NCBI RefSeq assembly: GCF_003851125.1
Contig: NZ_BGOW01000002.1
Span: 62,001 to 126,000 of the forward strand
DNA length: 64,000 bases
Source: Sulfuriferula multivorans
GTDB taxonomy: Bacteria > Pseudomonadota > Gammaproteobacteria > Burkholderiales > Sulfuriferulaceae
Direction of reading: 5' to 3'
Shown: positions 1 through 64,000 of the stretch, piece by piece
Layout: every line of letters starts with the position of its first letter
Position numbering within the stretch: the first letter of the stretch is position 1
Made by a program: the position numbers and the translations under genes
The notes under the pieces: model-generated
Told to the model about the DNA's origin: nothing
The model's database searches: none
Seen by the model: the letters and a program-made list of their open reading frames with translations, nothing else

Positions 1-2508
1 ATCATGGATGTGGAAGTGTTCCAGGAAGGTTTTCTGTCTGGCCCGCTGGCAGGCGTGGGCAGCACGGTGGAAGTGGCGCATCCGATGGCCTTCATCGTCA
101 GCGACGCCGCTCAGGTGAACAATACCGAAGTCACCGTTTCCGCCGAACACAAGGTGATCGAAAGCCATCACCAGAAAGACAAGACTCCGATCTACGCCGC
201 GGCGGCCAAATCCACGCCAGCAGCCACTCCCGCAGTGACCCAACCAGGTGCCAAACCGGTGGCCCGTCCGGCCGGTCGTCAGGCCAGCCCCTACGCACGC
301 AAGTTGGCAGGCGAAATCGGTGTTGATTTGAGCCAGCTGGCCGGTTCCGGTCCGGCCGGCGTGATTGTCGCCCAGGACGTGGCGCGCGCCCGCCCGAGCA
401 TGGCGCAAGTCGCCCACTCCCTGCCGCAGGTCGAAGTGCCCGGCACTGGCCGCCCCATGTCCTCGATGGAAAAGGCCGTGTCGCACGCGATGACGGCGGC
501 GCTGACGCTGCCCACCTTCGATGTCACCTTCAACATCAAACCCGAGAAACTCATCGCTGCCGCCAAGGCGCGCAAGGTTTCGGTGACGGTAGCCATCGCC
601 AAAGCCTGTTCCGTGGCCATGCTGAAGCACCCGATGCTGAACAATTGCTACCAGCCGGTGGACAAAATCGTCGAGCGCAGCAACCACGATTTCGGCGTTG
701 CCGTCGCTGCCGATGGTGGCGGGCTGGTAGTGCCGATCCTGCACAACATCGAACAGAAATCCCTGGAGCAACTGCAGGCCGAGTGGAGCGACCTGATGCC
801 GCGCGCCCGCGCCCGCAAGCTGTCGCCCAATGAATACGCCAGCCCGACTTTCACCATCTCCAACATGGGCATGTTCGGCGTCACCCACTTCACCGCCATC
901 CCCACTCCCGGCATCGCCGCCATCATGGCCATCGCCGCTACCGGGCCGGACGGCATGCCGGTGAACATCACCGGCGATCATCGCGTGGTGAACGGCGCGC
1001 ACGTCGCCGCCTACCTGGCTGATTTGAAGAAAATTATCGAAAACCCGGAAAGCTGGCTGGAAGCAACCGCCACCAACCCGATTCCCGAAGGCGACTGGGA
1101 CTTTCCGGTCATCGTCATCGGCGGCGGTCCCGGCGGCGAAGACTGCGCACGCGACCTGGTCGAGCATGGCGTCAAGGCGGCAATGATCAACAACGCCCCG
1201 CTGCCTGGCGGCGAGTGCCTGTGGCGCGGTTGCATTCCGTCCAAGGCCTGGCGCCACAATGCCGACCTGATGCGCGACCGCGCCCACGACGCGGAAAAAG
1301 GCATCACCGGTACCAATACCCCCAAGCTTGACTGGGCAACACTGGAAACACGCCGCAAGGGCATCCTGCAAACCCGCGGCGAACTGGCGCTGAAAACCGA
1401 CAAGGGCGTCAAAATTGACGTACGCGAAGGCTTTGCCTCCTTTGTCGATGATCACACCATCAAGGTGCAGCCAGCCGGAGGCGAAGCCTACACCCTGCGC
1501 TTCGGCGCTGCAGTGATTGCGCCGGGCGCGCCGCCGTTCGTGCCGCCCATCCCGGGCGCGCTGGAAGGCCTGACCGGCGGCGGCGTGATTACTTCCGACA
1601 CCATCTGGAACCTGCCTGCCCCGCCAAAGAAAATGGCCATCGTAGGCGGCGGCGTCATCGGCGTGGAAATGGCGCAGATTTTCCGCGATTTCGGCACCGA
1701 GATTCTGATGCTGGAAGCCAGGGACCGCATTCTTGCCGAAGTCGAAGAAGAAATCGCCAAGCAGCTCACCGAGCTCCTCAAGCAGGAATTCAGCGTTGTC
1801 ACCAGCGCCAAAATCGGCAGCATTGCCGGTACACCTGGCAAAATGAAACTCGACTACGCCGACGCCGAGGGCAAAACCGCCAGCTTCGATTGCGATTATG
1901 TACTGATGGCTACCGGCAAGCGCCCCGACACCAGCAAGCTCAATCTGGAAGCCGCAGGCGTGCAACTGGATGGTGCGGCGATCAAGGTCGATACCCGTGG
2001 CCGCACCAGCGTGCCGCACATTTACGCGGTGGGCGACGTGGTGGGCGGCTACATGCTGGCTCACACCGCCGCCACCCAGGGGCGCGTGGCGGCCAGCAAC
2101 CTGCTGGGCGAAGATCACGTGTACAACCAGGATCTGGACTGCGGCGTCACCTTCAGCCGTCCGCAGGCCGGTTTTGTCGGCCTGTCCGTGGCGCAAGCCA
2201 AAGCCAAGGGCGTCGACGCGGTGGAAGCCAAGATGCCGATGAGCATCGATGCCAAGGCGATGATCAGCGGCGAGACCCACGGCATGATCAAACTGGTGGC
2301 AGACAAAGCCACACAGAAGATCATCGGCGTGCATTTCCTGGCCGAACACACCGACACGCTGATTGGCGAAGCAGTGATGATGGTGTCCGCCGGCATGACC
2401 CTGAAACAGGTCGCCCAGGCGATACATCCGCATCCGACCCAGACCGAGCTGTTTGGCGAACTGGCGCGGCGCCTGATGTCACGCCTGCGCAGGACGGCCA
2501 AGCACTGA
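1..2508 (+). CDS. Fused dihydrolipoamide acyltransferase (E2) and dihydrolipoamide dehydrogenase (E3), 5'-partial
   Basis: The open frame enters from outside the window, so the 5' end is missing; 835 residues are visible. In order: the tail of a lipoyl domain (about 1-35), an Ala/Pro/Thr-rich hinge (36-95), a peripheral-subunit (E3-binding) domain (96-135), an acyltransferase E2 core (about 145-355) and a full FAD/NAD dihydrolipoamide dehydrogenase (about 368-835) with redox cysteines in GGECLWRGCIPSK and the C-terminal HPHPTQTE motif. One chain therefore carries E2 and E3 of a 2-oxoacid dehydrogenase complex. The E2 motif usually written HRVVDG reads HRVVNG here (His near residue 327), replacing the family's catalytic-site Asp by Asn. 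The lipoyl lysine and any E1 genes lie upstream of the window. The substrate cannot be told from this part. Confidence 0.85.
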   Translation: MMDVEVFQEGFLSGPLAGVGSTVEVAHPMAFIVSDAAQVNNTEVTVSAEHKVIESHHQKDKTPIYAAAAKSTPAATPAVTQPGAKPVARPAGRQASPYARKLAGEIGVDLSQLAGSGPAGVIVAQDVARARPSMAQVAHSLPQVEVPGTGRPMSSMEKAVSHAMTAALTLPTFDVTFNIKPEKLIAAAKARKVSVTVAIAKACSVAMLKHPMLNNCYQPVDKIVERSNHDFGVAVAADGGGLVVPILHNIEQKSLEQLQAEWSDLMPRARARKLSPNEYASPTFTISNMGMFGVTHFTAIPTPGIAAIMAIAATGPDGMPVNITGDHRVVNGAHVAAYLADLKKIIENPESWLEATATNPIPEGDWDFPVIVIGGGPGGEDCARDLVEHGVKAAMINNAPLPGGECLWRGCIPSKAWRHNADLMRDRAHDAEKGITGTNTPKLDWATLETRRKGILQTRGELALKTDKGVKIDVREGFASFVDDHTIKVQPAGGEAYTLRFGAAVIAPGAPPFVPPIPGALEGLTGGGVITSDTIWNLPAPPKKMAIVGGGVIGVEMAQIFRDFGTEILMLEARDRILAEVEEEIAKQLTELLKQEFSVVTSAKIGSIAGTPGKMKLDYADAEGKTASFDCDYVLMATGKRPDTSKLNLEAAGVQLDGAAIKVDTRGRTSVPHIYAVGDVVGGYMLAHTAATQGRVAASNLLGEDHVYNQDLDCGVTFSRPQAGFVGLSVAQAKAKGVDAVEAKMPMSIDAKAMISGETHGMIKLVADKATQKIIGVHFLAEHTDTLIGEAVMMVSAGMTLKQVAQAIHPHPTQTELFGELARRLMSRLRRTAKH

Positions 2509-2549
2509 GCAAGCGTTTTTGCAGCCCCCCGGTACATCATTCTCTCAGC

Positions 2550-2573
2550 GACCACCCTGTTTTAAGGGCGGTC
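2550..2573 (+). terminator. Possible terminator hairpin after the E2-E3 gene
   Basis: A 9-bp stem with one A/C mismatch and the loop GTTTTA lies about 40 nt after the stop codon. No clear run of T follows, so it may only stabilise the 3' end. The downstream gene is on the opposite strand, and a stop to transcription is expected between these convergent genes. Confidence 0.35.
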
Positions 2574-2634
2574 CGCTTCCGCATTCAGGTCACGAGTAAA
2601 AACCTCTCGCAACTAAGCGGCTTTTATTTGGTTT

Positions 2635-3378
2635 TCAGTTATCTCGCATCGGGTGCCGTACGTTCAGTAACATTTTTCCTTGATCAGCAAACGATTCGCT
2701 TCGGTTCAGGCGATAAAACACGGCAAGATGAGTCGATGCCAGCAGAGGAACCAGGAACCCAGGTATCAGCAGCCAGGGAAGCGTGGTCATGATGGCTGAC
2801 CCCGGTTCCGTAAATATCAGCTGCAAGGGCCCCGGCGAAGAGACCGCTCCGAGGCCAATAGCCGCGGCCAGATCGAGTAGTCCCAGGATATTCCAGACCA
2901 GAACCGTCGGGCGCACGGCTGCACCATGTTTGTACACCAGCCATGCGACCGGTCCCGCGGCAAGACCGACCATGACATCGCCCCAGCCGGCGACCGGCGC
3001 AAAGGGCGCCGGCAAGCGGCCTGCTGCATAAAGGATCAAGAATGTGACGCCCAGGACGCGGATGGCGTGCACACCGATGAGCATGTATAGAGGAATGGTT
3101 TGCAACGCCCGGCGCAAGGACGGCGAGCGAAGCACGCCAACGCTGAGAATCACAATCGGAAGTATCACCGCAACGCCAAGACCCGGCGCACCTACACCGT
3201 GCTGGTAAGTCAGCACTTCGGTGATCGCCATGATTGTTACCAGCACGAACCATAAAGTGAGTCCGCCGGCGATGCGCAGGCGCCCCCGGATATCTTCGCC
3301 GAATCCAACAGCTAAAACCGAAACCGCAAGGGCGGCGCTGGCAGTCAGTTCAATTGAAGCAAGCAGATCGAATTCCAT
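2635..3378 (-). CDS. Multi-pass membrane protein of unknown function, MarR-linked
   Basis: 247 residues with about seven hydrophobic segments separated by short polar loops (for example near 9-25, 37-53, 65-82, 99-117, 127-146, 158-178 and 200-220). I do not recognise the family. The ATG at 3376-3378 is preceded by GGAGGTG at good spacing. A 12-bp palindrome identical to the one in front of the upstream marR gene sits immediately before this ribosome site. The two genes share a strand with a 39-nt gap, so this is probably the target, or a co-regulated partner, of that regulator. An inner-membrane role in transport or stress response is a guess. Confidence 0.7.
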   Translation of the reverse strand: MEFDLLASIELTASAALAVSVLAVGFGEDIRGRLRIAGGLTLWFVLVTIMAITEVLTYQHGVGAPGLGVAVILPIVILSVGVLRSPSLRRALQTIPLYMLIGVHAIRVLGVTFLILYAAGRLPAPFAPVAGWGDVMVGLAAGPVAWLVYKHGAAVRPTVLVWNILGLLDLAAAIGLGAVSSPGPLQLIFTEPGSAIMTTLPWLLIPGFLVPLLASTHLAVFYRLNRSESFADQGKMLLNVRHPMRDN

Positions 3379-3389
3379 AGCACACCTCC

Positions 3390-3401
3390 GTGTATATACA
3401 C
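3390..3401 (-). promoter_or_regulatory. Palindromic operator GTGTATATACAC, copy 2 (before the membrane gene)
   Basis: A perfect 12-bp palindrome lies between the end of marR and the ribosome-binding site of the membrane-protein gene. It is identical to the copy at 3845-3856. Two copies in one small locus, each just before a gene start, is the pattern of a MarR dimer site. Binding has not been shown. Confidence 0.65.
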
Positions 3402-3417
3402 ATTGTTGAACAAAAAA

Positions 3418-3840
3418 TTATCCGCAACGAGAGACATTCAAGTCTTGGATACCCGCGCGATCAAGCACCTCTCCAACTGTGGATTGCGCCTGTTTCCACG
3501 CATCCAGAGCCGCCAGGGCGGCGGCCTCCCCTTTTTTCGTAATAGCGATGCGCCGGACGCGTTGATCATCATCGGCCACGCTGCTGACATAGCCTTTTTT
3601 TTCCAGCGGGCCCAAATTTCTGGTCAGCGTGGTGCGCTCAAGCCCCAGCATTGTTGCCAGTGCGCTCAGTGGCAGAGGACCGGTTTGGGCCAGAGTCGCA
3701 AGCAGCGTGAACTGGGTTGCACGCAGGCCGGTACCACGAAAACTTGCTTCGTAGTGCTGGGTCACGGCGCGACTTGCTCGGCGCAGTGCCGAACAGGCAC
3801 AACTGCGACAGGCATGGAAAGGAGATTTTTCGTCAGTCAT
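3418..3840 (-). CDS. MarR-family transcriptional regulator
   Basis: 140 residues. The N-terminus holds a Cys cluster (FHACRSCACSALRRASRAV), followed by a winged helix-turn-helix (about 40-105) with LSALATMLGLERTTLTRN as recognition region and a wing containing DDDQRVRRIAITKKG. MarR proteins bind palindromes as dimers and usually repress themselves and a neighbour. A 12-bp palindrome overlaps the probable -10 of this gene and recurs before the next gene. No Shine-Dalgarno sequence precedes the ATG at 3838-3840, and the operator ends 4 nt upstream of it, so the transcript is probably leaderless. The four closely placed cysteines could sense redox or metal; that is inference. Confidence 0.85.
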   Translation of the reverse strand: MTDEKSPFHACRSCACSALRRASRAVTQHYEASFRGTGLRATQFTLLATLAQTGPLPLSALATMLGLERTTLTRNLGPLEKKGYVSSVADDDQRVRRIAITKKGEAAALAALDAWKQAQSTVGEVLDRAGIQDLNVSRCG

Positions 3841-3844
3841 ATAT

Positions 3845-3876
3845 GTGTATATACACCATTATTCACGAAGGAGCAA
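3845..3876 (-). promoter_or_regulatory. Promoter of marR with overlapping palindromic operator (copy 1)
   Basis: On the minus strand I read TTGCTC (3876-3871), a 17-bp spacer and TATATA (3853-3848). The -10 lies inside the perfect palindrome GTGTATATACAC (3845-3856) and ends 7 nt before the ATG. Bound repressor would block RNA polymerase directly. The -35 match is weak. Confidence 0.55.
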
Positions 3877-4119
3877 GCACATGAATTTGTAGCTACTTGA
3901 GAGGAAATGAATACGCAAGGTGCTCGACTTGGAAGAAGCCAACGGCAGAGTGTCCTGGTTCCGCCCTCAACTGAAATGGCTCCTGTCCTGCAAAGCAGGT
4001 ACCATAATACGCAGGGAACTCCTCATGGCGCACCGCATCTTACCGCGGTGCCCTCGCCCATATTTTATAAAATCTTATCCTTCCAAGCCCCAGGCTTGAC
4101 CACCCTCAAGGAGTTGTAC

Positions 4120-5271
4120 ATGCCGTTATCCTTCCCGTCGCGTGCCCTCGGCATGCTATTGCTGGCTGCCGTATTCGAGGCCAGCGCTGTCGCCGTTCCT
4201 CTGCCAGCCATTCCTGACGCACCCAACGTGGACGCTCGCAATTACGTGCTGATTGATCCGGTTTCCGGCCAGGTGCTGGCTGCACGCGAAGCCGACCAGA
4301 AGGTGCCTCCTGCCAGCCTGACCAAGCTGATGACAACCTATCTGACGTTCCAGGCAGTTGCGCGCGGCAGCCTTAAGCTCGACCAGACCGTCCCGGTCAG
4401 CGTGGCTGCCTGGAAAGCCGGCGGCTCGACCATGTTCCTGCAACCCAATCTGCCGGCAACCGTCGAGCAGGTCATTCAGGGCATGGTGGTGGTTTCCGGT
4501 AACGACGCGGCGGTGGCGCTGGCTGAAACCATCGCCGGCAATACCGACAGTTTCGTGCAGATGATGAACGCCACGGCACGCCAATTGGGCATGACCAACA
4601 CCCATTTCGACAATGTGGACGGGCTGCCCACGCCCACCCACAAAGTGAGCGCGCGCGACATCGGCATACTGACCGAAGCCATCATCCGTCAGTATCCGCA
4701 GTACCTGCATTATTTCGGTGAAAAGACTTTCACCTATAACCACGTCACCCAGAACAACTGGAATCCACTGGTATTCAGCGACCCCACGGTCACCGGGATG
4801 AAAACCGGCCATACGGACGAGGCCGGCTACTGCCTGGACGCTACGGCCGTCCGCAAGGGACGCCATCTGATTGCCGTCGTGCTCGGATCCTCCTCGCGCA
4901 TGGGCAGCGCACATGCCGCCGAGGCATTGCTGGATTTCGGCTATCACTTCTTCGAAACGCGGCGCGCGTATAGCGCTGGTCAAGTCATCAGCACAGTGCG
5001 CAATAATCAGGCGAGTCCCGCCCTGGTATCCATCGGAACCGCCCGCGACGTCTGGGTCACGATGCCTATCGGGCGCTATGCGCAACTCAAGCCCAGCGTG
5101 AATCTGCCTGCGCAAATGCCTCTGCCGCTAAAACGCGGACAGCAAGTTGGCACCCTGATCTTGAGTGAAGGCGGTAAGGAAGTGGCCCGAACACCCCTGG
5201 TCGCAATGACCTCGGTGGAAAAAGCCGGCTGGTTTGGCCACTTGTGGAATGTCGTTCGCGCCAAGTTCTGA
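4120..5271 (+). CDS. dacC: D-alanyl-D-alanine carboxypeptidase (PBP5/6 type)
   Basis: Serine-type D,D-carboxypeptidase (peptidase S11) that trims the last D-Ala from peptidoglycan stem peptides in the periplasm. With the ATG at 4120, which follows AAGGAG at normal spacing, the protein has 383 residues and begins with a signal peptide ending near AVAVPLP. The three active-site motifs are present: SLTK (SxxK), SGN in VVVSGNDAAVALAE, and KTG in GMKTGHTDEAGYC. A C-terminal beta-rich PBP5-C domain and a terminal amphipathic stretch (KAGWFGHLWNVVRAKF) suited to membrane anchoring follow. The frame stays open upstream to about 3907, but that part looks non-coding. The exact paralogue name (dacA/dacC) is uncertain. 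Confidence 0.9.
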   Translation: MPLSFPSRALGMLLLAAVFEASAVAVPLPAIPDAPNVDARNYVLIDPVSGQVLAAREADQKVPPASLTKLMTTYLTFQAVARGSLKLDQTVPVSVAAWKAGGSTMFLQPNLPATVEQVIQGMVVVSGNDAAVALAETIAGNTDSFVQMMNATARQLGMTNTHFDNVDGLPTPTHKVSARDIGILTEAIIRQYPQYLHYFGEKTFTYNHVTQNNWNPLVFSDPTVTGMKTGHTDEAGYCLDATAVRKGRHLIAVVLGSSSRMGSAHAAEALLDFGYHFFETRRAYSAGQVISTVRNNQASPALVSIGTARDVWVTMPIGRYAQLKPSVNLPAQMPLPLKRGQQVGTLILSEGGKEVARTPLVAMTSVEKAGWFGHLWNVVRAKF

Positions 5272-5321
5272 AGCGGTCATTTTCTACCCGCTGAGCATGC
5301 CGGCATAAACAGCCTGACCCC

Positions 5322-5358
5322 AACCATTCCGGCGCGGCATTAACGTGCCGGAATGGTT
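5322..5358 (+). terminator. Long hairpin after the carboxypeptidase gene
   Basis: A perfect 12-bp inverted repeat (AACCATTCCGGC and its complement) extends inward to about 15 bp with one G-T pair and a short loop. It lies 50 nt past the stop and is followed by TTTC only. It is likely a terminator or mRNA 3'-end stabiliser. Confidence 0.6.
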
Positions 5359-5545
5359 TCTGCCTGACCTCCTCTGACATCCTGCAATTTCGGTTGTACA
5401 CTATCTCCCGCATCGGGGGAGAGGCGCATGCACCAGTCCGGTTTATCAGGACCATGCGAACTACCCCTCCGCTTGCCACGGTATGGCCGGTGACCAGTAA
5501 CACACCGCCTCACCAACTTAAATCCTAAAAATATTGGAGGCACAC

Positions 5546-6043
5546 ATGAAAAAGCTCAGCATGACTTCACAAAAAATTGGATTCACTGCGGCCACAGCAT
5601 TATTGGCCGCTTGCCTGCCGCTCAGCGCAGCCGCCGGAACCTCGGGGGATTATCAGGGAGCGATGCCCAACAAGGGTCAGTACAATGTGATCTTTCATCT
5701 CGATGCAGGCGGCGTGCCGGCCATCAAAAAAACCCTGAACAATATCGAAAACATCCTGCACGACCCGCGCCTTGCCGGAAAACTGCACGTGGAACTGATT
5801 GCCAACAGCAAGGGCTTCGACGTGTACGTCAAGAACAACGGCTTCGAGGACAAGCTCAAGCATTTGCAGGCGGAAGGCGTGATCCTGGCGCAATGCGCCA
5901 ATACGCTGAAAGAACTGCACGTCGATCGCAACGACCTCTACCCGTTCATCAGCATCGTCCCTTCCGGCATGGGCGAGATCACCATACGCGAAGCGCAAGG
6001 CTGGGCCTACATTCATCCATCCGCACCGCCTGAGCAGCTCTGA
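5546..6043 (+). CDS. Periplasmic DsrE/DsrF-like protein
   Basis: 165 residues from the ATG at 5546, which follows TTGGAGGCACAC; an in-frame codon 12 nt earlier is less well placed. A signal peptide with a clear hydrophobic core ends near SAAAG. The mature part matches the DsrE-like fold: YNVIFHLDAGG opening strand, a helix rich in Asn/Lys, and KGFDVYVKNNGFEDKL. A single conserved-looking Cys lies in ILAQCANTLKEL. Cytoplasmic DsrE proteins relay sulfur; exported members are common in sulfur- and iron-metabolising proteobacteria, with unknown roles. It stands alone, followed by a hairpin. Confidence 0.75.
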   Translation: MKKLSMTSQKIGFTAATALLAACLPLSAAAGTSGDYQGAMPNKGQYNVIFHLDAGGVPAIKKTLNNIENILHDPRLAGKLHVELIANSKGFDVYVKNNGFEDKLKHLQAEGVILAQCANTLKELHVDRNDLYPFISIVPSGMGEITIREAQGWAYIHPSAPPEQL

Positions 6044-6059
6044 CCGGCATCCAAATACC

Positions 6060-6082
6060 CCCCGCTACAATACGTAGCGGGG
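6060..6082 (+). terminator. Hairpin terminator after the DsrE-like gene
   Basis: Perfect 9-bp stem CCCCGCTAC / GTAGCGGGG with loop AATAC, 17 nt after the stop codon. The T tail is poor (CTTC), so termination may be partial. Confidence 0.6.
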
Positions 6083-6292
6083 CTTCAAATGAGATGCACA
6101 TCTCAAACCGCCCATTCTCACAATTGATTCCGCATTGCCTTGGTGAAAACCAAAAAATGCATTCGATCATTGCAACTTCTGCAACCGGTATTCAGCCTTC
6201 TGCGTGTCTACTATCCGGCTATCATCAGCTGTATAACCAATAAAAAATATGAGGAAATTTCGGTCTGTAGCCAGGGATATGCGCTTGCAGTC

Positions 6293-6946
6293 TTACACAG
6301 GCAAACGCTCAAACTGAGGCAGACGCTCCGGCTCGTCGCGAGCACTATCTATCCAGGCCTGCATCGCAGGGAGTGCAAGGAACGCGGACACATAGTCCGC
6401 TGATTCAGGCTTTACATTGACATCATAAGTTCGGACCCTGAGTGCAATCGGTGCATACATAGCATCCGCCACCGAGAACGTGCCGAAAAGAAACGGGCCG
6501 GCGGATGCAAATTGAGCCCGGCACTCGCTCCAGAGCGCCTCAATACGATCCAGGTCATTGCGTGCCCCAGCACTTACCGGAAAGCCGGGATGATAGGCGC
6601 GGCAATCCATAGACAACTCGTGGCGCAGCGTACTGAAACCGGCATGCATTTCGGCACTGACAGAGCGCACCATTGCGCGCGCCCGGATATCAGTAGGCCA
6701 CAGATTCTTATCCGCATGACGTTCAGCGAGGTACTCGCAGATCGCCAGTGATTCCCATACCGTTACCGGACCATCGATAAGAATTGGAACACGCGTCCAA
6801 GTCGAATATCGTGCAAGCTGAGATTTGGTTCCTGCTTGATACAGCGGCACACGAATCTCCTCAAACGGGATCCCTGCCTGATGCAGCAACAACTAAGGCC
6901 GGAGCGATCAGGAAGAATGATTTTTATTGCCAATGACCAATTGCAT
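6293..6946 (-). pseudogene. Glutathione S-transferase broken by two in-frame stops
   Basis: Reading from the ATG at 6944-6946, which has AAGGAG just upstream, the frame is MQLVIGNKNHSS-stop-SLRP-stop-LLLHQAGIPFEE and then runs open for 199 codons to 6293. Family members read SSWSLRPW at this point, so two Trp codons (TGG) have become TGA (6908-6910) and TAG (6893-6895). Both changes are G to A in the gene. The rest is a good thioredoxin-fold plus helical GST (VPILIDGPVTVWESLAICEYL; SVADAMYAPIALR). A product started at the TTG after the second stop would lack the first strand and the catalytic Ser/Asn region. The otherwise clean frame points to recent inactivation. Confidence 0.85.
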
Positions 6947-7072
6947 CGCTCCTTCTCCATTCCATATATTTACATTTGCCCACTCATTACAGCAGCAATC
7001 ACCCAGATATCAACCGGCTCAATTGATAAAATCGTTTCTCTCACACAGAATATCTGCTGCATGACGACCCGC

Positions 7073-7290
7073 TTAAACAGAATGACCGGTGCCGTTCAGT
7101 GGTATCGCATTGGTGGGAAAGCCTCGGATGTTCTGCCAGTTGAAATGGCGAACTTCGGTGTTGTAGCTGATGTTCCACAACTGATCAATCGACTGCACAA
7201 TGGCCTTGACCGGCACATCGGAACTAGTACCTGACCTGCACCGCCTCCGCACGCAGCCGCCACCGCTGCACCAGCAATTAATCGTCGCAT
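7073..7290 (-). pseudogene. Possible small lipoprotein gene with a frameshift
   Basis: From ATG 7290 the product starts MRRLIAGAAVAAACGGGAG, which looks like a lipoprotein signal with an AAAC lipobox. In that frame it continues to 7096 as an Arg/Ser/Cys-rich sequence of unlikely composition. A neighbouring frame, entered around 7230, reads TSSDVPVKAIVQSIDQLWN and on to a stop at 7073, with a much more protein-like composition (Trp, Asn, Tyr, Phe). I infer a 1-nt indel just after the lipobox. I do not recognise the family, and the short intact frame could instead be what is expressed. Confidence 0.35.
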
Positions 7291-7469
7291 AACAATCCCC
7301 CGCCGCCCAAACTTACAGAACGCACAGGGTATTATGGGCGAATGTCAAAGCCAGTAATGCTCCTCCAAAATGGGCTGGTCTGACCAGGGAATGACGCACG
7401 CACCAGTCACGTAGCATGCCCGGCGAGGGCGGCCGCGGAACGGTCTGGTCGTAGCTGCGGCTTGGTCGG

Positions 7470-7745
7470 CTATTGATTTCCGATATACTTCAGACCGACA
7501 TAGGGGCCGCTGGCGCTGAAGTCAGTGTTGTTACCGTTGTGGGCCTTAAAACTGGAGGTAGGCGAAAAGTATTTTGAGGGCGGTCTGTTTTGCGAACCGG
7601 CTGGATTTAGCGCGCCGTTTTTAACCTTGTACGAAGGTCGCTGGCCATGCTTGCCCAGACCTACGGCGAGCGCGTCGTCAGAGGCGGCCAAGTAGCTGCC
7701 CAACACCAAGACTGCACCAACTACGGCAATTTGTTTAATGAACAT
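7470..7745 (-). CDS. Small secreted protein of unknown function
   Basis: 91 residues from the ATG at 7745, preceded by AAAGGAG at 9-nt spacing; an ATG three codons earlier abuts the ribosome site and is unlikely. A signal peptide (core AVVGAVLVLGSYLAA) ends at DDALA. The mature 65 residues are rich in Gly, Asn, Ser, Lys and Tyr (for example SPTSSFKAHNGNNTDFSASG), contain no Cys and look unstructured. No family was recognised. It lies between decayed genes and may itself be accessory. Confidence 0.55.
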   Translation of the reverse strand: MFIKQIAVVGAVLVLGSYLAASDDALAVGLGKHGQRPSYKVKNGALNPAGSQNRPPSKYFSPTSSFKAHNGNNTDFSASGPYVGLKYIGNQ

Positions 7746-7810
7746 GTTAGGCATCTCCTTTGTGACGTCCGTTCGACAGTAAGCGTTCTGATTTTAATGC
7801 CCAATTCGGG

Positions 7811-8200
7811 TTAGAGGCAACCTACACCAGCAAGGCTTAGCACCAATATCCAGTCTGGTTCTGAGCGGACGACATCTGCTGATAGCACCGGCGGGAAGAG
7901 GCGGTACTCAAGGGAGGTCTCATCCAGGCCGTCTGGCAGCGGATAGCCGATTCCGGCCTCACTGGCACAGCGCAGATACTGGCTGACAGGGTCGGCGAGG
8001 CGCCGATGGCGTTGGCAATCTCTCGATGGGAGCGGTTACATTCGTGATGCAGCCGCAGTGCTTCTGTAGTCTTGCGCATGGATAACCTGCAATTCGCCAT
8101 GTGGCCTGCGAAGAAAATCTTCGAGAGTGCCACTGTTAGCCCGCGCGCTACGTCACAATTTTACTGTCCAGTTTGCGCTGGAATCAGTGTCCAGTTTGGC
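7811..8200 (-). mobile_element. istA: IS21-family remnant: end repeats plus frameshifted start of istA
   Basis: On the minus strand from ATG 8079 the frame reads MRKTTEALRLHHECNRSHRE, IANAIGASP: the N-terminal helix-turn-helix of an IS21 transposase. Near 7982 a 1-nt change shifts the frame; the next frame continues as YLRCASEAGIGYPLPDGLDE and LEYRLFPPV, then ends at 7811. Only about 90 of some 500 codons remain, and there is no istB. Upstream, two direct 11-bp repeats TGTCCAGTTTG at 8165-8175 and 8188-8198 resemble the multiple terminal repeats of IS21 ends. The element is dead. Confidence 0.7.
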
Positions 8201-8294
8201 CTTGTATAAGCAATCCAGCATCGGCAATCAGTCGGCATCATCAATATCCAACATAGGGCAGACTTTCCGGATCGTCATCCCGTTGTGCCACTGT

Positions 8295-8671
8295 TCACTC
8301 GAAGGTCGGGGCGAGTTTCGCCAACACTTCGTCCATGATCGGGTCTGGCAAGGTATCCACTTTGCCGGTGGTAAGATCGCGTTGACTCGGTGTGAACCAT
8401 ATTCAACGCTTATTCCGGTTTCAACTGCACTGAAAGGGTAACAACCCAGGCCGGATTCTGTCACCACCAGCGCATCCAGTTCCACCAGCTGGTTCAGGCA
8501 GTGCAGCGGGATGATATGAGGTTGCGGAGCGGCACCGTTATCCAGCCATGCCTGCAACACAATCCTGTAGGCAGCGCGTGCAGCAATCTGTGCAGCCTCG
8601 ATTCTGGCTTGCAGCGGAAATTCGCGGCGCAGGCGTCCTAACTCTTGCGTGATACTGGTATTGGATAACAA
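8295..8671 (-). pseudogene. merB-like (alkylmercury lyase family) fragment after merA
   Basis: Eighteen nt after the merA stop a frame opens at TTG 8671 and reads NTSITQELGRLRREF ... LDALVVTESGLGCYPFSA ... GSHRVNA. This resembles the segment just before the CALDAL/CAIDAL motif of the alkylmercury lyase family. At about 8371 the match stops before the catalytic Cys. A shifted frame then reads DLTTGKVDTLPDP and EVLAKLAPTFE to a stop at 8295, perhaps the end of another gene or of the same one after an indel. The family assignment rests on a short motif, so confidence is moderate. Its position fits a degraded broad-spectrum mer operon. Confidence 0.45.
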
Positions 8672-8688
8672 ATATTTTGCCCGTTGGG

Positions 8689-10625
<1,937 letters not shown>

Positions 10626-10648
10626 AAGTACTCCTTGAATGAATTGAA

Positions 10649-11008
10649 TTAATAAAACAACGGGGCGATATACGGGAAAGCCAGGGCAAGCGCCATTACC
10701 ACGACCACCACCCAGAACAGCACTTTGTAGACGCGGTTGGTTTGCGGCAGCGCGCACAGCGAACCGGGAGTGCAGTCCTGCGCGGCGGGAGCGCGATAAA
10801 TCTTCCGGAAGGCCAGCACCATGAATACAATACCGACACCGAGGAACAACGGCCGATAAGGTTCGAGCACTGCAAGATTGGCAATCCACGCACCGCCAAT
10901 ACCCAGCATGACCAGCACCAGCGGCCCCACGCAACACAGGGAAGCCGCAATGGCGGCAGCCACGCCGCCAATCAGCGGCCAGCTGCCCGCCTGTTTACCT
11001 TGAGACAT
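10649..11008 (-). CDS. merT: Mercuric ion transporter MerT
   Basis: 119-residue inner-membrane protein with three hydrophobic segments. The first contains the Cys pair SLCCVGP that takes Hg(II) from MerP; a second Cys pair (DCTPGSLC) lies in the cytoplasmic loop and hands mercury to MerA. The length is typical. The ATG at 11006-11008 follows GAAGGAGAAATC. It is first in the merTPA operon, driven by the divergent MerR-controlled promoter at 11109-11140. Confidence 0.96.
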   Translation of the reverse strand: MSQGKQAGSWPLIGGVAAAIAASLCCVGPLVLVMLGIGGAWIANLAVLEPYRPLFLGVGIVFMVLAFRKIYRAPAAQDCTPGSLCALPQTNRVYKVLFWVVVVVMALALAFPYIAPLFY

Positions 11009-11108
11009 GATTTCTCCTTCATTATCAATCGAGGGAACGATTTATCCCGATGCGCTACCCAAGCACCGTATCAGGCGACTTTTAGTCCGCACTACGGTTG
11101 GAAAATTC

Positions 11109-11140
11109 AGGATAAATTCCGTACCATGGTACGGAGTCAA
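11109..11140 (-). promoter_or_regulatory. MerR-controlled merT promoter and operator
   Basis: On the minus strand: -35 TTGACT (11140-11135), a 20-bp spacer, -10 TATCCT (11114-11109). The spacer holds a perfect 16-bp palindrome CCGTACCATGGTACGG (11119-11134). Over-long spacers with a CCGTAC...GTACGG dyad define MerR-family promoters, which are untwisted by Hg-bound MerR. The usual mer operator has a less symmetric centre. Confidence 0.9.
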
Positions 11141-11164
11141 CAGGATTTTGAAGAGGTAGAGAAT

Positions 11165-11566
11165 ATGCATCATCAGGACATGACGATCGGGATGCTGGCC
11201 CGTCAGGCTGGCGTCAATCTGGAAACCATCCGCTACTATCAACGCAGGGGTTTATTAACCGCGCCCGCCAAGCCGCTTGGCGGCATCCGGCGCTACACTG
11301 ATATTGACGTGACGCGCATCAAATTCATCAAACGCGCACAGCATCTGGGCTTTACCCTGGAGGAAGTCGGCGCGCTGCTGAAACTGGAAGATGGCGCTCA
11401 TTGCACCGAAGCACGCAGCATCGCAGTCGAGAAATTGGCCGATGTGAAAAAGCGCCTGGAAGGCCTGCGCGGGATTGAACAGACCCTGCAAACGCTGGTG
11501 ACCGAATGCGCGACCCAGAAGGGCAACGTGTGCTGCCCTTTGATTGCCTCATTACTGGAAAATTGA
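11165..11566 (+). CDS. merR: Mercury-responsive transcriptional regulator MerR
   Basis: 133 residues with the MerR winged-helix DNA-binding domain (TIGMLARQAGVNLETIRYYQ) and a dimerisation helix. The three mercury-ligand cysteines are present: one in DGAHCTEAR and two in TECATQKGNVCC. I chose the ATG at 11165 because it lies just downstream of the mer operator and has GAGG at suitable spacing; an earlier in-frame ATG falls inside the operator itself. It is divergent from merTPA and controls both directions. Confidence 0.95.
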   Translation: MHHQDMTIGMLARQAGVNLETIRYYQRRGLLTAPAKPLGGIRRYTDIDVTRIKFIKRAQHLGFTLEEVGALLKLEDGAHCTEARSIAVEKLADVKKRLEGLRGIEQTLQTLVTECATQKGNVCCPLIASLLEN

Positions 11567-11576
11567 GATGCCGGGT

Positions 11577-11582
11577 TAAAAT
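11577..11582 (+). promoter_or_regulatory. -10-like TAAAAT abutting the pyrD start
   Basis: TAAAAT ends 6 nt before the pyrD ATG (11589). If used, transcription would begin at or next to the start codon, giving a leaderless mRNA; no Shine-Dalgarno sequence is visible. The -35 region is weak. Confidence 0.4.
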
Positions 11583-11588
11583 GCCCGC

Positions 11589-12611
11589 ATGTATACCCTC
11601 CTCCGCCCCCTGCTGTTCCGGTTCGACGCCGAAACTGCCCATCACCTCACCCTGTCTTCGCTGCAAGCTGCGTACCGCCTCGGTTTATCGCGGCTGATTG
11701 CGCCGCCTGCGGGTGGCGAACCGGTTTCCTGCATGGGCATCACCTTCCCGAATGCGGTGGGATTGGCCGCCGGGCTGGACAAGAACGGCGCCTATATCGA
11801 CGCACTCGCCGCGCTCGGTTTCGGCTTTATCGAAATCGGCACGGTCACGCCGCGCCCGCAGCCGGGCAATCCGAAACCGCGCCTGTTCCGGCTGCCGCAA
11901 GCCGAGGCCATCATCAACCGCATGGGCTTTAACAATGACGGCGTGGATGCGCTCATCGCCAACGTGCGCGCCGCGAAATTCCGCGGCGTGCTCGGCATCA
12001 ACATCGGCAAGAATTTCGACACGCCGATCACCCGCGCCGCCGACGATTATCTGGCCTGTTTGCAAGCGGTATATCCGCATGCCAGCTACGTCGCGGTGAA
12101 TATTTCCTCGCCCAACACCAAAAACCTGCGCGACCTGCAATCCGGCGCAGCCTTGTCCGATCTGTTGGGCAAGCTGAAAGCCGGGCAGACCCGGCTGGCT
12201 CAGCAGCATGGCCGGTACGTGCCACTGGCGGTAAAAATCGCACCTGATCTGGACGATGAACAGATCGCCGAAATCGCCCAGCTGTTGCGCAAGCACCAGC
12301 TAGACGGCGTCATCGCCACCAATACCACCCTGGCTCGCAGCGGCGTGGAAAAACTGCCTCACGGCAACGAGGCAGGTGGGCTATCCGGGGCACCGGTGCG
12401 CGATGCCGCCACGCGCGTGATTGGCAAGTTGGCTACTGCCCTTGCCGGAGAAGTACCCATCATCGGCGTAGGCGGCATCCTCTCGGCACACGATGCGCGC
12501 GAAAAAATCCTTGCCGGCGCGAGCCTGGTCCAGCTCTACAGCGGTCTCATTTATCGCGGCCCAGCTCTGGTGAGCGAATGCGTGCAGGCGCTGCGCAGCA
12601 GGACACACTGA
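11589..12611 (+). CDS. pyrD: Dihydroorotate dehydrogenase (quinone), class 2
   Basis: 340 residues. Membrane-associated FMN enzyme oxidising dihydroorotate to orotate in pyrimidine synthesis, passing electrons to quinone. The N-terminal amphipathic part ([19 protein letters not shown]) is the quinone-tunnel extension of class 2. Core motifs include [10 protein letters not shown], the catalytic-Ser region [15 protein letters not shown], and FMN phosphate-binding GGLSGAPV and IIGVGGI. The length is normal. No ribosome-binding site precedes the ATG. It is not part of a pyr operon here. Confidence 0.96.
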
Positions 12612-12630
12612 AAATATCGTCCGATATTTT
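12611..12630 (+). repeat. Short AT-rich inverted repeat after pyrD
   Basis: AAAATATCG and its complement separated by TC, starting at the last base of the pyrD stop codon. The 9-bp stem has a 2-nt loop and ends in TTTTAAAAA. It may act as a weak bidirectional terminator or a protein site. Confidence 0.4.
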
Positions 12631-12690
12631 AAAAACCGAGAACAATAAACGCATGATGAGGTCGGAGTGACAGGCAGCAGGGACATGCTC

Positions 12691-14847
12691 ATGAGCGGCA
12701 AAGCGTTTGCACATCTTTTTCTCTGGCTATTACTTGCCTGGAGCAGCGTGGGCAGTGCGTTTTCCGATACCCTCCCCAGTTTCCGGGAAGTCGAAGCCGC
12801 GCATCTCCCATCCGAAGCATGGCTGGTCGATCGTAATGGCGCGCCGCTCGATACGCTGAACGTCGACCCCAAAGTACGCCGCTTGCCATGGGTGCCGTTG
12901 CGCGAGCTGTCTCCGGCGATGCGGCATGCACTGATCGTGTCGGAGGACAAACGTTTTTATCAGCATTCAGGCGTGGACTGGCGCGCCTTCATCGGCGCCG
13001 CCTGGGAAAACCTGGTGTACGACACCCATCGCGGCGCTTCCACACTCACCATGCAACTGGTGGGCATGCTCGATCCGGCACTGTATCGCCACACCGGCGG
13101 GCGTACGTACACGCAGAAATGGGATCAAATCAAGGCCGCGCGCAGTATGGAGAAAACCTGGAGCAAGGCGCAGATACTCGATGCCTATCTCAACACAGTG
13201 ACGTTTCGCGGCAATCTGTCGGGCATCAATGCCGCTGCCCAAGGCCTGTTCGGCCAGGAGCCCTCCAAACTGAACAAGGCAGAGTCCAGCATACTCGCTG
13301 CACTGTTGCGCGGGCCGAATGTTAAAGCAGAGATTGTGGCGGAACGCGCCTGCGGCGTGGCACGGCAACTCAGCATACCGCGTCCGTCGTGCGCAACGGT
13401 CACCGCACTGGCATACAAAAGCCTGGCTATGCCACCCCATATCGATTTTGGCGAACAATTGGCTCCCAACGTCGCGCGCATGTTTCTGCACACTCCCGGC
13501 GAACGGATACAGGTCAGCCTGGATGCAGGTCTGCAGCGCTTTGCAATTCAATCCCTGCAAAGCACGCTGGCAGCACTTCGAGGCAACCGTGTCGACGCGG
13601 GTGCTGTGATTGTCCTCAACAACCAGACCGGCGAAGTTCTTGCCTATGCGGATTCCGGCATCAATGCGCCCGGCGCGCAAATCCCGGATTATGCAGCCAT
13701 GCCGCGACCGGCCGGCGCCACTCTCCAGCCATTCTTATACGGCCTCGCCATCGAGCAACGCCTGCTGACTGCGGCGTCATTCCTGGATAATTCGCCGCTG
13801 GCGCTGGAACCATCGCCGGATCAGGCGCTATTGCAGAACGACAGCACGGGAAGCGACAACTGGGTCACCTTGCGCACTGCGCTGGCTTCGTCGTTGCCCG
13901 CTCCGGCGATACGAACGCTGGCCTTGGTCACCCCGCCGGATTTTTATGATCGCCTGCGGGGGCTTGGGCTATTTTCTCCGGGCCTTAACCCGCCACAACG
14001 CGACAGTTACGCCCCCGGCGCAACGACCGTCACACTGACCGCTCTGACCAATGCTTATCGGATGCTAGCCAATGGCGGTGTACTCAAGCCGCTGGGCTTC
14101 CGCGTTGGCGGCGTAGCGGGTGCGACCCAGATCATGCCGGCGCCCGTTGCAGCCATCGTCACTGACATCCTGGCAGACAGCAATGCGCGCTGGATGAAGA
14201 CTGGCCTGGACGGCGCCGTGACGACGTCCGGCTTTGCTGCCGTGAAAACCGGCCTCAGCCAGGATAAGCGCAACAACTGGAGCGTGGGGTTTTCGGATCA
14301 ATACACTGTCGGCGTATGGGTCGGGAATGTCCCGGGCAGATCAATGCGCAATGTCTCCGACGTAAACGGCGCCGCACGGGTATGGCAGGCGTTAATCAAC
14401 AAACTGAATGCCGTCCAACCCAGCCGAACGCCAAAGCTGCCTGGCGGTATCGTCGTTCAAATGGTGCGTTTCGAACCGCCGCTGGAACCGCCACGTCGTG
14501 AATTGTTCCTGACCGGCACCGAGCAAAGCGTGGTGACGCTGGCCGGGGATAGAAGCTTGGCGCAGATTATCGGCCCCGCTACGCTGACCCTGAATACGGA
14601 TATACCTGCCGCATGGCAGAAAGTACGCTTTTATAGCCGCCCCATGCATCAGCGCTGGAACTGGCTGGTGGACGGCGAAGCTGCGCCGGTAGAATGGCTC
14701 CAGGCAGACGGCAGCCTGCTTTATACGCCCCAGCCCGGAATACACCAGATCAGCCTTGTTGATGATCAGGGCATCACGCTGGATACACTATCCTTTACGG
14801 TACAGGTACCGACTGCCCGTCAAGAGCCTCTGTTCACCACACCCTAG
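12691..14847 (+). CDS. pbpC: PBP1C-like peptidoglycan glycosyltransferase with altered transpeptidase motifs
   Basis: 718 residues from the ATG at 12691 (AGGGA 7 nt upstream; an ATG two codons earlier and a GTG at 12667 are alternatives). A signal-anchor helix is followed by a GT51 domain with all expected motifs: EDKRFYQHSGVD, GASTLTMQL, KWDQIKAARSMEKTWSK and ILDAYLN. This part should polymerise lipid II. The penicillin-binding domain follows, but its motifs are altered: the nucleophile motif STLK is ATLQ (PAGATLQPF, Ala about 343, Gln about 346), SxN reads SLP, and KTGT reads KTGL (about 519-522). A C-terminal PBP1C-type beta domain is present. I infer a glycosyltransferase without D,D-transpeptidase activity. 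The gene is intact and 16 nt before ald. Confidence 0.85.
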   Translation: MSGKAFAHLFLWLLLAWSSVGSAFSDTLPSFREVEAAHLPSEAWLVDRNGAPLDTLNVDPKVRRLPWVPLRELSPAMRHALIVSEDKRFYQHSGVDWRAFIGAAWENLVYDTHRGASTLTMQLVGMLDPALYRHTGGRTYTQKWDQIKAARSMEKTWSKAQILDAYLNTVTFRGNLSGINAAAQGLFGQEPSKLNKAESSILAALLRGPNVKAEIVAERACGVARQLSIPRPSCATVTALAYKSLAMPPHIDFGEQLAPNVARMFLHTPGERIQVSLDAGLQRFAIQSLQSTLAALRGNRVDAGAVIVLNNQTGEVLAYADSGINAPGAQIPDYAAMPRPAGATLQPFLYGLAIEQRLLTAASFLDNSPLALEPSPDQALLQNDSTGSDNWVTLRTALASSLPAPAIRTLALVTPPDFYDRLRGLGLFSPGLNPPQRDSYAPGATTVTLTALTNAYRMLANGGVLKPLGFRVGGVAGATQIMPAPVAAIVTDILADSNARWMKTGLDGAVTTSGFAAVKTGLSQDKRNNWSVGFSDQYTVGVWVGNVPGRSMRNVSDVNGAARVWQALINKLNAVQPSRTPKLPGGIVVQMVRFEPPLEPPRRELFLTGTEQSVVTLAGDRSLAQIIGPATLTLNTDIPAAWQKVRFYSRPMHQRWNWLVDGEAAPVEWLQADGSLLYTPQPGIHQISLVDDQGITLDTLSFTVQVPTARQEPLFTTP

Positions 14848-14863
14848 CTGCGAGGACACCCCC

Positions 14864-15964
14864 ATGCTGATCGGCATTCCCAAGGAAATCAAGGATCACG
14901 AGTATCGCGTCGCCCTTACCCCGGACAGCGTCGCCGCGCTGCTGGCTGCAGGACACCAGGTTCGCGTGCAAACCGGCGCCGCTGCGCGCATCGGCTTTTC
15001 CGACGACGCCTACCGCGCCGCCGGCGCGCAGATCGTGGACAACGCGGCAGCCGTGTACGAGGCGGAGCTCATCGTCAAGGTCAAAGAGCCGCAAACTGCG
15101 GAAATCTCCCTGCTCCGCGCAGGGCAGATGCTATTCAGCTATCTGCACCTGGCCGCCGCGCCCGAACTGACCGCACAACTGCTGGACAGGAAAATCATCG
15201 GCATCGGCTTCGAAACCGTTACTGACGCCAGCGGCACGCCGCTGCTTGCCCCGATGTCCGCGGTGGCGGGGCGCATCGCGGTACAGGCGGGCGCGCAGGC
15301 ATTGACCATGGCAAGCGGCGGCAACGGCACCTTGCTGTCCGGCGTGGCCGGAGTAGCGCCCGGCAAGGTCACCATCGTCGGTGCCGGCATGGTGGGCGCC
15401 AACGCGGCACGGGTCGCTGCCGGCATGGGGGCGGAGGTCACCGTGCTGGACCTCAGCATGGACAAACTGCGCCATTTTGACGACCTCTATCAGGGGCGGC
15501 TCAAGACGCGTTATTCCGACACTGCCGCGCTGACCGAACTGGTGACCGGGGCCGACCTGGTCATCGGCGCCGTGTTGTTGCCCGGCAGAAAGGCCCCCAA
15601 GCTGATTACCCGGAAAATGCTGGCTGGCATGCGTCCGGGTTCGGTGCTGGTGGACGTCGCCATCGACCAGGGCGGCTGCGCGGAAACCTCGCGCCCCACC
15701 AGTCATTCCCATCCCACTTACGTTGAAGAAGGCGTGGTGCATTACTGCGTCACCAATATGCCGGCAGCCTGTGCGCGCACCGCTACCCAGGCGCTGGCCA
15801 GCGTGGTGCTGCCCTATGCGTTGCGCCTGGCGAATCAGGGCATGGCGGCATTGCTTGCAGACAAAGGATTTCTCGACGGCTTGAATGTCTACCTGGGCGC
15901 GGTCACCCATCCCGCCGTGGCGGAAGATACCGGTCACCCTTACGTGGCCGCTCACACCCTGTAA
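14864..15964 (+). CDS. ald: Alanine dehydrogenase
   Basis: 366 residues. NAD-dependent interconversion of L-alanine and pyruvate plus ammonia. It begins MLIGIPKEIKDHEYRVALTP as in the family; substrate residues lie in KVKEP (Lys) and SYLHLA (His), the NAD fold in VTIVGAGMVGANAARVA, and the conserved DVAIDQGGCAETSRPT is present. A GAGG stretch lies upstream of the ATG at 14864. It follows the PBP1C gene by 16 nt, so the two may be cotranscribed; a functional link through D-Ala metabolism is not evident. Confidence 0.95.
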   Translation: MLIGIPKEIKDHEYRVALTPDSVAALLAAGHQVRVQTGAAARIGFSDDAYRAAGAQIVDNAAAVYEAELIVKVKEPQTAEISLLRAGQMLFSYLHLAAAPELTAQLLDRKIIGIGFETVTDASGTPLLAPMSAVAGRIAVQAGAQALTMASGGNGTLLSGVAGVAPGKVTIVGAGMVGANAARVAAGMGAEVTVLDLSMDKLRHFDDLYQGRLKTRYSDTAALTELVTGADLVIGAVLLPGRKAPKLITRKMLAGMRPGSVLVDVAIDQGGCAETSRPTSHSHPTYVEEGVVHYCVTNMPAACARTATQALASVVLPYALRLANQGMAALLADKGFLDGLNVYLGAVTHPAVAEDTGHPYVAAHTL

Positions 15965-16115
15965 GCGCTGTCAGGATTCAGTCAGGAAAAATCAGTATGC
16001 TGCTTGGCGCCGATCGGCCGGATGCAGTTTGCTTCCCCTTACTTAAAACTTGCATACTCTTGAATACAGCAGCCATGGGAAGGATAATGGCTGACTTATT
16101 GCATTTGAATGAATC

Positions 16116-16697
16116 ATGGACATCCAGAGCTACATCCTGATTTTGATCGGCACGGTTTTCGTCAACAACATCATCATGGCGAAAATTCTTGGCCTGTGTC
16201 CGTTCATGGGCGTCTCCAAGAGCCTGGAAACCGCCATCGGCATGGGAGCCGCCACCACCTTCGTGCTCACCCTGGCATCCGGCTCCAGCTACCTGATCAA
16301 CCAGTACCTGCTGGGCACCGATCTGACCTATCTGCGCACATTGTCGTTCATCGTGGTGATTGCGGGCATTGTCGGCTTCACCGAGATGTTCGTGCGCAAG
16401 ACCAGCCCGGTACTGTTTCGCGTGCTGGGCATTTATCTGCCGCTGATCACCACCAACTGCGCGGTGCTGGGGATCCCGCTGCTCAACGTTCAGGCGCAGC
16501 ACAATTTCATCCAGTCGCTGTTTTTCGGCTTTGGCGGCGCGGTCGGCTTCTCCATGGTGCTGGTGCTGTTCGCCGGGCTGCGTGAGCGGCTGGAAGGCGC
16601 GGACGTCCCCGCTGTGTTCCGCGGCACCAGCATTGCAATGATTACCGCCGGGCTGATGAGCCTCGCGTTCATGGGCTTTGCCGGTTTGGTGAAATAA
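16116..16697 (+). CDS. rnfA: Rnf complex subunit RnfA
   Basis: 193-residue inner-membrane protein with six hydrophobic segments, including the family motif [23 protein letters not shown] and a second inverted half with [13 protein letters not shown]; the Cys residues in LGLCP and TTNCA fit the membrane Fe-S site reported for RnfA/RnfE pairs. The Rnf complex transfers electrons between ferredoxin and NAD and couples this to Na+ or H+ movement. First gene of the cluster; rnfB starts 1 nt after its stop. Confidence 0.95.
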
Positions 16698-16698
16698 G

Positions 16699-17247
16699 GT
16701 GCTGGCAGCGATTCTGGTGATGTCCGGCCTGGCCGTGTTTCTCGGCGCGGCGCTGGGGTTTGCGGCGGTGCGCTTCAAGGTGCAGGAAGACCCTATCGTC
16801 GAGCAAATCGACGCCATCCTGCCGCAGACCCAGTGCGGGCAATGCGGATTCCCCGGATGCAAACCCTATGCGACGGCCATCGCCAATGGCGATGCTGAAA
16901 TCAACCAGTGCCCGCCCGGCGGCGAAGACGGCATCCACAAACTGGCCGAACTGCTGGGCGTGGAATTCAAGCCGCTCAATGCCGAACACGGTGAACCCAA
17001 GCCAAAATCCGTGGCGGTCATCGACGAAACCACCTGCATCGGCTGCACATTGTGCATCCAGGCCTGCCCGGTCGATGCCATTCTCGGCGCAGCCAAGCAG
17101 ATGCATACCATCATCGCCCAGGAATGTACCGGGTGTGAATTGTGCATCGCACCCTGCCCGGTGGATTGCATCAGCATGGTCCCCATCGCAGAAGACGTCG
17201 CCACCTGGAAATGGAAGTACCCCGTGGTCAAACTGAAAGTCGCGTGA
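16699..17247 (+). CDS. rnfB: Rnf complex Fe-S subunit RnfB
   Basis: 182 residues starting at a GTG (16699), one nt after the rnfA stop, which suggests translational coupling. It has an N-terminal membrane helix, an Fe-S domain with CGQCGFPGC ... CPPGG (about 35-75), and two ferredoxin-type 4Fe-4S motifs [12 protein letters not shown] and [12 protein letters not shown]. RnfB is the probable entry point for ferredoxin electrons. The stop overlaps the rnfC ATG. Confidence 0.95.
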
Positions 17248-18896
17248 TGACCCGTCAACTCTACGAATTCAATGGCGGTGTGCACCCCGAGGAACACAAG
17301 CACGCATCCACCAGCCGTCCGATCGGCATTGCGCCATTGCCCAGGATCTTGATCGTGTCGTTGCGCCAGCATATTGGCCAACCGGCCAAACCCATTGTGG
17401 CGGTGGGCGAGCAGGTTCTAAAAGGCCAGATGATCGGGCAAGCCGAGGGCTATGTCTCGGTAGCGGTGCACGCGCCGACCTCGGGCACAGTGACCGCCAT
17501 TGCCGGTCATGCGGCGGCGCACCCGTCCGGACTGACCGATCTGTGCATCACCATTGCGCCCGATGGGGCGGATCGCTGGATCGAGCACAGCGCGCTGGAT
17601 TACCGCAACATGGATCCCAGCCATCTGCGCAATCAATTGCGCGATCTCGGCATCGCAGGGCTGGGCGGCGCAGTATTTCCCAGCTTTATCAAGCTCAACC
17701 CCGGCGCCACCCAAAAAGTGCCTACCCTCGTTCTCAATGGCGGCGAATGCGAGCCGTGGATCACCTGCGACGATATGCTGATGCGCGAGCGCGCCGCCGA
17801 AATCCTCGCGGGTGCCGCCGTGATGCGTTATATGCTGCACAGTGACGAAGTACTGGTCGGCATCGAAGACAACAAACCGGAAGCCATCGCCGCAATGCAG
17901 GCGGCAGCCAGCCAGTGCGACTTTCCTGTGGAAGTGGTAACCGTGCCTACCCTCTACCCCGGCGGCGGCGCCAAGCAGCTCATCAAGACCTTGACCGGCA
18001 AGGAAGTCCCGTCGGGCGGACGCTCCACCGATGTCGGCGTCGCCACTTTCAACGTCGGCACCGCGTATGCCCTGCACCGTGCGGTCAACCACGGCGAGCC
18101 ACTGATTTCGCGGATTGTCACCGTCACCGGCAATGTGCACCGCCCGCAGAATTTCGAAGTGCTGATCGGCACCCCGCTCGCCGAACTGGTGCGACTGACC
18201 GGCGCAACCCGCGACGACACCAGCGGCTACGTGATGGGCGGCCCGATGATGGGCTTCGATCTGATCAGCACCGATGTGCCGATGGTCAAGGCCACCAACT
18301 GCATCCTGGTCAAATCACTGGCACTGTTCCCCCCTCCGCCGCCAGCCATGCCCTGCATACGCTGTACCCGTTGTGCGCAAGCCTGCCCGGCGGATCTGCA
18401 ACCGCAGGAACTGTACTGGTTTGCGCGAGCAAAAAATTTCGGCAAGACCCAGGAATACCATCTGTTCGATTGTATCGAATGCGGCTGTTGCAGTTATGTC
18501 TGCCCCAGCCACATCCCTCTGGTGCAGTATTACCGCTACGCCAAGAGCGAAATATGGGCCAAGGAAAAGGACAAGAAAGCCGCCGACCTGGCGCGCGAGC
18601 GCCACGAATTCCGCCAGTTGCGTATCGAGCGCGAACAGCAGGAGCGCGCCGCAAAACTCGCCCTGAAAGCCAGTGCCAAGCTCGCAGAAGCATCTCCTGA
18701 AAGCCCGGATGATGCCGCCAATGCCGCCAAAAAAGCTGCGATCCAGGCCGCGCTAGAACGCGCCAAGGAAAAGAAAGAAGGCGTCACCCCGCGCAACATT
18801 GAAAACCTGCCACCGGAAAAATTGCAGGAGATCGCCGAAATCGAAGCGCGCCGAGCCAAAATTCGCGCCATGGCAAAGGATGCGGTAGAGAAATGA
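17247..18896 (+). CDS. rnfC: Rnf complex NADH/FMN Fe-S subunit RnfC
   Basis: 549 residues from the ATG at 17247, overlapping the rnfB stop. It starts with GGVHPEEHK and an RnfC barrel-sandwich domain, contains a flavin/NADH (51-kDa-like) domain with GGAVFPSFIKL and LNGGECEPWITCDD, a SLBB domain, and two 4Fe-4S motifs CIRCTRCAQACP and CIECGCCSYVCP. A charged Ala/Lys/Glu-rich tail (about 445-549) follows, as in proteobacterial RnfC. It faces the cytoplasm and reacts with NAD(H). Confidence 0.95.
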   Translation: MTRQLYEFNGGVHPEEHKHASTSRPIGIAPLPRILIVSLRQHIGQPAKPIVAVGEQVLKGQMIGQAEGYVSVAVHAPTSGTVTAIAGHAAAHPSGLTDLCITIAPDGADRWIEHSALDYRNMDPSHLRNQLRDLGIAGLGGAVFPSFIKLNPGATQKVPTLVLNGGECEPWITCDDMLMRERAAEILAGAAVMRYMLHSDEVLVGIEDNKPEAIAAMQAAASQCDFPVEVVTVPTLYPGGGAKQLIKTLTGKEVPSGGRSTDVGVATFNVGTAYALHRAVNHGEPLISRIVTVTGNVHRPQNFEVLIGTPLAELVRLTGATRDDTSGYVMGGPMMGFDLISTDVPMVKATNCILVKSLALFPPPPPAMPCIRCTRCAQACPADLQPQELYWFARAKNFGKTQEYHLFDCIECGCCSYVCPSHIPLVQYYRYAKSEIWAKEKDKKAADLARERHEFRQLRIEREQQERAAKLALKASAKLAEASPESPDDAANAAKKAAIQAALERAKEKKEGVTPRNIENLPPEKLQEIAEIEARRAKIRAMAKDAVEK

Positions 18897-18940
18897 ACCC
18901 CGTGCACGCTCAACTTCCCATCCAGACAGATCAATAACCC

Positions 18941-19975
18941 ATGCTCTCTTCCCCCTACATCGCGGAACAATCCAGCGTCTCCATCATCATGCTCAAGGTG
19001 CTGGCGGCGCTGGTGCCGGGCATCGCGGTTTACGTCTGGCTATTCGGCCCGGCCATCCTGGTGACGCTGACCCTCGCCAGCGTCACCGCGCTGGTGCTGG
19101 AAACCATCGCAGTGCGTTTGCGCGGCTGGCCGGCCAAGCCGTTCCTGATGGATGGCAGTGCGCTGGTCACCGCGTGGCTGCTGGCGCTTTCGCTGCCGCC
19201 GATCGCCCCGTGGTGGCTGATTGTGGTGGGGACATTTTTCGCAATCGTGGTGGCCAAACATTTGTACGGCGGACTGGGCAACAACCTGTTCAATCCGGCG
19301 ATGGTGGGTTATGCAGTGCTGATTATTTCGTTCCCGGTGCAGATGACGCAGTGGTCGGCGCCGCTGTCGCTGGCGGGTGCGCATCTGAGCCTCCTTGATT
19401 CCGCGCAATACATCTTCACCGGGATATTGCCGGACGGTTTGAAACTCGACGCGATCAGTTCCGCCACGCCGCTGGATACGCTGCGCACCCAGTTGCAACT
19501 GGAACACACGGTGCGTGAAATCACCCGCTTGCCCATTTTCGGCAACCTGGGGGGCACCGGCGGCGAGGCGGTGGTGTTGATGTTCCTGCTGGGCGGACTG
19601 TACTTGTGGCTGGCGCGCATCATCACCTGGCATATCCCGGCGGCCTTTATCGCCGGCCTGTGGATTACCGGCGGACTGTTCCATATCTCCGACCCGGATC
19701 GTTATATCTCTCCATGGTTTCACCTCGCCACCGGCGGCGTCATGCTGGGCGCATTCTTCATTGCCACCGATCCGGTAACGGGCGCTACCACGCCGCGCGG
19801 CAAACTTATTTTCGGCGCAGGCATTGGTATTCTCACTTATCTGATCCGCACTCTGGGCGGCTATCCGGACGGCGTTGCCTTCGCCGTGTTGCTGATGAAT
19901 ATCATGGTGCCGCTGATTGACGCCTACACCCAGCCCAAAGTGTACGGGCACAAACAGAAAGAGCCCGCAGAATGA
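18941..19975 (+). CDS. rnfD: Rnf complex membrane flavoprotein RnfD
   Basis: 344 residues with about nine membrane segments. Covalent FMN attachment is expected at the Thr in DPVTGATTPRG. Other family motifs include KPFLMDGSALVTAWLLAL and YGGLGNNLFNPAM. It lies 44 nt after rnfC and overlaps rnfG by 4 nt (ATGA). Confidence 0.95.
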   Translation: MLSSPYIAEQSSVSIIMLKVLAALVPGIAVYVWLFGPAILVTLTLASVTALVLETIAVRLRGWPAKPFLMDGSALVTAWLLALSLPPIAPWWLIVVGTFFAIVVAKHLYGGLGNNLFNPAMVGYAVLIISFPVQMTQWSAPLSLAGAHLSLLDSAQYIFTGILPDGLKLDAISSATPLDTLRTQLQLEHTVREITRLPIFGNLGGTGGEAVVLMFLLGGLYLWLARIITWHIPAAFIAGLWITGGLFHISDPDRYISPWFHLATGGVMLGAFFIATDPVTGATTPRGKLIFGAGIGILTYLIRTLGGYPDGVAFAVLLMNIMVPLIDAYTQPKVYGHKQKEPAE

Positions 19976-20622
19976 CGCCGTTATTGCGTTCCGCTGCACG
20001 TGCCGCGCTGGTCCTGCTGGGCTTCACCATCGTCGGCACCGGCGTGCTGGCTTATACCTACGACATTACCCGCCCGGCCATTACTCGCAACGAAGACGCA
20101 GCGCGCCTGAAACTCATCAGCGAGACACTCGTCCCCGGCAGCTATGACAATAACCCGCTGCACGACGCCCTGCTGCTGCCGCCGCACCAGCTACTGGGCA
20201 CCACCCTTCCCAGCCACGTCTGGCGCGCACGCAAGGCCGGCGCCCCGGTGGCGCTGGTGCTCGAGGCCACCGCGCCGGATGGCTACAGCGGCAATATCAA
20301 CATGCTGGTGGGTATCGGCGCAGATGGACGGATTATTGGTGTACGCGTGGTAAGCCACAAGGAAACGCCGGGGCTGGGTGATTACATCGATATCGCCAAG
20401 AGCGCATGGATCCATATTTTCGACGGCAAGGCGCTGGATAATCCGGCCAGCGGCGGCTGGAAGGTCAAAAAAGACGGCGGCCAATTCGACTACATGGCCG
20501 GTGCCACCATTACCCCGCGCGCGGTAGTCAAAGCCGTACACCATGCCCTCGAATACGAAGCCGCGCACCGCAAGGAACTGTACGCCCCTGCACCGCACCC
20601 TGAATCTACCCCCGGAGCCTAA
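19972..20622 (+). CDS. rnfG: Rnf complex periplasmic flavoprotein RnfG
   Basis: 216 residues: an N-terminal membrane anchor (about 10-32), then a periplasmic FMN-binding domain. The covalent FMN site is the Thr of AGATITPRAVV; many homologues have SGAT. The segment GIGADGRIIGVRVVSHKETP is typical. It starts inside the rnfD stop and ends 2 nt before the rnfE ATG. Confidence 0.94.
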   Translation: MTPLLRSAARAALVLLGFTIVGTGVLAYTYDITRPAITRNEDAARLKLISETLVPGSYDNNPLHDALLLPPHQLLGTTLPSHVWRARKAGAPVALVLEATAPDGYSGNINMLVGIGADGRIIGVRVVSHKETPGLGDYIDIAKSAWIHIFDGKALDNPASGGWKVKKDGGQFDYMAGATITPRAVVKAVHHALEYEAAHRKELYAPAPHPESTPGA

Positions 20623-20624
20623 CC

Positions 20625-21308
20625 ATGAGCCAATATCGCGACATCATCGTCAACGGTCTGTGGAAACAGAATCCCGGCGTCGTACAACTGCTGGGACTGT
20701 GTCCGCTACTGGGCATCAGCAATTCGGTCGTCAACGCGGTCGGGCTGGGGCTCGCCACCACCATGGTGATGACCTTCAGCAACGGTTCAATCTCCGCCAT
20801 CCGCAACCTGGTATCCCATGAAATCCGCATCCCGGTATTCATACTGATCATCGCCGCGCTGGTAACGGTGATCGACATGGCGATGAATGCCTTTATTCAT
20901 CCGCTGTATCTGGTGCTGGGCATTTTTGTACCGCTGATTGTGACCAATTGCATCGTGCTGGCGCGTACCGACAGCTTCGCTGCCAAAAACCCGGTGCTGC
21001 CCTCCATGCTCGACGGCATGATGATGGGCCTCGGTCTCACCATGGTCATCACGCTGCTTGGCGCACTGCGTGAAGTGGTGGGAAAAGGCACCCTGTTCTC
21101 TGGTCTGGACCTGGCTTTCGGCCCCGCAGCGCGGGCCTTCGTCATTCACGTTGTGCCGGACTACAAAGGCTTTTTGCTGGCCATTCTGCCGCCGGGCGCC
21201 TTCTTTGGCCTGGGTCTGCTGGTTGCGCTACGCAACTGGTGGGATCTGCGCAGTAAAAAACGCGCCGCGCAGCATCTGCCTGCAGGCCTCGCTCAAGGAG
21301 TGAACTGA
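20625..21308 (+). CDS. rnfE: Rnf complex subunit RnfE
   Basis: 227-residue inner-membrane protein homologous to RnfA (LLGLCPLLGISNSVVNAVGLG; LIVTNCIVLARTD), forming the membrane core. The C-terminal motif LPPGAFFGLGLLVALRNW is typical. The gene order A-B-C-D-G-E is the standard proteobacterial one; no rnfH follows. The last base of its stop is the first base of the next ATG. Confidence 0.95.
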   Translation: MSQYRDIIVNGLWKQNPGVVQLLGLCPLLGISNSVVNAVGLGLATTMVMTFSNGSISAIRNLVSHEIRIPVFILIIAALVTVIDMAMNAFIHPLYLVLGIFVPLIVTNCIVLARTDSFAAKNPVLPSMLDGMMMGLGLTMVITLLGALREVVGKGTLFSGLDLAFGPAARAFVIHVVPDYKGFLLAILPPGAFFGLGLLVALRNWWDLRSKKRAAQHLPAGLAQGVN

Positions 21309-21652
21309 TGCCAAAATTTGCGGATTCATTACGCGCATGGGGAACGCCTGACTTTAACCACATCCTTAAAAATGATATCGAACAGCTCGATGCCAGTCAG
21401 CTTCCCTTGCAACAAGGCTTGTCCATTGGCAGCTATGCGCTGGACAACAAACTCGACGTCATCGTCATCGGCGCTGCTGAAAAAGAAGACCATATACGCG
21501 CCAAGGTCGGCATTTTCTATACCAGCATCATTGCCGGTTGCAGTTGCGCAGACGACCCCACGCCCGTCGATGAAAACAATGAGTACTGTGTCATGCAGAT
21601 TGATATCGACCCAGTCACGGCCGAAGCTGCGCTGATACTCCTGACGGATTAA
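21308..21652 (+). CDS. Small conserved-looking protein coupled to the rnf operon, unknown function
   Basis: 114 residues, starting within the rnfE stop (TGATG), so it is translationally coupled to the Rnf cluster. No signal peptide or membrane segment. It has an N-terminal basic helix, an alternating hydrophobic stretch (NKLDVIVIGAAEKEDHIRAK), a Cys motif GCSCADDPTPVDENNEYC and an acidic tail. Three cysteines in about 20 residues could bind metal or a cluster. I do not recognise the family. Its position suggests a role in assembly or regulation of Rnf. Confidence 0.7.
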   Translation: MPKFADSLRAWGTPDFNHILKNDIEQLDASQLPLQQGLSIGSYALDNKLDVIVIGAAEKEDHIRAKVGIFYTSIIAGCSCADDPTPVDENNEYCVMQIDIDPVTAEAALILLTD

Positions 21653-21687
21653 GCACCCGGATTTTTCAGAATCAATCAGGGATGATG

Positions 21688-21711
21688 ATCCAGCAATCTT
21701 TTGCTGTGGAT
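21688..21711 (+). terminator. Possible terminator between the rnf cluster and the convergent TMEM175-like gene
   Basis: ATCCAGCAA / TTGCTGTGGAT forms a stem with a 2-nt bulge and a TCTT loop, followed by an AT-rich stretch. It lies 36 nt past the last rnf-linked stop. Confidence 0.35.
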
Positions 21712-21718
21712 ATCTTTA

Positions 21719-22315
21719 TTAATCATCGCTCCCATTCTCTCGTTCGGCAATGACCCGCTCGATACGGCGGTCGGGGATGAGCCACATCAGCGCGACCACT
21801 ACGTACACCGCTCCGGCGATCCATTGATTGAAAAATGCGGAAGGGATGGCGATCGCGTAGAGCAACGGAGAGAGCTTGCCTTTGAGATCGTTCCCGATCG
21901 CCACCGCCAGCAGCGAGTCGCGGCCTTGTTCAGCCATGATCGCCTGCTGCAATATCCAATAAGCTATGGCTGCCATCAAAAGTACGATGCCGTAAAAAGC
22001 CGTCGGCGCAGAGGCAAAATGGTTCTCGCCCATCCAGCCGGTCACGAATGGAACCAGCGATAGCCAGAACAACAGGTGCAAGTTAGCCCACAGAATGGCA
22101 CCGCTCACCCGCTGTGTTGTGTGCAACAGGTGGTGGTGATTGTTCCAGTAAATGCCCAGATACACAAAACTCAGGATGTAGCTCAGGAATACCGGCCACA
22201 GTGACCACAATGCAGCCAGGCTCGCATCGTGCGGCACCTTCATCTCCAGTACCATAATGGTAATGATGATGGCCAGCACGCCATCACTGAATGCTTCTAA
22301 CCGGCCTGTACCCAT
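21719..22315 (-). CDS. TMEM175-family (DUF1211) membrane protein, possible potassium channel
   Basis: 198 residues with about six membrane segments. The signature RLEAFSDGVLAIIITIMVLE, the pore-helix motif of bacterial TMEM175 channels, opens the protein. The His-rich loop WNNHHHLLH follows the family pattern. The ATG at 22315 has AGGA 7 nt upstream; a GTG at 22330 is less likely. Known family members conduct K+; transport is not shown for this one. It is transcribed towards the rnf operon and stands alone. Confidence 0.85.
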   Translation of the reverse strand: MGTGRLEAFSDGVLAIIITIMVLEMKVPHDASLAALWSLWPVFLSYILSFVYLGIYWNNHHHLLHTTQRVSGAILWANLHLLFWLSLVPFVTGWMGENHFASAPTAFYGIVLLMAAIAYWILQQAIMAEQGRDSLLAVAIGNDLKGKLSPLLYAIAIPSAFFNQWIAGAVYVVVALMWLIPDRRIERVIAERENGSDD

Positions 22316-22347
22316 CGTCGTTTCCTGCACAATGCACGTAGCATTGC

Positions 22348-22896
22348 CTAATTCACAAAATCCACGAAACCATGCAGGAATTGCTGCAATTGCGCCTGCA
22401 GTTTTTCGTCTGTCATCTCGCCCGCGTCGTTGAATACATTCCCCGCTCTGGACACGAACAGACGCCCGCCGAACCAGGGCTGCATGCCCAAAGTCCGCAG
22501 CACAGGCAGCCAGGCATTCTGTGCCAGGATCGTCCCGAACCCGCCGGGCGAAGCGCCCATGATCGCTACCGGCCGATTGCCGAAGACCCGCGGAATGTCA
22601 GCTGGAGGCCTCGATAGCCAGTCAATCGCATTCTTGAACACACCCGGCATCGCGTTGTTGTACTCGGGGGTAACCAACAGCAATCCATCCCCAGCGGCAA
22701 TCTGGTCTTTCAGCGCCGCCACTGCTTGAGGGATACCTTCGCTCGCTTCGACGTCGCCATCGTAGAGCGGGATACCCTTGATGGTCGCTATTTCCAGACT
22801 GGAACCGCCTGGCATCAGACCTGCTGCGGCACGCAGCAGCGCTGCATTAAACGAGCCGGCGCGCAGGCTGCCTGCAATTCCGATGATCTTTGTTAT
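22348..22896 (-). CDS. NADPH-dependent FMN reductase family protein with an apparent ATA start
   Basis: 182 residues of flavodoxin fold. Family motifs: N-terminal KIIGIAGSLRAGSFNAALL (FMN phosphate loop) and TPEYNNAMPGVFKNAIDWLS. The frame has a TAA stop five codons before the conserved start and no ATG, GTG or TTG between. An ideal ribosome site (AGGAG, 6-nt gap) points to ATA at 22894-22896, where relatives start ATG-ACN-AAR. The next ATG (22815) would remove the whole FMN phosphate loop. Either ATA is used inefficiently or the gene is silenced by an ATG-to-ATA change. Relatives reduce flavins, quinones or chromate. Confidence 0.8.
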   Translation of the reverse strand: MTKIIGIAGSLRAGSFNAALLRAAAGLMPGGSSLEIATIKGIPLYDGDVEASEGIPQAVAALKDQIAAGDGLLLVTPEYNNAMPGVFKNAIDWLSRPPADIPRVFGNRPVAIMGASPGGFGTILAQNAWLPVLRTLGMQPWFGGRLFVSRAGNVFNDAGEMTDEKLQAQLQQFLHGFVDFVN

Positions 22897-22989
22897 GCTG
22901 TTCTCCTGTTATCTGAAGACAGGGTACACATTTGGGTGCCTTGCACTTTACTGCTCAGGCGAATTGCCAGGCATAAAGTGGCTCGCCCA

Positions 22990-24423
22990 TCAATACTTCA
23001 CCCGTACCCGATAGGTCAGCACGGTCTTGCCCTCAGCCGCCACCGGCACTTGCCACAATGCCGTTCCGGCCGCCTCTTTGGTATGCGGCAGAGACTCCGA
23101 CAACACTTGCCAGTCGCCCGGCAAGGGCTCGAATACCTTGACGGTCACCGGCTGGTTTTTGGCATTTTTAAGGGTGATCTGGTAGGCCGATTCAAACACG
23201 TTGTTATAGCGCCCGCTCACGCCAATTTTCTGGAAATCGGTCTGCTTTCTGTCGGCGGTCACATCGAAGGCCTCGCCCAGTTTCAGCCGCACGCGCTCGT
23301 TTTTCGGGGTATGGTCGATGCTGTCTTCGCCGATGAATTGGGCGTTGCCCGCGCTGTCTTTCTTGTACAGACGCATCACGCCTTTGGGCAGCGGCACACC
23401 CAAGCCGGCGCCCTTGTTGTCGAATTCCACGAATACCCCGACCTTGATTTTTTGTCCGAGGTCGCCATAGCTGCCCTGGTAGTAATACGCTGCGCCGCGC
23501 AGTTCCAGCGATTTGCGCACCGGGATGCCGGTGGCGGAGAGCAGCGCGACCTGTTTGGTTTGCTGCTCGGCCAGCGTGGTTGGGCGGTTGAGGGTGTAGA
23601 GGTGGTATTCGAACAGGTTTTCCTGCGCCAGCGGCGCCGCTTCCGCTACCTGGGTTTGCATCTTCCCGCGCAACACAGTGGCCTGCATGGCTGTTTGCAC
23701 CCGATTGACATCCCCTGCGACCAGTTGCAGCCTGGCATTGTGGTAACTCGCGCCACTCTGGTTGGTGAGTGTGACCCAGCCGTTCAAGTCCATTTTGTCA
23801 TCCTGACCGGACAGTTCCGCTACATAATCGGCGCGCCATGACAGGCCGCCGGTCAGGTAAGACAGCTCCAGATTCTGCAAGCCCGCGCGTGGATTCACCA
23901 TACTCATTACCAGGGTGGGCCGGTCACGCAGGTTATCCGGCACCCCGGCGAACGCCAGCCGTCCCGGCACCCCGGTCTCGATACGGTCACCGAACTTGAG
24001 CACCGTGCCGCCGTTGGTGGCCAGCACCGTAGCCCGTTCGCGCGTTTCCACACCGGTCGCCGGGTTGGTGCTGATCACGGTGACCTGCTTGCCCACATAT
24101 TTTTCCAGCAGGGTTTGCGGGGTGAGCAAGTCGAAGTCGAAATTCTGTTCCAGCAGGCGGAAGCCTTTTGCATCGGACAGGTTGCGCAGCAATGCGGTTT
24201 CCGGCTGCATGCGCGCCGCCACGTCGCGCCAGGCCAGCTTGTTGAGGTCCGCACCAAGATTGACTTTGCGCTGATCCTTGACCAGCGCCAGGTCATTGTT
24301 GTAAATGGTCACCGCCACCGCAGTCTGGTCGCTTTGGGTGGTAAGTTTTTCGTCGGCAGGCGCGGCCTGGGCGGTACCGGTCGCCAGTGCCAGAGTCAGC
24401 ATTATGGGCTTCAACGGATTCAT
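22990..24423 (-). CDS. DUF4139 domain periplasmic protein
   Basis: 477 residues with a signal peptide ending GTAQA. The body matches the DUF4139 family: N-terminal VAVTIYNNDLALVKDQRKV and a long beta-rich C-terminal region with WRADYVAELSGQDDKMDLNG, VTLTNQSG and VFEPLPGDWQVLSES. The function of the family is unknown; members are exported. Its start overlaps the end of the 6-phosphogluconolactonase gene by 4 nt, so the two are cotranscribed, but no biochemical link is evident. Confidence 0.85.
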   Translation of the reverse strand: MNPLKPIMLTLALATGTAQAAPADEKLTTQSDQTAVAVTIYNNDLALVKDQRKVNLGADLNKLAWRDVAARMQPETALLRNLSDAKGFRLLEQNFDFDLLTPQTLLEKYVGKQVTVISTNPATGVETRERATVLATNGGTVLKFGDRIETGVPGRLAFAGVPDNLRDRPTLVMSMVNPRAGLQNLELSYLTGGLSWRADYVAELSGQDDKMDLNGWVTLTNQSGASYHNARLQLVAGDVNRVQTAMQATVLRGKMQTQVAEAAPLAQENLFEYHLYTLNRPTTLAEQQTKQVALLSATGIPVRKSLELRGAAYYYQGSYGDLGQKIKVGVFVEFDNKGAGLGVPLPKGVMRLYKKDSAGNAQFIGEDSIDHTPKNERVRLKLGEAFDVTADRKQTDFQKIGVSGRYNNVFESAYQITLKNAKNQPVTVKVFEPLPGDWQVLSESLPHTKEAAGTALWQVPVAAEGKTVLTYRVRVKY

Positions 24424-25145
24424 GCATCCTCCTTATTCGCTGGCTGTATGCAGATACGCTCCACCAGCACATCCACGCCTGCCACCGGGCGAATCGCCGC
24501 CGCCGGAATCGGCTCGTCCCGGCGCCAAGCCGCGACCGCATCGCATTTGCCTGCTCCGCTTACCAGAAACAGCACCGCGCGCGCACGGCCCAGGCGGCGC
24601 GCGCTGAGGCTAACGCGTTCCGGTGGTGGCTTGGGTGCGTCCCTCACCGCCAACACATCCGGGCTATCCGGGCAGGTGCCCCAATCGTGGCCGGGAAACA
24701 GGCTCGCGGTGTGGCCATCCTCGCCCAGCCCCAGCAGTACCAGGTCGAATTCCTCCACATTGCGCAAGGTGTTCACGTAGGCATTGGCAGCGGCAGGCGC
24801 GCCCAGTTCGGCAGGTATCGTGTGGATCTGCGCGGCCGGAATCGCGCTGCTTGCCAGCCAGGCATCCTGCGCCATGCGGCTGTTGCGCTCAGGGTGATCG
24901 GCGGCCAAGCAGCGCTCATCGCCAAACCACACATGCCAGCCGCGCCAGTCTGTATCCATCCCATTCATCCGCGCATAGAGCGCCCGTGGGGTGGTGCCGC
25001 CAGCCAGTACCAGATGGAAGACGCCGCGTTCGCGCAGTGCTTCTCTTGCCGCCGCGTGAATCCGGATAAAAGCTGCCTCGACGAGTTGTTCGACAGCGTT
25101 GACGAAATGCCAACGGGTCGCAGCATCCAGTTGATGTGATTTCAT
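24420..25145 (-). CDS. pgl: 6-phosphogluconolactonase
   Basis: 241 residues. Hydrolyses 6-phosphogluconolactone in the oxidative pentose-phosphate pathway; cytoplasmic. Family motifs include FHLVLAGGTTPRALY, WHVWFGDERCLAADHPERNS and LGLGEDGHTASLFPG. The length is normal. No zwf or edd/eda lies nearby, but transaldolase at 53630 belongs to the same pathway. First gene of a two-gene unit with the DUF4139 protein. Confidence 0.93.
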   Translation of the reverse strand: MKSHQLDAATRWHFVNAVEQLVEAAFIRIHAAAREALRERGVFHLVLAGGTTPRALYARMNGMDTDWRGWHVWFGDERCLAADHPERNSRMAQDAWLASSAIPAAQIHTIPAELGAPAAANAYVNTLRNVEEFDLVLLGLGEDGHTASLFPGHDWGTCPDSPDVLAVRDAPKPPPERVSLSARRLGRARAVLFLVSGAGKCDAVAAWRRDEPIPAAAIRPVAGVDVLVERICIQPANKEDA

Positions 25146-25274
25146 GTTTTCAGTTTAGCCTAACCATGGCGTCAATCCTAGCTTGCAGGCGTTTGTACCC
25201 TGCCCGTAATCCGGCATCCGGGGGTGGCATGGTTGCTGCTTATCTTAAGGCGTAAACCAGTGCCGGAGATCATC

Positions 25275-26630
25275 ATGCAAAACGACGTCATTCAAAATTC
25301 CTGCGACAAGGCCCGTATCGTCAACACAGTTGCCGGTGATTGGCACGGTGTAGCGACGCACGTTCTGGCCGTTGAAACAGAAGGACTGCCTTCGCGCCAG
25401 GATGAAATCCGCGAACGCCTGCTGTCGCAGCAGACAATATATGACCGTGATGGTCAAATCCATGCCGCTGAACTGACGTTGCGCGTCAAACTGGCTTACA
25501 GCCACAGCCAGCCTTCCATGCCGAAATTGCGCAATGCCGAGGACGAAACCCTGATTGCCGGACTGTATTCGCTGGTTGAAGAAGGCACGCTGAGAAAGAA
25601 CATCCTGTTTGCCAGTGTTACGGCCGACACCCTGATGTCAGCCGACATCGAATACCTGCCACCCCAAAATGTCGTGTTCGCAGTCCATGCAGGCATTAGC
25701 GACGTCTCGACACTGTTGCCCAGAATCAAACGCCTCACCGAATGCGGCTACCGCATCGTGCTGGACAATATCAACGGCGACGAAGCCTTCCTGCCGCTGG
25801 TTGCAGTGGCTAAAGCAGTGCGCATAGACGTAAGCCGCCACGACGCCATTCACCTTGATAGCCTGCAGCGTACCCTGCGCGCCATGGGAGCACACCAATT
25901 AATCGCGACTGACATATGCAGCGCAGAAATGCTGGAAGTCTCGCGCCAACTTGGGTTTGACCTGTTTCAGGGTACCTTCGTCACCCAGACCGGGGGAAAA
26001 CCCGCGATGAGCATGGCGGTAAACCGTCTGCGCCTGCTTGAACTCATTGACCGGGTCATGGCGCACTCGGATATGGCTGAAGTGGAATCCCTGCTGAAAA
26101 TGGACGCTGTACTCAGCTACCGTCTGTTGCGTTACGCCAACAGCGCCGGATGCGGCGTCGTTCACGAAATCACTTCGATTGGCCAGGTATTGCAGCGCAT
26201 GGGCCATGCAGCACTGTATCGCTGGCTCACCCTGCTGTTGCATAGCAGTGGCAAACCCGTTGCCGTCAACCCGACCGTATTGAAGCGCGCCTTAACCCGT
26301 GCCAGTTTCATGCAGGCGCTGGCCGGCAAATGCCTGCAGCCGGTCAATGGCGACGAACTCTACCTGACGGGCTTGTTCTCGGTACTGGGTGAAATGCTCG
26401 ACATGCCGATACAGGACGCCATCGCCAACCTCAACCTGGGCAGCTCAATCCAGCAAGCCCTGGTGAATGGTGTTGGTATCTATGCCGGCTTCCTGGAACT
26501 CGCCCTGGCGTGTGAAGCAAACAACGAAACCCGCATCGAGAATGGCTCGGCCCAGTGCATGGTGTCCTACATCGACGTCAATATCGCACTCATCAACGCA
26601 TTGATTAGCGCGGAAGAAGCCGCCTTGTAA
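25275..26630 (+). CDS. EAL-HDOD (YuxH-type) signalling protein with degenerate EAL domain
   Basis: 451 residues from the ATG at 25275, preceded by CCGGAGATCATC. The N-terminal half is an EAL-like fold (about 45-250; QQTIYDRDGQIHAAELTLRV at its start), but the catalytic ExLxR and DDF motifs are missing, so it is unlikely to cleave cyclic di-GMP. The C-terminal half is an HDOD domain (about 255-440; LLKMDAVLSYRLLRYANSA, QVLQRMGHAALYRWL). Such proteins act as adaptors in motility or stress signalling. Monocistronic. Confidence 0.85.
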   Translation: MQNDVIQNSCDKARIVNTVAGDWHGVATHVLAVETEGLPSRQDEIRERLLSQQTIYDRDGQIHAAELTLRVKLAYSHSQPSMPKLRNAEDETLIAGLYSLVEEGTLRKNILFASVTADTLMSADIEYLPPQNVVFAVHAGISDVSTLLPRIKRLTECGYRIVLDNINGDEAFLPLVAVAKAVRIDVSRHDAIHLDSLQRTLRAMGAHQLIATDICSAEMLEVSRQLGFDLFQGTFVTQTGGKPAMSMAVNRLRLLELIDRVMAHSDMAEVESLLKMDAVLSYRLLRYANSAGCGVVHEITSIGQVLQRMGHAALYRWLTLLLHSSGKPVAVNPTVLKRALTRASFMQALAGKCLQPVNGDELYLTGLFSVLGEMLDMPIQDAIANLNLGSSIQQALVNGVGIYAGFLELALACEANNETRIENGSAQCMVSYIDVNIALINALISAEEAAL

Positions 26631-26708
26631 CACAAACATCCACCGGCGCAGTCCGGGCGCGCCGTGTAATCGGGTAAAATGCTGTCTCCCGATTCACGGC
26701 GCGTTGTC

Positions 26709-26846
26709 ATGTTCCCAATTCGTGTTTTCGATATCGAAAGCATCCCCAATACCAGCGGTCTGCGCAAACGCACGCAATCGTGCTGCGAAGCACATCCCCA
26801 CAACCGGAAAGGACAGGGCGATTTTCGTTCCCGTTATGGGCAGTAA
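26709..26846 (+). pseudogene. 5' remnant of a PolB-like 3'-5' exonuclease gene
   Basis: From the ATG at 26709 the frame reads MFPIRVFDIESIPNTSGLRK, which fits the first 20 residues (first exonuclease motif, DIExIP) of the predicted PolB-like 3'-5' exonucleases (PF10108). It then turns into unrelated sequence and stops at 26846, inside the next gene. TAAAAT lies 30 nt upstream as a possible promoter. In many betaproteobacteria this exonuclease gene precedes rlmD; here the CorC-like gene occupies that place, so the remnant probably marks a deletion or replacement. The identification rests on a short match. Confidence 0.5.
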
Positions 26847-28149
26847 CCTGTTTTTGATCATCGTCGCGCTGCTGCTGGTGGCGCTAAACGGTTTTTTCGT
26901 GGCTGCCGAATTCGGCATGGTCAAACTGCGCCAAACCCGCGTGAAGGCCATCGCCAAGGTATATGGGCTGCGCGGGCGCATACTCGCCAAGGTTCATGCC
27001 AAGCTCGACGCGTACCTGTCCGCCTGCCAGCTTGGCATTACCCTGGCTTCGCTGGGTTTGGGCTGGATCGGCGAACCGGCCTTTGCCGAACTGCTGAAGC
27101 CGTTGCTGGCCTTTATCGGGGTCGAGTCTGTCAGGCTGATTCACGGCATCGCTTTTTTCTTCGCATTTTTCACCATCTCATTTCTCCATATCGTGGTCGG
27201 TGAGCTGGTGCCTAAATCACTGGCGATCCGCCTGACCGAGAAAGTGGCGCTATGGACTGCTGTACCGCTTTACGGTTTTTACTGGCTGATGTATCCGCCG
27301 ATCTGGGTACTCAACACCAGCGCCAACTGGGTACTCAGTTTGACCGGACTGGACCGTACGCATGGTCACGACGCTCATTATTCGGCCGATGAACTAAAGC
27401 TGATCCTGAAAAGCAGCCGTGCCAGTGAGCATCTCACGCGCGACGAATGGAACGTACTCGCCCACACTCTCGATTTCAGCGATCTGGAAGTCACCGAGCT
27501 GATGCGTCCGTTCAATGAAGTTGTGGCCTTATCGGCCAACCATACACTGGCGGAAAATCTCGAACTCATCACCCGTCATCGTTTCAGCCGTTACCCCTAT
27601 CTGGACCGGAATGACGAGGTCAAAGGCGTCATTCATCTGAAGGACATGTTCCTGGCCGAGCTCAAGGAAGGCGATATCGAGGATCTGGAAAAATTTATCC
27701 GCCCGGTTCTGCAGGTCTCCCCCGACATGTCGGCGATGGAACTGTTTCGCCGTTTTCGCCAAGGGGCACCCCACTTCGCAGTCATCGGTCATAAAGGCAG
27801 TCCGCCGCTTGGCTTTATCACACTCGATAATATGCTGAGCGCGCTGGTCGGCGAGATTCGCGACGAATTCCGTCATAGCCAGAACGACTGGACCAAACTC
27901 GATGACGGCACCCTGATCGGCAAAGGCAGTCTGCCGATATTCACTCTGGAACGCGCGCTGAGGATAGAACTCAACAACGATGAAGTGGATTCGATCGGCG
28001 GCCTGATCATGTGGAAACTCGGCGATATCCCCAAGGAAGGCGACAAGATTGAATTCGAGCATTTCGACGTGGTCGTCAAAAAAATGAGCGGCCCGCGCAT
28101 CGTGCTGGTACGTGTCCATCAAAAACCGACGGCGCAATCCGGCAAATAA
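26836..28149 (+). CDS. CNNM/CorC-HlyC family transporter-like protein
   Basis: 437 residues from the ATG at 26836. Domains: CNNM/DUF21 membrane domain with four hydrophobic segments (about 1-190; [15 protein letters not shown] and [18 protein letters not shown]), a CBS pair (about 210-335; [22 protein letters not shown]) and a C-terminal CorC/HlyC domain (about 350-430; [14 protein letters not shown]). The family is linked to Mg2+/Co2+ efflux. No strong ribosome site precedes the start. It lies 40 nt before rlmD, in the place usually held by the exonuclease whose remnant precedes it. Confidence 0.9.
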
Positions 28150-28189
28150 TAGTTTTTACCTACAATTCCTGTTAGCACTCCACATCCAG

Positions 28190-29494
28190 ATGAACCCCAC
28201 CCCACCCACCCTTGATATCGAATCCCTCAACCATGAAGGGCGCGGCGTCGCGCACCGCGACGGCAAGGCGATTTTCGTGGACGGTGCGCTCACCGGCGAG
28301 ACCGTGACCTACTCGGTGTACCGCAAAAAAGACACGTTCGAGATGGCGCAGGCCGTCCGCATCCTGCGCGAGAGCCCGGCGCGCGTGAAACCGCGCTGCA
28401 AGCACTTCGGCGTATGCGGTGGCTGCAGCCTGCAACACATGGAACCGTCTGCCCAGATCGCCGCCAAGCAACGCGTTCTCGAAGACAATCTGGCGCACAT
28501 CGGCAAGGTCCGGCCGGAAACCATGCTGTCGCCCATTCATGGCCCGGCCTGGGGCTATCGCAGCCGCGCGCGGCTATCAGTACGGCTGGTGGAAAAGAAA
28601 GGTGGCGTGCTGGTCGGATTTCACGAAAGAAAAAGCAGCTTTGTCGCCGAAATGACCAGTTGCGACGTGCTGCCGCCACGCATTTCGGCGCTCATTCCGC
28701 ATCTGCGCGAAATGATCATGCAACTATCAATTCGCGACCAGCTTCCGCAACTCGAACTCGCTGCTACTGATGCGGTGGACGTACTGGTGATTCGCCACAT
28801 GGTGCCGCTTGCCGAAGCCGACGAAATCCTGTTACGCAGTTTCGCCGATACTCACCGCATCCAGTGGTGGCTGCAATCCAAGGGACCCGACACCATCGTG
28901 CCATTCTATCCGCTGGACGCACCGGAGCTGGCCTATACGCTGCCCGAGTTCAACCTGGTGATGCCGTTCCGCCCCAGTGAGTTCACCCAGGTCAATACCG
29001 CGGTGAATCCGGTCATGATGCGGCGCGCCATGCAACTGCTTGACCCGCAGCCCACTGAGCGCATTGTCGACATGTTCTGCGGTCTGGGAAACTTCACGCT
29101 GCCCATCGCGCGTCGTGCAAAACAGGTGGTGGGCATCGAGGGCAGCAAGGAACTGGTCGCCCGCGCCCGCCAGAACGCCGAACGCAATGGTATTCACAAT
29201 ACCGAATTCAGGGTGGAAAACCTGTTCGAGATCGGCGCAGAACAACTGGCTGCACTCGGCCACTTCGACAAAATGCTGATCGATCCGCCGCGTGACGGCG
29301 CCTTCAAACTGGTCGAATCACTGGGTGACGACGCGCCCCGGCGCATCGTTTATGTCTCCTGCAACCCGTCCACGCTCGCCCGTGACGCCGCCGTGCTGGT
29401 GCATGACAAAGGCTACCGTCTGCGCGCAGCGGGCATCGCCAACATGTTCCCGCATACCGCCCACGTGGAATCCATCGCGGTATTCGAGCGCTGA
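28190..29494 (+). CDS. rlmD: 23S rRNA (uracil-1939-C5)-methyltransferase RlmD
   Basis: 434 residues. TRAM domain (about 8-65; [20 protein letters not shown]), 4Fe-4S cysteines in [14 protein letters not shown], and a SAM-dependent methyltransferase domain with [13 protein letters not shown], catalytic Cys in [13 protein letters not shown] and the terminal [10 protein letters not shown]. It methylates U1939 of 23S rRNA. The ATG at 28190 fits the family N-terminus. The stop lies 1 nt from the stop of the convergent sigma-factor gene. A decayed copy of its last ~30 codons lies at 34868-34956. Confidence 0.95.
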
Positions 29495-29495
29495 T

Positions 29496-30773
29496 TCATT
29501 TTCCGGCCAGGCACGCAGCAGCACGCGCCAACAGCAGCGCGCGTTCGCGGGCGTTGTGTGTGAGCACGGCGGCGCGCCTGAATTCGGCACAGGCTTCGTC
29601 CTGACGACCCAATTTAGCCAACAGGTCTCCGCGTACGCTGGGTAGCAGGTGGTAATGCGCGAGTGCGGGTTCATCGCGCAGGGTATCAACGTGTTCCAGC
29701 CCCGCTGCCGGGCCGAATGCCATGGCCAGCGCAACAGCGCGGTTGAGTTCGACCACCGGGGAAGGAGCGATCTGGGCCAGCGCATCATAAAGCGCGGCGA
29801 TGCGCGTCCAATCGGTTTGTTCCGGTGTGCGCGCGCGGGCGTGACAGGCAGCGATGGCGGCTTGCAGCGTATAGCTGCCATACGCGTCGCCTTGCGCTTC
29901 GGCACGCGCCAGTGCCGCGAGGCCACGCTGAATCAGCAGGTGATCCCAACGGGCGCGATTTTGATCGAGCAGCAGGATGGGTGCGCCGTTTGCATCGACG
30001 CGGGCGTGTGTGCGCGAGGCCTGTATTTCCATCAGGGCAACGAGGCCATGCACCTCGGGTTCCTGCGGGATGAGTTCTGCCAGGATGCGTCCCAGCCGCA
30101 GGGCTTCCTCGCACAACGCGGGCCGCATCCAGTTATCCCCTGCGGTGGCTGAATAGCCTTCATTGAAAATCAGATATATTACTTCGAGCACAGACATCAG
30201 CCGTGTGGCAAGTTCATCAGCACGCGGCACTTCGAACGGCACGTGCGCTTCAGTCAGGGTACGTTTGGCGCGCACGATGCGCTGGGCGATGGTTGGCTCG
30301 GGTACCAGGAAAGCGCGGGCGATCTCGCCACTTGTCAGCCCGCCCAGCAGACGCAGCGTCAATGCCGCGCGCGCCTCGGCCGCAAGCAGCGGATGGCAGG
30401 CGGTGAACATCAGGCGCAGCAGGTCGTCGCCTACGTCGTCATCAATGGCAGCGTCTACTGCATCGCTGAACTCTGCCGCCGCCATGGCGTGCCGGGCGTC
30501 AAGCTCATGGCTGAGCGCTTCGTGTTTGTGCGCCAGCAGGGTTTTCCGGCGCAAGTGGTCGAGGGCACGATGCCTGGCGGCGGTCATCAGCCAGGCCGCC
30601 GGATTGTCCGGCACACCCGACTCGGGCCAGTGCTCCAGTGCCGTCACCAACGCATCCTGCGCAAACTCTTCCGCCAGCCCCACATCGCGCAGCATGCGTG
30701 CCAAGGCGCCGATGATTTTGGCGGACCCCATGCGCCAGACGGCGTCGATGGTGCGTTGGGTAGCGCTGGTCAT
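29496..30773 (-). CDS. ECF42-type RNA polymerase sigma factor with C-terminal TPR-like extension
   Basis: 425 residues, far longer than a plain ECF sigma factor. Sigma-2 region (about 10-75; AEEFAQDALVTALEHWPE, NPAAWLMTAARHRALDHLRR), sigma-4 helix-turn-helix (about 130-185; LTSGEIARAFLVPEPTIAQRIVRAK), then a DUF6596/TPR-like helical extension with LEVIYLIFNEGYSAT and SPVVELNRAVALAMAFGPAAG. This layout and the DGPF/YCII neighbours are the hallmark of ECF42. No anti-sigma factor is nearby; the C-terminal extension is thought to control activity in this group. Last gene of the minus-strand operon. Confidence 0.9.
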   Translation of the reverse strand: MTSATQRTIDAVWRMGSAKIIGALARMLRDVGLAEEFAQDALVTALEHWPESGVPDNPAAWLMTAARHRALDHLRRKTLLAHKHEALSHELDARHAMAAAEFSDAVDAAIDDDVGDDLLRLMFTACHPLLAAEARAALTLRLLGGLTSGEIARAFLVPEPTIAQRIVRAKRTLTEAHVPFEVPRADELATRLMSVLEVIYLIFNEGYSATAGDNWMRPALCEEALRLGRILAELIPQEPEVHGLVALMEIQASRTHARVDANGAPILLLDQNRARWDHLLIQRGLAALARAEAQGDAYGSYTLQAAIAACHARARTPEQTDWTRIAALYDALAQIAPSPVVELNRAVALAMAFGPAAGLEHVDTLRDEPALAHYHLLPSVRGDLLAKLGRQDEACAEFRRAAVLTHNARERALLLARAAACLAGK

Positions 30774-30784
30774 GGAGGTACAGT

Positions 30785-31228
30785 CTAGCCGCCCTGCTTC
30801 AATAGTTCGGTATAGCGCCGCTGCATTTCGTCGGGCGAGACATTCTCGATGCTGTGGCCGATGTTCCAGCGATGGCCGAAAGGGTCACGGATGTTGCCCG
30901 AACGCTCCCCGTAGAACTGGTCTTTGGCTGGCATTTCCACGACTGCACCAAGATTCGCCGCCTGCTGTATCACTGCATCGGCATTGTCGACGTGGAGATG
31001 GGTCGTGACTGCGGTGGCACCGATGTTCTGCGCGCTACGGATGCCCCATTCCGGAAACTCGTCCGAGAGCATCAGGATCGTGCCGTTAAAATCGAGTTCG
31101 GCGTGACCGACCCGGCCATTCGGCTCGGTAAGGCGAAATTTTTCCTTTGCGCCAAATGCAGCCACATAAAAATCGATGGCGGCGGGGGCGTTGCTGACAC
31201 ACAGGTATGGGAAGAGCTCGCGTACCAT
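30785..31228 (-). CDS. VOC-family (PhnB/glyoxalase-like) protein, third copy in the operon
   Basis: 147 residues from the ATG at 31228 (AGGAG 8 nt upstream). Two beta-alpha-beta-beta-beta repeats: LFPYLCVSNAPAAIDFYVAAFGA and LHVDNADAVIQQAANLGA, ending with DPFGHRWNIGHSIE. It resembles PhnB/YdcR-type VOC proteins of unknown substrate. It sits 11 nt before the sigma gene and 322 nt after the YCII gene upstream, so it may have its own promoter. Confidence 0.85.
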   Translation of the reverse strand: MVRELFPYLCVSNAPAAIDFYVAAFGAKEKFRLTEPNGRVGHAELDFNGTILMLSDEFPEWGIRSAQNIGATAVTTHLHVDNADAVIQQAANLGAVVEMPAKDQFYGERSGNIRDPFGHRWNIGHSIENVSPDEMQRRYTELLKQGG

Positions 31229-31550
31229 TTTGATTCTCCTGTCGGGTGAAAGATGGCAAAACTCTATACGCCTTCGCTCACGCTGTCTTGAACGCAATTG
31301 ACCTCGGCTGCGTGACCGGCTGTGTATGCACAGGCATCGTCGATACTGTTGAACAGCCGCCGCGGCGCATCAGTCAGTCGAAATACGAGATATCAACATG
31401 CCTTATCCGCCACTGGTTAAGCAAGTCCGAAAGCCGGCGGGTTTGCAGCAACATCCCTCTCAATCCTGTCGATCTTCTATGGCAGCCACCTCTGCATTTC
31501 ATTGGGACGGGCTCTTTTTTGATGGCCCTTCGACGCTTAAAATGCAGCCG
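31229..31550. other. 322-nt intergenic stretch inside the sigma-factor operon
   Basis: No convincing gene, terminator or repeat is visible. The only open frames (plus strand) have improbable composition and no ribosome site. It may hold an internal promoter for the VOC-sigma pair. Confidence 0.4.
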
Positions 31551-31907
31551 TCAATTGGCATAACACGGCGCAATTTCACGCACCTCTACCGTTGCCCATT
31601 GAGCGGCCGGGCACGCACTGGCAATGGCGACAGCTTCTTCGCGCGTCACGCCATCAAGCAGGTAAAACCCGCCCACCATCTCCTTGGCCTCGGTGAACGG
31701 ACCGTCACGCAACGCAGTTTTGCCGTCGCGCAGCTGCACGCGCACGCCGTGCTGATCGGCACGCAAGGATTCACTGGCACGCAGCAGGCCGCGTGCGGCC
31801 AAGCCTTCACCAAAGCGCACCATATCGGCGTACAGCTGTTTGCCTTCATCCTCGGTGCGCGTGTCGCGCTGGCCGCGCGGTTCGATGATCAGCAGCAGAA
31901 AAGACAT
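31551..31907 (-). CDS. YCII-related (DGPF) protein, second copy
   Basis: 118 residues, one YCII domain. The DGPF hallmark appears in LRDGPFTEAKEMVGGFYLLD and the domain ends ATVEVREIAP. The ATG at 31907 follows CAGGAGACACC. DGPF proteins are the standard companions of ECF42 sigma factors; their biochemical role is unknown. The other copy opens the operon at 34551. Confidence 0.88.
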   Translation of the reverse strand: MSFLLLIIEPRGQRDTRTEDEGKQLYADMVRFGEGLAARGLLRASESLRADQHGVRVQLRDGKTALRDGPFTEAKEMVGGFYLLDGVTREEAVAIASACPAAQWATVEVREIAPCYAN

Positions 31908-31954
31908 GGTGTCTCCTGTCAGTAATGAAATGTTTTAACCGCAGCGGCAGGCAG

Positions 31955-32419
31955 CTAATCCAGCACCGGCCGGTTGAGCTCCGTGCGCCAGCTGGCCGGG
32001 TCAGGGCTGGTATGCGGCCCGGCGACATACCATTCCCATAGATCAGTGTCGGGCGTATGGCCATTGGCCTCGATCCATCCCATGAATTCGCCCCAGGCAG
32101 CAGGCAGCCCCTCATAAGGACCATGGTAGATCGTACGCGCCACTTTGGCAGCGCGTAACTGACCGGGCTGGACGCGCCCGGCGGCGGATACGGGTGTGCT
32201 GACAAAGAAGCCAAGTTCGAAATCAAAACGATCCGGGCTCATGGTCAGGTGGTGTGCAAACGCTGATCCATTGGGTGTGATGTCCTGTGCGGACAACACA
32301 GTCAGCAACTCGTCAACAGCCGAGCCAAAAGCCTGCATCATTTCCGCGCGTGGAATGTCGAGGTGGATGACTGCAGCAAGCCGGGCGGCGCTGTGTGTGA
32401 TGTAAGGCGTGTCGATCAT
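31955..32419 (-). CDS. GyrI-like/AraC effector-binding domain protein
   Basis: 154 residues forming a stand-alone small-molecule-binding domain. Two halves with ARLAAVIHLDIPRAEMMQAF and VARTIYHGPYEGLPAAWGEF; the latter is the GyrI-like hallmark, with the central Glu replaced by other residues that I cannot assign. The ATG at 32419 has AAGGAG 9 nt upstream. It lies in the ECF42 operon; a sensor or detoxifying role is inferred only from context. Confidence 0.8.
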   Translation of the reverse strand: MIDTPYITHSAARLAAVIHLDIPRAEMMQAFGSAVDELLTVLSAQDITPNGSAFAHHLTMSPDRFDFELGFFVSTPVSAAGRVQPGQLRAAKVARTIYHGPYEGLPAAWGEFMGWIEANGHTPDTDLWEWYVAGPHTSPDPASWRTELNRPVLD

Positions 32420-32477
32420 GATCGGGACTCCTTCAGGGACAGGTTGAGCAACTTATTGGTAAGAATGCTCGAACGGG

Positions 32478-33070
32478 TCACGGGTGCACCTTCTCATGTC
32501 GTTCCAGCATTTGCACAAACTGGGCAATTCGCCTGGCGCGTGTTTCGGCTTTTTTGACGGTTTGAATTCTGAACAGAACAGCGTACCGATTCCGGCTGTC
32601 GAGCGCTTCAAAGAAGCCCCTTGCTCGCGCATTAGCATCCAGCGCAGATTGAAAATCACTGGGTACAGTCGCCTTGCTGGCCGAATCATACGCAGCGTCC
32701 CAGCGCCCATCAGTTTTTGCGCTTTCTATCTGTTTGAGCCCCGCTGGTTTCATGTTCCCTGCCTTGATCAGGGCCAGCGCCTTCTCTTTATTGATCTTGG
32801 ACCAAACACTTTTGGCTGAGCGTCGAGTGAATTTCTGGAGCCAGAATTGCTCGTCGTGAGTTTGTTTTTTCCCATCTATCCATCCAAAACACAGTGCTAT
32901 TTCAATCGCTTCGTCATATGAAACCGACGGTATTGCAGCGCCTTTTTTTGCGATCTGCAGCCATACGCCTGGCGACGTGCTGTGGTTTTTTCCAGCCATG
33001 CGGCCCAGCTCTGCTGCTGTTCGAAGTGATGAATCGGCAGAGCCGTAGTGGACCTTGATTGGGATTTCAT
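32478..33070 (-). pseudogene. YdeI/OmpD-associated family gene with a frameshift in an A run
   Basis: The main frame (173 codons from 32999) carries the family core: GVWLQIAKKGAAIPSVSYDE, CFGWIDGKKQTHDEQFWLQK and a C-terminal ETRARRIAQFVQML. Its N-terminus lies in another frame: from ATG 33070 it reads MKSQSRSTTALPIHHF, EQQQSWAAWLEK up to an A6 run at 32987-32992. One extra A would join the halves as WLEKNHSTSPGVW, as in relatives. Either one A has been lost (pseudogene), the run slips during expression, or the base count is wrong. Translation from the ATG at 32999 would give a protein short by about 28 residues. Confidence 0.75.
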
Positions 33071-33097
33071 TATTTTATCTTTCCCGGCCTCGATAAC

Positions 33098-33589
33098 TCA
33101 TTCAGTTTCGAAGGCGCGCTGCAAACCGGCGATGTCGATCTTTTTCATCTGCAGGATTGCCTGCATGACGCGATTACGTTTGTCCGCAATGGGGTCAGCC
33201 AGCAGTTCAGCCAGTTTTCTCGGCACTATTTGCCACCACAGCCCATACCGATCCTTGAGCCAGCCGTATTGCTGAGCTTGCGCGTTACTCCCTTCCCCGA
33301 GTCTGGACCAGTAATAATCGATCTCGTCCTGGTCCGCGCAATCGACCACAAAGGAAACCGCTTGGTTGAACGCGAATATCGGCCCGCCATTGAGCGCGGT
33401 GAACGACTGTCCCTCGAGCTCAAACGTCACCGTCATGACCGTTCCCGGAAGCTGCCCGTGAACCGCTTGCCCAGCTTCAGGATAGCGGGTAAGGCTGACA
33501 ATTTTCGAATGCTTGAAAATCGAGACATAGAACTCGGCGGCAGCTTCGGCGTTGCCATCGAACCAGAGGAAGGGGGTGATCTTTTGCAT
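33098..33589 (-). CDS. PhnB-like VOC-family protein, second copy
   Basis: 163 residues from the ATG at 33589 (AGGA 8 nt upstream). It belongs to the 3-demethylubiquinone-methyltransferase-like PhnB group: MQKITPFLWFDGNAEAAAEF, GQSFTALNGGPIFAFNQAVS and DRYGLWWQIVPRKLAELLAD. The true activity is unknown. It lies between the other VOC gene and the YdeI-family gene in the ECF42 operon. Confidence 0.85.
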   Translation of the reverse strand: MQKITPFLWFDGNAEAAAEFYVSIFKHSKIVSLTRYPEAGQAVHGQLPGTVMTVTFELEGQSFTALNGGPIFAFNQAVSFVVDCADQDEIDYYWSRLGEGSNAQAQQYGWLKDRYGLWWQIVPRKLAELLADPIADKRNRVMQAILQMKKIDIAGLQRAFETE

Positions 33590-33636
33590 GGCGCGGTTCC
33601 TGGTAAATATTCGGGCGGCCCCGGTTTGATACGCTG

Positions 33637-34098
33637 TCAGCCCAGCATGGCCTTCATGGCCTTCTGCATCTCGTCCGGCTTGACATCGCGGGTATGCGTG
33701 GCGATCGACCACTGGTGGCCGAACGGATCGATCAGCACACCGTAACGGTCGCCCCAGAACATGTCGGCAAGCGGCATTTTAACCGTGGCACCGGCAGCCA
33801 CGGCCTGCGCGAACGTCGCATTGGCGTCCTCGACATACAGGTGCAGCGTGACCGACGTGCCCTTGAGCGAGGCCGGCCCCAGCGAACCCCATTCCGGCAT
33901 CTCATCAACCAGCATGACATTGGAATCACCGATACGGATCTGGGCGTGCATGAGCTTGCCGGGGGCGCCAGGCAGACGCATCACTTCCACGGCGTTGAAT
34001 GCACGCTGGTAAAAATCAATGGCTGCGGCCGCTCCGGCGCATACAAGGTGCGGGGTGATGCTGTGGCTGCCTTCAGGGATGGGTTTGATGGTGGACAT
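33637..34098 (-). CDS. VOC-family (PhnB/glyoxalase-like) protein, first copy
   Basis: 153 residues. SITPHLVCAGAAAAIDFYQR opens the fold, VTLHLYVEDANATFAQAV starts the second repeat, and DPFGHQWSIATHTRDVKPDE ends it. The final motif closely matches that of the VOC protein at 30785, so these two are nearer to each other than to the copy at 33098. The ATG at 34098 follows AAGGAG. Second gene of the operon. Confidence 0.87.
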   Translation of the reverse strand: MSTIKPIPEGSHSITPHLVCAGAAAAIDFYQRAFNAVEVMRLPGAPGKLMHAQIRIGDSNVMLVDEMPEWGSLGPASLKGTSVTLHLYVEDANATFAQAVAAGATVKMPLADMFWGDRYGVLIDPFGHQWSIATHTRDVKPDEMQKAMKAMLG

Positions 34099-34122
34099 GG
34101 CAAGTACTCCTTGTTGTGAGGG

Positions 34123-34551
34123 TCAGGGATGTTGCGATGCGATTTCGGCGCGCAATTTTGCTTCCTGCGCGCGCAGTTCAGGCGTGAACTCGGCACCGAA
34201 GTCTTCCGCCTCGTATACCTGGCGGATTTCGATTTCGGATTCGCCATCGAACGGGTTGGGGCAGCGTTTGACCCATTCGATGGCTTCGGCCAGCGATTTC
34301 ACCTGCCACAGCCAGAAGCCGGCAATCAGCTCCCTGGTTTCGGTGAATGGGCCGTCGACGACGCTGCGCTGGCTGCCGGAAAACTTCACACGCACTCCTT
34401 TATTGCTGGGGTGCAGGCCTTCGCCCGCCAGCATCACGCCGGCTTTCACCAGTTCTTCGTTGAATTTACCCATTTCGGATAATAATTGTTCACTCGGCAT
34501 GACACCGGCTTCACTATCGGCGTTGGCTTTAATCATGATCATGAAACGCAT
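34123..34551 (-). CDS. YCII-related (DGPF) protein, first gene of the ECF42 operon
   Basis: 142 residues from the ATG at 34551 (AGGAG 8 nt upstream). It starts MRFMIMIKANADSEAGVMP, carries VVDGPFTETRELIAGFWLWQ (DGPF hallmark) and has a charged C-terminal extension (about 115-142). In other bacteria such genes form the main ECF42 target unit. The operon promoter should lie in 34552-34690, but I could not pick a clear -35/-10 pair. Confidence 0.88.
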   Translation of the reverse strand: MRFMIMIKANADSEAGVMPSEQLLSEMGKFNEELVKAGVMLAGEGLHPSNKGVRVKFSGSQRSVVDGPFTETRELIAGFWLWQVKSLAEAIEWVKRCPNPFDGESEIEIRQVYEAEDFGAEFTPELRAQEAKLRAEIASQHP

Positions 34552-34796
34552 GGTCGGCTCTCCTGTCGTGTTGAGGTCGGCGTGCTGCCTATCAGCATAG
34601 ACTGCTGGCATGACGCCCTGACAATACGACGAACGATAGGAAGTGAAATCGACACGCTGGGAAAAATATTTTGCAATGCACCTTGGTGTTAATGCAATAG
34701 CCTAGCCATCATTATCCATCTGAAAACCGCAGGCTCGGGGTTTCCGGTTGATTCTGGCTGTTTCCTTCGATTTTTTTGCAGACCCCAACCCATGAT

Positions 34797-34871
34797 TACG
34801 AGTGCCCATAAAAAAAGCGCACTAAAGCACGCCTCTTTCACTAACATTAACGTATCAGTAACGATTGCCGT
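34797..34871 (-). repeat. Decayed copy of the Bax-inhibitor gene 3' end and its terminator
   Basis: Aligned by eye with 37032-37106, about three quarters of bases match, including CATAAAAAAA, the hairpin region and CAGTNACGATTGCCG. On the minus strand the last codons read GNRY-stop against GNRD-stop in the intact gene. The terminator stem has lost pairing (GCACGCC in place of GTGCGCC). Confidence 0.6.
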
Positions 34872-34956
34872 GCTGGTCCATGACAAAGGTGACCGTTTAC
34901 GGGCAGCGGGCAACGCCAACATGTTCCCGCGCACAGCCCACGTGGATTCCATCACC
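34868..34956 (+). pseudogene. Decayed copy of the 3' end of rlmD
   Basis: Translated, it reads [20 protein letters not shown] and PRTAHVDSI, against [20 protein letters not shown] and PHTAHVESI at the end of RlmD (29394-29482). By hand alignment roughly nine in ten bases agree, then similarity ends abruptly. It directly adjoins the Bax-inhibitor tail copy, sharing GCCG at the joint. Confidence 0.8.
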
Positions 34957-35118
34957 CTCTGTGTAGAAACAAAGCGTGAGGACTGCTGGGTGCACGTTTC
35001 TATCGGGCGGCAATGGTCGCATCTCCCCTCCCAGCGCATTAATCAGAATTCCACTTCGAATTTGAACCCGTGCTGCTTAAAACTGCACGGCACAGCGAAC
35101 CTTGTTACAGCAGTACGA

Positions 35119-36921
35119 CTATTGTTTAGCCAGAACAGGACGTCCAAAGAAATAGCCTTGTGCCCAGTCTATCCCCAGTTCACAGAGAATATCAGCGGTA
35201 TCCGCATCTTCGACAAATTCGGCTATCGTGGTCAACTGCAGATCTTTTGCGATATCGCTAATGCGTTTGACGATCTGCCTGACGCGCTTGTCTTTTACCT
35301 GTTGAATCAGGCTTCCTTCAATTTTCAGGAACGAAACAGGCAGGTCAGCCAGATACTGGAATGAAGAATAGCCGCTACCAAAATCATCAATTGCCAGGCG
35401 CATTCCATAATCAATAAATGGAGCAAGCTTGGCTTTGACTGCATGGGCATCGCCGAGCAATTGTCTTTCCGTAATTTCCAGCACCAGAGGCTTGGTGAGA
35501 CCCATATCCACCCCACACGATATGCACGCCGCCTGAGCTTCAGCAAACAAACCCTGAATCAAATCCTGATGCAGCAAAAGATCCGCTGAAATATTAACGA
35601 AATGCGCTAAATTTGGGCCGCCGCCAGAAATATTGGCTGCACAGCGGTTCATGGTCTGTTTGATGATCTGGTAATCGACCAAGTGGGTTAGCTGCAATTC
35701 CATTGCCGCCGAAATGAAGTCGGCAGCCACAATGATTTTTCCGGATTCATCGATTAATCTGGCCAGGGCTTCTTCAGCAACCGGCCTTCTGGTTTTCAGG
35801 TCCACGATTACCTGATGGGCCGGCACCAGCCGGTTGTTTTCTATGGCGGTGTTGAGTTTCGCCGCAATGGAATAAACCTCTCGCTTGTCCCTGGCCGCCA
35901 CCACACGATTGCGACCAGATTTCTTGGCTTCATAAAGCGCAGCATCCGCTGCCTTTATCAGGAAGTCCGGCGTATCGCCATCGCGGGGATAACTGGCAAT
36001 CCCGATGCTTGCAGTCGTTCTGATTTTTTGCGTATTGAGCTTAATTGAGAATTTCTCGATTGCGTCCCGCAGCCGTTCGGCAATCATCAGCGCACCATGC
36101 TCATCGGTGTCGGGCAGGATAGCCAAAAATTCCTCGCCGCCCCACCTGCTCAACCAGTCACTCGTGCGCAGCGTCTGCTTTGCGACTTCACTGATTCCGA
36201 GCAATATCCTGTCGCCAATATCATGGCCATAATTGTCATTGAGCATCTTGAATCGATCCAGATCGAACAGGATCATGCTGAAAGGCTTTGCGCATCTTTT
36301 TGCGTACGCATACTCGCGGTTGATCACCTCCTGTATTGCGCGCCGGTTAAGCAGGTCGGTCAAAGGATCAATCGAGGCCATTACCTCCAGCGAGACTTTC
36401 AAACGGGCTTGATCCAGGGCGACGGTAGCCAACTGGGCAAAAGCGATGAAAGGCTCTACTCCGATCTGCTCAAAGTAATCCTGCATATCAACAAAAATCA
36501 CGATCAATCCCCTGAAGGGATGACTCGGATCACCGATCGGCAAGGTCAATCCTTCCTGTAAACCGTACCGAATCGCATTTTCGCGCCAGATACCGAAGCT
36601 CGAATCGGCATGGACTTGTACCAGAACAGGTTCGTTATTTGCCAACGAACGCCTGCCGGGGCCTTTCATCGCTTCCGGAGAAAGATCAAGCACCAAATCC
36701 CGGGTATATTCGGAAGCCCTTCCTACCGAGTAAGAGGGCCTGATCGTTTCAGTACCGGGATTACCCAAATACATCCAGGCCAGGCAAATACGCTCAGACG
36801 ATGCCACCAGCGCATCGCAGGCCGCCCTCAATACTTCATCGGGGGTATTGCCCTGGGCCAAGCTTTTGGTAGCTGTTAACAGAGCCTTGTATATGGACAA
36901 CTGCTCTTGAGAGAATTCCAT
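35119..36921 (-). CDS. GAF-GGDEF-EAL cyclic di-GMP signalling protein
   Basis: 600 residues, no membrane segment. N-terminal GAF-like sensor (about 15-175; SSERICLAWMYLGNPGTE), diguanylate cyclase with intact RWGGEEFLAI (about 180-345), then an EAL domain (about 360-595) with AEEALARL, LVLEITERQLL, IDDFGSGYSSFQYL and GYFFGRP. The first EAL motif lacks the usual ExLxR arginine context, so phosphodiesterase activity is less certain than cyclase activity. Monocistronic, downstream of a duplication scar. Confidence 0.93.
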   Translation of the reverse strand: MEFSQEQLSIYKALLTATKSLAQGNTPDEVLRAACDALVASSERICLAWMYLGNPGTETIRPSYSVGRASEYTRDLVLDLSPEAMKGPGRRSLANNEPVLVQVHADSSFGIWRENAIRYGLQEGLTLPIGDPSHPFRGLIVIFVDMQDYFEQIGVEPFIAFAQLATVALDQARLKVSLEVMASIDPLTDLLNRRAIQEVINREYAYAKRCAKPFSMILFDLDRFKMLNDNYGHDIGDRILLGISEVAKQTLRTSDWLSRWGGEEFLAILPDTDEHGALMIAERLRDAIEKFSIKLNTQKIRTTASIGIASYPRDGDTPDFLIKAADAALYEAKKSGRNRVVAARDKREVYSIAAKLNTAIENNRLVPAHQVIVDLKTRRPVAEEALARLIDESGKIIVAADFISAAMELQLTHLVDYQIIKQTMNRCAANISGGGPNLAHFVNISADLLLHQDLIQGLFAEAQAACISCGVDMGLTKPLVLEITERQLLGDAHAVKAKLAPFIDYGMRLAIDDFGSGYSSFQYLADLPVSFLKIEGSLIQQVKDKRVRQIVKRISDIAKDLQLTTIAEFVEDADTADILCELGIDWAQGYFFGRPVLAKQ

Positions 36922-37043
36922 TTCAGGTATGCTGCCACGTTTGGGAAGATGATGCTGGGTTGCGAAAATTGATCTTACCCCTGTTTTGCATATCGCTTAA
37001 GGCTTACGTTTTTCGTGGGCAAGATCAGTTTACGGGTAGCCAT

Positions 37044-37073
37044 AAAAAAAGGCGCACCGAAGTGCGCCTTTTT
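37044..37073 (-). terminator. Bidirectional rho-independent terminator after the Bax-inhibitor gene
   Basis: Stem GGCGCAC / GTGCGCC with a CGAA loop, flanked by A7 and T5, works on both strands. For the minus-strand gene the T run follows the stem, 17 nt past the stop. Confidence 0.9.
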
Positions 37074-37089
37074 CGTCAAACCAGGCGTG

Positions 37090-37779
37090 TCAGTCACGAT
37101 TGCCGGAAAATGCCATCAGCAAATTCAGCAGATTGACAAAGATGTTGTAGATATCCAGGTAAAGCGCCAGCGTCGCCATCACGTAGTTGGTCTCGCCGCC
37201 ATTCACTATCCGGCTCACGTCATACAATATATAACCCGAGAAAATCATGATGGCAATGGCCGAAATCGCCAACGATGCGGCCGGTATATGGAAGAAAGCG
37301 TTTGCCAGCGAAGCGATCACCAGCATCACCAGTCCCACGAACAGGAACTTGCCCATGAAGCTGAAATCTTTCTTGGTCACCGTGGCGATGCCGGCGAGCG
37401 TGAAGAAAATCACGCCCGTTCCACCCGCAGCCATGCCGATCAGTTGCGCGCCGTTCCGGAAGTGCAGCGCCGCCTGGAGTATCGGGCCCAGCATCAAGCC
37501 GAACAGGAAAGTCACGCCCAGCAGCAGCATCACGCCCAGGCTATTGTTGCGGTTCTTCTGGATGCCGTAGAACATGCCGAACATCACGGCCAGCATGCCG
37601 ACCATGGACAGCACCGGATGCACCGCCATGAAGGAAAAATTCAGGCTCAGGCCCATCCACGCGCCGATCACAGTCGGGATCATGGTCAGGCTCAGCATCA
37701 TGTAGGTGTTGCGCAGGACTTTGTTTTGCGCCAGCGCCAGTTGCGTGGACTGGCTGTTCATTTGCAGATCGGGTTGCAT
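37090..37779 (-). CDS. Bax inhibitor-1/YccA family membrane protein
   Basis: 229 residues with seven hydrophobic segments and the BI-1 pattern: VLRNTYMMLSLTMIPTVIGA at the first helix, ILYDVSRIVNGGETNYVMAT and LYLDIYNIFVNLLNLL at the end. Bacterial members include YccA, which modulates the FtsH protease, and pH-sensing Ca2+-leak proteins; no particular role can be assigned. A GGTG stretch precedes the ATG. It is divergent from mutS and followed by a strong terminator. Confidence 0.92.
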   Translation of the reverse strand: MQPDLQMNSQSTQLALAQNKVLRNTYMMLSLTMIPTVIGAWMGLSLNFSFMAVHPVLSMVGMLAVMFGMFYGIQKNRNNSLGVMLLLGVTFLFGLMLGPILQAALHFRNGAQLIGMAAGGTGVIFFTLAGIATVTKKDFSFMGKFLFVGLVMLVIASLANAFFHIPAASLAISAIAIMIFSGYILYDVSRIVNGGETNYVMATLALYLDIYNIFVNLLNLLMAFSGNRD

Positions 37780-37870
37780 GTTTCACCTCCGTTTATCAGT
37801 ACACACTGATACAGACTAGCCGACGTGGCATTAAGTTGCAAACACTATTAGGATCATGGCGCCGGCACGG

Positions 37871-37876
37871 TAAAAT
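37871..37876 (+). promoter_or_regulatory. -10-like TAAAAT abutting the mutS start
   Basis: TAAAAT lies immediately before one ATG (37877) and 6 nt before the next (37883). If it is the -10, transcription would begin at about 37883, giving a leaderless mutS mRNA starting with MNAPAAH. The -35 (TTAGGA) is weak. Confidence 0.4.
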
Positions 37877-40432
37877 ATGGCCATGAATGCACCCGCCGCC
37901 CATACCCCGATGATGCAGCAATACCTGCGCATCAAGGCTGAACACCCCGATATGCTGCTGTTTTACCGCATGGGGGATTTTTACGAACTGTTTTATGAGG
38001 ACGCCGCGCGCGCATCGCAGTTGCTGGGAATTACCCTGACCACGCGTGGCGCGTCGGCAGGTACGCCGATCAAAATGGCGGGGGTGCCATACCATGCGGC
38101 CGAGCAATATCTGGCGCGACTGGTGAAACTGGGGCTGTCTGTCGCCATCTGCGAACAGGTGGGCGACCCGGCGGCCAGCAAAGGCCCGGTGGAGCGGCGC
38201 GTGGCGCGGATTGTCACCCCAGGCACGCTGACCGATGCAGCGCTGCTCGACGACCATCGCGACAGCCTGTTGCTGTCGATATGCGCCGAGCGCGACACGC
38301 TGGGACTGGCGTGGCTGAACCTATCCAGCGGCAGCCTGCGGGTGGCTGAAATCCCCGCCGCGCAACTCGCGGCCGAACTGGAACGCATTCGCCCCGCCGA
38401 ACTGCTGGTGGCGGAAGGGTTTTCCCATCCTGCATTGGCGGCTTACCCGGCGTTGCGCACCCTGCCCGCCTGGCAGTTTGACAATGAACGCGCTGCCGAA
38501 CTACTTACCCGGCAATTCGGTACGCACGACCTGCAGGCATTCGTTTGCGAGCAGATGTCCGCAGCCATTACCGCCGCCGGCGCCTTGCTGCAATACGCGC
38601 AGGCCACCCAGCGCGGTGTGTTGCCGCATATCAATGGGCTGACGGTCGAAAGCCAAAGCGAATTCGTGTTGATGGATGCCGCCACCCGCCGCAATCTGGA
38701 AATCTCCGAAACCCTGCGCGGCGAGACCAGCCCCACCCTGCTGTCACTGCTCGACACCTGCGCCACCAGCATGGGATCGCGCCGGCTGCGCCACTGGCTG
38801 CACCATCCGCTGCGCGATCGCAGCGTATTGCAACTGCGCCAGGATGCGATCAGCCGCCTCGTGGATGATGCGCACGGCCGCAACCAATTGCACCGGCTAC
38901 TGCAAAACTGTGTGGATATCGAGCGCATCGGCGGCCGCATTGCGCTGGCCAGCGCACGCCCGCGTGATTTGTCCGGCCTGCGCGATACCCTGGCCTTGTT
39001 GCCGGAAATCGGCACTCAATTGGCGCAATGGGACAGCCCGCTGCTGGCAGCCGCCGCGACTGCCTGCACGCCGCAACACGCGATGCACGAACTTCTCGCC
39101 CGCGCCATCCGCCCGGAACCAGCCAGCATCATCCGCGAAGGCGGCGTGATTGCCGACGGCTACGATGCCGATCTGGACGAACTGCGCGGTCTGCAAACCC
39201 ACAGCGGCGAGTTCCTTATCGCTCTCGAAGCGCGCGAACGCGAACGCAGCGGCATCGCCAATCTCAAGGTCGAGTACAACAAGGTGCACGGCTTCTATAT
39301 CGAGGTGAGCCGCGCCCAGGCCGACAAGGTGCCGGACGATTACCGCCGCCGCCAGACGCTGAAAAACGCCGAACGCTATATCACGCCGGAACTGAAAGCC
39401 TTCGAGGACAAGGCGCTGTCGGCCTCCGAGCGCGCGCTGGCGCGGGAAAAACTGCTCTACGAAGCGCTGCTGCAGGCGCTGCTGCCCGGCCTGCCCGCGC
39501 TGCAGGCCCTGGCTGCCGCGCTGGCCGACCTGGACGTGCTGTGCAGCCTGGCGCAACACGCCCAGACGCTGGGCTACTGCGTACCGCAATTCACCGATGA
39601 AGCGGTGATCGAGATTTGCGGCGGACGCCATCCGGTGGTGGAGTCGCGCATCGACGACTTCATCCCCAACGACACGCTTCTGTCGCGCACGCGCCAGATG
39701 CTGCTGATTACCGGCCCCAACATGGGCGGCAAATCCACCTACATGCGCCAGACGGCGTTGATCGCGCTGCTCGCCTGCTGCGGCAGTTTTGTGCCGGCGG
39801 AGAGTGCGCGCATCGGACCAATCGACCAGATTTTTACCCGTATCGGCAGTTCGGATGACCTGGCCGGCGGGCGTTCCACCTTCATGGTGGAAATGACCGA
39901 GACCGCACATATCCTGAACAACGCCACCGACAACAGCCTGGTGCTGCTCGATGAAATCGGACGCGGCACCTCCACCTTTGACGGCCTTGCGCTGGCCTGG
40001 GCGGTGGCACGCCAGCTGGCGGAAAAAACCCGCGCCTACACCCTGTTCGCCACGCATTATTTCGAGCTCACCCGGCTGCCGCTGGAATGGCGCCAGATCG
40101 TCAACGTGCACGTCGAAGCCGTCGAACACAAGGACCGGATCGTGTTTCTGCACAGCGTGAAAGAAGGCCCGGCGAGCCAGAGTTACGGCCTGCAGGTAGC
40201 GGCGCTGGCGGGCGTGCCGGGCAGCGTCATCCAGGCCGCGCGCAGGCATCTGGTGACGCTGGAACAGGGCGCCACGCGCAACGACCTGCAGCCCGACCTG
40301 TTCGCCGCAGCCGAGCTTAAAACCGCAGCGCACCCGGTGCTGACGCAGCTGGCGCAGATTGAACCGGACAGCCTGAGCCCGAAGGCTGCGCTGGAGGCGC
40401 TCTATCAGCTCAAAAGCCTGCTGGCCGAGTAA
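37877..40432 (+). CDS. mutS: DNA mismatch repair protein MutS
   Basis: 851 residues, full length. Mismatch-binding domain I with [17 protein letters not shown] (Phe-x-Glu), connector, lever and clamp domains, then the ATPase with Walker [14 protein letters not shown], Walker [17 protein letters not shown] and [11 protein letters not shown]. The C-terminal helix-turn-helix dimer region is present. It recognises base mismatches and recruits MutL. The start may be 37883 rather than 37877 (see the promoter note). Monocistronic; no linked mutL. Confidence 0.97.
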
Positions 40433-40437
40433 TCTCC

Positions 40438-41715
40438 TCAGCGCGGCATCGGCGCTGCACCCTCCGCATCCGCATCCGCATCGATGGGCCACAAGGTATG
40501 CGTATCCAGCAGCAGCCGGTAGCGGGCTTCAGCCGCGTCCAGACGGGCACTGATGGCGGCAAGCTGGGCCTCCTGCATCTGGCGGCGCGCAGTCAGCACA
40601 TCGGACAGACCGCTCTCGCCCATGCTGTAGGCCCGGGCAATCAGATCCGCGTTATTGCGCATGGCGGTTGCCGCTTGCTCCGCTGCCTGCCATGCCTGAT
40701 AGGCAGACTGTGCAGTCAGCCAGCTGTTTGCGGTTTCCGTTTTGACTTTGGTCAGCACGCCGGCTTCTCGCTCTGCCGCCACTTCGCTACTCGCCAGCGC
40801 GCTCGCCTGGCTGGCAGCACGCCCCGCGCCCGGCAGCGGAATCGTCACATTCACGCCGATCAGCCGCTCAGCTCCACCGCGTTCCGAGCCGTAACGGATG
40901 CCCACGGCAGGATCCGGCAATCGGTCGGCCTCACTGCGTGCCAGCAGCAGGCGGCTGTGTTCGGTCTCGCCGCGCGCCAGGGATAGTTCATGATTATCCG
41001 CCAGCACCAGTTGCTGCCAGTAATCGAGACCTTCGCTCACCGGTATGGGTTGCGGCAGCACAGGCGCCGCAGGCAGCGGAATGGAAGGGTAGCGCTGGGT
41101 CAACTCATTCGCAGCAATGGTTGCGCGCTGGTGCGCCAGGGCGAGCTGCGCCTCGGCCTGGGACAATGCCGCCTGGGCCTGCAACTGTTCCAGCCGGGCA
41201 GCATCTCCCGCCTTGATGCGCTTTTCCACCACGGCGAGCTGATCGCGCAACAGTCCGACCTGGGTCTGCCACTGTTTTTCCTGGTTGAACTCACGCAACC
41301 AGACGAACCAGGACTTTAGCAACATGCGCCCTGATTCATGCAGCGCATCGCCATAAACCACGCGCGCCTGGGACATGCCTTGATCGCCCAGCTCGCCGTC
41401 TATGCGGGATTTCCCCGGCAGGCGCAGGCTGCGTTCCAGCCCCACGCTCCATTCGGAAAACTGTTCCGAAGGCACATTCACTTGGCGCTGCGCGGCATCA
41501 ACGCGCACATTGGTTTCGTAGCTGCCGGCGCGCAAACGGCTGCGATCGGCTGACGCCACGCCAATGCTGGTACGCGCGGCGCGCACCATGGGGGTGTTTT
41601 CCAAGGCCTTTCTTACCTCGAACAAGGGTGGCAAGTCGGGGTAATTCTGAAAGGTTTGCGCCACAGATGAAAAGGGTAGCGCTGCAATCAGCACAGCCAG
41701 TAAATACGGTTTCAT
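40438..41715 (-). CDS. czcC: TolC-family outer-membrane channel of the RND metal-efflux operon
   Basis: 425 residues with a signal peptide ending SSVAQ and two outer-membrane efflux (OEP) repeats rich in heptads (AARLEQLQAQAALSQAEAQL; LIARAYSMGESGLSDVLTAR). It forms the exit duct for the RND pump encoded just upstream. Its ATG overlaps the DUF3240 stop (ATGA). The acidic C-terminus DADADAEGAAP is unusual. Last gene of the operon. The czc name denotes the family, not the metal. Confidence 0.88.
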   Translation of the reverse strand: MKPYLLAVLIAALPFSSVAQTFQNYPDLPPLFEVRKALENTPMVRAARTSIGVASADRSRLRAGSYETNVRVDAAQRQVNVPSEQFSEWSVGLERSLRLPGKSRIDGELGDQGMSQARVVYGDALHESGRMLLKSWFVWLREFNQEKQWQTQVGLLRDQLAVVEKRIKAGDAARLEQLQAQAALSQAEAQLALAHQRATIAANELTQRYPSIPLPAAPVLPQPIPVSEGLDYWQQLVLADNHELSLARGETEHSRLLLARSEADRLPDPAVGIRYGSERGGAERLIGVNVTIPLPGAGRAASQASALASSEVAAEREAGVLTKVKTETANSWLTAQSAYQAWQAAEQAATAMRNNADLIARAYSMGESGLSDVLTARRQMQEAQLAAISARLDAAEARYRLLLDTHTLWPIDADADAEGAAPMPR

Positions 41716-42023
41716 ACAAATCTCCCGAATTCTTGCACATCCATCATCCAGTAAGCCACTTCCGGATGCGGCCAGTTGGCTTTCAACAATGCCAGCAACT
41801 GCACGGCGTCGGCATGCTGCATCACCGTATCAATGCGGACGCGCCGGGCGCGGCCGCGCACCTCCTCAGCTGCTGTGGTAATCATCTGCGATTGCCCATG
41901 ACCGCTGACTTCCATGCTGGTAAAGCCGCTTACCCATTCGGGGTGTTCCAGCAGGGTATCGAGCACCGCTTCTTCCAGCGCCACGGGCAGGATCAGGGTG
42001 AGTTGGGTATAGGTATTGCTCAT
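41712..42023 (-). CDS. DUF3240 protein within the RND operon
   Basis: 103 residues, cytoplasmic, alpha/beta, matching the DUF3240 family (PII-like fold): TQLTLILPVALEEAVLDTLL and RVRIDTVMQHADAVQLLALL. It overlaps the pump gene before it and the TolC gene after it by 4 nt each, so it is tightly coupled to the efflux system. Members recur in heavy-metal RND operons of betaproteobacteria; a metal-sensing or regulatory role is inferred from this position and fold. Confidence 0.85.
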   Translation of the reverse strand: MSNTYTQLTLILPVALEEAVLDTLLEHPEWVSGFTSMEVSGHGQSQMITTAAEEVRGRARRVRIDTVMQHADAVQLLALLKANWPHPEVAYWMMDVQEFGRFV

Positions 42024-45000
42024 GTGAGTTTCTCCGTGCGCGCAACGCCGAAGCGCCGATAAAGGATGGGCAGCAGCACCAGGGTGAGCAACGTGGAAGT
42101 GACCAGTCCGCCGATCACCACGATGGCGAGCGGCTTCTGGATTTCCGACCCCGGCCCGCTGGCGAACAACAGGGGCACCAGGCCGAAGGCGGCGATCATC
42201 GCAGTCATCAGCACCGGGCGCAGGCGGCGCCGCGCGCCCTCCACCACCACGTCATTCAGCGCCATGCCCTCACTGAGCAGCTGATTGAAATAAGTCACCA
42301 GCACCACGCCGTTCAATACGGCGATACCCAGCAGCGCGATGAAACCCACCGATGCCGGTACCGACATGTATTGCCCGGAAAGCCATAGCGCGAACACGCC
42401 GCCGATCAGCGCAAACGGCACGTTGGTCAGCACCAGCAACGCCTGCCGCACCGAACGGAAGGTAGCGAACAACAACAGGAAAATCGCCCCCAGCGCGACC
42501 GGCACGACAATGCCCAGCCGTTTGGCAGCGCGCTGCTGATTCTCGAACTGGCCGCCCCACACCGTGGTGTAACCGCTAGGCAGCTTGATCTTGGCGGCCA
42601 CTGCCTGCTTGGCGTCATCCACAAAACCGACCAGATCACGGCCGCGCACGTTGGCCTGCACAACAACAAAACGTGCGCCGTTTTCGCGATCCATCTTGAC
42701 CGGCCCGTCGGTATGGCGCAGCTGTGCCACGTCACTCAGTGGAATGCTGCGGCCATCCGGCAAGGTCAGCCGCAGCGACTCGAACAGCGCCGGAGAGGCG
42801 CGCACGTCCTCTGCTCCCCGCAATACCAGCGGCGTACGGCGCACGCCTTCCAGCACAATACCCAGCTGTTTACCTTCGAGCTGGATGCGCAGGTCGTTCT
42901 GAATATCGTCCGCATTAAGACCGAAGCGTCCGGCCGCCAGACGATCCACCTTGATTTGCAGGAATTGCACGCCTTCGTTCTTGGTCGTGATTACATCCTG
43001 CGCACCGGGGATGGTTTTCAGCACGCCCTCAACCTCGCCTGCCAGACGATTCAGCGTGTCAAGATCAGGGCCGAAAATCTTCACTGCGAGGTCGCCGCGC
43101 ACACCGGTCAGCATCTCCGATACGCGCATTTCAATCGGCTGGGTAAACGCGATGTTGATGCCGGGGAAATCCTGCATGACCTTGCGTATCTGGTCGGTGA
43201 GCCACTCCTTGTCCGGCTTGCGCCATTGATCGCGCGGCTTCAGAACCAGGAACGTATCGGTCTCGTTAAGTCCCATCGGGTCCAGACCCAGTTCGTCCGA
43301 GCCGGAACGCGCCACGATTCCCTTCACTTCCGGCACGCGCGCCATGATCGCCCGCTCCACGCGCAGGTCGGTGTCCACGGTCTGCTCCAGACTGATGGAA
43401 GGCAGTTTCTGCAGTTGCAGAATGAGGTCGCCCTCGTCCATCACCGGCATGAAGGTCTTGCCGATCAGCGTGTAGACGCCGACCGTCGCCAGCAATGCAA
43501 CCAGCGCCACGCCAATGACGATTCTGGCATGCGCCAGCGACCAGTCCAGACTCGGCCGGTACATCGCCATGGCTTTACGCACCAGCCAGGGATCCTTGTG
43601 GGCTCCCTGCTTGAGCAGCCAGGACGCCAGCACCGGGATCACGGTGAGCGACAACAATAATGAGGCGGACAGCGCAAACACGATGGTCAGGGCCACCGGT
43701 ACAAACAGTTTGCCTTCCAGGCCCTGCAGGGTGAGCAGCGGGAAAAACACGATAATGATGATGAAAATACCCGAAGCCACCGGCGTCACCACTTCGCGCA
43801 CCGCGCGATAGATCACATGCAGCTTGGGCAGTTTTTTCGCGGCGCTATCATGGGCCAGATGGGTGACAATGTTTTCCACCACCACCACGGCGGCATCCAC
43901 CAGCATGCCGATGGCGATGGACAAGCCACCCAGGCTCATCAGGTTGGCCGACATGCCGAACTGGCGCATGAGGATGAAAGTGGCCAGTGCCGCCAGCGGC
44001 AACACCATCGCCACGACGACAGCCGCCCTGAGGTTGCCCAGGAACAGCACCAGCAGAATCAGCACCAGGATAATGGCTTCGCCAAGCGCATCGGATACCG
44101 TGGAGATGGCGCGCTCCACCAGACTGCCGCGATCATAAAACACCCGGATTTTGACGCCGGCAGGCAGGGTTTTTTCGATCTCGGCCAGTTTCGCGCGTAC
44201 CCCCTGCACAACCTGTTGCGCATTGGCACCGCGCAGCCCCAGCACCAGACCTTCCGCCGCTTCACCCTTGCCGTCCTTGGTTACCGCGCCATAACGCGTC
44301 AGGCTGCCGATGCGCACAGTGGCGACGTCGCCAACGCGTACCGGGATACCGTCACGGTTCGTGACGACGATATTGCGCACATCATCCAGCGTCTTGATGG
44401 CGCCCTCCACCCGCACCACCAGCACTTCCTCGCCCGCCCTCAGGCGTCCGGCACCGTCGTTGCGGTTGTTCATCTCCAGTGCCTGTTGCAGATCGGACAA
44501 GCGCACGCCGCGTGCGGCGAGTTGCGCGTTATCCGGCGCCACCTCAAAAGTGCGCACCAGACCGCCCAGTGTATTGACGTCCGCCACGCCGGGCAGGGTG
44601 CGCAGTTGCGGACGTATCACCCAATCCAGCAACGAGCGACGCTCGGCGAGCGAGAGCTTGCCGCCTTCCACCGTAAACATGTACATCTCACCCAGCGGCG
44701 TAGTGATCGGCGCCAGGCCGCCGGTCGTCCCGACTGGCAGACTGGCCTGGACATTGCCCAAGCGCTCCGCCACCTGCTGGCGCGCCCAGTAAATGTCGGT
44801 GCCATCCTCGAAATCAATGGTGATATCCGCCAGCGCATACTTGGAAATGGAGCGCAACATATGCTGTTTGGGAATGCCCAGCATTTCCGTTTCGATGGGC
44901 GCAACAATCCGCGCCTCCACCTCTTCCGGGGTCATGCCGGGCGCCTTCATGATCAACTTCACCTGGGTCGTGGATACATCGGGAAAAGCGTCGATCGGCA

Positions 45001-45100
45001 GGTTCTTGAACGCCACGGCGCCCGCACCGATCAGCAGCAACGTGAGCACCGCGACCAGCAGGCGCTGGGTCAGCGAAAATTCGACGAGTTTGTTTAGCAT
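42020..45100 (-). CDS. czcA: Heavy-metal RND efflux pump (CzcA/CusA family)
   Basis: 1026 residues with twelve membrane segments and two large periplasmic loops. It begins LVEFSLTQRLLVAVLTLLLI and includes PDVSTTQVKLIMKAPGMTPE. The transmembrane-4 signature reads AIGMLVDAAVVVVEN, closer to the CusA-type (HME4) than to the CzcA-type DFGxxVDGxVVMVEN. Yet the periplasmic segment after MDEGDL reads ILQLQKLPSIS and lacks the Met at the first copper-ligand position of CusA. The metal is therefore open. The start lies 1 nt after the adaptor stop. Confidence 0.92.
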   Translation of the reverse strand: MLNKLVEFSLTQRLLVAVLTLLLIGAGAVAFKNLPIDAFPDVSTTQVKLIMKAPGMTPEEVEARIVAPIETEMLGIPKQHMLRSISKYALADITIDFEDGTDIYWARQQVAERLGNVQASLPVGTTGGLAPITTPLGEMYMFTVEGGKLSLAERRSLLDWVIRPQLRTLPGVADVNTLGGLVRTFEVAPDNAQLAARGVRLSDLQQALEMNNRNDGAGRLRAGEEVLVVRVEGAIKTLDDVRNIVVTNRDGIPVRVGDVATVRIGSLTRYGAVTKDGKGEAAEGLVLGLRGANAQQVVQGVRAKLAEIEKTLPAGVKIRVFYDRGSLVERAISTVSDALGEAIILVLILLVLFLGNLRAAVVVAMVLPLAALATFILMRQFGMSANLMSLGGLSIAIGMLVDAAVVVVENIVTHLAHDSAAKKLPKLHVIYRAVREVVTPVASGIFIIIIVFFPLLTLQGLEGKLFVPVALTIVFALSASLLLSLTVIPVLASWLLKQGAHKDPWLVRKAMAMYRPSLDWSLAHARIVIGVALVALLATVGVYTLIGKTFMPVMDEGDLILQLQKLPSISLEQTVDTDLRVERAIMARVPEVKGIVARSGSDELGLDPMGLNETDTFLVLKPRDQWRKPDKEWLTDQIRKVMQDFPGINIAFTQPIEMRVSEMLTGVRGDLAVKIFGPDLDTLNRLAGEVEGVLKTIPGAQDVITTKNEGVQFLQIKVDRLAAGRFGLNADDIQNDLRIQLEGKQLGIVLEGVRRTPLVLRGAEDVRASPALFESLRLTLPDGRSIPLSDVAQLRHTDGPVKMDRENGARFVVVQANVRGRDLVGFVDDAKQAVAAKIKLPSGYTTVWGGQFENQQRAAKRLGIVVPVALGAIFLLLFATFRSVRQALLVLTNVPFALIGGVFALWLSGQYMSVPASVGFIALLGIAVLNGVVLVTYFNQLLSEGMALNDVVVEGARRRLRPVLMTAMIAAFGLVPLLFASGPGSEIQKPLAIVVIGGLVTSTLLTLVLLPILYRRFGVARTEKLT

Positions 45101-45101
45101 C

Positions 45102-46196
45102 TCATTCTCCGCCTTCCCCGCCTATTCCCATCCATACCGCCTTGACTTGCGCGACACCTTGCACCGCGACTTGCGCGCCGTTCTTGAGTGCGCCTTCTAC
45201 CCGCGCGGTATCGCCGCTTTGTCCAAGCACCCTGACCGCTACCGGGGTGAAGCCCTGGGCACTCCGCACGAATACATAGGATTTACCTTGCTGCATGGCG
45301 ACCGCGGCTGCCGGAACCTGCCAACCGCTCGCTGCGCTCTGCGCAATACGCGCCTCTACCGCCTGACCCGCCATCAGTCCATTCAGATCGCCGCGCACTT
45401 CGACGCGCACGCTCACGGTCTGACTCGTCGACGCTGCACGCGCCACCGACAGCACACTGCCCCTCGCATTTCTGCCGCTGAGCGTAACCACCTCACCCGG
45501 CCGAATGGCGGCGGCATCCTTGGCGGGGACGCTGATCTCCAGCCAGAGCGGGTCCAGTTTCGCCACCTTGAACAGCGCTGTGGCGGAGTCGACACGCTGA
45601 CCCGGGGTAGCCGTCACCTCCAGAACCACACCGGAAATCGGCGCCACCAAAGTGATTTCCGCGCTCGTCGCGTGCCCGGCTTCCATCTGCCGAACCAGAC
45701 TCTCCGGCACACCCAGCATACGCAGCGACTGGCGCTGTTCGACCAGCATCGCATTGGCGCCCAGATAAGCTGCACGCGTCGCCTGCTGGCGTGCGGCAGA
45801 AATAATGCCGTCGGCCAGTAACTGGTCGTCGCGCTTCAGATTTTGTCGTGCGAGTTGCGCCTGGACGGCGGCCTGTACCAGATTGCGCTGCGCTTCGGCA
45901 AGGCCGGGACTGGCAAGTCGCGCCAGCGGTTGACCGGCCTTGACGGTGTCGTTGCTGGCGACCAGTACGCTGCTCACCAACCCCATCATGGGTGCAGCCA
46001 CCACGCGCATCTGACCGGCAGGCACACTCACCGTGGCCGGATAGGGTACGCCCTGCGTGTTGGCTGCGACGCTGACAGCCGCTGTTCGGATACCCAGGGT
46101 TTGCAGCTGCGCCGCACTCATGACGATATTGTTCGCGGCGTGCGCCGTCAGCGCGAATGCCAGGCACAGGCCGGCCGCCAAATATTGGAATTTCAT
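45102..46196 (-). CDS. czcB: Periplasmic adaptor of the RND metal-efflux pump
   Basis: 364 residues from the ATG at 46196 (AAGGA 6 nt upstream). Signal peptide ending TAHA, then hairpin, barrel-sandwich and beta-barrel domains: VVAAPMMGLVSSVLVASNDTV, KAGQPLARLASPGLAEAQRN, EITLVAPISGVVLEVTATPG. It links the pump to the TolC channel. No N-terminal His-rich metal domain as in CzcB is present. Confidence 0.9.
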   Translation of the reverse strand: MKFQYLAAGLCLAFALTAHAANNIVMSAAQLQTLGIRTAAVSVAANTQGVPYPATVSVPAGQMRVVAAPMMGLVSSVLVASNDTVKAGQPLARLASPGLAEAQRNLVQAAVQAQLARQNLKRDDQLLADGIISAARQQATRAAYLGANAMLVEQRQSLRMLGVPESLVRQMEAGHATSAEITLVAPISGVVLEVTATPGQRVDSATALFKVAKLDPLWLEISVPAKDAAAIRPGEVVTLSGRNARGSVLSVARAASTSQTVSVRVEVRGDLNGLMAGQAVEARIAQSAASGWQVPAAAVAMQQGKSYVFVRSAQGFTPVAVRVLGQSGDTARVEGALKNGAQVAVQGVAQVKAVWMGIGGEGGE

Positions 46197-46284
46197 GTTA
46201 GTCCTTTGATGATGTGGCAATACGACACGCGCAGGCGCGTCAAATCAATTTGAAAAAATACGAACGCAAGGCGCCCTGAATTGA

Positions 46285-46698
46285 TTAGCCGAGATGTGCG
46301 CCAGGCGGCGCATGAGGGGGAGGGAGCAAATATAAACCAGAGGGATGGGGCGCAATTTCCGCCAAAAACGGAAAGGATGGGGGTGCAGTGGCCCGAGGCA
46401 AGGTGAAGGCCGCCGCGACGACTCCCAGTATGGGCGAGCTAACGGCCATTTCGCCCTTGTCATCCTTGTCGTTCTTGCCGGCGCTCTCCATGCCGATGGC
46501 AGTCGATTCATCTGCATGCAAATGCAGCTGATGTACCCCGGCGTCCAACTTGTTATGCGTCTGCTCGAGTTCCAGCCCATCGATGTGTATCTTGTGCGGC
46601 ATTGAAAATTCAAGCACATGGGCGTGCAGCAACGGCGCAACGCCTTGCAGCAGCGCGAGCAACATGACCAGGATGAAGTTATTCCACGAACGAGACAT
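46285..46698 (-). CDS. Small exported His/Met-rich protein opening the RND operon
   Basis: 137 residues. A hydrophobic N-terminal signal (FILVMLLALLQGVAPLL) is followed by a periplasmic part with HAHVLEFSMPHKIHIDG and HQLHLHADESTAIGMES, then a Pro-rich tail with PPPHAPPGAHLG. Histidines suggest metal binding. CzcI-type small periplasmic proteins occupy the same place in czc operons, but I see no clear sequence match. No ribosome site is visible; a promoter lies directly upstream. Confidence 0.7.
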   Translation of the reverse strand: MSRSWNNFILVMLLALLQGVAPLLHAHVLEFSMPHKIHIDGLELEQTHNKLDAGVHQLHLHADESTAIGMESAGKNDKDDKGEMAVSSPILGVVAAAFTLPRATAPPSFPFLAEIAPHPSGLYLLPPPHAPPGAHLG

Positions 46699-46705
46699 GG
46701 TCTAA

Positions 46706-46734
46706 ATAATAAGTTACTTGTTTACGAATCACAA
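46706..46734 (-). promoter_or_regulatory. Promoter of the RND operon
   Basis: Minus strand: TTGTGA (46734-46729), 17-bp spacer, TATTAT (46711-46706), then 7 nt to the ATG at 46698. The spacing predicts transcription from about the start codon. No regulator gene adjoins. Confidence 0.55.
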
Positions 46735-46932
46735 GAAATAATTTATCCGATGGAGATTACGGCCAGAAGACATGCCCTTCTCCCAATTTAGAGGATGCTG
46801 GACCACTACCGATGTGCTGCAAGAACTTCCCTGGAAGCCTGTTTGCGCCCTGGCTTCAGGGTGGTGTAATCGTTGCGCAAGACGCTAGGGAGACATCAGT
46901 TCAGCCCTCTGCAATCTCGTCCGTGTTGTCTT

Positions 46933-49137
46933 TCATTTCGCTTCATAGATCCATACGCCGTCCCAATCTGCACCGGGCGGATTGTCGCGCAGGTGCGCAA
47001 GACGTTCGAGATACAGGGCGTAGAGTTTCGAAGGATGCTCGTTTTGCAGCTCATTCAGGATCGCTTCGGCTTCATCCCAACGCTGGGCGCGGTACGCGGC
47101 CAGCGCGCTGGCGAAACGTTGCGCAGCGGCAAGCGTGGCAGCGTCCACCTGGCCTTGCAGTCCCAGCGGCTGGAAAATGGCAACCGGCTGTTCTTTGCCT
47201 TTGACACGCACCAGATCAAGTTCGATGAACACCATCTCCGGCAGTGCGGCGCGCGTACCCTCGCCTACCGCTACCGGTGCCGCATAGAATTTGGTAATGC
47301 CTTCCAGGCGCGAAGCGAGGTTGACCACGTCGCCCATCACCGTGTAGGCCATGCGGAATTGCGAGCCCATGTTGCCCACGCTGACCCGGCCGGTGTTGAT
47401 GCCAACCCCCACATGTAACTCAGGCCAGCCTTTGGCAACGAAGGTTTTGTTGAGCTCGGTCAGCGCAGTTTGCATTTCCATCCCGGCCAGCACGGCGTCG
47501 CGGGCATGGTGGGGATTGTCAATCGGCGCGCCCCAGAATGCCATGATGCAGTCACCCATGTATTTGTCGATGGTACCCATGCGATGGTGGATCACCTGGG
47601 TCATGGCACCCAGGAATTCGTTGAGCAAATCGGATAACTGCTGCGGGGTAAGGCTCTCGGAAATCGTGGTGAAGCCGCGTACATCGGAAAACAGAATGGA
47701 AAGTTCCTTGCTCTCGGAACGCATGTTGAAACGCGACGGATCCTGGCTCATTTCGTCCACCAGTTCAGGCGGCACATACTGTCCGAACAGCCCGGTAATC
47801 TGGCGTCTGGCGCGCGTTTCGGCAAAAAATCCCCACGCCATGTTGAGCAGCATCAGGCCCAGGATCAGCACCAGCGGCGTGGCCAGCGGAAACACCAGCT
47901 TGTGCTGCCACGCCCAGTAATTGCCTGCCACTACAAGCGCAGCCAGTGTCAGAGACAATGCTGCGCCGCGCACCGGGGTCAGGCGCGGCAGTATCAACGC
48001 CAGTAATATGCCGAGCGCGCTCAGCACGGCCAGGGTCAGGTCGTGCGCGTAAGCCGGCGCATAGCGGATGGTGTCGTCGAGGATGCCGGAAATCAGGTTG
48101 GCGTGGATTTCCACGCCGGGGTAGCTGCGCGCCACCGGGGTGACGCGCAGATCGAGCAGGCCGGGAGCGGTGGTGCCAACCAGCGCGATGGTGTTTTCCA
48201 GTTCGGCCGCAGGGATGCGCTGCGCCAGTATGTCGGCGGCGGAATAATAACGGTAGCCGGGATAAGCGCGATACGGCACATACGCCGCACCCCGGCTGTC
48301 CACCGGCACGCGCAGGCCGTCGGCGACCAGTTCCAGATGGGTATAATGCGCTCCAGCGTCGGCGACGCGCTGATAGTTCAGGGTCGAGCCAAACGCGGTA
48401 CGCAGTGTGGCGAGCGACAACGCTTCATAATCCGCACCCTGGTATTTCTGCAGCATGGACATGCGCCGGGTAACGCCATCGAAATCCGCCAGCATGTTGA
48501 AAAACCCGCCGCTCGCTGCGTTTGCCTGCAAGGCAGGCAGATTGCCGCCATAACCCTGATTGCTGATGAAATTCGCGTCCTGCCCTGCCATCGCCCCGGC
48601 CGCAAATGCCGGTTTTGGCAACACGCCCGAAGTCTCGGCGTAAGGCGTGAAATAGTAGCCCAGCACTACCGGTCCCTTGTGCAGGGATTCGGCAAACTGG
48701 CCATCGAAATCCAGCAATGGCCGTGCATTCTGGAGGGCAGTGGCAAAACCCGGATTACCCTTGAGGCGGGTGGCGGCGAGTTTTTCCAGTGCGGGCAAAC
48801 CAGAGCTGGTATCAGGTTCGGCAAATACCACGTCGAACCCCACTGCCGCGACGCTATAGTGCTCAAACAAACGCTTCGTCAGCTCGGCCAGCTTGTCGCG
48901 CCCCCACGGCCAGCGCCCGACTTCTTTCAGGCTCTTTTCGTCGATATTCACAATGACCACACGCGGATCAACCGTGTGCGGCATGGTGAGCAGAAGGCGC
49001 GCATCGTAGGCCCAGGCTTCGAGGCGATCAAGCAAACCGAGCTGCACGCTGCCCTGGCTGGCAAGCACCAGCAACAGGGTAAGCAGCAGGCTAACAACGG
49101 TGCGCGGTAACGCGCGTTTGAACTGGGCGAACTGCAT
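46933..49137 (-). CDS. CHASE2-domain adenylate/guanylate cyclase
   Basis: 734 residues. Signal-anchor helix (about 10-30), periplasmic CHASE2 sensor (about 35-345; RVVIVNIDEKSLKEVGRWPW), three membrane helices (about 355-435), then a class III nucleotide cyclase domain (about 470-650). Metal Asp residues are in LFSDVRGFT and GDCIMAFWGAP; the substrate and transition-state region reads AYTVMGDVVNLASRLEG. It probably makes cAMP in response to an unknown periplasmic signal. It follows the M48 protease gene by 8 nt and ends the operon. Confidence 0.93.
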   Translation of the reverse strand: MQFAQFKRALPRTVVSLLLTLLLVLASQGSVQLGLLDRLEAWAYDARLLLTMPHTVDPRVVIVNIDEKSLKEVGRWPWGRDKLAELTKRLFEHYSVAAVGFDVVFAEPDTSSGLPALEKLAATRLKGNPGFATALQNARPLLDFDGQFAESLHKGPVVLGYYFTPYAETSGVLPKPAFAAGAMAGQDANFISNQGYGGNLPALQANAASGGFFNMLADFDGVTRRMSMLQKYQGADYEALSLATLRTAFGSTLNYQRVADAGAHYTHLELVADGLRVPVDSRGAAYVPYRAYPGYRYYSAADILAQRIPAAELENTIALVGTTAPGLLDLRVTPVARSYPGVEIHANLISGILDDTIRYAPAYAHDLTLAVLSALGILLALILPRLTPVRGAALSLTLAALVVAGNYWAWQHKLVFPLATPLVLILGLMLLNMAWGFFAETRARRQITGLFGQYVPPELVDEMSQDPSRFNMRSESKELSILFSDVRGFTTISESLTPQQLSDLLNEFLGAMTQVIHHRMGTIDKYMGDCIMAFWGAPIDNPHHARDAVLAGMEMQTALTELNKTFVAKGWPELHVGVGINTGRVSVGNMGSQFRMAYTVMGDVVNLASRLEGITKFYAAPVAVGEGTRAALPEMVFIELDLVRVKGKEQPVAIFQPLGLQGQVDAATLAAAQRFASALAAYRAQRWDEAEAILNELQNEHPSKLYALYLERLAHLRDNPPGADWDGVWIYEAK

Positions 49138-49145
49138 CCAGACGA

Positions 49146-50048
49146 TTAACGGATCCGGTAGAACCGGTCTTTGACTTCCTTGCCTGGCGCGAGGTTATCA
49201 AAACGAGTGCCGATCGCATCGCCCAGCCTGGATAAGCGTTCGGCCGGTGCCGGGTGGGTTTTGAACAGCAGCGCAACGCGGCTGTCATTCGGTGCCGTGT
49301 GGCCGATCTCTTCCAGAACTGCAGGTAGGCCGTAGGGTTCATAACCGGCGCGTGCAGCGAGCACCACGCCCATGCGATCAGCGGCAAACTCGGCATTCTT
49401 ATCGAGCCCGCGCGCAACGATTTCAGCACCGCTACCGATCAGCTTCTGTACCGCCGCCTGATCTTTCGCCTGCTTCCCGAGGTACTGTGCGCCGAGGTTG
49501 AGCAACTGAGTCTGCTGCAGAATCTTGAGTTGATCCTTGTGCACGACGTGGCTGATTTCGTGCGCAAGCACCCCGGCCAGTTCCGCCTCGCTATTGAGCT
49601 TCTGATACAGCCCCTTGGTGACAAATACATACCCGCCGGGGGCTGCGAAAGCATTGATGTCGGTCGTATCGATTACGCCGAAATGCCAGGGCAGGTCCGG
49701 GCGATCACTCTGCAACGCGACCCAGCGCCCCACTTCGTTGACGTAGCGCTGCAGCTTGGGGTCCGGCACCAGCGGTGCGGCGCCGAGCAAATCGCCGGCG
49801 ATCTGGCGCCCGATGCGGATTTCATCATCCGTCGAGGTTTTTGAGAACGCCCCCAGAACGGTAGCCGCCGTATTGTCCTGCGTACTGGTCGAGTTGCCTG
49901 CCTCACCCGGATTCGTTTGCCGGAGCTCGGTTTGTTGCGGCGCAACCTGTTTGCGCAGCTCTTCTTTCAACAAGTCCTGCCAATCTGCCTGTGCAGCGCT
50001 GGCGGCAAACAGGGTCCCGATCGCAATGATCAATATGGATTTTTTCAT
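49146..50048 (-). CDS. M48-family metalloprotease, exported
   Basis: 300 residues with a signal peptide ending ASAAQA. The zinc motif HEISH lies in LAGVLAHEISHVVHKDQL, with the third ligand Glu in KNAEFAADRMGVVLAARAG. It resembles the BepA/YfgC group of periplasmic proteases but lacks the long TPR tail. ATG 50048 overlaps the stop of the SH3 gene by 1 nt. Role: envelope protein quality control, by family analogy. Confidence 0.9.
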   Translation of the reverse strand: MKKSILIIAIGTLFAASAAQADWQDLLKEELRKQVAPQQTELRQTNPGEAGNSTSTQDNTAATVLGAFSKTSTDDEIRIGRQIAGDLLGAAPLVPDPKLQRYVNEVGRWVALQSDRPDLPWHFGVIDTTDINAFAAPGGYVFVTKGLYQKLNSEAELAGVLAHEISHVVHKDQLKILQQTQLLNLGAQYLGKQAKDQAAVQKLIGSGAEIVARGLDKNAEFAADRMGVVLAARAGYEPYGLPAVLEEIGHTAPNDSRVALLFKTHPAPAERLSRLGDAIGTRFDNLAPGKEVKDRFYRIR

Positions 50049-50590
50049 TACTGCACCTCCCAGGAATTACTGCTGTTTGCACCGTTTGCTCTGGACGGAT
50101 CCGGCAAATACGCGACAGCCTGACGGGTAAGCCGTGCCTGGCCGGCAAACTGGCGCGCCGCACCTGCAGAAACCGAATAGGATGTGAGATCCTGGATACC
50201 ACGTTCGCTATATTTCGCAGTCTTGAGTTCTTCTTCGTTGAGCCCGCGCACGCCTGCCGTCGCCACGATATTACCGGGGCGACGCTGACCTGCCCGCGCC
50301 AAGCCCGCCAGATCCGACGCTGCATTCCCGCCGCCGCCCACGCTGCTGCGCACCGAGAACATGCGCACCCAGCCACGCGTACGTCCGCTGGTCACTTCCA
50401 CCCAGCCACCCTGGCGCGTTACCACTGTTACCTGGGTGCCGCGCGCCACTTTACCTACCGAGGCACTGCGCACTGCGGGTTTGGAATACAGGGTTTCATC
50501 CTTGATCAGCACGCCGCCCGCTGCCGCAGATGCGAGCGAGGTGCATAGCATACTGATCAGCAATAACCATTTTGCCTGTCTGATTTTCAT
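50048..50590 (-). CDS. Exported bacterial SH3-domain protein
   Basis: 180 residues from the ATG at 50590 (AGGAG 9 nt upstream; an ATG two codons earlier is too close). Signal peptide ending SLASA, then an SH3b domain (about 28-85; ETLYSKPAVRSASVGKVARG, TRGWVRMFSVR) and a low-complexity tail with GLNEEELKTAKYSERGIQDL. Translational overlap with the M48 gene suggests joint function in the envelope. Confidence 0.82.
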   Translation of the reverse strand: MKIRQAKWLLLISMLCTSLASAAAGGVLIKDETLYSKPAVRSASVGKVARGTQVTVVTRQGGWVEVTSGRTRGWVRMFSVRSSVGGGGNAASDLAGLARAGQRRPGNIVATAGVRGLNEEELKTAKYSERGIQDLTSYSVSAGAARQFAGQARLTRQAVAYLPDPSRANGANSSNSWEVQ

Positions 50591-50654
50591 CTTCATGATC
50601 TCCTTAACGGTTGACCATTCTAACCTCATACCAGTGTACTTGCGCATGGTAACC

Positions 50655-50684
50655 TTGCAACCCATACTTGCCCTGTTCGATAAT
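50655..50684 (+). promoter_or_regulatory. Promoter of the MCE lipid-transport operon
   Basis: TTGCAA (50655-50660), 18-bp spacer, GATAAT (50679-50684), then 11 nt to the mlaE-like ATG. No ribosome site is visible, so the leader would be about 5 nt. Confidence 0.5.
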
Positions 50685-50695
50685 TTTTTTAGACA

Positions 50696-51490
50696 ATGAA
50701 CGTGCTGGTTACCAGGATCGAAACCATCGGGAATGCTGTGATTACGCGCCTGCGGTCTGCCGCTGCGCTGGTCGATTTCGGCTGGCGTTTGCTGACTGTG
50801 GCGCTTAATCCACGCACTTACGACAGCGCCACGCGCTGGATTATTGTCAAACAGATTTATTTTACGGCGGTGCAGGCGCTGCCCATATATATGGCCTACT
50901 CGCTGGTCATCAGTGCAGTGATTATCCAGATCATGGTGACCGTGGCGCGCAATTTCGGATTGTCGGAGTATGTGCCTGGACTGATCGTGGGTTTCCTGGT
51001 GATGGAGTTGCTGCCGTTTTTATCAGTGCTGTTCGTAGCCCTGCGCTCGGGAGCGGCAATCAATACTGAAGTCGCGCTGATGCATGTCAACGACGAACTG
51101 ACGGCATTCGAGCATGCACATATTGATCCCATCCGTTATGAATTCATGCCGCGCGTGGTGGGTGGGGTTCTGTCGGTACTCGCGCTGACCGGCCTGTCGG
51201 TGCTTACGGCACTGGGGGTGGCCTTTTTCGTGATTTATGGCTTTGAACCGGTGAATTTCCCCGCGTATTCGCGTGCCATCGCCCATCTTCTGGCGTTTCC
51301 GCTGGTGTTCTGGCTGGTGCTCAAGACCACGCTGTTCGGGTTAAGCGTGACGCTGATACCGATCAAAACCGGGCTGGAAATTCCAAAACGCCTGTTTCTG
51401 GTGCCGGTAGCGGTACTCAAGGGCATGATGCGGGTATTCTTTGCCATCGTTCTGATCGAGGTTGCATCATTAGCTTTCAAATACATATAG
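50696..51490 (+). CDS. mlaE: MlaE-family ABC permease
   Basis: 264 residues with about five to six membrane segments and the MlaE/YrbE pattern: IIVKQIYFTAVQALPIYMAY, GLSEYVPGLIVGFLVMELLP and ALRSGAAINTEVALMHVNDE. Permease of an MCE lipid-transport system in the inner membrane. It is followed by an ATPase-like gene whose frame overlaps its end, an MCE protein and a lipoprotein, making a four-gene operon. The gene name is by family; it is not shown to belong to the classical Mla pathway. Confidence 0.88.
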   Translation: MNVLVTRIETIGNAVITRLRSAAALVDFGWRLLTVALNPRTYDSATRWIIVKQIYFTAVQALPIYMAYSLVISAVIIQIMVTVARNFGLSEYVPGLIVGFLVMELLPFLSVLFVALRSGAAINTEVALMHVNDELTAFEHAHIDPIRYEFMPRVVGGVLSVLALTGLSVLTALGVAFFVIYGFEPVNFPAYSRAIAHLLAFPLVFWLVLKTTLFGLSVTLIPIKTGLEIPKRLFLVPVAVLKGMMRVFFAIVLIEVASLAFKYI

Positions 51491-51945
51491 ATTGGTGCGC
51501 AGACGAGGCTGCACGACACGCCCGGCTGGCAGCGCTACTGGGCGATCAGGGCGACGCTTGTGCGCTGGTGTCACCAGAATTGCCGTTGCGGGTGAACCTG
51601 ACTGCGCTGGAAAACATCGCGCTGATCAAGCAATACCATCTCAACCTGTCCTGGACACAAGCCAGTGTGGACGCACAGCAACTGCTGGATCAATGCGGGC
51701 ATGGCGATGTCGCGATGAAGCGCGATGAAGACCTCACACCCACGCAGCGCTTTGCCGTCAAAATGGCGCGCGCAATGATGCTTGCACGACCGCTGCTGGT
51801 AATAGATCGACCCGCCGAGCTGTTGGCGGATACGCCCTATCCGAAGTTGCTGGTCACCATGCTGGGCAGCCTGGCCAACAAGCTTCCCGATCACCAGATA
51901 CTCGATTACGATTGGAACAAACCCTTATATCAGGGCGAGACATGA
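51469..51945 (+). CDS. Degenerate MlaF-like ATPase subunit (pseudo-ATPase)
   Basis: About 158 residues if started at ATT 51469 (GAGG 7 nt upstream); no ATG, GTG or TTG is available before GTG 51568, which would shorten it to 125 residues. The remaining homology to ABC ATPases is LTALENIALIKQYHLN (after the Q-loop), DLTPTQRFAVKMARAMMLAR (signature helix; LSGGQ reads LTPTQ) and PLLVIDRPAELL (Walker B, with the catalytic Glu replaced by Arg). There is no Walker A. The frame is intact, sits between permease and MCE genes, and overlaps the MCE ATG by 4 nt, so it is likely expressed. It should not bind or hydrolyse ATP in the usual way. Confidence 0.7.
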   Translation: MSFQIHIDWCADEAARHARLAALLGDQGDACALVSPELPLRVNLTALENIALIKQYHLNLSWTQASVDAQQLLDQCGHGDVAMKRDEDLTPTQRFAVKMARAMMLARPLLVIDRPAELLADTPYPKLLVTMLGSLANKLPDHQILDYDWNKPLYQGET

Positions 51946-52889
51946 ACACATCCATACAATTCAAAACAGGCCTGTTTCTAGTCTTCTTTACCATTTTGAG
52001 TACGGCCGCGCTGCTCTATCTGTTGTATGCACGCGGCACCTTTGAAAAAGAATCGCACTTCACGCTCCTTTCTGCCGATGCCACCGGTGTTGAGGCAGGC
52101 ACACCCATTGTTTATCGCGGCATTGCCATTGGCAGGGTGACGACAGTGTCCCTGAGTGATCTTGGTCTGGCGCTGGTGGCGATAACCATACCCGAGCGCG
52201 AGCACCGCTGGTTACGGACCTCCAGCGAGTTCACGCTCGACAAGCCCCTGGTGGGCGCCACCGTGATACGTCTTGATACGTCCACTCTGGATGACCCCCG
52301 GCTCGCCAATAACGCTATTGTTCCGCTCATACTGAACCCACCGCTGGATGTGCCGGCGCTGGTGGCCAAGGTCAACGGCATCCTCGATCAGCTGGGCGGC
52401 GTGAGCAAAAACCTGGCATACATCACGCGCAAGAACGGCGAAATCGATACCGCGCTGGTCAATGTCAAGACCATTACCACACAGATGTCCGGTAAATACG
52501 GCGTAGCGCAAGGCCTGTTGGGCAGCGAGCAGAACGCTCAGGTGCTGATGGATGCGCTCAACAATACGCGCAAGCTGACCGCAAATCTCGATGCCCTGTC
52601 AAAAAAACTGGATACCTGGGCGTTTTCCCAAGGCGGGGTAGCGGACAAGGCCGACCAGTCGCTGGCGCAAATCCAGGCCATGCTGAACGACCTGCACGTG
52701 AGCCTGAAAAAGCTGGATTCAATTCTGGTCAACGTCAACGGCCTGAGCGCCAATCTCAAGGATGGCACCGATGACCTCGGACAACTGCGCGGACAAGTGG
52801 ACGAAGCAGTAAGCAAGGCCAATCAGCTCATCACCAAAATCAACCGCATCCTGCCTTCCTCCAGACCCGGCGAGGTGAAGTTGCCATGA
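51942..52889 (+). CDS. MCE-domain (MlaD-like) lipid-binding protein
   Basis: 315 residues: N-terminal membrane anchor (about 8-30), one MCE domain (about 38-115; ATGVEAGTPIVYRGIAIGRV) and a long helical C-terminal region (about 145-310; VDEAVSKANQLITKINRILP) that could form a coiled coil or tube. MCE proteins hold lipids between membranes. ATG 51942 overlaps the pseudo-ATPase stop, and its own stop overlaps the lipoprotein start. Confidence 0.9.
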   Translation: MNTSIQFKTGLFLVFFTILSTAALLYLLYARGTFEKESHFTLLSADATGVEAGTPIVYRGIAIGRVTTVSLSDLGLALVAITIPEREHRWLRTSSEFTLDKPLVGATVIRLDTSTLDDPRLANNAIVPLILNPPLDVPALVAKVNGILDQLGGVSKNLAYITRKNGEIDTALVNVKTITTQMSGKYGVAQGLLGSEQNAQVLMDALNNTRKLTANLDALSKKLDTWAFSQGGVADKADQSLAQIQAMLNDLHVSLKKLDSILVNVNGLSANLKDGTDDLGQLRGQVDEAVSKANQLITKINRILPSSRPGEVKLP

Positions 52890-53578
52890 AAATCGTCTTC
52901 ATCCCGATTTTGAGTTTGCTGCTCGGCGCATGTGCCGGCCAGTCTGCGCCTGACTGGCAGTACGATGCGCAAACTGCGGCCACGCGCTATACGCAACACT
53001 ACCTGGCTGGGGATGTAAAACTCGCTGAGACCAGCTTTACCCAGGCGCGTAGCGCCGTCGCTGCAACGGGGGATATAGCCGCAGTCGGGCATATCGAATT
53101 GTTACGCTGCGGACTTCACGTCGCGTCCCTTGATTTTGCGCCATGCACCGGCTACACCGAACTCGCGGCTATCCGTACCACGCCCGCGGATAACGCTTAT
53201 GCCAGGTTCATCAGCGGTAACTGGCAAGGGATCGATCCCAAATTAGTGCCCGCACAATATGGCACTCTGATGGGAGCTGCCAACCTGTCCCAGGCCAATA
53301 TCAATCAGAACATAGTGGCGATTGCCGATCCGGTTTCGCGCCTGGTCGCCACCGGCATCATGGTCAGACGCGGGCAGTTCGATGCGGCCACCTTACAGGC
53401 CGCCGTAGATGTCGCTTCAAAACAGGGCTGGCGGCGTCCCCTCCTGACTTATCTGGGCTTGCAGGAAAAACAAGGCGGTGATGCAGCAACACTTGCCATC
53501 ATCGCCGCACGCATCCGTCTGGTGGAACAGTCCATGATGCGGCCAGCGGCGAAACCGGCTGCTGACACAACGAAGTAA
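52886..53578 (+). CDS. Lipoprotein of the MCE operon, unknown family
   Basis: 230 residues. A lipoprotein signal ends LSLLLGAC (lipobox), so it is lipidated and probably sits on the outer membrane facing the periplasm. The rest is helical with YDAQTAATRYTQHYLAGDVK and IVAIADPVSRLVATGIMVRR, reminiscent of TPR-like repeats. It does not look like the PqiC-type auxiliary lipoproteins that often accompany MCE genes. It overlaps the MCE gene by 4 nt. An outer-membrane receptor role is inferred. Confidence 0.8.
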   Translation: MKIVFIPILSLLLGACAGQSAPDWQYDAQTAATRYTQHYLAGDVKLAETSFTQARSAVAATGDIAAVGHIELLRCGLHVASLDFAPCTGYTELAAIRTTPADNAYARFISGNWQGIDPKLVPAQYGTLMGAANLSQANINQNIVAIADPVSRLVATGIMVRRGQFDAATLQAAVDVASKQGWRRPLLTYLGLQEKQGGDAATLAIIAARIRLVEQSMMRPAAKPAADTTK

Positions 53579-53629
53579 CCACGACAGGCTATATTGAGGA
53601 GACATCCCGATTATTTGGAGAACCCGGCA

Positions 53630-54706
53630 ATGAATCCACTGCGCATACTCAATCAGTCAGGTCAGTCAATCTGGCTGGACAATCTCTCCCGCACCCTGCT
53701 GCGCGAAGGCGGCCTGCAACAACTCATCGAAAATGACGGCATTTCCGGGGTGACCTCCAACCCCAGCATATTCCAGAAAGCACTCGCCGAAAGTCCTTAC
53801 TACCACGACGATCTGGCACGCCTCAAAGCCAGTGAAGCGGATGCGGAAAAACGCTATGAAGCGCTGGTTGTTCCCGACATTCAGGCAGCTTGTGACCTGT
53901 TGCTGCCAAGCTTTCAGCGCAGCCAGGGCGTTGATGGCTATGTCAGTCTCGAGGTGTCGCCACATCTGGCCCATGACAGCGCCGCCACGATTGCCGCCGC
54001 GCAACGCCTGCGCGCCACGGTGAACCGCCCCAACCTGTTGATCAAGATACCGGGCACAGCGGCCGGCCTGGTCGCGTTTGAGCAGCTGATTACGGCAGGT
54101 GTCAGCATCAATATCACCCTGCTGTTTTCGCTGCGCCAGACCGTGCGCGTGTTCGAGGCTTACATTCGTGGTCTCAGGCAACGTCTGGCACAGGGCAGCG
54201 ATCTGCGCAATGTCAAAGCCGTTGCCAGCCTGTTCCTGTCGCGCGTGGATACCCTGGTGGATCAACGTCTCGCGACAATTGACAGCGATGCTGCGCAAGC
54301 CCTGACCGGACGCGCGGCGCTGATCACCGCCAAGCTCGCCTACCAGCGCTATCAGGATATTTTTCATGGTGCCATGTTTGCGGATCTGGCGCATGCAGGC
54401 GCCCGCCCGCAGTATCTGCTATGGGCCAGCACCGGTACCAAGAATCCGGCCTATTCAGACGTGAAATATCTGGAAGCGCTGATCGGCACGGAAACCATCA
54501 ACACCGTACCCGATGCCACGCTGGCGGCGTTTCGCGATCACGGCCGCGTCGAGTTAACATTGACCAACGCAATCGCCGCCGCCGAGGCCGACTATATTGC
54601 ACTGGAAAAAATCGGTATTGATCTGAATGTCGTGGGCGAGACCTTGCAAGTGGACGGGTTGAAACTGTTTTCCGACGCCTATGACAAGGCGCTTGCATCC
54701 AGCTGA
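53630..54706 (+). CDS. tal: Transaldolase
   Basis: 358 residues from the ATG at 53630 (TTGGAG upstream). It moves a dihydroxyacetone unit between sugar phosphates in the pentose-phosphate pathway. TIM-barrel motifs: GISGVTSNPSIFQKAL, YVSLEVSPHLAHDS, the Schiff-base Lys in LLIKIPGTAAGL, and LLWASTGTKNPAYSD. The length fits the larger Tal subfamily. It stands after the MCE operon and has its own terminator. Confidence 0.95.
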   Translation: MNPLRILNQSGQSIWLDNLSRTLLREGGLQQLIENDGISGVTSNPSIFQKALAESPYYHDDLARLKASEADAEKRYEALVVPDIQAACDLLLPSFQRSQGVDGYVSLEVSPHLAHDSAATIAAAQRLRATVNRPNLLIKIPGTAAGLVAFEQLITAGVSINITLLFSLRQTVRVFEAYIRGLRQRLAQGSDLRNVKAVASLFLSRVDTLVDQRLATIDSDAAQALTGRAALITAKLAYQRYQDIFHGAMFADLAHAGARPQYLLWASTGTKNPAYSDVKYLEALIGTETINTVPDATLAAFRDHGRVELTLTNAIAAAEADYIALEKIGIDLNVVGETLQVDGLKLFSDAYDKALASS

Positions 54707-54766
54707 TCGGGCTGGCTCCTGAATTCGTATGGCTGGTTCAAACTACCGGAAGCGCCGCTTTTCCCT

Positions 54767-54787
54767 TCACCGCCCGGGTGATTTTTT
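54767..54787 (+). terminator. Terminator after transaldolase
   Basis: TCACC / GGTGA stem with a 5-nt GC loop, followed directly by T6. It lies about 60 nt past the stop. The 215 nt that follow up to the next gene show no other gene. Confidence 0.65.
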
Positions 54788-55002
54788 CAAGTCCGGTCCA
54801 CGCTATTAATGGCGTGTCGGGCACGCAATGTATCACCTGAGGTGGGCACCAAATTACCGCATTGATAATTGTGTAGACAGGCGCAAAGACAAGTTTGACA
54901 GGCATGGTTGAAGCGGGTAAGTTTTTGCCTTCGGTGGCAGCCAATAACGACAACCCCGAATCATCATTCCAACTATTCATACATAATCAAGGAGACACAC
55001 AC

Positions 55003-55527
55003 ATGCATGCAGGATTGAAACAACTCGTTGCCTTGTCCGGTTTCGGTTTAGCCATGCTTGCAGGTCAGGTACACGCAGCGCCGGTCATGATGTCTGCCGA
55101 ATGGGCCGCCCAGGCCTGCGAAGCCTGGAATAAGGACGCCACCCTGACCACCGGTCTGGCCGGAAAATGGATTAAAAATGACCATGGTCACGGCTTCAAG
55201 GTCATCCAGATGTACCGTACTGACTGCGAAGGCAGCCCATACGTAGAAATGCGCATTGCCGACAAAGGCGGCAAGGCCATGTGCATTTACGGTGGCAAAC
55301 TGGAAACAGCCAAACTCGATTCCAGCGTGGATTACCTCATGCATGCGACGACTGAGCGCTGGAAGGAAATGGGGGCCGGTGAATACGGTCCGATGAAAGC
55401 CATGATGTTTGGCCGTCTAGAATTCTCGGGCCCAAAACTCGAGGCCATGGGCGTGATGGGACCGTTCGGCAGTTTCCTGATGCTGGTTGGAAAGGTGCCT
55501 TCCGATACGGCCAGCTGTCCAAAATAA
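55003..55527 (+). CDS. Exported SCP2-like sterol/lipid-carrier fold protein
   Basis: 174 residues from the ATG at 55003, preceded by AAGGAGACACACAC. Signal peptide ending GQVHA. The mature part (MSAEWAAQACEAWNKDATLT; WIKNDHGHGFKVIQMYRTDC; PMKAMMFGRLEFSGPKLEAM) fits bacterial periplasmic SCP2-domain proteins. Three Cys lie in the mature protein, possibly forming a disulfide. Lipid binding is known for the fold, not for this protein. Monocistronic with a strong terminator. Confidence 0.7.
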   Translation: MHAGLKQLVALSGFGLAMLAGQVHAAPVMMSAEWAAQACEAWNKDATLTTGLAGKWIKNDHGHGFKVIQMYRTDCEGSPYVEMRIADKGGKAMCIYGGKLETAKLDSSVDYLMHATTERWKEMGAGEYGPMKAMMFGRLEFSGPKLEAMGVMGPFGSFLMLVGKVPSDTASCPK

Positions 55528-55544
55528 TTAATTGCAATAAGACT

Positions 55545-55572
55545 AAAAGCCCCCGAGTTCGGGGGCTTTTTT
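55545..55572 (+). terminator. Rho-independent terminator after the SCP2-like gene
   Basis: AAAAGCCCCC / GGGGGCTTTT with loop GAGTTC and further T; 20 nt past the stop. Confidence 0.92.
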
Positions 55573-55779
55573 ATTGCTTATGCCCGATTCGACTGAACTT
55601 GACGGCGTTTAATCACATAGCCCTGCAAGCTGTTTTCTGCGGCATGTCTACGTTCCACTATACTGAATCAACCGCCGCAAAAACAACCGTTCCATTCCGG
55701 AGTTTTTGTCGGGATGCGGATGGTATTTCGCGTGTAGGCAGTAGCTTGCAGCGTATTTTCCATAGAGGAAGGAGGAAGG

Positions 55780-56235
55780 ATGTACACACACATTCTAGTG
55801 GCAGTAGACGGCAGCAACACATCCAGACTGGCGTTGGCTGAGGCGATTAAACTTGCACACAAGCAGAAGACGCAGGTGCGATTGATTCATGTGATTGACC
55901 AAACCATGAGTGCCTATGAGGCGCGTGGCTGGGTGGGTGCTGGGGCCGCATTGGAAGCTCTGTTGAAGGCAGCGCAGGAAGCAGGGGTCAAGGTTCTTGA
56001 GGAAGCTTCCAGAATCTGCCGGGAGGCAGGCCTGGACATCCAAACGGCAATGCCAAAGACCGTCGGCGCAGGCATTGCGGACATCCTTCTTGAGGAGGCC
56101 GGACGCTGGCCAGCGGATCTGATCGTCCTGGGAACCCATGGACGGCGAGGCATTCAACATCTGATGCTGGGCAGCGTAGCCGAAGGGGTTATGCGTCGCG
56201 CAAAGATACCCGTTCTGCTAGTCCGGGGATCGTGA
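55780..56235 (+). CDS. Universal stress protein (UspA family), first of a pair
   Basis: 151 residues. It starts [20 protein letters not shown] and ends with the ATP-binding type motif [19 protein letters not shown]. The ribosome site is GAAGGAGGAAGG. ATP-binding UspA proteins act in stress survival. It is paired with a second copy 79 nt downstream. Confidence 0.93.
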
Positions 56236-56314
56236 TTGTCGTGCGGATGGCATGTTGGCCGATTCCGCCATCGAAGATGCCAAGAATTTAAACGATGTAT
56301 TCACAGAGGATTGA

Positions 56315-56773
56315 ATGCAAATGGATGCCTATAAACACATTCTGGTAGCGGTGGATGGGAGCGATACTTCGAATCGTGCGGTTGAAGAAGCGATCAGGCT
56401 GGCTGCGGAAATGCAGGCTGAGCTGCGCATTGTGCATGCCGTCGACGAGGCGGCGCTGAATTGGGATACCGGATATGCGGATTTTGGCGAAATTCGGGAA
56501 TCCTATCGCAAATCCGGCGCGGCAATTCTCGATCGCTCGGCGGCAGCGGCGCACGAAGCTGGGCTCAAGGCTGACGCAAAGCTGTTGGAGAGCGATAGTG
56601 TTAACCGCCGCGTCAGCGAAATAATCGCGCAGGAGGCCACGGCCTGGCCGGCGGATCTGATCGTGGTTGGCACCCACGGGCGGAGAGGGTTCAGCCATCT
56701 GCTGCTGGGGAGCGTAGCGGAAGGGATCGTCCGTGTTGCCATCAAACCGGTCCTGCTGGTTCGCGCAAAATAG
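56315..56773 (+). CDS. Universal stress protein (UspA family), second of a pair
   Basis: 152 residues (ATG 56315; ATG 56321 also possible, as AGAGGA fits both). It contains [20 protein letters not shown] and the ATP motif GTHGRRGFSHLLLGSVAEG. The TAG stop is followed in the same frame by the remnant of a P-type proton ATPase, a gene type often found next to usp genes. Confidence 0.93.
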   Translation: MQMDAYKHILVAVDGSDTSNRAVEEAIRLAAEMQAELRIVHAVDEAALNWDTGYADFGEIRESYRKSGAAILDRSAAAAHEAGLKADAKLLESDSVNRRVSEIIAQEATAWPADLIVVGTHGRRGFSHLLLGSVAEGIVRVAIKPVLLVRAK

Positions 56774-57122
56774 AACAACGCATTTTGGACGTTTCTTTTC
56801 ATTCCAAAGGAAAACTGGCTGCACCTGCCTCTGGCGCAATTGCAGACGCTGATCTACGTCATGCTGGTGTTTACCGGACAAGATAATGTGTACCTGGTCC
56901 GCGAGCGACGTCATTTCTGGCAATCCCGGCCCGGCTGCTGGCTAGTGCTGGTCTCCGTCCCGGACATTGTCCTGATGAGCGTACTGGCAACCCGGGGTAT
57001 TCTGATGACGGCAACAAGCCCTGCGCTGGTCGGGGGGGCTGCTGGTTTTGTTGTATCTGGTAGCGGTGGATTTCCTGAAGATACGCATCTTCAGGTATTT
57101 TTCTTTTTCTAATGTACGCTAA
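56774..57122 (+). pseudogene. C-terminal remnant of a P-type (plasma-membrane H+-type) ATPase
   Basis: In frame with the usp stop, the translation reads FIPKENWLHLPLAQLQTLIY, VMLVFTGQDNVYLVRERRHF, WQSRPGCWLVL, and RGILMTATSPALVGG: the last two to three membrane helices of type III P-ATPases. At a G7 run (57032-57038) one extra G shifts the frame. Reading past it gives LVLLYLVAVDFLKIRIFRYF, the expected end, to a stop at 57122. All catalytic domains are gone. Confidence 0.8.
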
Positions 57123-57174
57123 TTACTCGGCAGAATGCACAGCACGGTTTAATTGACCCTGTAATAGGGGAGGT

Positions 57175-57666
57175 TCAATGCAGCCTCGGCGCGCTGGCAT
57201 CTTCCGGCCGACCGTTGGCAATTTCTTCTGCAGTCGCATCGCGTATATCCACGATATTGACGATGAAGCGCACGGTCTGTCCGGCCAGCGGATGGTTTCC
57301 ATCCACGGTGAGCTTGCCGTCCTCGATTTTTGTCACGCGAAATTCCTTGCTCTCGCCAGTGTCGTTTTCAAAACTCACCGCTGCGCCAACGTGGCGAAAC
57401 TGCGGCGGCACGTTCTCGATGCTGTCGGTATAGGTAAGCTCAGGCTGATGCTGTCCAAAACCGTCTGAAGGAGGAAGTACCACCTCCACCCGTTCGCCTT
57501 CCTCATGCCCTGCCAGCGAGATTTCGATTTTCTCAAACAATCCGCTATTGGCACCGTGCACATAACCGATGGGCACATCATACTGCTCGAACACCGCTCC
57601 ATTCTGGTCAATGATGCTGTAGGTGAGATAGACCACCTTATTCTTTTCGACGGTTTTTTTATGCAT
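57175..57666 (-). CDS. slyD: FKBP-type peptidyl-prolyl isomerase, SlyD-like
   Basis: 163 residues. FKBP domain interrupted by an IF (chaperone) insert, as in SlyD: VVYLTYSIIDQNGAVFEQYD, GLFEKIEISLAGHEEGERVE, DGNHPLAGQTVRFIVNIVDI. The C-terminus ends DASAPRLH without the His-rich metal tail of E. coli SlyD. Cytoplasmic folding helper. It may be expressed alone; the next upstream gene is 23 nt away on the same strand. Confidence 0.9.
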   Translation of the reverse strand: MHKKTVEKNKVVYLTYSIIDQNGAVFEQYDVPIGYVHGANSGLFEKIEISLAGHEEGERVEVVLPPSDGFGQHQPELTYTDSIENVPPQFRHVGAAVSFENDTGESKEFRVTKIEDGKLTVDGNHPLAGQTVRFIVNIVDIRDATAEEIANGRPEDASAPRLH

Positions 57667-57689
57667 AAACGACTCCGGTTAGATAGCAA

Positions 57690-59699
57690 TCAAACAGGGG
57701 ATATGATCAGGCTGAGTTCCATCTGATTTTCTCCTGTGGGGAGTTGCCAGTCCAGTTGCAATGTCACAGCCTGCATGATTTTCTCAAATCCGGCTTCAGA
57801 TTGCGATACCGTAAACAGAGGATGTGCTGTAAATCCGGCTGGCTGGCTCAGATTCAGCGATACGCTTCCCCCCAGCACTTCATCTTCCAGCCTGATTTGA
57901 TCCATGCTTTCCACTGTCAGCGGCTGGCCGAATCCCCCGGCAATCTGGTCATCCAGCACAAAGCGGCCCGCCGGCCCATCGCAACTGGGCATGGCCAGAT
58001 TCATTTCGATGCTGAATTGGCCATGCAGATTATCGGGAAACTGGTAAACCACCTTCAGCTGTCCGTCCAGCATGACAATATGTTTGTGTAGAGCACCTGC
58101 ACTGGTCTGGGCAACAAAGCTCAGACTATCGTCGGTACTTGCCTGCAGCACAAAATCCAGCGGCACTACACCTTCAGCGGTATGCAGCGCGTCCCTGAAA
58201 AGCGTACGTCCCGACGTATCGTAGGCCAGATCGTCCTGCGTCACAACGTGCTTGAAACTGATGCGATCATGGGCGGAGCTGATGCCATCGCCGTGTTGCG
58301 CAGCAACAGCATCGTTGATCAAGGTTTTGTGGTGATAATGCTCCGGCTGACGGCGCAGGGTATCGCCAAAATTGTGATGCAGACGATAAGCATCCAGTTC
58401 GATCACACTGGCGCTGCCATCCAGTCTCACTACCGCCTGCATAGTCGAGTTGTGCAGGAACATCTCATCGTTGCCATCCATATCCACATCTTCGCGCAAC
58501 AGCGCCGGGCGTGGCAAAACACCGTCCAGCAGCTGTTCCAGTTCGACGATGGCGTGATACACAGCGCGGCGCAGGTGCGGCAAGTACAGCCCGCCAAACA
58601 AACCATGCCAGTAGGCATCGTTGGCCTGGGCTTCATGCAGCAACACCTGCATGCGCCCGCTTGCCTGTTGCGCCGGCAGCGCGTGCAGACGTTGTGACAG
58701 GCTTAGCATACGTTTGTGCATCCAGTTGGATTCGGGATACACCGAGAAAAAGTTTTTCCAGATACCGCCGCGCAGAAAGGCTTTCTCCCCATCGAAACGA
58801 CCGCCCGCCTTGCTCGCAGCAATCAGCTCTGCATAGCGCGTTGCAACATGCTCAGGCAGCGTCCATTCGTTCATTTCAATGTACGAGGTAGTCGGTAAAT
58901 ACACGACGCCCTGGGTCCTGGTGCGCGCATGATGTTCGCTAAAAGTTTCGGTACGAATAATCTGCGAGGCCAGCACGCCTTCAATAAACTGGGTCAGCCA
59001 GCCTTGTTCGAAAACCCAGGCGTAAGTCTCCGGCCAGATACCGAATTTTTCAATGTCATCAAAATAAATAGCTGCCGCTTCGCCGGTTTTGGCCAGGGAT
59101 TCGATATAGGCAACCGCCTCATGCGCGGGTGCGAACGGCAGTCGATACCGCAATGCCTCGGAAATCGGATAAAGATCCAGGCGACGGCCATCTTCCTCAG
59201 TTGAAAAAAAACCGTCGAGCTTGTCTGCATCCTGACCGGCGCAAAGAAAATGATAGTCGTCCACCGTGACGTAACCAACACCGGCATCCGCCAGCGCCGG
59301 CACTACGGTCGCTTCCCATACCCGCTCGGTCAGCCAGGCACCCTGCGGGCGCTGGCCGAAGGCAGCATGAAGCCGGTCAGACAAGGCGTTGAGCTGGCTG
59401 ATGCGGTCGCGATAGGGAATGACCGCCAGTACCGGTTCGGTGTCGCCTGCGCCGACCATTTCCAATTGGCCGCGCGCCACCATTTGTTTGAGCAGCGCCA
59501 TGTCTTCCGGGTAAACACGCAGCAGATAATCGAGCAGCCAGCCGGAAAAATGCGCAGCAAAACGGAACCCTGGATAACGATACAGGGTGCGGATAAACGG
59601 CCCGTAACAGCGCTGGTGAGCGTCATCGAGCACTTCAGTAAAATTACCCACCGGCTGGTGGGCATGTACGCCGAAAAGCAGTGAAATGGTGGGATTCAT
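57690..59699 (-). CDS. GH57 4-alpha-glucanotransferase/alpha-amylase
   Basis: 669 residues. GH57 catalytic domain (about 1-310) with LLFGVHAHQPVGNF, nucleophile Glu in GAWLTERVWE and acid/base Asp in YFDDIEKFGIWPET, then DUF1925- and DUF1926-type beta domains. This is the layout of Thermococcus-type 4-alpha-glucanotransferase, which disproportionates malto-oligosaccharides. It forms a minus-strand series with the second GH57 gene and glgC. Confidence 0.9.
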   Translation of the reverse strand: MNPTISLLFGVHAHQPVGNFTEVLDDAHQRCYGPFIRTLYRYPGFRFAAHFSGWLLDYLLRVYPEDMALLKQMVARGQLEMVGAGDTEPVLAVIPYRDRISQLNALSDRLHAAFGQRPQGAWLTERVWEATVVPALADAGVGYVTVDDYHFLCAGQDADKLDGFFSTEEDGRRLDLYPISEALRYRLPFAPAHEAVAYIESLAKTGEAAAIYFDDIEKFGIWPETYAWVFEQGWLTQFIEGVLASQIIRTETFSEHHARTRTQGVVYLPTTSYIEMNEWTLPEHVATRYAELIAASKAGGRFDGEKAFLRGGIWKNFFSVYPESNWMHKRMLSLSQRLHALPAQQASGRMQVLLHEAQANDAYWHGLFGGLYLPHLRRAVYHAIVELEQLLDGVLPRPALLREDVDMDGNDEMFLHNSTMQAVVRLDGSASVIELDAYRLHHNFGDTLRRQPEHYHHKTLINDAVAAQHGDGISSAHDRISFKHVVTQDDLAYDTSGRTLFRDALHTAEGVVPLDFVLQASTDDSLSFVAQTSAGALHKHIVMLDGQLKVVYQFPDNLHGQFSIEMNLAMPSCDGPAGRFVLDDQIAGGFGQPLTVESMDQIRLEDEVLGGSVSLNLSQPAGFTAHPLFTVSQSEAGFEKIMQAVTLQLDWQLPTGENQMELSLIISPV

Positions 59700-59746
59700 G
59701 GATTAACGTGTCCGGCGTCTTGAATAAGAAAAAGCCTCTGTATGGA

Positions 59747-61453
59747 TCAGGATGCCCGGCGCATGGTGCCTCCCGCCTCCGCTTCGCTGCCTCCATGGCT
59801 GATCGGGACGCTTAGCGCTTCCGGCACAGGCAGCTTGAGCAGGTGATAGAGCTGAACCAGATTGGCGCGATACAGGCGATCGAAGCTCTCTACGCTGTGA
59901 CGCGGGTTGTAGCCGCCAAACCACCAGAACCAGTCCGAACTCTCGCAGTCGCACAATTGCGCTTCGGCGGCGGTTTTTTCTGCTGCGCTCAGCTTGCCGG
60001 TTGCCATGACCAGGTCATACTGCTGCTTGGCGCGCGCCAACAGATCCCAGGCACGGTTTTTTTCCGGCACGCCAATCCAGGTCGAAAACGTGCCGTAAAC
60101 CCAGCTACCCGCTACCAGGTGCGGCAACTCGCCAATTTGCGCGGCATGGGGGTGCTGGACGCGCTCCGCCAGATAGCTGGCAAAGCTGTGGGGATGAATG
60201 TCGGGATGATTCTCCAGAGCGGTATATAGTTCATCAAGGAAGAAATAGCCGTTGTAGGGATAGTATTCCCAGGCGTTCTCGCCATCCAGAATCACGCTCA
60301 CCACCGGGGTTTCGTGCTCCGGAGTCTGATGCAGAATGGCTTCCAGTTCGGCGACGAAATGCTTGACGGCATCGTTGGCATGCCATTTCGAGTATTCAAA
60401 ACCGATCATGTCGGACAGCTTGTCGTCGCGGAAAAAACACAGTGTCTTGTGCGCGGCCACCCGATAGGGGCGGTAGCGCAACTGGCGCTGGTCGGCGTCC
60501 GCAACCTTGGCAGCATGCAGGCTGTTGGACAGCACAGCCTCGCCGCTCGCAGTCCACGCCAGCCCAGCTTCGTCGAACACCCCCAGCAGCGCCGTCGAGA
60601 TACCGCCTTCAGCCGGCCAAATACCCTGCGGCACAGCACCGAATCGCGCCTTATGACTGACAAGTGCGGAATCCAGGTGACGCCGCACGCGCACCTCACC
60701 ACCGGGATATACGGGTTCGACGGGCAATTCGCATTGCGGCCAGGCCTCGCGCGCGGCGGCAAAATCCATCAAAACCGGTGCTATCGGATGATAGTGCGGC
60801 GTACTGGATATTTCCACCTGACCGGAGGCAGTGAGCTTGCGGTAACGCGGAATCAGGTCGGTCATCACTTCGCCGATCAATTGATACACGCTGCGCCGGT
60901 CTGCCAGGGTAAAGCCGCGGCCTTTTTTCATCAGATCCAGCAACCACGGATAGCGACGCCGCACTGTCTCGCCCATCCAGACCAGGTGGTACCAGGTCAC
61001 CAGATCGGCGAGGTATTGCCCGGAAAGATAATTCAGCGCATCGCTTCCCTGCCGCTCTGCCAGCTGGAACAACTCAGCCAGTTGATGATAGGCGGCATAT
61101 GGCCGCACCATGGTGACGTGGTTGCAGCGAAAGCAATATTCCAGGATCAGATCGCGTTGCGCTTGCGTGATGTGTGCCAGCTCCGGTTCGATCAGCAATG
61201 CAAGCAATGGATCGCGCGGGTTGTTTGCTTTGAACTGGCTGGTGTAGTCTTCCAGCTGGTCGAGCAGAACCGGCACGAAATTACACGTCACCCGCATTAG
61301 CGGATGCGCCTCCAGATGCGCCGCCATGTCACTGTAATCCTTGATGGCGTGCAGATAAGTCCAGGGCAGACGGTATTCACCGGTGGCATAGTCACGGTAA
61401 TCTGGCTGGTGAAAATGCCAGCACAGGACAAGATCAAGACAACGTGTAGTCAT
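59747..61453 (-). CDS. GH57 alpha-amylase/amylopullulanase-like enzyme
   Basis: 568 residues from the ATG at 61453 (AGGG upstream; TTG 61459 is possible). It starts CLDLVLCWHFHQPDYRD. The catalytic Glu is in GIWPAEGGISTALLG and the Asp in VILDGENAWEYYPYNG. The C-terminal WFWWFGGYNPRHSVESFDRL is typical of this GH57 branch. It probably hydrolyses or rearranges alpha-1,4/1,6-glucan. No signal peptide, so it acts on intracellular glycogen. Confidence 0.9.
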   Translation of the reverse strand: MTTRCLDLVLCWHFHQPDYRDYATGEYRLPWTYLHAIKDYSDMAAHLEAHPLMRVTCNFVPVLLDQLEDYTSQFKANNPRDPLLALLIEPELAHITQAQRDLILEYCFRCNHVTMVRPYAAYHQLAELFQLAERQGSDALNYLSGQYLADLVTWYHLVWMGETVRRRYPWLLDLMKKGRGFTLADRRSVYQLIGEVMTDLIPRYRKLTASGQVEISSTPHYHPIAPVLMDFAAAREAWPQCELPVEPVYPGGEVRVRRHLDSALVSHKARFGAVPQGIWPAEGGISTALLGVFDEAGLAWTASGEAVLSNSLHAAKVADADQRQLRYRPYRVAAHKTLCFFRDDKLSDMIGFEYSKWHANDAVKHFVAELEAILHQTPEHETPVVSVILDGENAWEYYPYNGYFFLDELYTALENHPDIHPHSFASYLAERVQHPHAAQIGELPHLVAGSWVYGTFSTWIGVPEKNRAWDLLARAKQQYDLVMATGKLSAAEKTAAEAQLCDCESSDWFWWFGGYNPRHSVESFDRLYRANLVQLYHLLKLPVPEALSVPISHGGSEAEAGGTMRRAS

Positions 61454-61500
61454 AAACAAACCCTGAAAAAAACCATTGCACTGCCTGTTTCGAATTGCGT

Positions 61501-62784
61501 CTAGCGGATCTGGTGCGGATACTGGCCGAGCATGCCCGGTGTAATCAGCGTAACGCCGTTTTCGGTCACATAAAAACGTCGTTCGTCTTCCGTGCGATCT
61601 ACGCCCGCCACCATACGCTCAGGTATCTTGCAGCCCTTGTCTATCACACAGCGGCGTAAATAGGCATGTCGACCAATATCAACGTCCGGCAGTATTACCG
61701 CATCTTCCACCGTAGCAAAGCTATTGATCTGTACATTGGAAAACAGCACCGAGCGCCGCACCGTGGCACCGCTGATAATGCAGCCACCCGACACCGTGCT
61801 ATCCATGGCCACACCGCGTCTCTCTTCTTCGTCGAATACAAATTTGGCTGGCGGCAACTGTTCCTGATAGGTCCAGATAGGCCAGTGCGTGTCATACAAA
61901 TCAAGTTCCGGTGTGATTTTGGCCAGATCCAGATTGGCCGACCAATAGGCTTCTACAGTACCCACGTCACGCCAATAGGGCTCGCCGCCGGGTAAGCTGC
62001 CGATGCAGCTGTCTTTGAAACTGTGCGCATATACGCGGTAGCGCGAGATTAAATAGGGAATGATATTGTGGCCGAAATCATGGTCTGAATTGGGATCGTC
62101 CGCGTCGCGAATCAGTTGTTCGTAAAGAAAGCTGGCGTTGAACACATATACACCCATGGAGGCCAGTACCCGCTGCGGGTTTCCGGGAATCGTGGCGGGA
62201 TTTTCCGTTGGTTTTTCAGTGAAATCCAACACACGCCCGTCTTCCCCCACGGTCATGACACCAAACGCATGTGCCTGTTCTATCGGCACCTCGATACACG
62301 CCATCGTCATATCGGCTGCATGGCTGACATGGCAGGCCAGCATTTCTCCATAGTCCATTTTGTAAATGTGATCGCCAGCCAGAATCAGCACATGGTCCGG
62401 TTCGTGATTTCGCACAATATCCATATTCTGAAACACGGCATCTGCGGTACCCTTGTACCAATTCAGTTCCGAGATCCGCTGCTGCGCTGGCAACAGTTCG
62501 ATGAATTCGTTGAACTCGCCGCGCAAAAACCCCCAGCCACGCTGGATGTGTTTGATCATCGAGTGTGCCTTATACTGCGTCAGTACACCAATGCGACGGA
62601 TACCGGAGTTGAGGCAATTGGATAGCGGGAAGTCGATAATGCGGAACTTTCCTCCGAATGGCACGGCGGGCTTGGCGCGCCAGTCGGTTAATTGTTTCAG
62701 GCGGGAACCACGACCCCCTGCAAGGATCAGCGCCACGGTATTTTTAGTAAGGCGACTGACAAAACGCGGAAAATCTTTTTGCAA
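61501..62784 (-). CDS. glgC: Glucose-1-phosphate adenylyltransferase
   Basis: 427 residues starting at TTG 62784, chosen because AAGGAG lies 6 nt upstream and the family N-terminus follows; the frame stays open further upstream, but overlaps glgB. It makes ADP-glucose, the committed step of glycogen synthesis. Motifs: [46 protein letters not shown], and a C-terminal left-handed beta-helix. Divergent from glgB with about 73 nt between starts. Confidence 0.95.
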
Positions 62785-62840
62785 GACAGGCTCCTTTTTT
62801 GCTTTATTTGTTGATCGAATGATTACGATCCCCTCATGGC

Positions 62841-62846
62841 TATAAT
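62841..62846 (+). promoter_or_regulatory. -10 element of glgB
   Basis: Perfect TATAAT, 11 nt before the glgB ATG; no good -35 is visible. The predicted leader is about 4-5 nt and no Shine-Dalgarno sequence exists. Confidence 0.5.
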
Positions 62847-62857
62847 AGCCCACACCA

Positions 62858-64000
62858 ATGAACGCCGATACAGTCCAGCCCATGACCCCCAACCTGCCCG
62901 TGGCTAATATTGCTAGCGCTGCCCGTACACTTCCCCAATTTGACGCCCTCACCGGCGGGCATGCACATAATCCGTGCGAATTGCTCGGGCCGCACCAATT
63001 GGATGCCGGATGGGTAATCCGTGTATACGATCCTGATGCCCTATCCATGTTCCTGCTCGATAATGGTGCCGAAACCGAGTTGCAACGTGTGGATATACGC
63101 GGCGTATTTGAATGGCGTGGGGCAGTTGCACCGGTTCATCCTTATCGCATACGCCGCACTTATCCCAGCGGCGAAGTCGTCGATCATGATCCTTACGCCT
63201 TCCCTCTCCAACTCACTGAGCACGATCTGTACCTGTTCAATGAAGGCCGGTTAAATCAAGCTTATCAAATGCTGGGAAGCCAGCCATACCGCGTAGATGA
63301 AGTAGACGGGGTGCGCTTTGCATTGTGGGCGCCCAACGCAGACCGTGTCTCGGTAGTGGGGGACTTCAACCACTGGGATGGGCGCAAGCACCCGATGCGT
63401 GCGCATGGCGATTCCGGGGTGTGGGAATTGTTCATTCCCGACATCATTGCAGGCGCACATTACAAATATGAGATACACAACCGCCATAGCGGCCAGTTGC
63501 TGTTGAAAAGCGACCCTTACGCGCGGTTTGCCGAACTGCGCCCCGGCACTGCCTCGCGCGTGGCACCGGTTTCCAGCCACACCTGGAACGACGCGCTCTG
63601 GCTGACCACGCGCGGTGAGCGCAACTGGCTGCAGGCGCCGATGAACGTCTACGAAATCCATGCCGGTTCGTGGCGACGCCACCCGGACGGTCGCTTTTAC
63701 ACATATCGCGAACTGGCCGAGCACCTCGTTCCCTACGTACTCGGCATGGGCTATACCCATATCGAGCTGATGCCGATCAACGAACACCCTCTGGATGAAT
63801 CCTGGGGCTATCAAGCCACCGGCTACTTTGCGCCAACCAGCCGCTTCGGCAGTGCGGATGACCTGCGCTACTTCATCGATACCTGCCACCAGGCCGGACT
63901 GGGGGTATTGCTGGACTGGGTGCCCGCGCATTTCCCGCAAGACGCTTTTGCGCTGGCGCGCTTTGACGGTACAGCCCTGTATGAACATGAAGACCCGCGT
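62858..64000 (+). CDS. glgB: 1,4-alpha-glucan branching enzyme, 3'-partial
   Basis: 381 codons are visible from the ATG at 62858; the gene runs off the window. N-terminal CBM48-like domains (about 30-230; [50 protein letters not shown]), then the GH13 barrel starts ([46 protein letters not shown]). It introduces alpha-1,6 branches into glycogen. The catalytic residues lie beyond the window. Confidence 0.95.

Follow-up and report, generated by a model that had tools for sequence, protein, structure and literature searches.

A conserved ABC ATPase remnant with an AUU start codon in a third MCE operon of Sulfuriferula multivorans

Bacterial MCE operons of the Mla type pair a permease with an ATPase. 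In one such operon of Sulfuriferula multivorans, the ATPase position is occupied by a gene, here called pABC, whose product lacks the Walker A P-loop and whose start codon is AUU. The best explanation of our comparisons is that pABC probably docks beneath the permease as a dead nucleotide-binding domain (NBD), in an MCE system, the third of this genome, that would run without ATP. The operon lies in a stretch of 64,000 nucleotides (hereafter the window), and all positions below are counted from its first letter.

Results

A third MCE operon without a working ATPase

The operon has the gene order permease-pABC-MCE-lipoprotein. Its first gene (50696..51490, + strand) encodes a 264 aa MlaE-family permease (Pfam MlaE, 4.5e-38) and is followed by pABC (51469..51945, +; 158 aa), by an MCE protein of the MlaD type with one MCE domain and a long helical C-terminus (51942..52889, +; Pfam MlaD, 1.3e-8) and by a lipoprotein (52886..53578, +). 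Permease and pABC overlap by 22 bases, and pABC/MCE and MCE/lipoprotein by 4 each (ATGA), in agreement with an earlier note on this DNA, which had described intact genes with overlaps of a few bases. By Pfam, the operon joins an MlaE-family permease to an MlaD-family MCE protein, as Mla-type systems do, and it has no working ATPase subunit: pABC is dead, and its gene is absent in 16 inspected relatives (see below). The window genome encodes three MlaE permeases, of which this divergent paralogue is the third. The other two MlaE operons, one mlaFED-like and one MpcEFDA-like (L070), carry intact ATPases, and we regard the operon described here as a lipid-transport system of its own, the third MCE system beside these two ATPase-driven ones. 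Adjoining the permease is a divergent gene for an SH3-domain protein (50048-50665, minus strand; Pfam SH3_3); an ORF resembling it recurs next to the operon in several congeners.

The lipoprotein, which the earlier note found unfamiliar as an MCE companion, indeed belongs to no known family. It has no Pfam or NCBIfam match, and its AlphaFold2 model, all-helical and confident (pLDDT 81.5), matched no fold in the PDB. Neither sequence nor fold matched the lipoproteins of Mpc and Pqi systems (PqiC, ABC-type transport auxiliary). Cys16 of the lipoprotein is nearly invariant. Most MCE proteins of the system (L160-L171) end in a conserved C-terminal motif like NEINKKWPFARDVEIKTP, with the variant INRILPSSRPGEVKLP in the window, and this motif may be a contact for the lipoprotein.

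pABC lacks the nucleotide-binding half of an ABC domain

The earlier note had described the product of pABC as the mere outline of an ABC ATPase, with LTPTQ and LLVIDRP motifs and no Walker A, and the motifs are as it described. Against Pfam ABC_tran, the 158-residue protein scored 15.5 bits (cut-off 25), and the match began at model position 64, past the Walker A region. A profile of 28 pABC members searched against the PDB (hmmsearch) found ABC nucleotide-binding domains, the ArtP NBD (1.1e-9) among them, with an alignment that extends from the Q-loop to past Walker B. A structure search also led to the ABC NBD fold: Foldseek matched an AlphaFold2 model of pABC, of moderate confidence (mean pLDDT 63, ~80-90 across residues 41-100) and built from an input alignment of n=5 sequences, to ABC NBDs including MlaF with probability 1.00. 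Both sequence and fold thus indicate homology to ABC ATPases.

The motifs of a functional ATPase are missing or replaced. No Walker A P-loop is present in the window pABC or in any of the 28 aligned members. Ser35 (51571..51573, +) occupies the position of the Q-loop Gln in the profile alignment to ArtP (VFQ opposite lvs); LTPTQ (51733..51747, +) stands, by sequence and profile alignment, where the LSGGQ signature is expected; and in LLVIDRP (51793..51813, +) the Walker B Asp is retained and the catalytic Glu replaced by Arg. DRP or ERP was found in all 27 same-order members of the alignment (A4) and is missing only from the distant copy. Ahead of the Q-loop position pABC has ~33 residues, compared with ~80 in the ArtP chain, which means that the P-loop half is missing. 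We conclude from these comparisons that pABC is a 155-160-residue NBD remnant that has kept the half from Q-loop to Walker B and lost the nucleotide-binding half. The helical subdomain facing the permease belongs to the retained half.

pABC is a conserved family

When the 158-residue protein was searched against whole genomes, pABC was present in 8 of 17 sampled Sulfuriferula congeners at 56-79% identity, and the same query matched at 47% identity in another family. The remaining nine congeners (G002, G004-G010, G015), mostly with small genomes of 1.6-2.5 Mb, gave no pABC match. A profile search of the order detected pABC in 32 of 399 genomes. Of 80 genomes from one family, 73 carry the gene (51/52 among good ones), and one genome of another order holds a divergent copy of 154 residues. 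Extra matches obtained in the class with a wider profile were weak (42-50 bits) and lay in open frames of >220 aa, as expected of ordinary ABC ATPases.

Collecting the same neighbourhood in related genomes, as the earlier note had suggested, revealed a four-gene operon that is nearly always kept, with conserved degenerate motifs: permease, MCE and lipoprotein genes flank pABC in nearly all examined loci. An intact ATPase, MlaF included, was found at the pABC position in none of the relatives examined in the order and class samples. The note's view that decay is not the obvious reading is therefore borne out, and the data strongly support pABC as a real conserved pseudo-ATPase family rather than a case of local decay. 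That only the 3' two thirds of an NBD are left, and that the window offers no canonical start codon, could point to a pseudogene fragment or a sequencing artefact of an MlaF gene. The conserved family refutes this: length and motifs are maintained over several families, pN/pS within the genus is 0.2-0.4 outside the permease overlap, by which measure pABC is under purifying selection, and the start codon and ribosome-binding site are conserved. We give the pseudogene reading practically no chance.

The earlier note had also raised the prospect of a sequencing error that hides a Walker A in another frame upstream of 51469. The frame of 51469 is formally open further upstream in the window. The region is permease coding sequence, however, and in four congeners the frame is closed by a stop 3 codons 5' of the ATT; this excludes a hidden Walker A, and the conserved family excludes a sequencing error.

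At a few loci pABC is detached from the permease gene, which might mean that it is no longer a transporter subunit and has taken up a regulatory role, for instance over operon expression or over MlaF, with its place in the operon a matter of history; a rare start codon, suggesting low abundance, would fit such a role. Yet the detached pABC genes remain beside the MCE and lipoprotein genes, the permease was found elsewhere in the genome in 3/3 cases checked, and the presence of pABC goes together with a conserved coupling region in the permease (see below). We consider a purely regulatory role improbable.

pABC starts at a conserved AUU codon

The earlier note had singled out an ATT as the only start ahead of a GTG, and this ATT proved to be the conserved start codon of pABC. 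In the window, no in-frame ATG, GTG or TTG lies between the permease stop and the GTG at 51568. The ATT (51469..51471, +) overlaps the rare permease codons TCA TTA (51467-51472), and a GAGGT ribosome-binding site (51458..51462, +) lies within the permease gene 6 nt 5' of it. Among 58 pABC genes of relatives, 42 have ATT at one fixed place, 16 have ATG nearby and none has neither. Each of the 42 ATT genes carries GAGG or AGGAG a few bases 5' of the ATT. Overlap with the permease is seen in 39/42, in 36 by exactly 22 bases as scored, the other three having been scored at a later in-frame pattern.

The permease codons that cover the ATT are TCA TTR, CTA TTA or, once, GCA TTA; the residue before the Leu varies, its codon always ends in A, and the ATT is constant. 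These are rare choices: elsewhere in nine overlapping high-GC operons, TCA accounts for 0-4% of Ser codons and TTA for 0-1% of Leu codons. Permeases of pABC-less relatives encode the same Ser-Leu as TCG CTC, TCG CTG, TCC CTG, AGC CTC or TCC TTA and never contain TCA TT. Where the permease is separated from pABC, it has TCG CTG in two of three cases and retains TCA TTA in the third; among pABC genes separated from the permease, three retain the ATT and its ribosome-binding site and two have ATG. Over pABC codons 9-33, from the permease stop to the first internal canonical start, pN/pS is 0.39 in the pABC frame, compared with 1.5 in the two alternative frames, and the N-terminus of pABC is therefore translated.

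Translation could in principle arise by frameshifting from the permease, from another near-cognate codon or from an internal GTG, TTG or ATG. Some canonical codon does occur in the searched N-terminal stretch of 16/42 ATT genes, and in two detached copies a TTG or GTG is found farther 5'. Against such origins stand the protein-coding selection on codons 9-33, the lack of any canonical start in that stretch in the other 26 ATT genes, an in-frame stop 3-4 codons upstream in seven ATT genes, and the fact that these genes never show ATC or ATA at the start, though most are at 61-71% GC. Frameshifting from the permease was rejected because the ATT and a good ribosome-binding site persist in detached copies, where it is impossible. 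An origin other than the AUU is thus very improbable. A conserved ATT behind a ribosome-binding site, together with a translated N-terminus, identifies pABC as an AUU-initiated gene, and we conclude on this comparative evidence that its start is AUU with its own ribosome-binding site.

The infC gene of the window genome (L175, C30:22977-23483) starts at ATC behind the Shine-Dalgarno sequence ACAGGAG; it has an in-frame TGA 7 codons upstream, and no ATG, GTG or TTG lies between this TGA and the ATC. From this start, the organism very probably uses start codons of such a rare kind.

Loss of pABC coincides with relaxation of the permease coupling region

The lipoprotein, which served as a marker, was found in 66 of the 399 genomes searched in the order, and no pABC was detected in 35 of these 66. 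In 16 pABC-less loci that we inspected (L206-L221, several families of the order), the permease gene is followed at once by that of the MCE protein, and the ~2.4 kb upstream contained nothing like an MlaF ATPase, bar an unrelated ABC ATPase in L207. This three-gene form (permease-MCE-lipoprotein) also occurs in one genome of another order. The three-gene operon of L226 (G678:C7:63500-69500, another order) adjoins densely spaced CRISPR-like repeats, which read FNPHPARRPGAV when translated. A maximum-likelihood tree of 65 permeases, drawn with a midpoint root and with canonical MlaE taken as outgroup, set canonical MlaE apart (100/100) and placed pABC-bearing permeases basally and the pABC-less ones in a single nested clade (99/95). 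Because the pABC-less permeases are nested within the pABC-bearing ones, a single loss of pABC following its origin is the most likely course.

MlaE touches MlaF via a coupling helix between TM2 and TM3 (eLife 62518). Alignment to E. coli and P. aeruginosa MlaE places this coupling helix region, the MlaF docking site, at residues 116-139 of the window permease (51041..51112, +). Mean pairwise identity over these residues is 0.69 among permeases with pABC, 0.61 among canonical MlaE and 0.30 in the pABC-less clade, compared with 0.55, 0.42 and 0.53, respectively, over the first membrane part (residues 40-112). A Mann-Whitney comparison of the loop with the rest gave p=1.7e-5, with sites that are not independent. 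In the pABC-less clade, a second permease region (~221-253) has lost conservation to the same degree as the coupling helix; it may be another NBD contact or reflect a general change in that clade. The pattern in the coupling region is as expected if pABC docks in the place of MlaF and if nothing docks there after pABC is lost.

The earlier note had offered two options for the permease, a borrowed ATPase or a structural partner in an ATP-independent bridge. If a borrowed MlaF drove the system by ATP, pABC could serve to bring intact MlaF to the third permease or to regulate it there, as an adaptor or as the partner in a half-site. The two intact MlaF-type ATPases of the window genome are in principle available in trans, at least two further canonical-type MlaE permeases are present in nearly all pABC genomes tested, and the coupling helix is retained where pABC is present. 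However, at 30% identity the coupling region of the pABC-less clade seemingly docks no ATPase, and yet permease, MCE protein and lipoprotein persist, which speaks against the borrowing of MlaF, at any rate in this clade. Moreover, pABC has neither a P-loop nor an LSGGQ and, from general knowledge of ABC dimers, should complete neither half of an ATP sandwich. We therefore find a borrowed MlaF unlikely and favour the structural partner, because it is the pABC-less clade that has lost conservation of the ATPase-docking helix.

Discussion

We propose that the ATPase subunit of this system was first reduced to pABC and then dropped wholly in one clade. Where it is kept, pABC would bind the cytoplasmic coupling helices of the permease as a dead NBD, and a place under the permease as scaffold or gate is quite likely. 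Lipids would then cross a bridge of permease, MCE protein and lipoprotein without ATP hydrolysis by the complex; we lean, with somewhat less assurance, toward a system that moves lipid without ATP. The complete disappearance of the remnant in one later branch suggests that the transporter of the third system works without burning ATP.

The AUU, at a cost to the permease of only rare synonymous codons, would keep pABC synthesis low and coupled to translation of the permease, and synthesis from it would perhaps be sensitive to IF3. We advance only tentatively that the AUU limits how much pABC is made and that it may be subject to IF3. Its regulatory purpose is a guess, and the overlap alone forbids an NTG at this site unless the permease Leu changes.

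In its broadest form, our proposal is that an ABC lineage gave up ATP, its NBD becoming a dead docking subunit that was then lost in one clade, its permease becoming a passive or otherwise powered lipid channel, and the dose of pABC being set by a conserved AUU that IF3 discriminates against. This whole chain is a possibility that we hold a little less probable than its opposite. If true, pABC would join infC and pcnB as a third gene with a conserved AUU start.

What powers MCE systems, and in which direction they move lipid, is an open question in the field. The related permeases form a natural series, with an intact ATPase, a dead remnant or none, in which relatives can show what the ATPase is for. 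An AUU start kept over several families, even after rearrangement, adds one more instance of selected non-AUG initiation that can be tested independently, and gene finders restricted to ATG, GTG and TTG starts would miss or mis-start genes like pABC.

The E. coli MlaFEDB/MlaFEDCB system resembles the operon in its MlaE-family permease, MCE protein, co-encoded ABC-type subunit and coupling helix between TM2 and TM3 (eLife 62518). It differs in having a working ATPase, MlaF, partnered by MlaB (STAS), whereas pABC has neither Walker A nor the catalytic Glu; the operon described here has no MlaB or MlaC but does have a lipoprotein. The nearest architecture is that of MpcEFDA, the chimeric Mla-Pqi system of Brucella, whose single operon encodes a permease, an ATPase, a long-needle MlaD-type protein and a lipoprotein (PMC12436622). 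There, MpcF has been described as a well-conserved MlaF-like protein, MpcE has a STAS domain and MpcA is PqiC-like (PMC12436622); here, in contrast, the ATPase, where present at all, is dead, and the lipoprotein is of no known family. PqiABC and LetAB (YebST) are likewise MCE bridges with an inner-membrane protein and no ATPase (PMC12436622), but they use PqiA or LetA where this operon uses an MlaE-type ABC permease. Finally, infC and pcnB, reported as the sole AUU-start genes of E. coli (PMC9410913), share with pABC a rare AUU start on a conserved gene; pABC is functionally unrelated to them, and its AUU lies within a 22-nt overlap with the preceding gene.
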